DNA of 36,469 bases from Anaeroplasma bactoclasticum (GCA_023663825.1 JAMPGQ010000016.1:1-36469), one strand, 5' to 3'. Positions 1 to 36,469 are shown, numbered from the stretch's first letter. Notes: generated by a model not told the origin, from the sequence alone. Numbers and translations: made by a program.

Positions 1-16
1 CAAACTTTTTCCTTCT

Positions 17-55
17 AAAAAAGACCATCTATTACTTTAATAGGTGGTCTTTTTT
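17..55 (+). terminator. Intrinsic terminator upstream of the R-M operon
   Basis: An 11-bp stem (GACCATCTATT at 23-33 with AATAGGTGGTC at 39-49, one G-U pair) is flanked by an A-run on the left and a T-run on the right, so it could terminate in both directions. It probably ends a gene lying left of the window and insulates the restriction operon. Confidence 0.85.
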
Positions 56-71
56 AGGGGATGGAGATAAT

Positions 72-1019
72 ATGGCATACGATGAGAATAGTTTTCTAAA
101 AGAAAATAATGAAATATTATCTATTCTCCTAATAGATAGAACATCTAATAAGAACATAAAATGGTGTTCAGATAATTACGAAATCAAGGGATTATATTTC
201 GATGATTATATCACTTCTGATAATATTATGGGTAAAAGCTCTTTTATTATAAAACCTAGAAGTCAAAAAACGAAAAAAGAACAACAAAAAAGAAGTAAAG
301 ATGCAGCAGAGGTTTTTACCCCATCTTGGATATGTAATCGCCAAAACAACTTGATTGATGAGGAATGGTTTCATTATCCAAATGCTTTTAATATTGAAAC
401 AAACAATGAATGGTCTAGTACTCCAGAAGTCCTTTTTCAGAATGATAAGACATGGGAAAGTTATATCAAAGATACAAGGCTAGAAATCACATGTGGGGAA
501 GCTCCATATCTTGTTAGTAGATATGATACTGTTACTGGCCAAGCAATAGATATAAAAGAACGAATTGGACTTTTAGATAGAAAATTAAGAGTAGTAAGTG
601 AAAATGCAGCTTCAGATGAGGAATGGTATAGAAGTGTTATATTGAGTTACCAAAATATTTATGGATACGATTATCAAGGGGATAATGTTTTTTTGGCAAG
701 ACAAAACTTATTCTTTACATTTATAGATTATTACAAGGAAAGATTTAATGAATTACCATCAAAAGAAAAGATGATGGAAATCGCAACTATAATCAGTTGG
801 AATATTTGGCAAATGGATGGATTAAGAATGGTAATCCCAAATAGTTGTAAATTGAAAAAACAAACACAAGCTAATTTATTTGGAGAAGAATCTATTACGG
901 GATCAGGATGCCTTGGTTGCCAAAAAGATGACATACGACTACATAATGGTACTTATTGTTTAGTAATGGACTGGGAAAAAGACAAGAAGACCAGATTTGT
1001 GGATTTGATTCGGAGGTAG
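72..1019 (+). CDS. Restriction-modification small subunit with partial N6-adenine methylase motifs
   Basis: 315 residues; GGAG ribosome binding site six bases before the ATG. Residues 79-84 (AEVFTP) resemble motif X of gamma-class adenine methylases. Residues 137-147 (LEITCGEAPYL) look like an altered SAM-binding motif I, with TCGEAP where LDPACGSG is usual. The 200-260 region (RQNLFFTFIDYYKERF, then ISWNIWQMDGL) matches the helical part seen in proteins annotated as restriction endonuclease subunit M. No catalytic (N/D)PPY motif is present. That motif is found instead near the C-terminus of the next gene, 4 bp downstream, so the two proteins probably assemble one methylase. Cysteines near residues 279-282 and 292 could bind metal. 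Family assignment is from recognised motifs; the division of labour is inference. Confidence 0.75.
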   Translation: MAYDENSFLKENNEILSILLIDRTSNKNIKWCSDNYEIKGLYFDDYITSDNIMGKSSFIIKPRSQKTKKEQQKRSKDAAEVFTPSWICNRQNNLIDEEWFHYPNAFNIETNNEWSSTPEVLFQNDKTWESYIKDTRLEITCGEAPYLVSRYDTVTGQAIDIKERIGLLDRKLRVVSENAASDEEWYRSVILSYQNIYGYDYQGDNVFLARQNLFFTFIDYYKERFNELPSKEKMMEIATIISWNIWQMDGLRMVIPNSCKLKKQTQANLFGEESITGSGCLGCQKDDIRLHNGTYCLVMDWEKDKKTRFVDLIRR

Positions 1020-1023
1020 TTGT

Positions 1024-4000
1024 ATGAGTAGTAATAACATAAAAAAGTTTAATAATACATTTGATTACAAATTAATATACATTTTTAGAATAAATGATAC
1101 AGTTCATAAAGGAGCATTAAAAATAGGTGATGCAACTATTCATACATCTAAATCCTTTACGGATTTATTGCCTAATTGCCATGAGCTAAATTATTGTGCT
1201 AGAAAGAGAATTGATGAATACACTTCAACAGCAGGAATAGCTTATGAATTATTACATACTGAAATTGCAGTTTATCAAGTAAATGATTCTACAAGTAAGA
1301 AAAAAGGACAAGTTGTTGCTTTTAGGGATCATCATGTTCATGATGTCTTAAAACGTTCAAATATCAAAATGAAATATTTTGATACTAATAGAAAGCAAAA
1401 TGAATGGTTCATAGTGGATTTAGAAACAGCTAAAAGAGCAATCCAGTGCGTAAAAAATGAAAAGAAATCTTTAGATGGACAAGAAATAACAGCAAATAAG
1501 AATCCTATTACATTTAGACCAGAACAAACAGAAGCAATAAAGAAAACAATTAAAAGATTTAAAGATTCTGATAGAATGCTGTGGAATGCGAAAATGCGAT
1601 TCGGAAAAACTTTGTCTGCACTTCAAGTTGCAAAAGAAATGGGCTTTAAAGCAACTATTATTATCACTCATAGACCTGTTGTAAGTGATGGTTGGTATGA
1701 TGACTTCAATAAAATATTTTGCGACAAAGCAGAATATAAATTTGGTTCTAAAACTTATGGAGAATCATCAATAAACAAACTAGCAAGTTCAAATAATCCA
1801 TTTGTTTATTTTGCTTCAATTCAAGATCTTAGAGGCTCTGCTGCTGTGGGTGGCAAGTTTGATAAAAATAATGAAATCTTTGATATTTCTTGGGACTTTA
1901 TTGTTATTGATGAAGCACATGAAGGAACACAAACCAGTTTGGGAAAAGCAGTTATTGAAGAATTAATGAATAATAAAAAAAATCATCAGCCTAAAGTCTT
2001 AGAATTATCTGGAACTCCTTTTAACCTATTAACTGATTTTGAAGAAGCAAGCATTTATACATGGGATTATATTATGGAACAAGAAGCTAAACAAGATTGG
2101 TATCTAAATCATTTTGGAGACTCAAACCCATATGAGGAATTGCCAAGAATGAATATCTTTACGTACCATCTTGAAAAATATATCACAGGCTTTATGGATA
2201 TAGAAGATAAAGCATTTAATTTTAAAGAATTTTTTAGAACTTGGACAGGTGATATTCTAAAGGATGGTAAAGCAATCCCACTTGAAGAAAAAGTTGGAGA
2301 ATTTGTTCACCAAAAAGCTATTGTAAGTTTTCTAGATTTGATATGTAAAGAATCAAATTTAACAAATTATCCATTTGCGAATGATGAATATAGAGATTTT
2401 TTTAGACATACTTTGTGGATTGTTCCTGGAGTCAAAGAAGCAAAGGCATTAAGCACCCTCTTAAAGAAACATCATATTTTTTCTAATTTTAACATTGTAA
2501 ATGTTGCCGGAGATGGCGATGAAGAAATTAATACAAGTGATGCATTACAAGCAGTAAAAAATGCAATGACAAAACATCCAGAAAACACCTATACCATCAC
2601 TTTATCATGTGGTAGATTAACAACAGGTGTTTCTGTCCCAGAATGGACAGCAGTATTGATGTTGGCAGGATCTTATTCAACCGCAGCATCCCAATATTTA
2701 CAAACAATATTTAGAGTTCAAACTCCTGCAAATATTAATGGAAAAATAAAAGAGAATTGCTATGTGTTTGATTTTGCTCCTGATAGAACTTTAAAAATGA
2801 TTGCTGAATCTGTTCAATTATCTGCTAGAACAAAATCAAAAAATCCAATCGCAGAAAAACAACTGGCCTTATTCTTAAATTTCTGCCCTGTGATTTCTAT
2901 TGAAGGAACAAGCATGAAAGAATTTAAGGTTGGAATGTTGCTTCAAGAATTAAAAAAAGCTTATGCTGAAAGAGTTGTTAAAAATGGCTTTGATGATGCA
3001 CGATTATATAACGATGAATTACTTAAATTAGATAATTTTGCACTTGAAGAATTTGAGAAGCTAAAGAAAGTAGTGGGTGCATCAAAAGTATCTGGAAAAA
3101 TCACAGACATAGAAATCAACAAAGAAGGCTTTACAACTGAAGAATATGAAAAAGTAGAAAAAGTCGAAAAAAAGTCAAAGAAAGAATTAACAGATGAAGA
3201 AAAAGAACTTCTAAAAAAGAAAAAAGAGCAAAATGAAAATAGACAAAAGGCTATCTCTATCTTAAGAGCAATTTCGATTAGAATGCCATTATTGGTATAT
3301 GGTATGGATGGAGACATTGATACTGAAATCACTATTGATAACTTTGTTGACTTAGTAGATGACTTATCTTGGGAAGAGTTTATGCCTAAAGATGTAACAA
3401 AGGAAGTTTTCAAAAAATTTACTAAGTATTATGATAAAGATATGTTCATTTCTTGTAGTAGAAGAATTAGGTATATATCTAAGACGGCAGATGAACTAGA
3501 ACCAAAAGAAAGAATAATTAAGATAGCAAAATTATTTGCTACATTTAAAAATCCAGATAAGGAAACAGTATTAACACCATGGCGTGTTGTTAATATGCAT
3601 CTAGGAAATACTTTAGGTGGATATTCCTTTTTTGATGAAAAATTTATTAATGAGCTTGAGGAACCAAGACTTATTAATCTAGGGAAACAAACAGAGTCAG
3701 TCTTGTTCAATCTTGAATCAAAAGTTTTGGAGATTAATTCTAAAACGGGACTCTATCCACTTTATGTAGCATATAGTTTATATCGTTATAAATGCGATTC
3801 AACAGAGAAAAAAGAATTATCCTTTAAAGAAAAACTATCTATTTGGGATTATGTGATTTCTAATTCTATTTTTGTTATATGTAAAACACCAATGGCAAAG
3901 TCTATAACCAAAAGAACATTACTAGGGTATAGAAATGGCAAAGTTAAAATGCATTCCTTTGATGATTTGATAATGCAATTAAGAAATAAGCAAGCACAAT

Positions 4001-5085
4001 TTATTCAAAAAATATTGAATCCAGTTTTTTGGAATTTAGGAGGCAAGAGTCCAATGAAATTTAATGCAATAGTCGGTAATCCACCATATCAAATACTAGA
4101 TGGTGGAGCACAGGCAAGTGCAACACCAGTTTATAATAGATTTGTTGAAGTTTCAAAAAAAATAACAAATGAATATGTTTCATTAATTATGCCTTCACGT
4201 TGGATGACTGGTGGAAAAGGACTAGATGATTTTAGAAGTATGATGATTAAGGATAAACATATTCTTAGATTATTTGATCATTTAAACTCTAGAGATTGTT
4301 TTGAAAATGTGGATATAAAGGGAGGTGTTTGTTATTTTCTATGGGATAAAAATAGTGAAGATTTATGTGATGTTTTTTCATTCACATCGGATGGAAAATT
4401 TCATTCAAAAAGGTATTTATCAGAAGGCGATGATATTTTTATTAGGGACATTAGATTGATTTCTATAAAAAATAAAATTGTCAAATCAAACCCAAATATG
4501 TTGATGGGAATCGTTTCTGCTCGTAAACCATATGGTTTACAGGCAGAAACGATGCTTATGGCATCAAAATATGGATTACCTGATTTTTCAGATGAACCAT
4601 TTGATGATGGTTATAGGATACTTGGTTTGGGTGAAAAACAGAAAAGGATGTATAAATATTTACCTAAAAATTATCCTATCCCTAAAACAAATGAAGCATT
4701 AAACAAATTTAAAGTCTTTATTGCTGAAGCTTATGGCTGTGGAGCAATCGGTGAAGTGCCTAGCACACCAGTGCTAAGTTTTCCTGGAGATTTGTGTACT
4801 GAAACTTTTTTGCAAATTGGGCCATTTGAAACACAAATTGAAGCAGAAAATTTAATAAAATATATAAAAACAAAAACTTTTAGAGCTCTTGTAAGCATCC
4901 AAAAACAAACACAGCATACAACAAAAAAAGTTTACAGATTCGTGCCTATGCAAGATTTCACTGAATATTCAGATATTAATTGGAATCTATCAATTAAAGA
5001 AATAGATAATCAATTATATAAAAAATATGAGTTTAACAAAGATGATATAGAGTTTATTGAAAATAAAATTCCGAATATGGACTAA
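1024..5085 (+). CDS. GIY-YIG-like nuclease / SF2 helicase / Eco57I-type methylase fusion (R-M large subunit)
   Basis: 1353 residues. Residues about 15-130 resemble a T5orf172/GIY-YIG nuclease: YIFRI followed by LKIGD, then RKRIDEY, and NEWFIVDL at the end. Helicase motifs follow: MRFGKT at 191-196 (Walker A), DEAH at 296-299, LSGTPFN (motif III), and QTIFRVQTP (motif VI-like). A lysine/glutamate-rich, probably coiled linker covers roughly 685-745. NPPY at 1019-1022 is the catalytic motif IV of an N6-adenine methylase of the Eco57I type, followed by SLIMPSRW and a probable target-recognition region. A convincing SAM motif I is absent here and seems to be carried by the preceding gene. Together they should form an ATP-dependent or type IIG/I-like restriction-modification enzyme. 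The domain order is read from sequence; cutting activity and target are unknown. Confidence 0.8.
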   Translation: MSSNNIKKFNNTFDYKLIYIFRINDTVHKGALKIGDATIHTSKSFTDLLPNCHELNYCARKRIDEYTSTAGIAYELLHTEIAVYQVNDSTSKKKGQVVAFRDHHVHDVLKRSNIKMKYFDTNRKQNEWFIVDLETAKRAIQCVKNEKKSLDGQEITANKNPITFRPEQTEAIKKTIKRFKDSDRMLWNAKMRFGKTLSALQVAKEMGFKATIIITHRPVVSDGWYDDFNKIFCDKAEYKFGSKTYGESSINKLASSNNPFVYFASIQDLRGSAAVGGKFDKNNEIFDISWDFIVIDEAHEGTQTSLGKAVIEELMNNKKNHQPKVLELSGTPFNLLTDFEEASIYTWDYIMEQEAKQDWYLNHFGDSNPYEELPRMNIFTYHLEKYITGFMDIEDKAFNFKEFFRTWTGDILKDGKAIPLEEKVGEFVHQKAIVSFLDLICKESNLTNYPFANDEYRDFFRHTLWIVPGVKEAKALSTLLKKHHIFSNFNIVNVAGDGDEEINTSDALQAVKNAMTKHPENTYTITLSCGRLTTGVSVPEWTAVLMLAGSYSTAASQYLQTIFRVQTPANINGKIKENCYVFDFAPDRTLKMIAESVQLSARTKSKNPIAEKQLALFLNFCPVISIEGTSMKEFKVGMLLQELKKAYAERVVKNGFDDARLYNDELLKLDNFALEEFEKLKKVVGASKVSGKITDIEINKEGFTTEEYEKVEKVEKKSKKELTDEEKELLKKKKEQNENRQKAISILRAISIRMPLLVYGMDGDIDTEITIDNFVDLVDDLSWEEFMPKDVTKEVFKKFTKYYDKDMFISCSRRIRYISKTADELEPKERIIKIAKLFATFKNPDKETVLTPWRVVNMHLGNTLGGYSFFDEKFINELEEPRLINLGKQTESVLFNLESKVLEINSKTGLYPLYVAYSLYRYKCDSTEKKELSFKEKLSIWDYVISNSIFVICKTPMAKSITKRTLLGYRNGKVKMHSFDDLIMQLRNKQAQFIQKILNPVFWNLGGKSPMKFNAIVGNPPYQILDGGAQASATPVYNRFVEVSKKITNEYVSLIMPSRWMTGGKGLDDFRSMMIKDKHILRLFDHLNSRDCFENVDIKGGVCYFLWDKNSEDLCDVFSFTSDGKFHSKRYLSEGDDIFIRDIRLISIKNKIVKSNPNMLMGIVSARKPYGLQAETMLMASKYGLPDFSDEPFDDGYRILGLGEKQKRMYKYLPKNYPIPKTNEALNKFKVFIAEAYGCGAIGEVPSTPVLSFPGDLCTETFLQIGPFETQIEAENLIKYIKTKTFRALVSIQKQTQHTTKKVYRFVPMQDFTEYSDINWNLSIKEIDNQLYKKYEFNKDDIEFIENKIPNMD

Positions 5086-5103
5086 TGACTTGAAAAAATA
5101 GTG

Positions 5104-5250
5104 TATAATGAAATCACCATAAAAAGAATGATTAGAGACAAGCTCGGGGCCGTCAGCAACCTATCCAAATAAGGACAAGGTGCTAATGCTTGTATGATGG
5201 GATATAATTAGGTAGTCAATTTTCTCCTATCATAATGATGGGAGTTTTTT
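5104..5250 (+). promoter_or_regulatory. SAM-clan-like riboswitch leader with terminator (orphan)
   Basis: A TATAAT at 5104-5109 precedes a structured leader. CAGCAACCT (5154-5162) and AAGGTGCTAAT (5177-5187) match the strongly conserved P3/J3-4 core of the S-box (SAM-I) clan. ATCC/GGA in between closes P3. ACAAGC (5137-5142) can pair with GCTTGT (5187-5192), in the place of the clan's pseudoknot. The canonical GGGACTGGCCC P2 loop is not recognisable, so this may be a variant. Downstream, CTCCTATC (5224-5231) pairs with GATGGGAG (5237-5244) before a T7 run, an intrinsic terminator. TATGATGGGA (5193-5202) could pair instead with TCCTATCATA as an antiterminator. No gene lies downstream on this strand before a tRNA on the opposite strand, so the target is missing. 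Confidence 0.5.
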
Positions 5251-5312
5251 TATTTACATAAAATTTAGAAAAGGTGTTAATAATCTCGAATTATTTATGC
5301 AAACTATAATTC

Positions 5313-5472
5313 AAAAAGAAAAAGACAGTAATTACTATACTGTCGTCAGTGCCTTTCCAAATGCTAAATAAAAAAGATGGTGTATCCAGAGGGGCCTCCT
5401 GGAATCACCAATCATATTGATCGTATGGCGCCTCGCTCGCTTTTAAGCAGTATTTCCACCTTACACCATCTT
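5313..5472 (-). ncRNA. Unknown structured small RNA with own promoter
   Basis: Read on the minus strand, transcription would begin near 5472 and run leftwards. The ends of a roughly 95-nt domain pair perfectly: GATGGTGTA (revcomp of 5462-5470) with TACACCATC (revcomp of 5376-5384), followed by a T6 run. Inside are a GCTT/AAGC hairpin, a GGCGCC palindrome, an ATCA-ATA-TGAT hairpin and a CCAG...CTGG hairpin with G/C-rich core. This GC content is far above the surroundings. A second hairpin (GACAGTA at 5324-5330 with TACTGTC at 5338-5344) followed on the minus strand by T5CT5 gives an alternative or final terminator near 5313. It does not match the signatures I know for SRP RNA, 6S RNA, tmRNA or RNase P RNA. 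There is no plausible open reading frame. Confidence 0.6.
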
Positions 5473-5478
5473 TTATTA

Positions 5479-5509
5479 ATTATATTATCACAAATAAAAA
5501 AAATGTCAA
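5479..5509 (-). promoter_or_regulatory. Sigma-A promoter of the unknown RNA
   Basis: On the minus strand a perfect TTGACA (complement of 5504-5509) is followed by TAATAT after 16 bases (5482-5487), or by an overlapping TATAAT after 19 bases (5479-5484). Initiation would fall at about 5472, at the start of the structured RNA. Confidence 0.7.
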
Positions 5510-5978
5510 ATAGAAGAAGTGATTAAAATTTTGAGTTCCCCCATTTTTTAATTCAAGTAGATAAATTCGAGCTTTGCTTATTGAATTATATGAAATTTAG
5601 TACTTTTTTCTTATTTTTTCAAAGATTTTATTATGGAAAATATACCCTGCTATATTGTTATTTATAGCAATAACAATCTATGCGATGATATGGATTAATT
5701 CAAGTAAAAATTAAATAATACTAGGAGTTTTAATATAGGCTCCTTTTTTTGTTGCCTCGTTGAGGCTTACAACGTTAAAGAAAACCAATTCGCCAAGCTT
5801 AAAGGCTTTAAAAAAAGTTAGTGTGAGTTCATTTCCCTTATGGCTAATAGGTGGCTAATAAAAAAGGATAATTAGGTGTTTAAATTCCTAGTTATCCTTA
5901 TCTCTTTTTATGGGTGTTATTTTTTGACGTACACTAAAGAACGATTTTAGAACGATTTTTAATTAGCCAAATAATGAA
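5510..5978. other. Gene-free AT-rich stretch at island edge
   Basis: I see no convincing coding sequence here. It holds scattered hairpins, a terminator-like stem at 5866-5897, and the tandem GAACGATTTTA / GAACGATTTTT repeat at 5940-5960 next to the tRNA-Ser 3' end. Its position beside the tRNA 3' end suggests an old integration junction, but no second copy of the tRNA end was found in the window and no integrase gene is present. Confidence 0.4.
5861..5909 (+). terminator. Terminator-like hairpin
   Basis: GGATAATTAGG (5866-5876) pairs with CCTAGTTATCC (5887-5897) with one wobble. An A-run precedes it and a T-rich tail (TTATCTCTTTTT) follows. No gene is seen immediately before it, so it may be a leftover of a lost gene. 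Confidence 0.55.
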
Positions 5979-6019
5979 AAAAACCAAAATATATTTTAAT
6001 ATCAACGTATTTTGGCTTT
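5979..6019 (-). terminator. Terminator of tRNA-Ser
   Basis: CCAAAATA (5984-5991) and TATTTTGG (6008-6015 region) form the stem. On the minus strand it is followed by a T-run, just downstream of the tRNA 3' end. Confidence 0.75.
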
Positions 6020-6032
6020 TATATTTTATTTA

Positions 6033-6123
6033 TGGCGGAGCAGATGGGATTCGAACCCATGCATCAGTTACCCGATCTACTTCCTTAGCAGGGAAGCCTC
6101 TTGAGCCTCTTGAGTACTACTCC
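6033..6123 (-). tRNA. tRNA-Ser(GCU)
   Basis: On the minus strand the 91-nt sequence begins GGAGTAG and ends CTGCTCC-G-CCA, a closed acceptor stem with encoded CCA. The anticodon loop CTGCTAA gives anticodon GCT (reads AGC/AGU). The long variable arm is typical of class II tRNA-Ser. The T-arm contains GGGTTCGAATCCC. The gene has its own promoter and terminator. Confidence 0.97.
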
Positions 6124-6142
6124 AACTACCAAGTGCTTTTTC

Positions 6143-6171
6143 ATTATATCGTAAAACAATTCACTTGTCAA
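6143..6171 (-). promoter_or_regulatory. Promoter of tRNA-Ser
   Basis: On the minus strand TTGACA (6166-6171) and TATAAT (6143-6148) are separated by exactly 17 bases. This is a perfect consensus sigma-A promoter about 20 bases before the tRNA 5' end. Confidence 0.9.
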
Positions 6172-6200
6172 ACTTTTTTATTGCAATCTAGTCTAAAAAA

Positions 6201-6229
6201 TTGTAAAAATAAAGCTTTAATGGTATAAT
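6201..6229 (+). promoter_or_regulatory. Promoter of the 6251-7634 operon
   Basis: TTGTAA (6201-6206), 17 bases, then TATAAT (6224-6229). It is divergent from the tRNA-Ser promoter, with the initiation point shortly before the ribosome binding site of the 6251 gene. Confidence 0.75.
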
Positions 6230-6250
6230 GTGATAGAGGTGGAAAGCATT

Positions 6251-6658
6251 ATGAATCGTAAACAGATTATTATGCAGTATAGAATCAGTGGAATGTTAAA
6301 AGGACATCGTCCAAGTGTAATTTTTTTAAAACAGAATGCTGGAAAAATTTATACACAAGGTACAGCTGATTTTTTAATGACAATAGGAAAAGAAAACCTT
6401 TATTTTCAAAGATTATCTCTTTTTACAAAAAAACTTTTACCAGAAAAAGATTTTTCTTTGCGGTTAGAAAGAATAAAATCCTATAATGTGCGTTTGGTAA
6501 ATTCAGTTGTAAAATGCTTTACCTTGTATACCTTTGAAAGATATTACCTAGAAATTTTTTTCTATGTAGGAACTACAGATACATATGAAACAGAAACAAA
6601 TATTGCGGGAATTATCAAAATGCTAGAATATCGTGGGATAAAGGAGATATCTATATGA
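6251..6658 (+). CDS. Hypothetical protein, 135 aa
   Basis: The ATG at 6251 is preceded by GAGGTGG at good spacing; an upstream in-frame start at 6230 lacks a binding site. The protein is basic and soluble, with no signal peptide or membrane segment. I do not recognise a family. Alternating hydrophobic stretches such as SVIFLKQN, KIYTQGTADF and YLEIFFYVG suggest a beta-rich fold. It is the first gene of a three-gene operon ending in cvfB, overlapping the next small gene by 4 bp (ATGA). Confidence 0.7.
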   Translation: MNRKQIIMQYRISGMLKGHRPSVIFLKQNAGKIYTQGTADFLMTIGKENLYFQRLSLFTKKLLPEKDFSLRLERIKSYNVRLVNSVVKCFTLYTFERYYLEIFFYVGTTDTYETETNIAGIIKMLEYRGIKEISI

Positions 6659-6792
6659 AGCCTCTAACAACAAAGGAAAAAGACTTAATTAAAAGAATTG
6701 AAAAGAAGACTAAGAAAATAAGTTTTAATGATAAAAAGGAAATGTATTTAAAACAAACTGACAGAAATTATAAGGATGGGGATAGAAATTGA
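6655..6792 (+). CDS. Small charged hypothetical protein, 45 aa
   Basis: The reading frame starts with the ATG overlapping the previous stop (ATGA) and ends in TGA overlapping the TTG start of cvfB, so translational coupling on both sides is likely. The preceding AAGGAGAT supplies a strong binding site. The peptide begins MKPLTTKEKDLIKRIEKKTK, is lysine-rich and probably helical, and ends DGDRN. No family recognised. The tight packing is the main evidence that it is real. Confidence 0.65.
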   Translation: MKPLTTKEKDLIKRIEKKTKKISFNDKKEMYLKQTDRNYKDGDRN

Positions 6793-7634
6793 TTGAATTA
6801 GGAGTGATGAACCAATTAAAGGTTCTTCGTAAAACAGATTTGGGATATATGATTTCCGATGGAAGTGAGGAAGTTTTATTACATTATCGCGAGGCGTTAA
6901 ACGAATTAGAAATCAATCAAATGGTGAATGCTTATATCTATACGGATAAAGAAAATAGAAAAACAGGAACAATGGCTACACCAAATTTAATGATGGGAGA
7001 GCCAAACTTTGTACGTGTGGTAAATCGTATTAATGGTGTCGGAGTTTTTGTAGATAATCATACGCCCAAGGATATTTTAATCTCTAAGGATTATCTTCCG
7101 TATGATGAGGAAGAGTGGCCAATTGAAGATGATTTAATTTTTTGTGAGCTTAAAATAAAGAAAAATTCTTTAGCTGCAAAGCCTGTGAATCGATTTGATG
7201 TTTTGGCATTACATAGTAAAACTAGATATGTAGAAAAAGAACAGGTGTGTGCATATGTCCTACGTATTGCAGATAAGGGAATTGGTTTAATCACAAAGGA
7301 ATTAGTGTATATTTTTGTTCCGATTTCTCAGTTTAGAGGAAAGTATCGTTTAGGAGAAGAGGTCACAGTGACCATCACCAAAATGCTTGATGGAGAAGCT
7401 TATGGCAGCTTAAATGAACATAAGGAGCTTCTTATGGATGCTGATAAAGAAACTATATTAACCTATTTAAAAGAGCATAATGGGGTAATGCCTTTAACTG
7501 CCAAGTCAAGTAGTGAAGCAGTAGAAAAGTTTTTTCAGATGTCTAGAAAGGCTTTTAAGAGAGCATATGGTGCTTTATACAAGGAACATTTAATAGATTT
7601 TGATGAAGAAAAAACATATTTAAGAAAGCTATAG
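6789..7634 (+). CDS. cvfB: S1-like RNA-binding protein CvfB
   Basis: 281 residues from a TTG start with an AAGGATGGGG site upstream. CvfB/YitL family proteins carry tandem S1-like OB folds and a C-terminal winged helix, and bind RNA; in Staphylococcus they affect virulence gene expression. Visible hallmarks are VLLHYREALNEL, ENRKTGTMATP (the conserved region after the first OB fold), GVGVFVDN...PKDILISKDYLP (an S1-like domain near residues 80-105) and a winged-helix-like end (AVEKFFQMSRKAFKRAYGAL). The length is normal for the family. It is the last gene of its operon, with a terminator overlapping its stop codon. Confidence 0.88.
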   Translation: MIELGVMNQLKVLRKTDLGYMISDGSEEVLLHYREALNELEINQMVNAYIYTDKENRKTGTMATPNLMMGEPNFVRVVNRINGVGVFVDNHTPKDILISKDYLPYDEEEWPIEDDLIFCELKIKKNSLAAKPVNRFDVLALHSKTRYVEKEQVCAYVLRIADKGIGLITKELVYIFVPISQFRGKYRLGEEVTVTITKMLDGEAYGSLNEHKELLMDADKETILTYLKEHNGVMPLTAKSSSEAVEKFFQMSRKAFKRAYGALYKEHLIDFDEEKTYLRKL

Positions 7635-7649
7635 AGATATAGCTTTTTT
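7626..7649 (+). terminator. Terminator after cvfB
   Basis: AAGCTATA (7626-7633) pairs with TATAGCTT (7638-7645) around a GAGA loop, followed by T's. The stem includes the cvfB stop codon. Confidence 0.85.
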
Positions 7650-7708
7650 CCAAATTGTACATATATGATGTTAGATTTAAAGGTAAAATGTAGGAAGAGG
7701 TGAGGACA

Positions 7709-10048
7709 ATGGAGCTAGAAGAAGGATTTATAGTTTGTAATGCTTCTATGAAGGAAAAGATTTTAAAAGAAGCATCAACCATTAAAAATTATATCTTTTT
7801 AACGCAAAAAGAATTAAAGAGTCGTTTAACTTTTTCTTTAAAGCCAAACGCAATCTTTCGGTTGATGAAACATTATGGATTTTCCTATTCTTTGAGTTTA
7901 GAATATGCAAATGCGGTCACTTTGATTGAAGATAAAACCTATTCTAATCCAAAGCTAGATAGTATTGTTTCTGTTTTACATTATTTAAAGGAAGAGAATT
8001 TATTAATAGAGGATCCTTTATTTTTATTTCGCTTGAAGCAGTTTCCACTTACCTTTATTGATCCAGAGTCTACTAAGGAATATCAGAGTTTAAAAAATTT
8101 AGCTGAACAATATACAAAAGTCTATGAGGTTTATCCTGAGAATAAAAGCTATACACCTCTTGTGTATGAATTTAAAACGATATTAGAGGAATCTCTTTTT
8201 GTAATGAATCAAATCAAAGAACTCTTAAGAAAGGGCATAGCTTTAGAGCATATTTATGTAGTTCATGCAGATCATGAATATTTGTTTTTATTGAGACGTC
8301 TTTCCAAAAGCTTTGGAATTCCTTTTGAATTTGAAGGATACAAAAATCTTTTGTCTTCATCCTTTGTTAAGAAGTTTTTAGAGCTTTGCAAAACTAATTC
8401 CTCTTTTCAAACCATTATAGAACAGCTAGACTCTAAGAATAGTTTATATCCTATTCTTATTGATATTTTAAATGATAATGAATTGATAGGAGAAAGTCCT
8501 CAGGAATGCATTGAGTTTTTAAAGGCAATTTTAAAAAAGACAACCTATCCACAAAAACGATATGTAGAAGCAGTGCAGTTTAAAAGTGAAACTATTTTAT
8601 TTTCTAAAGCAGATTATGTATTTTATGTAGGCTTTAATTTAGGAAATTCACCTAAAATTCATAGAGAAGATGGCTTTTTAAATGATGCAGATTTGACACT
8701 TTTAAATCAGTCCACTTCCTTTGAAAAGAATGCATTAGAATTTATGCGTTTAAAAAATTGGATTTCATCTAATTCCAATTTGACGTTAACCTATAAAAGA
8801 TATGTTAAAACAGAAAGTTTTACCCCATCTTTATTGATAGAGGATATGAAGCTTAAAGTGACAAAAAATCCTAAAGTATCCTTTGGTTATTCAAGGTTAG
8901 AGGATGAACTTCGACTTGTGGGGTTATATGACTTATATTTGAAGTATGGACAGTGGCATGAGGATTTGGAAAGCTATGGTATAGGGGATGCAAAATATAA
9001 AACCTATAATCATAAATATAAACCCGTATCTATAGAGGTAATGAAAAAGTATTTTGAAAAGAAACCACTACGTCTTGCCTATTCTAATGTGAAGCTTTAT
9101 TTTGCTTGTCCATTTTCGTATTTTGCTGATAGGATTTTAGGATTAAATGAATTCAAACCACAGATGGCAGCAAGAATGGGAACATTTTCGCATGCAGTAT
9201 TAGAGGATAGCTACTCTTCAGATTTTAACTTTGAAGAAGCAGTGCTTACCCATAAATCAGAAAATGTGACAGATGGTAAGGATGAATTCTTTTTTGACCA
9301 GATGGCCTCTGTCTTAAGAAATATAATTGATTTTAATCGTAGTCATGAAGAGATGAGTCAATTAAAATCAATAAAACGAGAAGCACATATAGAAATAGTT
9401 AAGGATGACTATACCTTTGAAGGCTATATTGATAAATTGATGTATACCATCAAGGATGGTGAAGTCTTTGCAGCAATCGTAGATTATAAGACAGGAGCTG
9501 ATATTGTCAGCTTAGATAATATCGAAGATGGCTTTCATCTTCAGCTTCCTTCCTATATGTATTTACTATCTAAGTACCCTTTATTTGCAGGTCTTAAGCT
9601 TCATATTTTAGGATTATATTTACAAAAGGTGAATATTGTTATCTTTGACAATAAATCAGATGTAGAAACGCAAATGGCTAAGAAATTTATGCTAGAGGGC
9701 TATAGCGTAGCTAAACCTGAACTTTTATCTATGCTAGATCCAACCTATCAAAAAAGTACATATATTAAATCCTTAGGAATGGGAAAGGATGGATTCTTAA
9801 GATACTCTAAAGTATTTTTGGAAAAACAACAGGAAGAGATTGTAGCGATGGTGGAAGGACTTTTAGATCAGGCATCAGCCTCTATACATCTGGGCGTATT
9901 TCCTATTGAACCAAAGAAAATTAATGGTAAGAATGCTTCCTGTACCTTCTGTAAATATAAGGATATTTGTTTCTATGATTATGAGGATTTAAAGGAGCTA
10001 ACCTATAAACCATTTGGAAAGACAGGTGAAGATAATGGCATGGACTGA
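7709..10048 (+). CDS. addB: ATP-dependent helicase/nuclease subunit B (AddB/RexB-like)
   Basis: 779 residues, shorter than the roughly 1160 of Bacillus AddB. The ATG at 7709 is chosen over a GTG at 7700 because AGGAAGAGG lies eight bases before it. The C-terminal half is a RecB-type nuclease: VDYKTG with D592 and K594, and GYIDKL shortly before. The four cysteines of the family's iron-sulfur cluster are present: C467 in YFACPFSYFAD, and C745, C748 and C754 in CTFCKYKDIC. The N-terminal half looks like a helicase-derived scaffold without a Walker A motif, as expected for a subunit that recognises Chi rather than drives unwinding. It overlaps addA by 14 bp. The pair resects double-strand breaks for RecA. 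Confidence 0.88.
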   Translation: MELEEGFIVCNASMKEKILKEASTIKNYIFLTQKELKSRLTFSLKPNAIFRLMKHYGFSYSLSLEYANAVTLIEDKTYSNPKLDSIVSVLHYLKEENLLIEDPLFLFRLKQFPLTFIDPESTKEYQSLKNLAEQYTKVYEVYPENKSYTPLVYEFKTILEESLFVMNQIKELLRKGIALEHIYVVHADHEYLFLLRRLSKSFGIPFEFEGYKNLLSSSFVKKFLELCKTNSSFQTIIEQLDSKNSLYPILIDILNDNELIGESPQECIEFLKAILKKTTYPQKRYVEAVQFKSETILFSKADYVFYVGFNLGNSPKIHREDGFLNDADLTLLNQSTSFEKNALEFMRLKNWISSNSNLTLTYKRYVKTESFTPSLLIEDMKLKVTKNPKVSFGYSRLEDELRLVGLYDLYLKYGQWHEDLESYGIGDAKYKTYNHKYKPVSIEVMKKYFEKKPLRLAYSNVKLYFACPFSYFADRILGLNEFKPQMAARMGTFSHAVLEDSYSSDFNFEEAVLTHKSENVTDGKDEFFFDQMASVLRNIIDFNRSHEEMSQLKSIKREAHIEIVKDDYTFEGYIDKLMYTIKDGEVFAAIVDYKTGADIVSLDNIEDGFHLQLPSYMYLLSKYPLFAGLKLHILGLYLQKVNIVIFDNKSDVETQMAKKFMLEGYSVAKPELLSMLDPTYQKSTYIKSLGMGKDGFLRYSKVFLEKQQEEIVAMVEGLLDQASASIHLGVFPIEPKKINGKNASCTFCKYKDICFYDYEDLKELTYKPFGKTGEDNGMD

Positions 10049-13000
10049 GATGCAAAATCAAGCAATTCATAAACGTGGAAGTAATTGTATTGTTTCAGCT
10101 GGTGCTGGTTCAGGTAAAACCGCAGTATTATCAGAACGTATTTTAACCTACTGTCTAGATGGTAAAGATATCTGTAGTTTTCTTGTCTTAACCTTCACCA
10201 ATGCTGCTGCACAAGAGATGAAGGAGCGCATTCGTAAGAAATTAATTGAAAATAATTTAAACGAACAAGCTAGTAGAATTGATAGTGCCTTTATCACCAC
10301 CTTTGATGCCTATAGCCTAGCTTTAGTAAAAAAATATTATTTTTATTTAGGTGTCGATAAAGATATTACAATTATGGATCAGGCTTTACTAGAGGTTAAG
10401 AAAAAAGAACTATTAGACCAAATGTTTGAAGAGCGTTATTTGATAAAGGATAAACGTTTCTTTAGTCTTTTAACAAAATATACTAAACAAAATGATGAAA
10501 ATGTTAAAAAGATGATTTTAACTATTTTGAGTAAACTAGAGTTAATTGTAGATGAAGAAGAATTCTGTAAAAATTATGAAGCAACCTATTATAATGAATC
10601 TTTTATACAATCTTTAGTTTCTAGATATGAGGGACTTGTGTTAGGTCGTGTGAAAGAATTCTATGAAGCGATGACCAAGCTTGCTGATGCTGCAAACACA
10701 GATACTTTAAGTCTTAAGCTTGCTTTAGAGATAGAACGGATTTTATCTGAAGCTAAACTAAGAACGTATGATGAAGCTGCTTCTTGGTTGCGACTACTTT
10801 CTTTACCTAGAATTAATCCTAAATCTGCTGAGTATGTGAAATCACAGAAGACGCTTTGCGGAGAACTTTTAAAAGAAATCAAATTGAAATATTTTTCTAA
10901 ATATGTTTTTTTAGAAGAAGCTAAAAGTGAATTATATGCAATAAAAGAGGATGTAACATATATTTTAGAGCTTGCTTTAGAGTTGAAGCATCAGCTAGAT
11001 GCATATAAATTTGAACTGATGACCTTCGACTATATGGATATTGCGAAGATGGCTATCCAACTTGTAAAAACAAAACCAGCAGTATTAGAAGAAATCAAGA
11101 ACAGCTTTACAGAGATTTTGATTGATGAATATCAGGATACCTCAGATATTCAAGAGACCTTTATTTCTTATATATCTAATCATAATTGTTATATGGTTGG
11201 AGATATTAAACAATCTATTTATCGCTTTAGAAATGCGAATCCATATATATTTAAAAGCAAATACAGTAAGTATACTAATTTAGAGGATGGAATTAAAATA
11301 GATTTAACGTATAATTTTAGATCTCGTAAAGAGGTGGTTGAGGATATCAACCTGATATTCTCAAATCTAATGTCATTAGAGGTTGGTGATGCCAATTATG
11401 CCGATGAGCATATGATGCGTTTTGGACAACTAAATTATGAAAAACAATCCAATGTTGAAAACTATCATATGAATATATTGACTTATGATGGACAAGAAGA
11501 ATTTACTGATGAGGAAGTAGAAGCCTTTATTTGTGGAAATAAAGTAAAGCAATTAATGAAACAGCGTCCTCTTTGTTTAAAGAAAGATAAATTTGAGCCT
11601 CTTGAGTATTCTGATATTGCGATCCTTATGGACAAAACGAAAAGCTTCATCACTTTTAAACGTGTATTTGAGTATTTGGGTATACCTTTGGCAATTGAAG
11701 CTGATGTGGATTTAAATGATTCTATTTTACCTAAATTATTTTCTAATATCTTTCTATGTATTGTAAATCATAATGAAGGCATAATAGATAAATCCTATGA
11801 GCACGCACTTGTGAGTGTAGGAAGAAGCTTCTTGTTTGAATATGATGATACTGAGCTTTGTGCAATGCTAAAGGAACATAAAGAAAATGAGCTTACGGCT
11901 TTAGTGGATACTCTTGCTAAAGATGTTAAGAATTTAGCGTTAGAAGAAATTTATTTTAGAATCATTGAAGATTTTAATATTTATGAGAAATTATCTTTTA
12001 TTGGAGAAGTAAATAGTTCGATTGTTGTATTAGAATATATTCATAATCTGTTTATGACAATGTCTTCTGCAGGAATGGGAATAAATGAAGCTTGTGCATA
12101 TTTTTCTAGTATATTTGAAAATCAAATTGCCTTAAAATATAAAATGGCTGAGGATTCAAAGGATTGTGTTCATATGATGACCATTCATAAATCGAAAGGA
12201 TTAGAATTTCCATATTGTATTTTTCCAATGCTTGGAAGTAAATTCAATCAAGCAGATATGAAGGAAAACTTTGGACTATCTACATCCTATGGACTTTATA
12301 TCCCTTTTTCAGATGAGACGAATAGTAATACAATCATTAAATCCTTAGTTGAGGATGAAATAAGGCAGGCTGATCTTTCTGAAAAGATACGGTTGTTTTA
12401 TGTAGCGTTAACTCGTACAAGAGAAAAGATTATTTTAATTTCTAAAAATTTGGATGTAGAAGAACCTATATCTTTAGAACGTGTTTCTTCCTTTAATCAG
12501 CTTTTATATACAAAACTATTTTTTAAAGAATATCATGAGCCTGTAGACATGGAAAAACAAGGCTTATCTTTAAAGTACCTGATGATGAAGCATCAGGTGA
12601 AAGAACTTATAGGAAAGCCAATTAGTTATCAAGAGGATCAATATGTAAGTGAAATCCAAGAAAAGAAAGCTATATCTAAAGAGCTTATTGAGCTTACAGA
12701 TTCTAATTTAAAACGAGCTATTGAGTTGGGTAAAAAGTTCCATGAATGCTTGGAGGTTTTAGATTTTCAAAATCCTCAAATCAATGCTTTACCAGTGGAT
12801 GATTTTATGAAGCAAGCCTTACAAAAGGTTTTAGTTACCACTGTGTTTGAAAATATTAAGGATGCTAAAACTTATCATGAACATGAATTTTATTTTGATT
12901 CTTATCATGGTATCATTGACTTGTTATGTATTTATAGGGATCATATTGACATCATCGATTATAAACTATCAAATACAAGCAGTGAAGAGTATTTAAGACA

Positions 13001-13100
13001 ACTAGGAGTGTATAAGAGTTATGTAGAAGCACATACTAGTTTACCTGTTTCCTGTTATTTATTATCTATATTAAAACAAGAAGTAAAGAAGGTTTTATAA
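10035..13100 (+). CDS. addA: ATP-dependent helicase/nuclease subunit A
   Basis: 1021 residues from the ATG at 10035 (AGGTGA five bases upstream). UvrD/Rep-type SF1 helicase with C-terminal RecB nuclease. Motifs: AGAGSGKT at 22-29 (Walker A), LIDEYQDTSD with D364 (Walker B), YNFRSRKEV (motif IV), HKSKGLEFP (motif V), LFYVALTRTREK from 787 (motif VI). The nuclease motifs are near the C-terminus: GKKFHECLE, GIIDLL and IDYKLS with D975 and K977. It unwinds and degrades DNA ends with AddB and loads recombination at Chi. It is somewhat shorter than the Bacillus protein (about 1230), but all catalytic motifs are present. The next gene starts directly after the stop codon. Confidence 0.95.
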   Translation: MAWTEMQNQAIHKRGSNCIVSAGAGSGKTAVLSERILTYCLDGKDICSFLVLTFTNAAAQEMKERIRKKLIENNLNEQASRIDSAFITTFDAYSLALVKKYYFYLGVDKDITIMDQALLEVKKKELLDQMFEERYLIKDKRFFSLLTKYTKQNDENVKKMILTILSKLELIVDEEEFCKNYEATYYNESFIQSLVSRYEGLVLGRVKEFYEAMTKLADAANTDTLSLKLALEIERILSEAKLRTYDEAASWLRLLSLPRINPKSAEYVKSQKTLCGELLKEIKLKYFSKYVFLEEAKSELYAIKEDVTYILELALELKHQLDAYKFELMTFDYMDIAKMAIQLVKTKPAVLEEIKNSFTEILIDEYQDTSDIQETFISYISNHNCYMVGDIKQSIYRFRNANPYIFKSKYSKYTNLEDGIKIDLTYNFRSRKEVVEDINLIFSNLMSLEVGDANYADEHMMRFGQLNYEKQSNVENYHMNILTYDGQEEFTDEEVEAFICGNKVKQLMKQRPLCLKKDKFEPLEYSDIAILMDKTKSFITFKRVFEYLGIPLAIEADVDLNDSILPKLFSNIFLCIVNHNEGIIDKSYEHALVSVGRSFLFEYDDTELCAMLKEHKENELTALVDTLAKDVKNLALEEIYFRIIEDFNIYEKLSFIGEVNSSIVVLEYIHNLFMTMSSAGMGINEACAYFSSIFENQIALKYKMAEDSKDCVHMMTIHKSKGLEFPYCIFPMLGSKFNQADMKENFGLSTSYGLYIPFSDETNSNTIIKSLVEDEIRQADLSEKIRLFYVALTRTREKIILISKNLDVEEPISLERVSSFNQLLYTKLFFKEYHEPVDMEKQGLSLKYLMMKHQVKELIGKPISYQEDQYVSEIQEKKAISKELIELTDSNLKRAIELGKKFHECLEVLDFQNPQINALPVDDFMKQALQKVLVTTVFENIKDAKTYHEHEFYFDSYHGIIDLLCIYRDHIDIIDYKLSNTSSEEYLRQLGVYKSYVEAHTSLPVSCYLLSILKQEVKKVL

Positions 13101-13598
13101 TTGAAAAAAGTTCATCCCTTTTCCCCTGTTTATAATCAGTGGTCTCATATTCTTATTTTAGGGTCTTTACCCTCTATTGCATCTGTTGAGCGAGGATTTT
13201 ATTATATGCATCCTCAAAATAGATTTTGGAAGGTTCTTTCAAAAATTTATGAAGAAGATGCATATTCTATGGATATTCAAGGAAAAACAGATTTTATTTT
13301 AAAGCATCATTTGGCTTTATACGATGTTGTTTTCTTTTGTGATATTAAGAATTCTAGTGATGCAAGTATTGAAAATGTAGTTTGTACAGACATAGAAGAA
13401 ATCCTAAAAGATTCAAGTATAGAAAGGATTCTTTTAAATGGAAATAAAGCCTACACATTATTTTGTAAGGCATATCCTCAGCTTAAGGATATAGCCTTAC
13501 CTCTACCTTCTACAAGCTCTGCAAATGCGAGGGTTTCACTTGATGAGCTTTCAAGAGTTTGGGAAGATGCTTTACTGAAAAGAAATATTTTGATATAA
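13101..13598 (+). CDS. DNA-deoxyinosine (hypoxanthine) glycosylase, UDG family 6
   Basis: 165 residues from a TTG start immediately after the addA stop; AAGAAGG upstream gives the binding site. The N-terminal GSLPSIASVERGFYY and HPQNRFWKVL are hallmarks of the uracil-DNA glycosylase superfamily branch that removes hypoxanthine (deaminated adenine). LLNGNKAYTLF and LPSTSSANAR correspond to the later active-site segments (S/N-containing loop). It begins base excision repair. Its position in an addAB operon fits a DNA repair role. Uracil or mismatch activity cannot be excluded. Confidence 0.85.
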   Translation: MKKVHPFSPVYNQWSHILILGSLPSIASVERGFYYMHPQNRFWKVLSKIYEEDAYSMDIQGKTDFILKHHLALYDVVFFCDIKNSSDASIENVVCTDIEEILKDSSIERILLNGNKAYTLFCKAYPQLKDIALPLPSTSSANARVSLDELSRVWEDALLKRNILI

Positions 13599-13624
13599 TG
13601 AAGAAGGGTACGAGGAGGATGATT

Positions 13625-14122
13625 ATGAAGTACTATCGTTGTGGAAAGATAATGACGACACATGGAATCAAAGGAGATTTAAAGATTAAGGTCACCTCTG
13701 ATTTTAATCGTTTTTTTAAAGGAAGCAAACTTTATATTTATCATAATAAAGAATATCTTCCTGTTGAAGTAGAAAAGGCTTCAGAGTTTGGGAAATATCT
13801 TTTAGTTAACTTTAAAGGCTTGCAAGATATCAATCTTGTTTCTAAATATCATCTAGATGAAATTTATGTGAGTGAAGAAGATAGAGAAGGACTAGATGAA
13901 GATGAATATTATTATAGTGATTTGGTCGGGTGTGAGGTTTATAATCAAGATAACGCTTATCGTGGTGTTGTTGAAGAAATTAAAGAAATGCCACAGTGTG
14001 ATTATTTATATATTTCCTATAACAATATGCATTATTATGTCCCTTTTATCAACGAGTTTGTCATAGAGGTAACAGATAAAATTATCATCCAGGAAATAGA
14101 GGGATTGATTCGTGAAAATTAA
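13625..14122 (+). CDS. rimM: Ribosome maturation factor RimM
   Basis: 165 residues. The ATG at 13625 is preceded by GAGGAGG at 6-7 bases; upstream in-frame starts lie inside or before that site. The N-terminal RimM barrel shows CGKIMTTHGIKGDLKIKV, and the C-terminal PRC-barrel shows EYYYSDLVGCEVY and YVPFINEFV. It binds ribosomal protein uS19 and assists 30S head maturation. It overlaps trmD by 11 bp, the classical rimM-trmD pairing. Confidence 0.95.
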   Translation: MKYYRCGKIMTTHGIKGDLKIKVTSDFNRFFKGSKLYIYHNKEYLPVEVEKASEFGKYLLVNFKGLQDINLVSKYHLDEIYVSEEDREGLDEDEYYYSDLVGCEVYNQDNAYRGVVEEIKEMPQCDYLYISYNNMHYYVPFINEFVIEVTDKIIIQEIEGLIREN

Positions 14123-14834
14123 GATTTTAACATTATTTCCTAATATGTTTGAAGGCATATTAGGAGAATCCATCTTAAAAAGAGCAATCTCTTCTCAAGT
14201 CTGTTCTGTTGAACTAGTTGATATGAGAGACTATTCTTTAGATAAGCATCATCATGTAGATGATACACCTTATGGTGGTGGTGCAGGTATGGTATTAGCT
14301 TGTGATGTTGTAGATCGCGCAATTGAGGCGAATACTACTAATGCTTCCTATAAAATTTTAATGACTCCTCAGGGAAGACCATATAAGCAATCCATAGCTA
14401 AAAAATTAGCTTCTAAAGAAGAATTGGTTTTGATATGTGGGCATTATGAAGGCTTTGATGAAAGAATCCGAGGATATGTCGATGATGAAATATCTATTGG
14501 AGATTATATTCTTACTGGTGGAGAGCTTGCAGCTGGAGTGGTTTGTGATAGTGTGATTCGTTTATTAGATAGTGCTATCCGAAAGGAAAGCAGTGAGGAT
14601 GATTCCTTTTCTGACGGACTATTAGAATATCCACAGTACACACGCCCTTTAGAATATAAGGGAGTATCTGTTCCTGAGGTGTTGGTAAATGGAAATCATA
14701 AACTGATCCGGGAATATCGATTGAAGGAATCTTTAAGAAAAACCTATTTAAGAAGACCAGATTTGTTAAAGAATAGAATGTTATCCAAAGAAGAAGAAAA
14801 ACTTTTAAAGGAAATCATAGAAGAATCCAAATAA
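14112..14834 (+). CDS. trmD: tRNA (guanine-N1)-methyltransferase
   Basis: 240 residues, GTG start inside the end of rimM. SPOUT-class enzyme making m1G37 in tRNAs, which prevents +1 frameshifting. Family signatures: LTLFPNMFEGILGESI at the N-terminus, DDTPYGGGAGMVL, ICGHYEGFDERI, and the trefoil-knot SAM site SIGDYILTGGELA. Normal length. Usually rplS follows trmD in Bacillota; here a terminator follows instead. Confidence 0.97.
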   Translation: MKIKILTLFPNMFEGILGESILKRAISSQVCSVELVDMRDYSLDKHHHVDDTPYGGGAGMVLACDVVDRAIEANTTNASYKILMTPQGRPYKQSIAKKLASKEELVLICGHYEGFDERIRGYVDDEISIGDYILTGGELAAGVVCDSVIRLLDSAIRKESSEDDSFSDGLLEYPQYTRPLEYKGVSVPEVLVNGNHKLIREYRLKESLRKTYLRRPDLLKNRMLSKEEEKLLKEIIEESK

Positions 14835-14846
14835 GGATTCTTTTTT
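14821..14846 (+). terminator. Terminator after trmD
   Basis: AAGAATCC (14821-14828) pairs with GGATTCTT (14835-14842), six-base loop containing the stop codon, followed by a T-run. Confidence 0.9.
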
Positions 14847-14892
14847 AATATCCTTATGACTTTTACGCATACTATACTTAGGTGATTTAGAA

Positions 14893-15663
14893 ATGATTCA
14901 ACGTATCTATCATTTTATCATGGATAAAAAAATACCGACTCTTGCAAGTGCTATTGCCTTTACTCTCATTATGAATGGAGGCTCTTTTCTCTTTTTATTT
15001 ATTATCATTTCAGGTTTTTTTTCTAATTCATTTCAAGAACTCATTTTGAATACAATAGAGGATGGAAGATTAAAGGAATTAATTGTCTATTTTTTCAACT
15101 ATCAAAATAATATATCGTATTCTATATTACTCGTCATAACGAGTATCTACTCTGCTTCCTCACTTTATTATCATTTAATTGGAATTGTTGAGTTTATTAC
15201 AGATACCTCCTACCAAATCAGCATCTCCAAAAGAGTTTTGGCAATTGGAATTACGATTTTTTATTTGCTGGGTTTAAATATTATTACTCTTCTCGCCAGT
15301 GAAATTATAATGCTTTTAAACTATTTTTATATGACTTTATCTATTGTTTTGTTGTTATTCATATTTATTTTAACTGTGTATGTAGTACAGGTGGTTAGTT
15401 TAAAAACGTATAACATAAAACGTTTGTATAAGGGGATTATTTTTACAACAATTTATTTTATTATCTTTACGATTGGTTTTATTATCTATTTAAAATTATT
15501 TTCAAATTTTAAGATTGTTTATGGTATTTTATCCTTCTTTATTATCTTATTTTTCTATATCTATATGATATCTATAGGAATACTATTAGGAATTAATTTT
15601 AACCATTTAAACATAAATATAAAGTTTTTGTCGAAAAATAAGATAGAGGAGGTGAAAGAATGA
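14893..15663 (+). CDS. YihY/BrkB family integral membrane protein
   Basis: 256 residues, AGGTGAT six bases before the ATG. The N-terminal MIQRIYHFIMDKKIPTLASA with a short AFTLIMNGG segment is typical of the YihY/virulence factor BrkB family (once called ribonuclease BN). About six membrane segments are visible, for example near 25-45, 75-95, 110-135, 140-165, 180-205 and 210-235. The molecular function is unknown across the family. The gene overlaps pdaA by 4 bp, so the two are co-transcribed. A perfect 10-base 0A-box-like sequence sits near its 3' end. Confidence 0.8.
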   Translation: MIQRIYHFIMDKKIPTLASAIAFTLIMNGGSFLFLFIIISGFFSNSFQELILNTIEDGRLKELIVYFFNYQNNISYSILLVITSIYSASSLYYHLIGIVEFITDTSYQISISKRVLAIGITIFYLLGLNIITLLASEIIMLLNYFYMTLSIVLLLFIFILTVYVVQVVSLKTYNIKRLYKGIIFTTIYFIIFTIGFIIYLKLFSNFKIVYGILSFFIILFFYIYMISIGILLGINFNHLNINIKFLSKNKIEEVKE

Positions 15664-16394
15664 AAAAAATTTTTCTAGGGGTTCTTTTAGGTTTATTCCT
15701 CTTTGTTGGTATAAAAGGACATGCCTATGGCTTTGGTTTAGTGAATAAAGGAAACACAAGACCAAGTGCTGGTAAATATGAAGCAATTTTAAAAGAAAAT
15801 GGTGGAGTATATCTTGGCCCAGATACGAAGGATATTTATTTAACCTTTGATTGTGGCTATGAAAACGGACATACTAAGATGATTTTAGAGGCTTTAAGAA
15901 AGACGGGTACGAAGGCAATCTTTTTTATTACAGGACATTATTTAAATTCTGCCACTGACTTAGTTATGGAAATGATTGAAGGTGGACACATTATAGGAAA
16001 TCATACGTATTCCCATAAAGATTTTACAAAATCCTCAAATGAAGAGATTTTGAATGATATAAAGAAATTAGAGAATGCTTTTAAAGAGAAGACAGGCTCA
16101 GATATGTCAAAGTATGTTCGTCCTCCAAGAGGAGAATTTGATGAAAGAAGCTTAAAACTTTTAAAAGATAATGGTTACGCCTCTGTCTTTTGGTCTTTAG
16201 CGTATGTAGACTGGCATCAGAAAGTCTTCCATGGAGATCACTACAGCTACAAACAGGTTATGAACCGTATCCATAACGGTGCGATTCTTTTAATGCATAC
16301 AGTATCAAAGGATAATGCAGTAGATTTAAAAGATATCATTATTCAACTAAAAAATGATGGTTATGTTTTCAAAACGATTGAGAGTGTGATATAA
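15660..16394 (+). CDS. pdaA: Polysaccharide deacetylase, PdaA-like (cortex muramic delta-lactam formation)
   Basis: 244 residues with an N-terminal signal peptide (MKKIFLGVLLGLFLFVGIKG). NodB-type deacetylase: TFDCGYENG with metal ligand D64, NHTYSH with H115 and H119, RPPRGEFDER, and ILLMHT near the end. The FD-GYENG motif and the overall length match PdaA, which deacetylates N-acetylmuramic acid to allow muramic delta-lactam formation in the spore cortex, needed for germination. AGGAGGTG lies before the start. It acts outside the forespore membrane. Evidence for PdaA rather than another deacetylase is the motif pattern; the host also has gpr, so it sporulates. Confidence 0.88.
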   Translation: MKKIFLGVLLGLFLFVGIKGHAYGFGLVNKGNTRPSAGKYEAILKENGGVYLGPDTKDIYLTFDCGYENGHTKMILEALRKTGTKAIFFITGHYLNSATDLVMEMIEGGHIIGNHTYSHKDFTKSSNEEILNDIKKLENAFKEKTGSDMSKYVRPPRGEFDERSLKLLKDNGYASVFWSLAYVDWHQKVFHGDHYSYKQVMNRIHNGAILLMHTVSKDNAVDLKDIIIQLKNDGYVFKTIESVI

Positions 16395-16426
16395 TAGTCT
16401 TATGAAGACTCGAGGTGACCTAGGAG

Positions 16427-17359
16427 ATGGCTGCAAATTTTATAATCCTAGCTGATGACTATTTAGTAGTAGATGCTAAATTAGAAGAAATAAAAAAAGG
16501 CTTTGACCTTGAGGTTGAGCCAATCCTATATAATGCAGAGGAAGAGGGGACCTACGCTATTGTTGATGAGCTTACTACAGTTTCTTTATTTGATGATACC
16601 AAATTTGTCATTGTAAGAAATGCTGAAAGCTTGTTATCCAAAAGTGATCATGCTTTCTTAGATTTATTAAAAGCTATGAATGACCAAAATAGTTCAAACA
16701 TATTGGTTTTAGTATTTATGGAGACTGTGGATGCTTCTAATGAGCAATATCAAAAGCTAAAACGATTTTCTTCTGTATTTGAAGCTAAAACGAAAAATAT
16801 CAATTTGGAAGAATATGCAATTCAAATGTTTAAAGAAGAAGGATACAAAATTGAATTGGATACTATTAAGCTGTTGGTAAGCTATACTGATAGCTTTTCA
16901 AAGCTAAGGAGCTTTATGGACCAACTAGAATGCTATAAGGCAGAGGAAAAGAAAATTACTAATGCAGATGTAACTCTTTTAATTCCTGAGCCCTTAGATG
17001 ATAATGTCTACGCTTTAATTGATGCAGTACTTTCAAATAATAAAAAGCTTATGCTAAAAGGATATCAGGATATGAAACTTAGAAGTATGCAGGCATCTAG
17101 TTTGATAAGTCTTTTAATTAATAAATTTCAAGAGCTATATAACGTAAATATATTAATTAAAGCAGGAATGAATCAAGCTTCCTTGGCAGAATTATTTCAT
17201 ATTTCCTCAGGCAGAGCATATTATATGGTAAAGAACGCAAAGGAGCATTCTTTAGAGACGATAGAAAGACATTTAGAACAGCTTGATACTCTTGATTACC
17301 AAATTAAAACAGGGAAAATAGATGGAAATATAGGTTTAGAACTATACTTTTTAAGATAA
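16427..17359 (+). CDS. holA: DNA polymerase III subunit delta
   Basis: 310 residues, usual for the family. It is the clamp-loader subunit that opens the beta sliding clamp. The AAA+-like N-terminal domain shows LADDYLVVDAKLEEIKKGFD, then TVSLFDDTKFVIVRNAE, and ILVLVFME. The C-terminal collar shows IDAVLSNNKKLMLKGYQDM and SLISLLINKFQELY and ends in KTGKIDGNIGLELYF. The CGAGGTG site at 16410-16416 is well spaced. It probably has its own transcription start, as a TATAAT lies at 16390-16395 next to the pdaA stop. Confidence 0.93.
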   Translation: MAANFIILADDYLVVDAKLEEIKKGFDLEVEPILYNAEEEGTYAIVDELTTVSLFDDTKFVIVRNAESLLSKSDHAFLDLLKAMNDQNSSNILVLVFMETVDASNEQYQKLKRFSSVFEAKTKNINLEEYAIQMFKEEGYKIELDTIKLLVSYTDSFSKLRSFMDQLECYKAEEKKITNADVTLLIPEPLDDNVYALIDAVLSNNKKLMLKGYQDMKLRSMQASSLISLLINKFQELYNVNILIKAGMNQASLAELFHISSGRAYYMVKNAKEHSLETIERHLEQLDTLDYQIKTGKIDGNIGLELYFLR

Positions 17360-17360
17360 T

Positions 17361-17381
17361 GGAGACGATTTGTCTCCTTTT
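17361..17381 (+). terminator. Terminator after holA
   Basis: GGAGAC (17361-17366) and GTCTCC (17372-17377) form the stem, followed by TTTT. Confidence 0.75.
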
Positions 17382-17384
17382 CTA

Positions 17385-17413
17385 TTGACAAAAATATAGT
17401 TTTGTTGTACTAT
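17385..17413 (+). promoter_or_regulatory. Promoter and probable operator of the GntR/ABC operon
   Basis: TTGACA (17385-17390), 17-base spacer, TACTAT (17408-17413). An inverted repeat ATAGT (17396-17400) / ACTAT (17409-17413) covers the spacer and -10. This is a likely self-repression site for the GntR protein encoded directly downstream, as in ytrA-type operons. Confidence 0.75.
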
Positions 17414-17439
17414 CTAAGTAGAACAGCGGGGGTGATACT

Positions 17440-17793
17440 GTGGAATGGCGAAATGATAAGGCCATTTATTTACAAGTAATAGAGCTTTTCAAAAGAGATA
17501 TAATTTTAGGAAAGTATAAACCAAAGGATAAAATTGCTTCAGTTAGAGAATATGCTTTTCAGCTAGGAGTTAATCCAAATACAATTGTTAAGGTCTATGA
17601 TATTTTAACTGACGAGGGGTTAATAGAAGCACAGAGTACCAATGGATATTTTATTACTGATAAGGAAGAAATTTTAAACAGATTGAAACCAGAGTTTGCA
17701 AAAGCCTATTGTAGGGAATTTTTATCTCAAATGGAAAGTATTGGATATTTGAAGAAGGAAGCAATAGAGCTTTTAAAAAAGGAGGATGAGTGA
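17440..17793 (+). CDS. GntR family transcriptional regulator (YtrA subfamily)
   Basis: 117 residues from a GTG with GGGGGTGAT upstream. The N-terminal winged helix-turn-helix reads YLQVIELFKRDIILGKYKP then SVREYAFQLGVNPNTIVKVY, the standard GntR HTH. Only a short helical tail follows (about 45 residues), which defines the YtrA subfamily that controls an adjacent ABC transporter. Stop codon and next start are one base apart. Effector unknown; in Bacillus such operons respond to cell-envelope antibiotics. Confidence 0.92.
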   Translation: MEWRNDKAIYLQVIELFKRDIILGKYKPKDKIASVREYAFQLGVNPNTIVKVYDILTDEGLIEAQSTNGYFITDKEEILNRLKPEFAKAYCREFLSQMESIGYLKKEAIELLKKEDE

Positions 17794-17794
17794 A

Positions 17795-18490
17795 ATGGTT
17801 TTAGAATGTGTTGACGTAGTGAAACGCTATGGACAAAAGGAAGCCTTAAGAGGAGTCACTTTGGAACTTGAGGCTGGAAAGATTATTGGGCTTTTAGGAC
17901 CTAATGGTAGTGGTAAAACCACATTAATTAAGATTATTAATGGGATATTACAAAAGAATTCTGGAATGATAAAGGTTTGTGGATATCCTGTTGGAGTAGA
18001 ATCAAAGAAGCATATTTCCTTTTTACCTGAGCGGACATATCTCGATTTAGATATGAAGGTGAAAGACTGTATTTTGATGTTTAAGGATTTTTATGAAGAT
18101 TTTGATACAAATAAGGCATTCGATCTTGTAGAAAGATTACATATTGATCCAAATGAGAAAATGAAGCATCTTTCTAAGGGAACAAAGGAAAAGGTTCAAT
18201 TAATACTAGTAATGAGTAGAAATACTGATTTGTATATTTTAGATGAACCAATTGCAGGAGTGGATCCAGCAGCTAGAGATTTGATTTTAAATTTGATTGT
18301 TACAAATTTAAATCCAAACGCTTCTTTGTTAATCTGCACGCATTTAATACATGATATTGAATCTATTTTAGATGATGTTGTATTTATTCATGAAGGAAAA
18401 ATTCTATTGCATCGTAATGCTGACGAGCTTAGAGCTGAAAATAATGGCAGTATTAATGATGCATTTAGGGAGGCATTTAGATGTTTCTAA
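17795..18490 (+). CDS. ABC transporter ATP-binding protein
   Basis: 231 residues. The ATG at 17795 has GGAGG nine bases upstream; the ATG at 17786 directly abuts that site and is unlikely. Walker A GPNGSGKTT, signature LSKGTKEKVQ (diverged from LSGGQ), Walker B LYILDEPIAGVDP and switch histidine in CTHLIHD. It overlaps the permease gene by 10 bp and belongs to the GntR operon, so it probably powers export or envelope-stress protection. The substrate cannot be read from sequence. Confidence 0.93.
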   Translation: MVLECVDVVKRYGQKEALRGVTLELEAGKIIGLLGPNGSGKTTLIKIINGILQKNSGMIKVCGYPVGVESKKHISFLPERTYLDLDMKVKDCILMFKDFYEDFDTNKAFDLVERLHIDPNEKMKHLSKGTKEKVQLILVMSRNTDLYILDEPIAGVDPAARDLILNLIVTNLNPNASLLICTHLIHDIESILDDVVFIHEGKILLHRNADELRAENNGSINDAFREAFRCF

Positions 18491-19284
18491 AGGTTTTTAA
18501 ATATGATTTTAAAGCGATATTCTTTAAATTTTTACCTATGCTTGCCATACTTCCTGTTATTTCTATTTTGGTAAGAATAATAAGTCTAGTCAATTTTTCA
18601 GGCAATGTATTTGCAAGTATGATTTGGGGATTGTTTAATGGTATCTTAATTTTAGGCTGTGTGCTTTTTATGGTCTATACTTTAGTGATTTGTATTATGC
18701 GATATACAAAAGCATTGTTTAGAGACCAGGGCTATTTAACACATACTTTACCTGTAACTAAGCATCAACTGTTGTTATCCCAAATTTTAGCAGATGTTCT
18801 TATGGAATTAATTTCCTTAGTAGTTGTAATTCTTTGTTGTATGATAGCATATTTTGATCTTAGAGTTATGGAAGCTATCGTTTATCTTATTAATCAATTT
18901 TTTGAAGTGGTCATACCTGTAAGCGAGTTTTTTAATTTGTTTGGGGGCAGTTTAGTTCTATTTATATTCTGCATTATCTTTTCTTTCTTACAATCGCTAT
19001 TTGTGATATATACAGGAATTGGAATTGGGCATGCTTTTCCTAAAAATAAAGGTATTCTATCTGTAGTATTCTGTATTGTATTAAATTATGGTATTGGAAT
19101 TGTGACCAGCATAATATCCTTTATTGTTGGAGCAGTAGGTGATTTTGCAATTTTAGAACTAGAAAATATGATTCAAATGGCAAACATTTATTTATCCATT
19201 AGTCTAGTTGAAAGCATTATCATTTGTATAGGGGCATATTTTTTAGATATTTATTTAATGAAGCATAAGTTGAACTTAGAATAA
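18481..19284 (+). CDS. ABC transporter permease
   Basis: 267 residues with about six hydrophobic segments, the first near 20-40, then 45-70, 105-125, 155-185, 190-220 and 235-260. The sequence FRDQGYLTHTLPVTKHQLLLSQI, between helices 2 and 3, is typical of the ABC-2-like permeases found with YtrA regulators. It lies last in the operon, before a strong terminator. Confidence 0.85.
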   Translation: MFLKVFKYDFKAIFFKFLPMLAILPVISILVRIISLVNFSGNVFASMIWGLFNGILILGCVLFMVYTLVICIMRYTKALFRDQGYLTHTLPVTKHQLLLSQILADVLMELISLVVVILCCMIAYFDLRVMEAIVYLINQFFEVVIPVSEFFNLFGGSLVLFIFCIIFSFLQSLFVIYTGIGIGHAFPKNKGILSVVFCIVLNYGIGIVTSIISFIVGAVGDFAILELENMIQMANIYLSISLVESIIICIGAYFLDIYLMKHKLNLE

Positions 19285-19289
19285 GAAAC

Positions 19290-19317
19290 AAAAAAAGACA
19301 CCAGAGTGTCTTTTTTT
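19290..19317. terminator. Bidirectional terminator between permease gene and rpsT
   Basis: AAAAAAAGACAC (19290-19301) pairs with GTGTCTTTTTTT (19306-19317) around CAGA. A/T-runs on both sides let it serve the + strand ABC operon and the - strand rpsT. Confidence 0.9.
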
Positions 19318-19338
19318 CTTAGTATTTAGAAAAATTTA

Positions 19339-19602
19339 TTACTTTAATGTATTTACTGCAGTAGCTAATTCTGACTTATGTCTAGCAACATAGTTTTTAT
19401 GAACGATATGCTTAGCTTGAGCCTTATCTAATTTCTTATAAGCATAGGCTAATGCAGTTGTAGCCTTTTCTAAATCCTTAGCTTGAACAGCAGCTAGTAC
19501 AGATTTCATAGCAGTTTTTAATGATGATTTGAAAGCCATATTTGCTTGTCTTGCTTTTTCATTTGTCTTTACACGTTTGATTTGTTGTTTAATGTTTGCC
19601 AT
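19339..19602 (-). CDS. rpsT: 30S ribosomal protein bS20
   Basis: 87 residues starting MANIKQQIKRVKTNEKAR. The start at 19602 is chosen because GGAGGTGA sits just upstream on the minus strand; an earlier in-frame ATG would not use it. The protein is small, basic and helical, with RHKSELATAVNTLK at the end, as expected for bS20, which binds 16S rRNA in early 30S assembly. It is transcribed alone and opposite to its neighbours, beside gpr as in other Bacilli. Confidence 0.96.
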   Translation of the reverse strand: MANIKQQIKRVKTNEKARQANMAFKSSLKTAMKSVLAAVQAKDLEKATTALAYAYKKLDKAQAKHIVHKNYVARHKSELATAVNTLK

Positions 19603-19634
19603 AATTTCACCTCCGACAACCAAATGCATTAAAC

Positions 19635-19663
19635 ATTATACCATTTCAATTTATTGAATGCAA
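19635..19663 (-). promoter_or_regulatory. Promoter of rpsT
   Basis: On the minus strand TTGCAT (19658-19663), 17 bases, TATAAT (19635-19640). This is a strong sigma-A promoter close to the start codon. Confidence 0.88.
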
Positions 19664-19679
19664 GAAAAAAATAAAAATA

Positions 19680-19710
19680 TGCATAGTTAAATTTAAAAAA
19701 ATAGATAATA
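19680..19710 (+). promoter_or_regulatory. Sigma-G/F-type (forespore) promoter of gpr
   Basis: TGCATA (19680-19685), 18 bases, GATAATA (19704-19710). This fits the forespore sigma-G/F consensus (roughly GNATA and CATANTA), with one change in the -10 element. Known gpr genes are transcribed by these sigma factors. No competing sigma-A promoter is obvious in the gap. Confidence 0.6.
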
Positions 19711-19725
19711 TGTATAGGTGAAAGT

Positions 19726-20487
19726 ATGAAAAATAGAACAGATATGGCAGTAGAGCAAATGCAAACAAATTTTAAATATGATGTGGATCGTGTAATTCAG
19801 GGGATGCATTTCAAAAAAATAAAGGTAGATCATGCCTTAGCAAAAAAAATTCAAAAAAAGGAAGGCATATATTATACAATTGATCATCTAGATTATCACT
19901 ATAAAGCTAAAGAGATTGTTAAGTTATTAGAGACAACTTTATATGATTATTTATTACAGCTTAATTTAAAAGAAAAAAGTGATATTTTGGTAGTAGGATT
20001 AGGAAATGATTTTGTTACTCCTGATGCATTAGGGCCACTTGTCATTAATAAAATAGAAGTAAATCGTCATCTTGAAGATCATCCAGATCAATATAATATT
20101 AGTGCATTATGTCCTTCTGTTATGGGCAAAACAGGTATGGAAAGTAAAGATATCATTCAAGCAATTGTGGATGATTTTCATCCAAGTCTAGTTATTGTGA
20201 TTGATGCCCTTGCTTGTAGGGATGCAAGCAGAATGTGTAATAGCATTCAAATCAGTACAGCTGGCATTAATCCTGGTTCTGGAATATATAATTTTAGAAG
20301 AGAAATTTCCAAACAGACCTTAGGAGTAGATGTTTTAGCTATTGGAATTCCTACAGTGAGTGATATAGATTCTTTTATTGATATGGAGGATAATTATTTC
20401 GTCACTCCTAAGGATATAGATTTGGCTATGGACATCTTATCAAGTATAGTTGCAGAGGGGATTAATCGTGCATTAAGGAAAGCATAA
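19726..20487 (+). CDS. gpr: Germination protease GPR
   Basis: 253 residues, AGGTGAAAG before the ATG. GPR degrades small acid-soluble spore proteins during germination. The zymogen is made in the forespore and self-cleaves near the N-terminus. Signatures: TDMAVE at the start (the processing region), LVVGLGNDFVTPDALGP, SALCPSVMGKTGMESKD, VIVIDALACRDASRMCNSIQ, and PGSGIYNFRREI followed by LAIGIPTVSD. It is shorter than the roughly 370 residues of the Bacillus protein and lacks most of the C-terminal extension. Its presence shows the organism makes endospores. Confidence 0.95.
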   Translation: MKNRTDMAVEQMQTNFKYDVDRVIQGMHFKKIKVDHALAKKIQKKEGIYYTIDHLDYHYKAKEIVKLLETTLYDYLLQLNLKEKSDILVVGLGNDFVTPDALGPLVINKIEVNRHLEDHPDQYNISALCPSVMGKTGMESKDIIQAIVDDFHPSLVIVIDALACRDASRMCNSIQISTAGINPGSGIYNFRREISKQTLGVDVLAIGIPTVSDIDSFIDMEDNYFVTPKDIDLAMDILSSIVAEGINRALRKA

Positions 20488-20490
20488 TAA

Positions 20491-20500
20491 TTTCGACAAA
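20491..20500 (-). promoter_or_regulatory. Possible Spo0A box
   Basis: TTTGTCGAAA on the minus strand matches the 0A box (TTTGTCRAA). It lies 135-144 bases before the zinc-ribbon gene. A short match in AT-rich DNA can arise by chance. Confidence 0.3.
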
Positions 20501-20634
20501 TTTCTGCAAGATTTTCATATCTTATTTCTTATAATATTAAAAAATATATAACTCTCATATGGAAAAATATTTCTAATTATGGTAAAATCTTTCTAGATGG
20601 GATTTTAAACAACATTACAGTTAGGGATGGTAAA

Positions 20635-21051
20635 ATGAGTAAAGACGTATGTTGTCCATTATGTGGAAATAAAAATTTATCTAGAAGTGAAGTTCATTCA
20701 AATGAAAAATATTTTCTATTTGATTTTGATGATAAATGGATTTGTAAAAATTGTGGATGCTTTTTTTCAGAAGGTGAAGAATATCATGAAAAGCAGGCAG
20801 CCACTAAAATTTCTAAAAAGAAGTTTTTTGAAATTATTTTTGATGCGATTAATGAAATATATGGAAGCAATTATTTAACTAAAGAAAAACAAAAAGAGAT
20901 TATCGAGCTTTATGATTCTCATCTTACTACATATTACAAAGAGGTTGCTGAATTACAAGCAAATTTATTTTATGAGACGGATTGTAGATGCCAAGAATAT
21001 TGGCTTATGAGACAGGTTCATCCTGTCCAAAATAAAGGAATTTTAAAATAG
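20635..21051 (+). CDS. Hypothetical zinc-ribbon protein
   Basis: 138 residues, AGGGATGG before the ATG. The N-terminus has two CxxC knuckles (CPLC at 7-10, CKNC at 37-40) spaced as in a zinc ribbon. The rest is helical and charged with a second cysteine pair (CRC) near residue 118. No family recognised. It is soluble, with no signal peptide. A possible Spo0A box lies upstream and a small exported-protein gene downstream. The gap between them and the neighbouring gpr make a sporulation link imaginable but unproven. Confidence 0.65.
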   Translation: MSKDVCCPLCGNKNLSRSEVHSNEKYFLFDFDDKWICKNCGCFFSEGEEYHEKQAATKISKKKFFEIIFDAINEIYGSNYLTKEKQKEIIELYDSHLTTYYKEVAELQANLFYETDCRCQEYWLMRQVHPVQNKGILK

Positions 21052-21110
21052 TTCTATAGAGTGTGTTTTTTTGACATAGAAATTAGGTATGATAGTCATG
21101 GGTGATTTCT

Positions 21111-21356
21111 ATGAAAAAGAAAAGTGTTTTTTTCTTTCTTGCTGTTTTCTTGTTAGCAATTATTGTGTTAGGAAGCACTATGGCACAATCCTCAACAGAG
21201 GCAGGAGCTATAGACTATGATACTGCCTTTTATGTGGATGGAAGTAAGAATGTCTTTATTGTGATAGCCAAAACGCTAGATAAATGTTGTTTTTATGTTA
21301 TTGACATTATCATAACGAGTGTGGGAAGTGTATTTAATACGATTTTAAATAATTAA
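21111..21356 (+). CDS. Small exported or membrane-anchored protein
   Basis: 81 residues from the ATG at 21111, with GGGTGAT upstream. The N-terminus (MKKKSVFFFLAVFLLAIIVL) is a signal peptide or anchor, followed by an STMAQSSTEAG region with a possible cleavage site. A short acidic middle (DYDTAFYVDG) precedes a second hydrophobic/amphipathic segment containing a CC pair and IIITSVGSVFNTIL. No family recognised. It is probably monocistronic, with a terminator 35 bases after the stop. Confidence 0.6.
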   Translation: MKKKSVFFFLAVFLLAIIVLGSTMAQSSTEAGAIDYDTAFYVDGSKNVFIVIAKTLDKCCFYVIDIIITSVGSVFNTILNN

Positions 21357-21390
21357 GAGGAGTTTTATAAAAAAAGTTAAAACTTAAATA

Positions 21391-21427
21391 AAAACCTAGA
21401 AAAAATTGCTTGAATTCTAGGTTTTTT
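21391..21427 (+). terminator. Terminator after the small exported protein gene
   Basis: AAAACCTAGAA (21391-21401) pairs with TTCTAGGTTTT (21415-21425), followed by T's. Confidence 0.85.
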
Positions 21428-21485
21428 TCTTTATATATTTTTTTTTGATAGTTTTTTCTTTTTTATTAAAAAGTTTGTACTTTTA

Positions 21486-21494
21486 TGGTATAAT
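21486..21494 (+). promoter_or_regulatory. Extended -10 promoter of pgsA-recA
   Basis: TGG directly followed by TATAAT (21489-21494) is a TGnTATAAT extended -10. The -35 region is poor (TTAAAA). It lies 22 bases before the pgsA start codon. Confidence 0.65.
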
Positions 21495-21516
21495 AACGGA
21501 TAGAGGTGTTTAGAAA

Positions 21517-22113
21517 ATGAATTTACCGAACAAACTAACTATGGGTAGAATAATTGCAATTCCTATTATGGTTGTTATTGCATATATACCTTATCTACAA
21601 AATGTATTTTTTCTAGATGTAAGCTATGCGAATTTTATTAATTTTATCATTTTTGCATTAGCATCCTTTACAGATTTTTTAGATGGCTATATAGCAAGAA
21701 AGAACAATTTGGTTACTACATTTGGAAAATTTGCAGATCCTCTTGCTGATAAGATTTTAGTTATGGTGACATTCTTATTATTATTTATGCAAGGAAAAAT
21801 GGTTAAAATTGGTAGTGTAGAACTAGAACTTATCCCAATGTGGGGATTAAGCATAATTGTGTTTAGAGAATTTACAGTATCAGGAGTTCGCCTCATAGCT
21901 GCCCAAAAGGGTGAAGTTATTGCTGCAGGATGGTCTGGCAAGGTAAAAACCTTTGAGACAATGATAGCTATTTGTGTGTTATTCTTTGCAGGTATACATT
22001 ATGTAGTAGCAATTGTGGGGTTAGTTTTAATGTATATCTCTATTGCCTTAACCTTATATTCTGGAATAGAATACGTATGGAAAAATAGAAAAATAATTTT
22101 TGAATCAATTTAG
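21517..22113 (+). CDS. pgsA: CDP-diacylglycerol--glycerol-3-phosphate 3-phosphatidyltransferase
   Basis: 198 residues, GAGGTG before the ATG. Makes phosphatidylglycerophosphate, the committed step to phosphatidylglycerol. The N-terminal [16 protein letters not shown] and the CDP-alcohol phosphotransferase motif DG-x2-AR-x8-G-x3-D-x3-D (DGYIAR, then [10 protein letters not shown]) are complete, at about residues 54-77. Several membrane helices follow. It lies 8 bp before recA, a common neighbour in Bacillota. Confidence 0.95.
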
Positions 22114-22121
22114 GAGGAACT

Positions 22122-23105
22122 ATGGCAGAATTAAGTCGTGAACAAGCTTTAGAGGAAGCTTTAAAGAAAATAGAAAAGGAGTTTGGGAAAGGATCCATTA
22201 TGCGTTTGGGTGATGAAGCTGATCACAAGATAGAAGCAATACCTAGTGGGTCTATAGCCCTAGATAAAGCTTTGGGTGTTGGCGGTTATCCAAAGGGAAG
22301 AATTATTGAAATTTATGGTCCTGAGTCTTCTGGAAAAACAACATTCGCTTTACATGCAATAGCTAGTGCACAAAAGAATGGTGGTTTTGCAGCCTTTATA
22401 GATGCAGAACATGCCTTAGACCCTGTTTATGCAAAAGCACTTGGAGTAGATATAGAAAATTTAATTTTATCTCAACCAGATAATGGAGAACAAGCTTTGG
22501 ATATTGCAGAGGCTTTAATTAAATCTGGAAGTGTAGATATTTTGGTTGTTGATTCTGTTGCAGCATTAGTACCAGAAGCCGAGTTGAACGGAGATATGGG
22601 AGACTCTCATGTCGGTCTTCATGCAAGACTAATGTCTCAGGCAATGCGTAAGCTTGCAGGGATTATAAATAAAACGAACTGTGTAGCTATTTTCATTAAC
22701 CAAATTCGTGAGAAGGTTGGGATTATGTTTGGAAATCCTGAAACAACAACTGGTGGTCGTGCATTAAAGTTCTATGCTTCTGTACGCTTAGATATTAGAA
22801 GAGGAGAAGCAATTAAGGATGGTACGAATGTTTTAGGAAACAGAACTACTGTAAAGGTTGTAAAGAACAAGGTTGCCCCACCATTTAAGTCTGCAGAGGT
22901 TGAGATTATCTATGGGCAAGGGATTTCTAGATTAGGGGAACTTGTGGATTTGGCAGTAAAATATGAAATCATTAATAAGTCAGGTGCGTGGTTTTCCTAC
23001 AAAGGAACTAAAATAGCTCAAGGACGAGAAAACACGAAGGAATATTTAAAGAATAATCCAGAAATTTTAAAAGAAGTAGAAGAGCAGGTTGTTGCAGTAG
23101 AATAG
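22122..23105 (+). CDS. recA: Recombinase RecA
   Basis: 327 residues, TAGGAGG before the ATG. Walker [10 protein letters not shown] at 66-74, DAEHALDP, Walker [10 protein letters not shown], loop L1 [38 protein letters not shown] (L2) and the C-terminal domain. It is about 20 residues shorter than Bacillus RecA, lacking most of the acidic tail and ending EEQVVAVE. It performs strand exchange and activates LexA cleavage, and would act on ends resected by AddAB. Probably co-transcribed with pgsA; no SOS box was identified. Confidence 0.98.
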
Positions 23106-23154
23106 TAAAAATTTGAGTTCCCTCCCAAAATAATACGAGGGGTATAAAAAAGAA

Positions 23155-23184
23155 AAAATCCATGGAGTAACATTCATGGATTTT
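23155..23184 (+). terminator. Hairpin after recA
   Basis: A perfect 10-bp stem AAAATCCATG (23155-23164) / CATGGATTTT (23175-23184). The T-tract is short but the stem ends in T's. It probably terminates pgsA-recA. Confidence 0.6.
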
Positions 23185-23198
23185 AATGTCAAAAAGTA

Positions 23199-23392
23199 TT
23201 GAAAAAGACAACTTACCAATATAGTTATGACTTTGAGAAACTGTTGGTGGTCAAAGTGGCTCTCCTATATTTATGGCATATGATGATGAAGTTGCATATG
23301 TATGTGGTATTCATACACATAATGGCTTTCTAATATGGGATTTAAATATTTGTGGTTTTATCCATTTGAAAAAAAATAAAAATTGTGTATAA
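23199..23392 (+). pseudogene. Remnant of a V8-like (S1B) serine protease
   Basis: This piece encodes the C-terminal part of a glutamyl endopeptidase-like protease. LKKTTYQYSYD at 23199-23231 is followed, after a frame change at about 23232-23239, by TVGGQSGSPIF (from 23240), which contains the catalytic serine in GGxSGSP. YVCGIHTHNG then matches the conserved GIHTHGG. The frame runs to TAA at 23390-23392. The N-terminal region with the catalytic His and Asp is absent, replaced by recA and its terminator. The promoter for the next operon overlaps the end of the remnant. The short length and frameshift show it is not functional. Confidence 0.75.
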
Positions 23393-23393
23393 T
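23366..23393 (+). promoter_or_regulatory. Promoter of the preQ1-controlled operon
   Basis: TTGAAA (23366-23371), 16 bases, TATAAT (23388-23393). Initiation about seven bases later falls at the first base of the riboswitch. Confidence 0.8.
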
Positions 23394-23400
23394 TATAAGG

Positions 23401-23445
23401 AAAGATGTTCCTTGCCAAACCATCTTTTAAATAAAAAACAAGGAG
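23401..23445 (+). promoter_or_regulatory. preQ1-I riboswitch (translational)
   Basis: P1 is AAAGATG (23401-23407) with CATCTTT (23421-23427). The loop reads TTCCTTGCCAAAC and an A-rich tail (TAAATAAAAAAC) follows. CCTTG in the loop (23410-23414) pairs with CAAGG (23439-23443) as the P2 pseudoknot. CAAGGAG is also the ribosome binding site of the next gene, so ligand binding should block translation. The arrangement closely follows known preQ1-I riboswitches, and the regulated gene is a queuosine-precursor transporter. Confidence 0.9.
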
Positions 23446-23454
23446 AATTATAAA

Positions 23455-24201
23455 ATGAGAAAAAAAATTAAACAAGAACTAATGGAATTAAAAATCTTAC
23501 TTAGAAGTATACCTTCTCTTGTGCTATCTTTATTTGTTCTTTCTGTAATCGCAATGAATTTACTGGCAAATAAAAGCATAAATATACCAGTGGACTGGTT
23601 AGCACTTGATTGTGGGATTATTTTTTCTTGGTTGGCATTTCTTACTATGGACATTATGACCAAGCATTTTGGACCTAAGGCGGCAACAAAAGTAACAATA
23701 GTAGTAGCTATTTTGAATTTGTTTTTGTGCCTTCTATTTTATCTAGCAAGCTTAATCCCTGGTGTATGGGGAGAGTCATATGTTGAAGGAAGCGAAAGTA
23801 TAATCAACACGGCTTTAAATCATACTTTTGGTGGTATTTGGTATGTTTTATTAGGAAGTACTATTGCGTTTATAGGTTCAGCATTAGTGAATATATTTTC
23901 TAACTGGTCATTAGGTAAAATTTTCAAAAAAGATAATTTTGGAGCCTTTGCTGGAAGAAGCTATATATCCACTGCAATTGGACAATTTGTTGATAATTTC
24001 ATTTTTGCATTAATTGTAAGCCATTTTTTCTTTGGTTGGTCGATTTTGCAGTGCTTTACCTGTGCAGTAACAGGCATGGTTGTAGAATTATTATGTGAGG
24101 TTATTTTTTCACCTCTTGGATATGCTATATGTAAGGATTGGAAAAAGAATCATGTAGGTGAAGCTTATTTTGATTATATAAAAGGAGAACAACAGATATG
24201 A
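23455..24201 (+). CDS. VUT family queuosine precursor transporter (YhhQ-like)
   Basis: 248 residues, AAGGAG ten bases before the ATG, inside the riboswitch pseudoknot. About six membrane helices. Family hallmarks are DCGIIFSWLAFLTMDIMTKHFG near the N-terminus (the conserved D and TK region), IFSNWSLGK, and AFAGRSYISTAIGQFVDNFIF. VUT/YhhQ (DUF165) proteins import preQ0, preQ1 or queuine. Here the preQ1 riboswitch strongly supports that substrate class. No queuosine biosynthesis genes are nearby, so the cell may rely on salvage. The last 4 bp overlap the SDR gene. Confidence 0.9.
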   Translation: MRKKIKQELMELKILLRSIPSLVLSLFVLSVIAMNLLANKSINIPVDWLALDCGIIFSWLAFLTMDIMTKHFGPKAATKVTIVVAILNLFLCLLFYLASLIPGVWGESYVEGSESIINTALNHTFGGIWYVLLGSTIAFIGSALVNIFSNWSLGKIFKKDNFGAFAGRSYISTAIGQFVDNFIFALIVSHFFFGWSILQCFTCAVTGMVVELLCEVIFSPLGYAICKDWKKNHVGEAYFDYIKGEQQI

Positions 24202-24842
24202 AAGTTATTGTAACAGGCTCTTCTAGCGGAATAGGATTTGAGATTGCCAAATTGTTTTTAGAAAAAGGGCATCAGGTCATAGGTTTTGATAGAAAACAAA
24301 AAACAATTCTACATTCCAATTATACACATGTTCAGACCGATATTTTCCAAGGAGAACTTCCCGATATTAAGGACTGTGAAATCCTCATCAATAATGCAGG
24401 TATTCAAAATGGAAATGATATTGATGTGAATCTTAAGGGCACTATGCGAATCACTGAAAAATATGCATTCCAAGCTAAGATAAAAAGTGTTTTGTTTATT
24501 GCCTCAGCTAGTGCTCAAACCGGTGCGGAGTTTCCAGAATATGTAGCTAGTAAGGGTGGAATGGTAGCCTATATGAAGAATGTTGCTATGAGATTAGCTG
24601 AATATTTTGCCACATCGAATAGCTTGTCTCCTGGTGGAGTTGTAACAGATTTAAATGAACACATTTTAAAAAGTCCAGAGCTTTACGAAAAAGTTTTAAA
24701 GGAAACGCTTCTAAATCGCTGGGCTTCTGCAAAAGAGATTGCCCAGTGGGCTTATTTTGTCACTGTTATCAATCAATCTATGACTGCTCAGGACATATTA
24801 ATTGATAATGGTGAAGCAGCGAAATTTAATTTTATTTGGTAA
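24198..24842 (+). CDS. SDR family oxidoreductase
   Basis: 214 residues, start overlapping the transporter stop (ATGA). Classical short-chain dehydrogenase: TGSSSGIG near residues 6-13 (NAD(P) binding), NNAGIQNG, the active-site Y and K in EYVASKGG with an upstream serine in IASASAQ, and LSPGGVVTDL. Somewhat short (usual about 250), mostly by trimmed loops. Translational coupling puts it under the preQ1 riboswitch, although I know of no SDR step in queuosine metabolism. The substrate is unknown. Confidence 0.9.
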   Translation: MKVIVTGSSSGIGFEIAKLFLEKGHQVIGFDRKQKTILHSNYTHVQTDIFQGELPDIKDCEILINNAGIQNGNDIDVNLKGTMRITEKYAFQAKIKSVLFIASASAQTGAEFPEYVASKGGMVAYMKNVAMRLAEYFATSNSLSPGGVVTDLNEHILKSPELYEKVLKETLLNRWASAKEIAQWAYFVTVINQSMTAQDILIDNGEAAKFNFIW

Positions 24843-24868
24843 TTATGAAGGTTTAGAAAAGAGGTGGC

Positions 24869-25810
24869 ATGACTTTGAAGAAAGAAATTCTTTTTCTTAA
24901 AGAAATATCAAAAGATGATGAAAAAGCCTTTTGTGCATTTGAAAAAAGGTATAAAACTGAATGTAGAAATGAAAGGATTCCTTATAGTCTAAATCCCGAT
25001 AATTTGAAGTATGCTGATTTTTTAAAAGAACTTGATAAGTGTAAGCAGATAGAGACTCTACCTAAAGGCTTTGTTCTTGCAAGATATTATTTGATATATG
25101 CTGATGATAGAATCGTAGGAGGCATTAATTTACGTATGGGCACAAATGATTTTATCTTAAATAATGCCGGACATATTGGTTACGGAATTGCTCCATGGGA
25201 AAGAAATAAAGGCTATGCTAAGGAAGCCTTAAAACGAGTATTACTTCTTGGTTTAGATTTTGGAATGAAGGATTTCTTACTCACTACAGATTTAGATAAT
25301 ATTGCCTCTCAAAAAGTAATTCAATCCTGTGGTGGTATTTTCGAAAAAATCATAGGAGATAAAAAACTATTTTGGATTCATTTGAAGGAATGGGTAAAAG
25401 AAGAAAGTGCAATGGCAATTGTTTTTTGTAAAAACAAAATTCTTACAACTAGAGAATTAATTTATGGTAAAGAAGTAATCTCTTGTCCTAAAGGCCATAT
25501 AGAAAATAATGAAACCCATATGGAAACAGCTATACGGGAATGCTATGAAGAAACGAATGTCATTATAACCCGTGAAAATTACGTGAAAGAAGGAATACCA
25601 TATACAATTAAGTTTATGAATCATCATAATAAAGCTGTTTTAAAAACAATCTATCCCGTTTGTTTCCAAACTCAAGAGGAGGGAGATTTAATTTCCAAAG
25701 AAGAACGAATTATAGAAATTAAATATATGGATATAGATGAGTTTTTATTAAAGTGTAGTTATGATAACGTAAAAGAAATGATTCGTGATTGTTTAATGGA
25801 GATACTATGA
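24869..25810 (+). CDS. GNAT acetyltransferase - Nudix hydrolase fusion
   Basis: 313 residues, AAGAGGTGG before the ATG. Residues about 5-175 are a GNAT domain of the RimJ/YjcK type: YYLIYADDRIVGGINL, HIGYGIAPWERNKGYAKEAL (acetyl-CoA loop) and NIASQKVIQSCGG. Residues about 185-310 are a Nudix domain. The Nudix box runs from GHIENNE to RECYEETNV, fitting GX5EX7REUXEEXGU except that the conserved glycine is asparagine. The metal-binding glutamates are kept. Substrates unknown. It overlaps the DUF1848 gene by 4 bp. Confidence 0.88.
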   Translation: MTLKKEILFLKEISKDDEKAFCAFEKRYKTECRNERIPYSLNPDNLKYADFLKELDKCKQIETLPKGFVLARYYLIYADDRIVGGINLRMGTNDFILNNAGHIGYGIAPWERNKGYAKEALKRVLLLGLDFGMKDFLLTTDLDNIASQKVIQSCGGIFEKIIGDKKLFWIHLKEWVKEESAMAIVFCKNKILTTRELIYGKEVISCPKGHIENNETHMETAIRECYEETNVIITRENYVKEGIPYTIKFMNHHNKAVLKTIYPVCFQTQEEGDLISKEERIIEIKYMDIDEFLLKCSYDNVKEMIRDCLMEIL

Positions 25811-26754
25811 TAATAAATACAGGACAAAGAACAGATATTCCAGCTTTTTATTCCAAATGGTTTGTGAATCGTCTAAGAGAAGGGTATGTATATGTAAGAA
25901 ATCCATACTATCCAAGCTTAGTGACTAAATTTTTATTAAATCCTGAAGTTGTAGATGTTATTGGATTTTGTACGAAAAATCCTAGACCTATGTTTCCATA
26001 TTTGGATGAATTAAAACCATTTGGTCAATTTTGGTATGTTTCTATAACAGGCTTTGAACAGGATTTAGAGCCTAATGTTCCATCCATTGCTCAAGTAATA
26101 GAAGATTTTAAATACCTATCTAAAAAAGTTGGAAAGAATGCTATAGGCTTTAGATATACTCCTATTATTTTGAATGAAAAATATACTGTTAAAAGGCATA
26201 TAGAAACTTTCAAATATATTGCACAACAGTTAGAAGGATATACAACATTATCCGTATTCGGATTTGTTGATTTATATGATAAATTAAAAAGAAATCATCC
26301 GGAATTAAAGGATTGTTCTGATGAAGATAAAATAGATATTGCAAAAGAGTTTTCTAAAATTGCAAAAGAACATCATATGGATTTAAGATTATGCTCAAAA
26401 GAAAAATGGTTAAAAGATTATGGCGTTGATGTAGAGGGATGTATGAGGTTAGAGGATTATGAAAGAAGCATAAATACCAAACTCAAAATCAAACAAAAAA
26501 TGCAGGCAAGAAAAGGCTATTGTGCTTGTTATTTATCTAACGATATTGGTACATATAATTCTTGCCTACATTTATGTACCTACTGCTATGCGAATGGAAA
26601 CAAAAAATCTGTAATGAACAATAATAAAAATCATGATGTTAATTCTCCGTTTCTTATTGGTCATTTACAGCCTAACGATAAGATAAAAGAGGCAAACCAG
26701 GAATCCTATAAGATACCTTCAAGTTTTAATTTGTTCCAAAATTTGGATTCATAG
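25807..26754 (+). CDS. DUF1848 family protein (radical-SAM-like)
   Basis: 315 residues from the ATG overlapping the previous stop; an earlier in-frame start has no better site. N-terminal INTGQRTDIPAFYSKWF, then FCTKNPRPMFPYLDEL and FGQFWYVSITGFEQDLEPN are characteristic of DUF1848, a family related to spore photoproduct lyase-like radical SAM proteins. A cysteine cluster CACYLSNDIG...CLHLCTYCYAN (about residues 240-265) probably binds an iron-sulfur cluster at the C-terminal side. The reaction is unknown. It forms an operon with the GNAT-Nudix fusion. Confidence 0.88.
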   Translation: MIINTGQRTDIPAFYSKWFVNRLREGYVYVRNPYYPSLVTKFLLNPEVVDVIGFCTKNPRPMFPYLDELKPFGQFWYVSITGFEQDLEPNVPSIAQVIEDFKYLSKKVGKNAIGFRYTPIILNEKYTVKRHIETFKYIAQQLEGYTTLSVFGFVDLYDKLKRNHPELKDCSDEDKIDIAKEFSKIAKEHHMDLRLCSKEKWLKDYGVDVEGCMRLEDYERSINTKLKIKQKMQARKGYCACYLSNDIGTYNSCLHLCTYCYANGNKKSVMNNNKNHDVNSPFLIGHLQPNDKIKEANQESYKIPSSFNLFQNLDS

Positions 26755-26874
26755 TAAAAAGTCATTATTCTCAAAATATATCATGGGGATATAGTTCAAT
26801 TTAAAATTTAATTAATTGAGTTTTAAGACTAATACGCAAATAGTATAGTAAAATAAGGAAAAGAGGTGAAATTT

Positions 26875-27144
26875 ATGCATAAGGATGAAGCTAGTAAGCT
26901 TTTTGCAAGCTTAGGAGATGGATCAAGAGTAAAGATTGTTAAAATGCTTTACCATAACCCAATATTAAGTTTAGATAATTTATGTGAGCGTATGGATATG
27001 AATGCTTTTGAGTTAAAATCTCATTTGAATATATTATGTGAAGTGGGGTTAATCTCTAAGACAGAAGAACAATATACTTGTAATAAGGAATTAGTTGATA
27101 CACTTTTATCCTTTATTCCTACAAAATGTGGTTGTTGTGCATAA
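26875..27144 (+). CDS. ArsR-like winged-helix regulator
   Basis: 89 residues. The ATG at 26875 is preferred over the GTG at 26866, which lies inside the AGAGGTG binding site. KLFASLGDGSRVKIVKMLYH is the typical start of an ArsR/SmtB helix-turn-helix; DNLCERMDMNAFELKSHLNIL is the recognition part. The C-terminal CGCC could sense metal or redox state. No metal-resistance gene is adjacent. It is probably monocistronic with its own terminator. Confidence 0.8.
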   Translation: MHKDEASKLFASLGDGSRVKIVKMLYHNPILSLDNLCERMDMNAFELKSHLNILCEVGLISKTEEQYTCNKELVDTLLSFIPTKCGCCA

Positions 27145-27148
27145 TACA

Positions 27149-27176
27149 AAAGGCATCCTAATGTGATGCTTTTTAA
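27149..27176 (+). terminator. Terminator after the ArsR-like gene
   Basis: GCATC (27153-27157) with GATGC (27165-27169), extended by flanking A's and T's. Confidence 0.7.
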
Positions 27177-27267
27177 TTTTTATTTTTTGTGGAAAATCTA
27201 ATATAAAAAAGTAGTAAAACCAAAAAAATTATGATACAATGGATGTGTTATTTAGGAGGTATTTGTT

Positions 27268-28434
27268 ATGTTAGGTAATTTCACATATTCTAACCCTACA
27301 AAGCTTTATTTTGGTAAGGATGCATTAGATAATTTGAAAACAGAATTAAAAAAGTACGGAAACAATGTTTTATTAATTTATGGTGGAGGTTCTATCATAA
27401 AAACAGGTCTTTATGATAGAGTAGTTAAGATTCTCCATGAGGCTGGAAAGAATGTCTATGAGGATGCAGGTGTTATGCCAAATCCTACAGTAGAAAAGTT
27501 ATATGAAGGTGTAAAAAGGGCTCGTGCTTGTAATGCAGATTTATTACTTGCAGTTGGAGGAGGATCTGTTATTGACTATGCTAAGGCAGTATCTGTTTCT
27601 GTTCATTGTGAGGAGGATCCATGGGATAAGTATTACTTACGCTTTGAGGAGCCTACTTGTCGTGTTGTGCCTGTTGGTTCAATTTTAACTATGGTCGGAA
27701 CAGGCTCTGAAATGAATGGTGGTGCTGTTATTACACATCCTACTCAAAAGTTGAAAATTGGTCACGTGTTTGGAGATATGGTATTTCCTAAATTTTCTAT
27801 TTTAAATCCTGAATTTACTTTTACTGTTCCACAGTATCAAATGGTTGCAGGTATCTTTGATATTATGTCTCATATTATGGAACAATACTTTTCTGGAACA
27901 GATGATTCTGCATCAGATTATATTATGGAAGGATTAATGCGAAGCTTAATTCATTCTAGTAGAATTGCAGTAAAGAATCCAACAGATTATGAGGCAAGAA
28001 GTAATATTATGTGGGTTTCTACATGGGCATTAAATACTTTAGTTGCCAAGGGAAAATCAACTGATTGGATGGTGCATATGATTGGACAATCCATTGGTGC
28101 TTATACTAACGCAACTCATGGTATGACTTTATCTGCAGTATCTTTACCATACTATAGATATATTTTAAAGGATGGTTTACATCAATTTAAAAAGTTTGCT
28201 TGTAATGTATGGAATGTAAATCCATCTGGCAAAACAGATGAGTCAGTAGCTTTAGAAGGATTAACTTTAATGGAAGCTTGGATGAAAGAGATTGAGCTTG
28301 TCCTTCATAGTAAAGAATTAGGTGTAACTGAAGAAATGCTTGATGGTATTGTTAAAGGTACCTTAGTAATGGATGGTGGATATAAGGTTTTAAAGCCTGA
28401 GGACATTCGTTCTATTTTAAAAGAAAGTTTATAA
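27268..28434 (+). CDS. Iron-containing alcohol dehydrogenase (butanol dehydrogenase-like)
   Basis: 388 residues, TTAGGAGG before the ATG. Group III alcohol dehydrogenase: FTYSNPTKLYFGKDAL at the N-terminus, GGGSVIDYAKAV (NAD(P) binding), GTGSEMNGGAVIT. Iron ligands are GIFDIMSHIMEQ (Asp and His) and the two histidines in VHMIGQSIGAYTNATHG. The pattern fits the BDH/YugJ-type NADH- or NADPH-dependent enzymes that reduce aldehydes to alcohols during fermentation. Probable TACAAT -10 at about 27234. Monocistronic with a terminator. Confidence 0.93.
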   Translation: MLGNFTYSNPTKLYFGKDALDNLKTELKKYGNNVLLIYGGGSIIKTGLYDRVVKILHEAGKNVYEDAGVMPNPTVEKLYEGVKRARACNADLLLAVGGGSVIDYAKAVSVSVHCEEDPWDKYYLRFEEPTCRVVPVGSILTMVGTGSEMNGGAVITHPTQKLKIGHVFGDMVFPKFSILNPEFTFTVPQYQMVAGIFDIMSHIMEQYFSGTDDSASDYIMEGLMRSLIHSSRIAVKNPTDYEARSNIMWVSTWALNTLVAKGKSTDWMVHMIGQSIGAYTNATHGMTLSAVSLPYYRYILKDGLHQFKKFACNVWNVNPSGKTDESVALEGLTLMEAWMKEIELVLHSKELGVTEEMLDGIVKGTLVMDGGYKVLKPEDIRSILKESL

Positions 28435-28441
28435 TTATAGA

Positions 28442-28465
28442 AGCGCTCTTTTAGGAGTGCTTTTA
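28442..28465 (+). terminator. Terminator after the alcohol dehydrogenase
   Basis: AGCGCTC (28442-28448) with GAGTGCT (28455-28461), one G-U pair, followed by TTTT. Confidence 0.8.
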
Positions 28466-28492
28466 TGCCTCAAATAAAGGAGTACAAAGAAT

Positions 28493-28732
28493 ATGAATAA
28501 ATTACTTCAAAATATTGAAAAACTTCATACAACCCTTATGGGAATAGAACATATTTTGAAGAATCTAACATTAAAGGATATCGATGTAGTTGCATATTGC
28601 AAAGAATTCTTAAAGTATCCAGATATGGGCACTACTCTTCAAGGAAAGAATTGGTATGCTAAGAGGGATAAAATAATTTTTACAAATAATGCCTATAGCT
28701 ACACAATTATTACAGCCCATATTGCAAAATGA
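28493..28732 (+). CDS. DUF3781 family protein
   Basis: 79 residues, AAAGGAG upstream. KLHTTLMGIEHILKNLTL, then GKNWYAKRDKI, then NAYSYTIITAHIAK match the small DUF3781 family of unknown function. In several genomes it lies near acetyltransferases, as here. Soluble; the gene is followed closely by a GNAT gene, likely in one operon. Confidence 0.8.
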   Translation: MNKLLQNIEKLHTTLMGIEHILKNLTLKDIDVVAYCKEFLKYPDMGTTLQGKNWYAKRDKIIFTNNAYSYTIITAHIAK

Positions 28733-28741
28733 GGTAAGGAA

Positions 28742-29143
28742 ATGAGAAGTATACGTCTTGCAAATTTAAAAGACACAGAATTTTTAGTAGATAATGATAA
28801 CCATATATCTTATGATATACTTAGAGAGAATATAGAGAAGGGATATATTTATATTCTTGAACAAGATAATCAAATCATTGGTTGGTTAAGATATAATTTG
28901 TTTTGGGATAACACTCCATTTTTAAATATGCTTTATATTCTAGAAGAATATAGAAGACAAGGCTTAGGTTCTTTATTATTAGAACATTGGGAAAATCAAA
29001 TGCAAAGTCAAGGCTTTGAAACTGTATTGACTTCAACTTTAGTTCATGAGGATGCACTCCATTTTTATATGAAATATGGTTATCAAGTTGTTGGTGGATT
29101 TCATCCTAGTGAAGATGAGTATGAGGTTATTTTAAAGAAGTGA
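28742..29143 (+). CDS. GNAT family N-acetyltransferase
   Basis: 133 residues, AGGTAAGGA before the ATG. GNAT fold: IRLANLKDTEFLVDNDNH at the N-terminus, IIGWLRY (beta 4), LYILEEYRRQGLGSLLLEHWE (acetyl-CoA pyrophosphate loop RRQGLG), and ALHFYMKYGYQVVGGF. The acceptor is unknown. Nine bp after the DUF3781 gene and abutting the next gene. Confidence 0.9.
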   Translation: MRSIRLANLKDTEFLVDNDNHISYDILRENIEKGYIYILEQDNQIIGWLRYNLFWDNTPFLNMLYILEEYRRQGLGSLLLEHWENQMQSQGFETVLTSTLVHEDALHFYMKYGYQVVGGFHPSEDEYEVILKK

Positions 29144-29152
29144 GTGGTGAAT

Positions 29153-30160
29153 ATGGAAGTAAAGTTTTATAATGAAACAGATCAATTTATTAAATATGCT
29201 ATTATTGTTGCAAGATATAAGGATTCCTTTGTATTTTGTAAGCATAAGGATAGAAATACTTATGAACTCCCAGGAGGTCATGTAGAGCCAGATGAGGACA
29301 TTTTGACTGCAGCTAAAAGAGAATTAATGGAAGAAACAGGAGCTAAAAAGTTTACTATAAAGTTCGTTTGTTATTGTTCGTTCAATTCTTCTTTTGGTGC
29401 AATTTTTTATGCAGAAATTATAGAATTAGGAAAACTAGAATATGAAATAGAAAGCTTAAGCTTTGGCGATTATATGCCACAAGAGTTAACTTATCCTTAT
29501 CTGCAATCTAAAATTTTTAACTATGTAGTTCAAAATACAGAAATCAAGTTTGGCTCTAATATGAAACGAATGGTGGCAGGAGCTCTATATAATTCTTTCT
29601 TAAATGATCCAGAATTACATAAAAATGCTGTTCGTAAAGCAATGGAGTATAATCAGACACAACCTGACGAAATAGATAAGAGAAAAGATATTATAAAGAA
29701 TCTATTTGGTTCCACAAAAGAACATTTTTATATTGAGCCATCTATAAGAATGGACTATGGCTTTAACATTCATATTGGAGATCATTTTTATGCAAACTTT
29801 GACTGTGTATTTTTAGATGCCGCTCCTATTATTTTTGGAGACCATGTCTTTATTGCCCCTAGATGCTGTTTTTATACTGCAGGTCATCCTATAGCTACAG
29901 AGGTTAGAAATACAGATTTAGAGTATGGATATCCCATCCGTGTTGGGTCTAATGTATGGTTTGGTGGAAATGTAGTAGTTAATCCTGGGGTTACTATAGG
30001 ATCTAATGTTGTCATAGGTTCAGGTTCAGTTGTAACAAAAGATATCCCATCTAATGTAGTAGCTTGTGGTAATCCTTGTAAAGTGATTAGAGAGATCACA
30101 GAAGAGGATACTAAGCTTTGGCAGAAAAGAAAGAGTTATTTTGATAACGAAAACTTTTAA
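29153..30160 (+). CDS. Nudix hydrolase - maltose-type O-acetyltransferase fusion
   Basis: 335 residues from the ATG at 29153; GTG codons at 29144 and 29147 are possible starts. Residues about 1-125 are a Nudix domain with a perfect box, GHVEPDE...RELMEETGA. Residues about 140-335 are a left-handed beta-helix acetyltransferase of the maltose/galactoside (LacA/Maa) type: GALYNSFLNDPEL in the N-terminal helix region, GFNIHIGDHFYANFDCVFLD, YTAGHPIATEVR with the catalytic His, GSNVWFGGNVVVNPGV and ACGNPCKVIREI at the end. Both domains look complete. Function of the fusion is unknown; acetylation of a sugar released from a nucleotide sugar is one inference. Confidence 0.9.
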   Translation: MEVKFYNETDQFIKYAIIVARYKDSFVFCKHKDRNTYELPGGHVEPDEDILTAAKRELMEETGAKKFTIKFVCYCSFNSSFGAIFYAEIIELGKLEYEIESLSFGDYMPQELTYPYLQSKIFNYVVQNTEIKFGSNMKRMVAGALYNSFLNDPELHKNAVRKAMEYNQTQPDEIDKRKDIIKNLFGSTKEHFYIEPSIRMDYGFNIHIGDHFYANFDCVFLDAAPIIFGDHVFIAPRCCFYTAGHPIATEVRNTDLEYGYPIRVGSNVWFGGNVVVNPGVTIGSNVVIGSGSVVTKDIPSNVVACGNPCKVIREITEEDTKLWQKRKSYFDNENF

Positions 30161-30164
30161 ATTA

Positions 30165-30173
30165 TGATATAAT
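30165..30173 (+). promoter_or_regulatory. Promoter of tRNA-Leu
   Basis: TGATATAAT (30165-30173) is a perfect extended -10 element, about 20 bases before the tRNA. The -35 is weak. Confidence 0.7.
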
Positions 30174-30191
30174 GATTTGGGAGGTTTATCT

Positions 30192-30275
30192 GCAGATATG
30201 GCGGAATTGGTAGACGCGCTATCTTCAGACGGTAGTGGTTATGCCGTACGAGTTCGACTCTCGTTATCTGCACCA
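30192..30275 (+). tRNA. tRNA-Leu(CAG)
   Basis: 84 nt. The acceptor stem GCAGATA pairs with TATCTGC, discriminator A, encoded CCA. The anticodon loop TTCAGAC gives CAG (reads CUG). The class II variable arm and the T-arm (GAGTTCGACTC) are present. Own promoter and terminator. It marks the left border of the second accessory region. Confidence 0.95.
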
Positions 30276-30288
30276 TTAGAAATGATAG

Positions 30289-30327
30289 GTATTGATACAC
30301 TTAACGAAAGGTGTCAATACTTTTTTT
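30289..30327 (+). terminator. Terminator after tRNA-Leu
   Basis: GTATTGATACAC (30289-30300) pairs with GTGTCAATAC (30311-30320) with one bulge, followed by T7. Confidence 0.88.
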
Positions 30328-30464
30328 GTTGCAAAATAGGGCTGAAACGCTTGAATTTAGCATTATTTCTGGCAAATCTTGGCTGTGTTGGCTCATTTTT
30401 GTTATTTTGAGTATATCTTCAAGTGAAAATTTACGAACTAAACGTAGGCAAAACACGACCACGA

Positions 30465-30533
30465 TTTAACGATTAGGGGGACAATTTAACGATTAGTGGT
30501 ACAAAATAACGATTACTCACGATTTAACGATTA
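30465..30533. repeat. Four phased direct repeats of TAACGATTA
   Basis: TAACGATTA occurs at 30467-30475, 30487-30495, 30507-30515 and 30525-30533, with steps of 20, 20 and 18 bases (about two helical turns). The flanks are also similar (GGGGGACAATT, AGTGGTACAAA). The last copy supplies the recombinase stop codon. The arrangement resembles the multiple end repeats of IS21-type elements or a protein-binding array. The 130 bases before it (30328-30460) contain no gene I can name. Confidence 0.8.
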
Positions 30534-31144
30534 CTATTCATTGTTTTTCTTTCTTTCTTTCTTTCTTTTACTAATCTAAAGAAAGTCCCCCTAGATATTT
30601 TAATTAATTTAGCTGCTTCAATATTTGTTAATTCTTTATTTATATACTTATCTAATATTTTATTGGTGTTAGGTGGTAAGATAATTTTAGGTCTACCAAA
30701 CTTAACACCTTTTTCTTTTGCAATTTTAATTCCTTCAGCTTGACGCTGCTTAATATTAATTCTTTCGTTTTCTGCAACAAACGAAAGTACTTGAAGAACA
30801 ATATCACTTATAAACTTACCAACTAAATTTTTACCTTCAATTCTAGTATCAAGAAGTGGCATATCAAGTACTTTAATATCTGCACCTATAATTTTAGTAA
30901 TTCTAGCCCATTCCTCTAATATCATTTGATAATTTCTTCCAAGTCGATCTATTGATTTTATTATTAATAGGTCATCTTTTTTTATTTTTTTAATTAGTTT
31001 TTGATAGTTAGTTCTATCAAAATCTTTTCCTGATTCTTTATCAATATAGATGAGCTTATCTTCTATATTTAAAGCTTTAATTTCTTCATATTGTCTATCA
31101 ATATTTTGATATTTTGTTGATACACGAATATATGCGTAGATCAT
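30524..31144 (-). CDS. Serine recombinase (resolvase/invertase family)
   Basis: 206 residues. The start at 31144 has AGAGGTGA just upstream on the minus strand. The resolvase domain starts IYAYIRVSTKYQNIDRQ with catalytic S10-type serine; IKSIDRLGRN carries the conserved arginines; FVAENERINIKQRQAEGI forms helix E. A C-terminal HTH (LTNIEAAKLIKISRGTFFRL) follows. The size is that of small resolvases/invertases rather than large integrases. The C-terminal tail (KERKKERK) is encoded by a TTTC tetranucleotide repeat, and the last codons lie in the TAACGATTA repeat. It is probably the mobility or plasmid/phage remnant gene of this island. Confidence 0.9.
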   Translation of the reverse strand: MIYAYIRVSTKYQNIDRQYEEIKALNIEDKLIYIDKESGKDFDRTNYQKLIKKIKKDDLLIIKSIDRLGRNYQMILEEWARITKIIGADIKVLDMPLLDTRIEGKNLVGKFISDIVLQVLSFVAENERINIKQRQAEGIKIAKEKGVKFGRPKIILPPNTNKILDKYINKELTNIEAAKLIKISRGTFFRLVKERKKERKTMNSNR

Positions 31145-31163
31145 AAAAATCACCTCTTACGTC

Positions 31164-31201
31164 CATATAACCTTAAAAGGTTAAATTTATCAAGTTATAT
31201 G
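31164..31201. promoter_or_regulatory. Nested inverted repeats upstream of the recombinase
   Basis: CATATAAC (31164-31171) and GTTATATG (31194-31201) are perfect inverted repeats 22 bases apart. A second one, TAACCTT (31168-31174) / AAGGTTA (31177-31183), overlaps the left arm. They lie between the divergent recombinase and dpnM genes and could be a recombination (res) site or an operator. Confidence 0.5.
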
Positions 31202-31269
31202 TAAATAAAAAGGCATCAAAAACGATATAGAAATGTTTAGTTTTTGAGATTAAGATTGGAGATGTATCT

Positions 31270-32100
31270 ATGACATTATCACCTATAGTAAAGTGGGCAG
31301 GCGGAAAAAGGCAAATCTTAGATAAAATTTTATCCGCTTTACCTAAAAGCTTTAATACTTATTTTGAACCATTTATTGGAGGAGGGGCTGTATTTTTGGC
31401 TGTAGAGCCAAAGAATGCAGTAATCAATGATGTGAATCGAGAACTTTTTGCCATATATAAATGCCTTCAGGATGTAGAACTCTGCTCTTTGATGAAAGAA
31501 GAATTAGATAAGCATGAATCGAACCATTCAGAAAAGTATTATTATGACGTTAGAGCGTGGGATCAAAATCCACGTTATGAAATAGAGCCTTTATGGAAAA
31601 GAGCTGCTAGAACTATCTACTTAAATAAAGCTTGTTTTAATGGTTTATATAGAGTAAATGCTAAAGGATTCTTTAATGTCCCTTTTGGTAAAAAAGAAAA
31701 AGTAAACACATATGATAAAAATAATTTATTAGCCATTCAAAAATATATGAGCGAGAATTCAATAACGATATTGAATGATGATTTTGTTGAGGCATGTAGG
31801 ACGGCTAAAGAAGGAGATTTTGTTTATTTTGATCCACCATATGATCCATGGGAGGATAAGGACTCTTTTACATCCTATTCAAAATTTGATTTTACGAAAG
31901 AAGATCAAAAAAGATTAGCAGAATGCTTTAAAGTTTTAACCAAGCGAGGCGTAAAGTGTTTACTCAGCAACCATAATACAAAGTTTATCCACGAACTATA
32001 TTCTGAATTTCATATACAAGTGATTCCTGCAAAAAGAATGATAAATTCTAAGGCTACAGGAAGGGGATATGTAGAAGAAGTATTGATTTCTAACTATTAG
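31270..32100 (+). CDS. dpnM: DNA adenine methylase, Dam/DpnM type (GATC)
   Basis: 276 residues, TTGGAG eight bases before the ATG. D12-class N6-adenine methylase: KWAGGKRQIL at residues 8-17 (motif X), FEPFIGGGAVF (motif I), NKACFNGLYRVNAKGFFNVPFG (target recognition), DPPY at 188-191 (motif IV), SNHNT. The following DpnA- and DpnII-like genes indicate the GATC-specific DpnII cassette. The protein looks intact, so GATC sites are probably methylated. Confidence 0.93.
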   Translation: MTLSPIVKWAGGKRQILDKILSALPKSFNTYFEPFIGGGAVFLAVEPKNAVINDVNRELFAIYKCLQDVELCSLMKEELDKHESNHSEKYYYDVRAWDQNPRYEIEPLWKRAARTIYLNKACFNGLYRVNAKGFFNVPFGKKEKVNTYDKNNLLAIQKYMSENSITILNDDFVEACRTAKEGDFVYFDPPYDPWEDKDSFTSYSKFDFTKEDQKRLAECFKVLTKRGVKCLLSNHNTKFIHELYSEFHIQVIPAKRMINSKATGRGYVEEVLISNY

Positions 32101-32110
32101 GGATAATTAT

Positions 32111-32941
32111 ATGAATTGGAATGAATTGGAAACAGATATATTTTATAAAAAAGAGAACTTCACTCTTTTAAAAGGTGATACCTTCGAATTATTGGATAAA
32201 TTTTATCCTAATACCTTTAATATGATTTTTGCAGATCCACCATACTTTTTATCTGGTGGAGGAATTAGTTGTAAAGGTGGTAAGCAGGTTTCAGTAGATA
32301 AAGGTAAATGGGATACATCAAAAGATATCTTTCAAAAACTAGAATTTCACCGACTTTGGATATCTAAATGTAAAAGGATATTAAAAGAAAATGGAACGAT
32401 TTGGATTTCTGCTACACTTCATAGTGTTTACGCTATTGGAGTAGCATTAGAGATGGAAGGCTTTAGTATTATTAATAATGTTATATGGCAGAAGACAAAT
32501 CCAACACCGAATCTTGCGTGCAGAGCTTTTACCCATTCTACTGAAACTATTTTGTGGGCAAGAAAAATAATCAAAAAAGGTAAAAAAGGAAAACACACCT
32601 TTAATTACAAACAAATGAAAGAAGCTAATGGTAATAAGCAGATGAAGGATGTTTGGAGTTTTGGAGAAACTGATGAAATTTGGGCACTTTCTACCGCATC
32701 CAAATCAGAGAAAAAGTGTGGATCTCATCCCACACAAAAGCCATTAAAGCTTATGGACCGTATTATTTTAGCTTCTACAAATGAAAGGGATCTTATTTTA
32801 GATCCGTTTTGTGGAAGCGGAACAACAGGAATATCCGCTGTTAGAATGAACAGAAATTTTGTTGGAATAGAAAATGAAGAAGAATATTTAGAGCTTTCTA
32901 AAAGAAGATATGAGGCAGAAAAAAATGAAAAGAAATTTTGA
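32111..32941 (+). CDS. dpnA: DNA adenine methylase, DpnA type
   Basis: 276 residues, AGGGAT before the ATG. Beta-class methylase: DPPY at 42-45 comes before the SAM motif DPFCGSGTTG at 231-240. NVIWQKTNPTPN and HPTQKPLKLMDRII are typical of the family. In Streptococcus DpnA is the second methylase of the DpnII system, able to methylate single-stranded GATC DNA and so protect incoming plasmids during transformation. It overlaps the endonuclease gene by 17 bp. Confidence 0.92.
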   Translation: MNWNELETDIFYKKENFTLLKGDTFELLDKFYPNTFNMIFADPPYFLSGGGISCKGGKQVSVDKGKWDTSKDIFQKLEFHRLWISKCKRILKENGTIWISATLHSVYAIGVALEMEGFSIINNVIWQKTNPTPNLACRAFTHSTETILWARKIIKKGKKGKHTFNYKQMKEANGNKQMKDVWSFGETDEIWALSTASKSEKKCGSHPTQKPLKLMDRIILASTNERDLILDPFCGSGTTGISAVRMNRNFVGIENEEEYLELSKRRYEAEKNEKKF

Positions 32942-33779
32942 ACAATGGATAAGTAAATTTAAAGAAAGTATTGCTGATTATAAATATTATATCGATTTTG
33001 ATACTGTTGTTAAGAATAAAGACTCTATAAAGGTTGAACTTAATATAATGAATTCCCTCATTGGATCACCAAATATAGAAGAGGAATTTGATTCCTTACT
33101 AGTAAATTATCCTCAAATATTAAAATGTATTCCTATTTTACTAGCTAAAAGAGAGATGGAAATCTTTTGTATGGATTAAGAAGGTGCCTATAAATTTGTT
33201 TTTGATTATATGGGATGTACTAAAGAAGAATATAAGATGTTTATGAGAAAAACAGGTCTATTTGATTTAATGCAAAAGCATTTAGTAAACAATTTGGTGG
33301 ATTATGTTTTAGGTGTAGAAACAGGTCTGAATTCTAATGCTAGAAAAAACAGAGGTGGACATTTGATGGAGAACCTAGTTGAAAGATATATCGTTCAAGC
33401 AGGATTTATAAGAGATACAACCTATTTTAAGGAAATGTATTTATCTGAAATTGAAGATAAATTTCAATTAGATCTTTCGGCTATTTCCAATCAAGGTAAA
33501 ACAAAGAAACGTTTTGACTTTGTTTTAGTTAGAGATAATATTATCTACGCTATAGAATGTAACTTTTATTCTTCAGGTGGTTCAAAGTTAAATGAAACAG
33601 CTAGAAGCTATAAAAATATTGCCTTAGAAAGTCAAAATATAGAAAACTTTAAATTTGTATGGTTTACTGATGGCAAAGGGTGGGAATCTGCAAAAAATAA
33701 TTTAGAAGAGACCTTTGAGGTTTTAGATACAATGTATTCTATTCATGATTTAGAAAATGGTATCTTATTAGATTTTTGA
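32925..33779 (+). pseudogene. dpnB: DpnII restriction endonuclease, interrupted by one in-frame stop
   Basis: The frame begins MKRNFEQWISKFKESIADYK and continues through NIMNSLIGSPNIEEEF and PQILKCIPILLAKREMEIFCMD to TAA at 33177-33179. In exactly the same frame it resumes with EGAYKFVFDYMGCTKEEY and runs to 33779. Both halves match DpnII-type GATC endonucleases, whose normal length (about 288) equals the sum (284 codons). The C-terminal half holds the nuclease core (KRFDFVLVRDNIIYAIECNF) and SGGSKLNETARSYKNIA. One base change (TAA from GAA, AAA or CAA) would restore the protein. A restart at 33210 lacks a ribosome binding site and would omit the N-terminal third. Confidence 0.88.
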
Positions 33780-33926
33780 TAAAAAAACGTTAAAGATATT
33801 GCTTTATTTTTACTTGAAAACAAAATTTTAGAATATTATAAAACTCATTATAAAAATTATGAAATTTTCCTTTTAAAATTATGAATTCTAGGTATAATTA
33901 TAATATACATAAAAAGGAAGATGATT

Positions 33927-34094
33927 ATGGCTAAATATATAATAGAAATAACGGAGATTTTACAAAAACAAATCTTTATTGATGCTGAAAATATAGAAGA
34001 ATCTCTATTAATCGCAAAAGAGTTATATCAAAATCAAAAAATTATTTTGGATGAAAAAAACCATATAGAAACTCATTTTGAAGCTATAGAATAA
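33927..34094 (+). CDS. DpnD/PcfM-like small protein
   Basis: 55 residues, AAAAAGGAAG six bases before the ATG. The pattern YIIEITEILQKQIFIDAENI then KELYQNQKIILD, and an acidic end, fits the DpnD/PcfM C-terminal domain family. This family is found with DpnI-type restriction genes in Streptococcus and on conjugative plasmids; its function is unknown. Promoter candidates lie upstream (TTGAAA 33813-33818 with TATAAA 33836-33841; TATAAT 33893-33898), so it is probably transcribed separately from the broken dpnB. Confidence 0.7.
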   Translation: MAKYIIEITEILQKQIFIDAENIEESLLIAKELYQNQKIILDEKNHIETHFEAIE

Positions 34095-34376
34095 TATATT
34101 TTAATCAATTCTTTATATGAATTTATCCTTTTTTAGGATATTATAATATTTATTTTATTAGAGAATATTTAAGACTATAGAGTCAATCCTTATAAACGCA
34201 AGTGAATTTTGATGAGATATGAGGTACGATTTGATTATATTAGGTATTTAAACTTTTTTTCTGCTCTACATGATGCTGATTTAAAAAAGTTAAAAATTAT
34301 AACCTTACCATAATGGTCATAATATAAGATTCTTTAGAATGATTTATATAAAATTTAGAAAAAGGAAATGAAGGCT
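34095..34376 (+). other. Non-coding stretch, right edge of the second island
   Basis: I see no complete gene. A short frame at about 34212-34313 reads MRYEVRFDYIRYLNFF and, after a shift in a T-run, SALHDADLKKLKIITLP before a stop, possibly a decayed gene end. The rest is AT-rich without clear hairpins. Confidence 0.3.
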
Positions 34377-34931
34377 ATGAACCTATTAGAAGAGATAAAG
34401 AAATACAAACCTTTAAATGAACAAGAGAAAAAGGATAAAGAACAGATGATAGAGTATATGAAAAATAATGATAATTATCTATCAAGAGAAAATAAACTTG
34501 CTCATTTTACTGCCTCTATTTGGACAGTAAATAAGGAGCGTACAAAAGTATTAATGGTTTATCATAAGATTTATGATTCTTGGTCATGGATAGGTGGGCA
34601 TGCTGATGGGATAGAGGATTTACGAAAAGTAGCTTTGCGTGAACTAGAAGAAGAGACAGGTGTAAAATATGCTCGCCTTGTTAGTGATGATATTTTAAGC
34701 CTAGAAACTTTAAATGTGAATGGTCATATAAGAAGAGGAGAATATGTTCCTAGTCATCTACATTTTAACATCACATATTTAGCTGAAGCAGATGAGAAAG
34801 AAAAATTAATGATAAATGAAATGGAAAATAAAGGTGTTCAATGGTTTACCTTTGAAGATGCCTTAAAGGTTTCTCATGAGCCTTGGTTTGTTGAAATGAT
34901 ATATAAGAAATTAATTCAAAGAAGTAAATAA
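34377..34931 (+). CDS. Nudix hydrolase
   Basis: 184 residues. The ATG at 34377 has AAAGGAA nine bases upstream; the ATG at 34368 is too close to it. ENKLAHFTASIWTVNKERTKVLMVYH leads into a perfect Nudix box (GHADGIE...RELEEETGV). It resembles the Nudix proteins related to IPP isomerase/ADP-ribose type enzymes in Bacillota, but the substrate is not readable. Terminator directly after the stop. Confidence 0.9.
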   Translation: MNLLEEIKKYKPLNEQEKKDKEQMIEYMKNNDNYLSRENKLAHFTASIWTVNKERTKVLMVYHKIYDSWSWIGGHADGIEDLRKVALRELEEETGVKYARLVSDDILSLETLNVNGHIRRGEYVPSHLHFNITYLAEADEKEKLMINEMENKGVQWFTFEDALKVSHEPWFVEMIYKKLIQRSK

Positions 34932-34938
34932 GAAATAA

Positions 34939-34968
34939 GTCGTCTAAGAAAATAGACGGCTCTTTTTT
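34939..34968 (+). terminator. Terminator after the Nudix gene
   Basis: GTCGTCTA (34939-34946) pairs with TAGACGGC (34953-34960), one G-U, followed by TCTTTTTT. Confidence 0.88.
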
Positions 34969-34985
34969 ATCAGCTTTAGATAATA

Positions 34986-35014
34986 TTGACCTTATCTATG
35001 AGAAGTGCTATAAT
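34986..35014 (+). promoter_or_regulatory. Promoter of the MATE gene
   Basis: TTGACC (34986-34991), 17 bases, TATAAT (35009-35014). Near-consensus sigma-A promoter 27 bases before the GTG start. Confidence 0.85.
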
Positions 35015-35041
35015 TCTTTTTGTTGTTAGAGGTGTAGAATT

Positions 35042-36427
35042 GTGACGAAAGAGAAAGCTTTGAACCAAAAGGATTTAACCACAGGTTCCCCATTTAAAAA
35101 AATTTTCATATTCAGCTTACCTTTAATGCTTTCAAATTTATTACAGGTTCTTTTTAATATGTCTGATGTGGCAGTAGTAGGAAGGTTTGGAAGTAAGGAA
35201 GCGCTTGGATCCGTTGGTTCAACCACAACCTATGTCATCCTCTTTACAGGAATATTAATTGGACTTGGTAGTGGTGTAAATGCTCTAATTGCAAGATTTT
35301 TAGGTTCTAAGGATGAGGCGCGTGTTTTAAGAATTACACATACAGGTTTTTTAGTCTGTTTGATTATAGGTGTATTGTTAGTTGGCTTAGGAAGTGCATT
35401 AGTGCGTCCTATGCTTGTGCTTTTAAATACTAAACCAGAATTATTAGAGGAAGCAGTATTATATGTGTATATTGTTTTTGCAGGTTTACCTGCTTTAGCT
35501 ATATACAATTATGGAAATGGCATATTAAGTGCGGATGGAGATACAAAAAGACCACTCATATTTTTAGCTTCAGCAGGTGTTATAAACATTGCTTTAAATC
35601 TTTTCTTTGTCATTGTTTGTTCCTTGTCTGTTGTAGGAGTCGCTTTAGCAAGTATTATTTCACAGTATATCTCAGCTATTTTAATTCTCATAGCACTAGT
35701 AAGAACAAAGCGTCCTTATCAATTCAGATTTAAACTTTTAAAAATATATAAAAAGGAAACTAAAGAGATTTTATCCTTAGGCTTACCAGCAGGTATGCAA
35801 AATGCAATTTTTTCTATGGCAAATCTATTCATTCAATTTGGTGTAAATAGCTTTGATACGATTATGGTAGAAGGAAATTCAGCTGCTGCAAATGTGGATG
35901 CCTTTGTCTATGATTTAATGGCAGCCTTTTATATGGCAATAGCTAGCTTTATTGCTCAAAACTATGGAGCAGGAAAGAAAAACAATATTTTAAAATGTTA
36001 TTTTATTGGATTATTTTATTCTTGCTTTGTAGGCCTTGTTTTTGGATTCCTTTTTGTTTTATTTGGGAAACCATTCTTATCTTTATTTACAAGTGATAAA
36101 GAAGTGGTAGAAGCAGGAATGAAAAGACTAGTAGTTATGGGGTGCTCGTATTTTATTTCTTCATTTATGGATGCAACCATAGCTGCTTTAAGAGGACTTG
36201 GGAAAACCATCGTCCCAACAATCATTCTAATTTTTGGGTCATGTGTATTTAGAATTGTTTGGGTATATAGTGTTTTTGCATATTTTAAAACCATTCCATC
36301 TCTTTATCTTTTATATCCAGTATCTTGGACTCTTACAGCAATATCTGTCATCATTTATTTTGTTATAGTTTATAGAAAAATCTTTTTGAAGAATAAGGAA
36401 AGCCTACATATCAAAGCATACCGGTAA
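35042..36427 (+). CDS. MATE family efflux transporter
   Basis: 461 residues from a GTG, AGAGGTG seven bases upstream. About twelve membrane segments in two pseudo-symmetric halves. Hallmarks: FSLPLMLSNLLQVLFNMSDVAVVGRFG at the N-terminus, GLGSGVNALIARFLG, YNYGNGILSADGDTKRPL, LGLPAGMQNAIFSMANLF, FIAQNYGAGKK and DATIAALRGLGKT. These proton- or sodium-driven antiporters export drugs or metabolites. Monocistronic with its own promoter. The last 42 bases of the window contain nothing recognisable. Confidence 0.95.
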   Translation: MTKEKALNQKDLTTGSPFKKIFIFSLPLMLSNLLQVLFNMSDVAVVGRFGSKEALGSVGSTTTYVILFTGILIGLGSGVNALIARFLGSKDEARVLRITHTGFLVCLIIGVLLVGLGSALVRPMLVLLNTKPELLEEAVLYVYIVFAGLPALAIYNYGNGILSADGDTKRPLIFLASAGVINIALNLFFVIVCSLSVVGVALASIISQYISAILILIALVRTKRPYQFRFKLLKIYKKETKEILSLGLPAGMQNAIFSMANLFIQFGVNSFDTIMVEGNSAAANVDAFVYDLMAAFYMAIASFIAQNYGAGKKNNILKCYFIGLFYSCFVGLVFGFLFVLFGKPFLSLFTSDKEVVEAGMKRLVVMGCSYFISSFMDATIAALRGLGKTIVPTIILIFGSCVFRIVWVYSVFAYFKTIPSLYLLYPVSWTLTAISVIIYFVIVYRKIFLKNKESLHIKAYR

Positions 36428-36469
36428 TATGTCAATAGGAGAAAAAGAATAAAATATCAAATAATAAAA

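What the first reader, a model, noticed from the sequence alone, without database searches (positions are those of the whole stretch)
72..5085. Methylase divided between two proteins and fused to nuclease and helicase domains
The small subunit has motif X- and motif I-like segments (AEVFTP, LEITCGEAP) but no catalytic (N/D)PPY. The 1353-aa partner has NPPY at 1019-1022 but no recognisable motif I, and carries GIY-YIG-like and DEAH helicase domains. The SAM pocket and the catalytic motif would then be on separate chains, with an altered motif I. That is an unusual architecture for an ATP-dependent restriction system.
Basis: partly seen in the sequence, partly recalled or inferred. Interest (0 to 1): 0.7.

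Follow-up and report, generated by a model that had tools for sequence, protein, structure and literature searches.

The report
Split DNA methylase fused to restriction translocase
Two neighbouring genes make a bacterial DNA-cutting defence system whose protective methylase is built from two proteins, one carrying the methyl-donor (SAM) half and the other carrying the catalytic half on the end of the DNA-cutting motor; it is a variant of the little-studied DrdVI 'split methylase' systems.

Summary
Gene 72-1019 (315 aa) carries methylase motifs X, I, II and III but no (N/D)PPY. Gene 1024-5085 (1353 aa) carries a GIY-YIG-like nuclease, a DEAH translocase, NPPY (aa 1019-1022) and a target-recognition region.

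The large protein also has motif X (ETVLTP, aa 847-852) and a motif-I-like segment (VLEINSKTG, aa 901-909). This second N-half ('N2') lacks SAM-site residues: 0 of 98 homologues have the motif II acid, and 93 of 96 have Lys at the first motif-I Gly. The small protein keeps them (118/118 acid; 116/118 motif III Asp).

Profile comparison identifies the small protein as M1 and the large C-terminal half as M2 of DrdVI, the published 'split methylase' family. Single-chain relatives join M1 (or S) directly to the NPPY half with no N2: phage FNU4 and viral contigs L222 and L234 (L222: 64% to M1.DrdVI, 44% to the M2 C-half). So the SAM half and the catalytic half most likely are on separate chains here. 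Predicted structures did not settle the geometry.

In two relatives the NPPY half lies in inverted cassettes beside a tyrosine recombinase, suggesting specificity switching.

Verdict: a new variant of a known kind.

The parts
72..1019 (+). Small subunit S (M1-type, 315 aa): SAM-binding N-half of a gamma-class N6-adenine methylase, no catalytic (N/D)PPY
   Evidence: PADLOC MTase_II PDLC03390 370 bits; hhalign to M1.DrdVI-type family 99.5%, E=1e-22
306..323 (+). Motif X of S (AEVFTP, aa 79-84)
   Evidence: E 117/118, T 117/118, P 118/118
480..506 (+). Variant motif I of S (LEITCGEAP, aa 137-145)
   Evidence: E, C, G, E, P each 118/118; aligned to EPACGSGNFL of M1.DrdVI
660..683 (+). Motif II of S (YGYDYQGD, aa 197-204)
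   Evidence: acid at D200 in 118/118
810..824 (+). Motif III of S (QMDGL, aa 247-251)
   Evidence: D249 in 116/118; aligned to HGDAL of M1.DrdVI
1024..5085 (+). Large protein (1353 aa): GIY-YIG-like nuclease, DEAH translocase, N2 pseudo-N-half, NPPY half and TRD
1063..1458 (+). GIY-YIG-like nuclease domain (about aa 14-145)
   Evidence: signature conserved in more than 85% of 88 homologues; T5orf172 only E=0.67 in Pfam
1501..3003 (+). ResIII/DEAH translocase (about aa 160-660; MRFGKT aa 191-196, DEAH aa 296-299)
   Evidence: PF04851 E=7.5e-15
3541..3978 (+). N2: conserved second N-half (about aa 840-985) lacking canonical SAM-site residues
   Evidence: hhalign to M2.DrdVI N-half 96.6%, E=6e-10
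3562..3579 (+). Motif X-like ETVLTP of N2 (aa 847-852)
3724..3750 (+). Motif I-like VLEINSKTG of N2 (aa 901-909); Lys907 where canonical motif I has its first Gly
   Evidence: K 93/96, G 95/96
4042..4473 (+). Catalytic C-half of the methylase (about aa 1007-1150)
   Evidence: PADLOC MTase_II PDLC03375 aa 1011-1352 E=2.3e-70; Pfam Eco57I aa 947-1093 E=6.3e-28
4078..4089 (+). Motif IV NPPY (aa 1019-1022)
   Evidence: invariant in A4
4474..5082 (+). Target-recognition region (about aa 1151-1353)
   Evidence: 22-42% identical in a same-genus genome whose aa 1-1000 are 88-100% identical

Best explanation
This is an ATP-dependent restriction-modification system of the DrdVI 'split methylase' type. 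The methylase is assembled from two chains: S (M1) supplies motifs X, I, II and III and holds SAM; the C-terminal half of the large protein supplies NPPY and the target-recognition domain. Because that half is fused to a GIY-YIG nuclease and translocase, the large protein with S both modifies sites (presumably m6A) and, at unmodified sites, translocates and cuts. N2, between translocase and NPPY half, descends from a methylase N-half that has lost SAM-site residues and probably docks the methylase onto the motor. Shown: domains, motifs, homology, natural fusions and splits, module co-occurrence. Inferred: the S/NPPY composite fold, SAM binding by S, m6A chemistry, ATP-driven cutting and the role of N2.
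For: S matches the M1.DrdVI-type family (99.5%, E=1e-22, motifs X-III aligned) and N2 matches the M2.DrdVI N-half (96.6%, E=6e-10). The NPPY half matches stand-alone MTase_II PDLC03375 and M2.DrdVI (34.9% by tblastn). M1-2.DrdVI was expressed in E. coli and assigned m6A at GCAGCC; M1-M2.MaeIV likewise at GCACY and is called a 'split methylase'. Natural fusions of S or M1 to the NPPY half: L029, L030, L149, L152, L153, phage FNU4, L222 and L234. L222 joins an M1 half (64% to M1.DrdVI) to an M2 C-half (44%) with M2's own N-half absent. Fused and split forms interleave on the S tree (at least 7 changes; L149 fused is sister to L150 split). SAM-site residues: S acid 118/118 and Asp 116/118; N2 acid 0/98. 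A fused S-NPPY chain is predicted with pLDDT 89, pTM 0.87.
Against: The large protein has its own motif X and motif-I-like segment in cis, so it could form a methylase fold by itself. Foldseek of the fused S-NPPY model gives only high-rmsd matches to known methylases (8-15 angstrom for the top R-M hits), so that model does not show a clean canonical fold; in the three-module model the N2-NPPY segment appears to match CamA more significantly (E=3e-16, rmsd 8-11 angstrom; the aligned region is inferred from the alignment length). No coordinates or inter-domain error were available. Coevolution over 75 triples was inconclusive. Motif I of S is altered (CGEAP instead of CGSG). No activity is known for this subfamily.
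Confidence: 0.75

Rival explanations
1. The large protein is a complete methylase in cis (N2 plus NPPY half, with a KSG-type SAM loop). S is a second SAM-binding-like subunit that packs elsewhere and is needed for assembly, DNA binding or regulation.
For: N2 has motif X and a conserved [DE]xxxK[ST]G loop. M2 proteins have N2 in cis with NPPY. The three-module model matches CamA with E=3e-16, apparently over N2-NPPY. Single-chain viral methylases L241 and L242 have an N2-like N-half with canonical motifs (DPANGIGN / CEIQP).
Against: N2 has lost the motif II acid in 98/98 while S keeps it in 118/118. Solitary fused S/M1-NPPY enzymes without N2 exist (FNU4, L222, L234). In architectures 1 and 2, N2 is on the translocase and the NPPY half is fused to S or free.
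Confidence: 0.18
2. Ordinary degenerate locus: S is a decaying methylase remnant and the large protein a Type ISP-like single-chain enzyme that works alone.
For: S lacks NPPY; Type ISP enzymes are single-chain nuclease-translocase-methylase-TRD fusions (PMC3874165).
Against: S is intact, 97% conserved in a sister genome and nearly always adjacent to the large protein or its parts. Its motif positions are nearly invariant.
Confidence: 0.04
3. Restriction-only or modified-DNA-targeting system with an inactive methylase (host DNA not methylated).
For: Variant motif I in S; no methylation data for this subfamily.
Against: NPPY invariant in A4; SAM-site residues conserved in S; DrdVI and MaeIV relatives methylate DNA.
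Confidence: 0.03

Closest known systems
DrdVI (M1.DrdVI, M2.DrdVI and translocase-REase; pDrdVI, CP031164) and MaeIV: 'split methylase' R-M systems
   Same: S homologous to M1 (E=1e-22); N2 plus NPPY half homologous to M2; separate small M1 without NPPY; DEAH translocase; GIY-YIG nuclease in relatives (PMC4996451)
   Different: M2 is fused to the C-terminus of the translocase-nuclease (two genes, not three); S is longer (315 vs 212 aa) with motif I EITCGEAP instead of EPACGSGN; sequence is remote
Bibersteinia Btr188ORF1790/ORF1760 (PMC4996451)
   Same: DrdVI-like; the paper describes one ORF similar to M1 at its N-terminus and M2 at its C-terminus, plus a GIY-YIG translocase gene
   Different: There M1 joins M2; here M1 is free and M2 joins the translocase. 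The Bibersteinia system was fragmented and inactive
Type ISP (LlaGI, LlaBIII)
   Same: Order nuclease - translocase - gamma-methylase - TRD; LlaBIII and LlaGI appear among Foldseek matches
   Different: Type ISP is one chain with an Mrr-like PD-(D/E)XK nuclease; here GIY-YIG-like nuclease and two chains, with the SAM half on the second
PADLOC REase_MTase_IIG PDLC03626 and MTase_II PDLC03375/PDLC03390
   Same: Existing database models for a 1359-aa fused protein, a stand-alone NPPY half and the small subunit
   Different: Filed as separate Type II/IIG proteins, not linked as one enzyme
CamA, M.TaqI, PglX/BrxX (gamma-class N6-adenine methylases)
   Same: Nearest folds by Foldseek
   Different: SAM motifs and NPPY on one chain; rmsd in these matches is high

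Membership tests
DrdVI-type split methylase R-M | Small M1 subunit with motifs X, I, II, III and no NPPY, homologous to M1.DrdVI | tested here: met
   hhalign 99.5%, E=1e-22; no NPPY in S
DrdVI-type split methylase R-M | M2 with an N-half and an NPPY/TRD half homologous to M2.DrdVI | tested here: met
   N2 96.6%, E=6e-10; PDLC03375 matches both the window NPPY half (2.3e-70) and M2.DrdVI (3.3e-57)
DrdVI-type split methylase R-M | DEAH translocase fused to a nuclease | tested here: met
   ResIII E=7.5e-15; GIY-YIG signature conserved
DrdVI-type split methylase R-M | M2 on a separate gene from the translocase (as in DrdVI itself) | tested here: not met
   Fused in the 1353-aa protein; treated as a variation of the family rather than a defining feature, because architectures interconvert on the tree
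DrdVI-type split methylase R-M | m6A at one asymmetric motif | not testable with these tools
   No methylome data for this genome
Type ISP | Single polypeptide | tested here: not met
   Two genes, with the SAM-type N-half on the second
Type ISP | Mrr-like PD-(D/E)XK nuclease at the N-terminus | tested here: not met
   GIY-YIG signature instead
Type ISP | Translocation-driven cleavage between head-to-head sites | not testable with these tools
   Needs purified enzyme
Gamma-class N6-adenine methylase | Motif order X-I-II-III-IV-TRD | tested here: met
   Across two chains here; on one chain in L222, L234, FNU4
Gamma-class N6-adenine methylase | N-half and C-half pack as one Rossmann sheet | tested here: inconclusive
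   pTM 0.87 for fused S-NPPY, but high rmsd to known methylases

The most novel reading that the evidence does not exclude
The NPPY/TRD half has two alternative N-half partners: S (with SAM) for methylation and the cis N2 half (KSG loop, no SAM) for restriction. Swapping partners would be the switch between modifying and cutting.
Probability: 0.1. Interest if true: 0.85.

Novelty: new variant of a known kind. Interest (0 to 1): 0.52.

Why it matters
The split-methylase family is mentioned only in passing in the papers found, and how the split enzyme works has not been described there. The natural fusions, splits and the shedding of N2 give a testable rule: the small subunit is the SAM half, the large protein's tail is the catalytic and recognition half, and the break lies just before NPPY. 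It would let two database entries filed as separate Type II methylases be read as one enzyme, and offers a natural break point for a split N6-adenine methylase. The inverted NPPY cassettes suggest that some hosts change the recognised sequence by exchanging the catalytic half at the NPPY codons.

Tried and rejected
(2) Predicted three-module chain from L087, using its single in-frame stop read through: pLDDT 81, pTM 0.63; without coordinates the packing of S versus N2 cannot be read. (3) Sequence search of solved structures with S, the large protein and their profiles: no meaningful hits. (4) Pfam GHL10 match of S (E=0.0066, below cut-off): rejected as chance. (5) NCBIfam: no family. (6) A regex recount of N2 presence mislabelled M1's own motifs as N2; the non-overlapping assignment is used instead. 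(7) The idea that the large protein alone makes the methylase: disfavoured because of the missing acid and the N2-free fusions. (8) A scan for more FNU4-like phage enzymes with the single protein found none.

Full report
WHAT IS THERE. The small gene (72-1019, 315 aa) and the large gene (1024-5085, 1353 aa) are 4 nt apart, with GGAGG ahead of the second start. Pfam finds ResIII (aa 162-333, E=7.5e-15) and Eco57I methylase (aa 947-1093, E=6e-28) in the large protein, and only a chance-level T5orf172 hit at the N-terminus. The GIY-YIG reading nevertheless holds: I18-Y19, K33-x-G35, R62, H106 and E127 are kept in more than 85% of 88 homologues. PADLOC has models for the small protein (MTase_II PDLC03390, 370 bits) and for the large protein's tail (stand-alone MTase_II PDLC03375, aa 1011-1352; REase_MTase_IIG PDLC03626). 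The window is the start of contig C7 of its genome.

The large protein is not without motif X and motif I. Just upstream of NPPY it has ETVLTP (aa 847-852), VLEINSKTG (aa 901-909) and FVICKTP (aa 950-956), which align with motifs X, I and II. These are conserved in homologues in every architecture. I call this segment N2. It is peculiar: Lys replaces the first motif-I Gly in 93 of 96, and the motif II position that is acidic in methylases is never acidic (0 of 98). In the small protein that position is Asp/Glu in 118 of 118, motif III Asp is present in 116 of 118, and C-G-E of motif I is invariant. So the residues expected of a SAM site are on the small protein, not on N2.

RELATIVES AND ARCHITECTURE. 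In 392 genomes of the same phylum 25 have a match to the small subunit; at least 560 stretches in GTDB genome contigs encode a relative, and the tree rows include Bacillota, Bacteroidota, Mycoplasmatota, Spirochaetota and Pseudomonadota. The modules occur in these arrangements: (1) S fused to the NPPY half, plus GIY-helicase-N2 (L029, L030, L149, L152, L153); (2) S, NPPY half and GIY-helicase-N2 as three genes (L045, L150); (3) S, N2-NPPY and GIY-helicase (L041, L078, L087, L096); (4) S plus GIY-helicase-N2-NPPY, the window type and the most common in this sample (76 of 89 tree rows; the sample was drawn by similarity to S). On the S tree architecture changes at least 7 times, and fused and split forms sit side by side (L149 fused, L150 split, support 100/89). 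Profile comparison shows that the N2 segments of all these proteins are homologous and that the motif X/I part of N2 occurs once per system: in arrangement 3, where it precedes the NPPY half, it is missing from the translocase.

LINK TO THE KNOWN FAMILY. A plasmid search with the NPPY half returned pDrdVI of Deinococcus wulumuqiensis NEB 479. Its M1 (212 aa) has canonical motifs (HGEVFTP, EPACGSGNFL, YGIELLEDN, HGDAL) and no NPPY; its M2 (539 aa) has N2 (FLDPCTKSGVFL) and NPPY. HHalign gives S versus a five-member M1 profile including DrdVI 99.5%, E=1e-22, and N2 versus the M2 N-half 96.6%, E=6e-10. M1-2.DrdVI was assigned m6A at GCAGCC after cloning and expression in E. coli (PMC6430315). [quoted passage not shown] A Bibersteinia homologue with M1 and M2 similarity in one ORF beside a GIY-YIG translocase is described in PMC4996451. 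I found no paper in the library describing M2 fused to the translocase or how the halves cooperate.

WHICH N-HALF COMPLETES THE CATALYTIC HALF. Solitary, N2-free single chains are the strongest evidence. Viral contig L222 (521 aa) is an M1 half (64% to M1.DrdVI) running straight into an NPPY half (44% to M2.DrdVI), with M2's own N-half absent; L234 is the same kind, and no GIY-helicase is seen in either fetched stretch (L222 has only about 0.3 kb upstream; L234 has more than 5 kb on both sides). Fusobacterium phage FNU4 has a 630-aa S-NPPY ORF, and no N2 or helicase module was detected in its 44-kb record; its annotated start lies inside the ORF, so the N-terminus is uncertain. Of 64 viral loci 50 have all four modules, and loci with only M1 and the NPPY half exist. 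Against this, two viral single-chain methylases (L241, L242) have an N2-like N-half with canonical motifs, so N2 probably descends from a working N-half.

STRUCTURE PREDICTIONS. A fused S-NPPY chain (L153) folds with pLDDT 89.4 and pTM 0.87, but its Foldseek matches among restriction-modification enzymes (PglX/BrxX, LlaBIII, MmeI, TaqI) have rmsd of about 8-15 angstrom. A three-module chain (L087, the one in-frame stop read as Gln) has pLDDT 81 and pTM 0.63 and matches CamA at E=3e-16 with rmsd 8-11 angstrom. I had no coordinates and no inter-domain error, so the predicted geometry is left open. DCA on 75 triples was uninformative.

SPECIFICITY. In a same-genus genome the small protein is 97% identical and aa 1-1000 of the large protein are 88-100% identical in 50-aa blocks, while aa 1151-1353 fall to 22-42%: the target-recognition region has been exchanged. 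In Prevotella corporis (L081) two further NPPY halves lie inverted behind the system, followed by an ORF I read by eye as a tyrosine recombinase. The inverted repeats include 28 nt at 96% over the NPPY codons. In a related contig (L141) the order is flipped: the expressed half is 82% identical to a silent half of L081 and the middle cassette is on the other strand. This resembles the inverting recognition genes of Type I systems.

VERDICT. A DrdVI-type split-methylase system in a two-gene, translocase-fused form. The two-chain SAM/catalytic split is well supported by sequence and unproven by structure or experiment. I call it a new variant of a known kind: the published members keep M2 and the translocase apart, although database models for the fused protein already exist.

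Noticed in passing
L081:6977-14967 (Prevotella corporis DSM 18810) and L141:6953-14969: NPPY/TRD halves as inverted cassettes with inverted repeats over the NPPY codons, next to a tyrosine-recombinase-like ORF (read by eye); the two loci hold the cassettes in flipped order, suggesting an invertible methylase-half switch.
   Followed up: partly
L053, L154, L155, L158-L164, L057 (viral contigs): Compact orphan S homologues (214-286 aa) keeping motifs X, I, II, III, with no NPPY partner found in the fetched stretch. Possibly decoys or borrowed SAM halves acting on a host system; unexplained.
   Followed up: partly
G000:C19 (L181:2082-7743): The same genome carries a second, three-gene DrdVI-like system: M1-sized ORF (242 aa), M2 547 aa with NPPY, GIY-helicase 961 aa, plus a 169-aa ORF upstream similar to part of S.
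   Followed up: partly
L048:2049-7010: S and the helicase gene are both interrupted as if the segment between them were inverted; could be a real inversion or an assembly error.
   Followed up: no
L046:6365-8417: S ORF runs to the NPPY region and ends ...VIGNPPLPKK, with the NPPY half in another frame beside it; a second intact fused S-NPPY gene lies next to it. Possible frameshift at the NPPY codons.
   Followed up: no
L034:9785-11797: Orphan N2-NPPY gene (671 aa) downstream of a complete window-type system.
   Followed up: no
window 6036-6123 and 30192-30272: Two tRNA genes, one on each strand, by Rfam.
   Followed up: no
window 6789-17359: Neighbourhood looks like core genome: CvfB-like, PD-(D/E)XK nuclease plus UvrD helicase pair (AddB/AddA-like), tRNA m1G methyltransferase, DNA polymerase III delta.
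   Followed up: no
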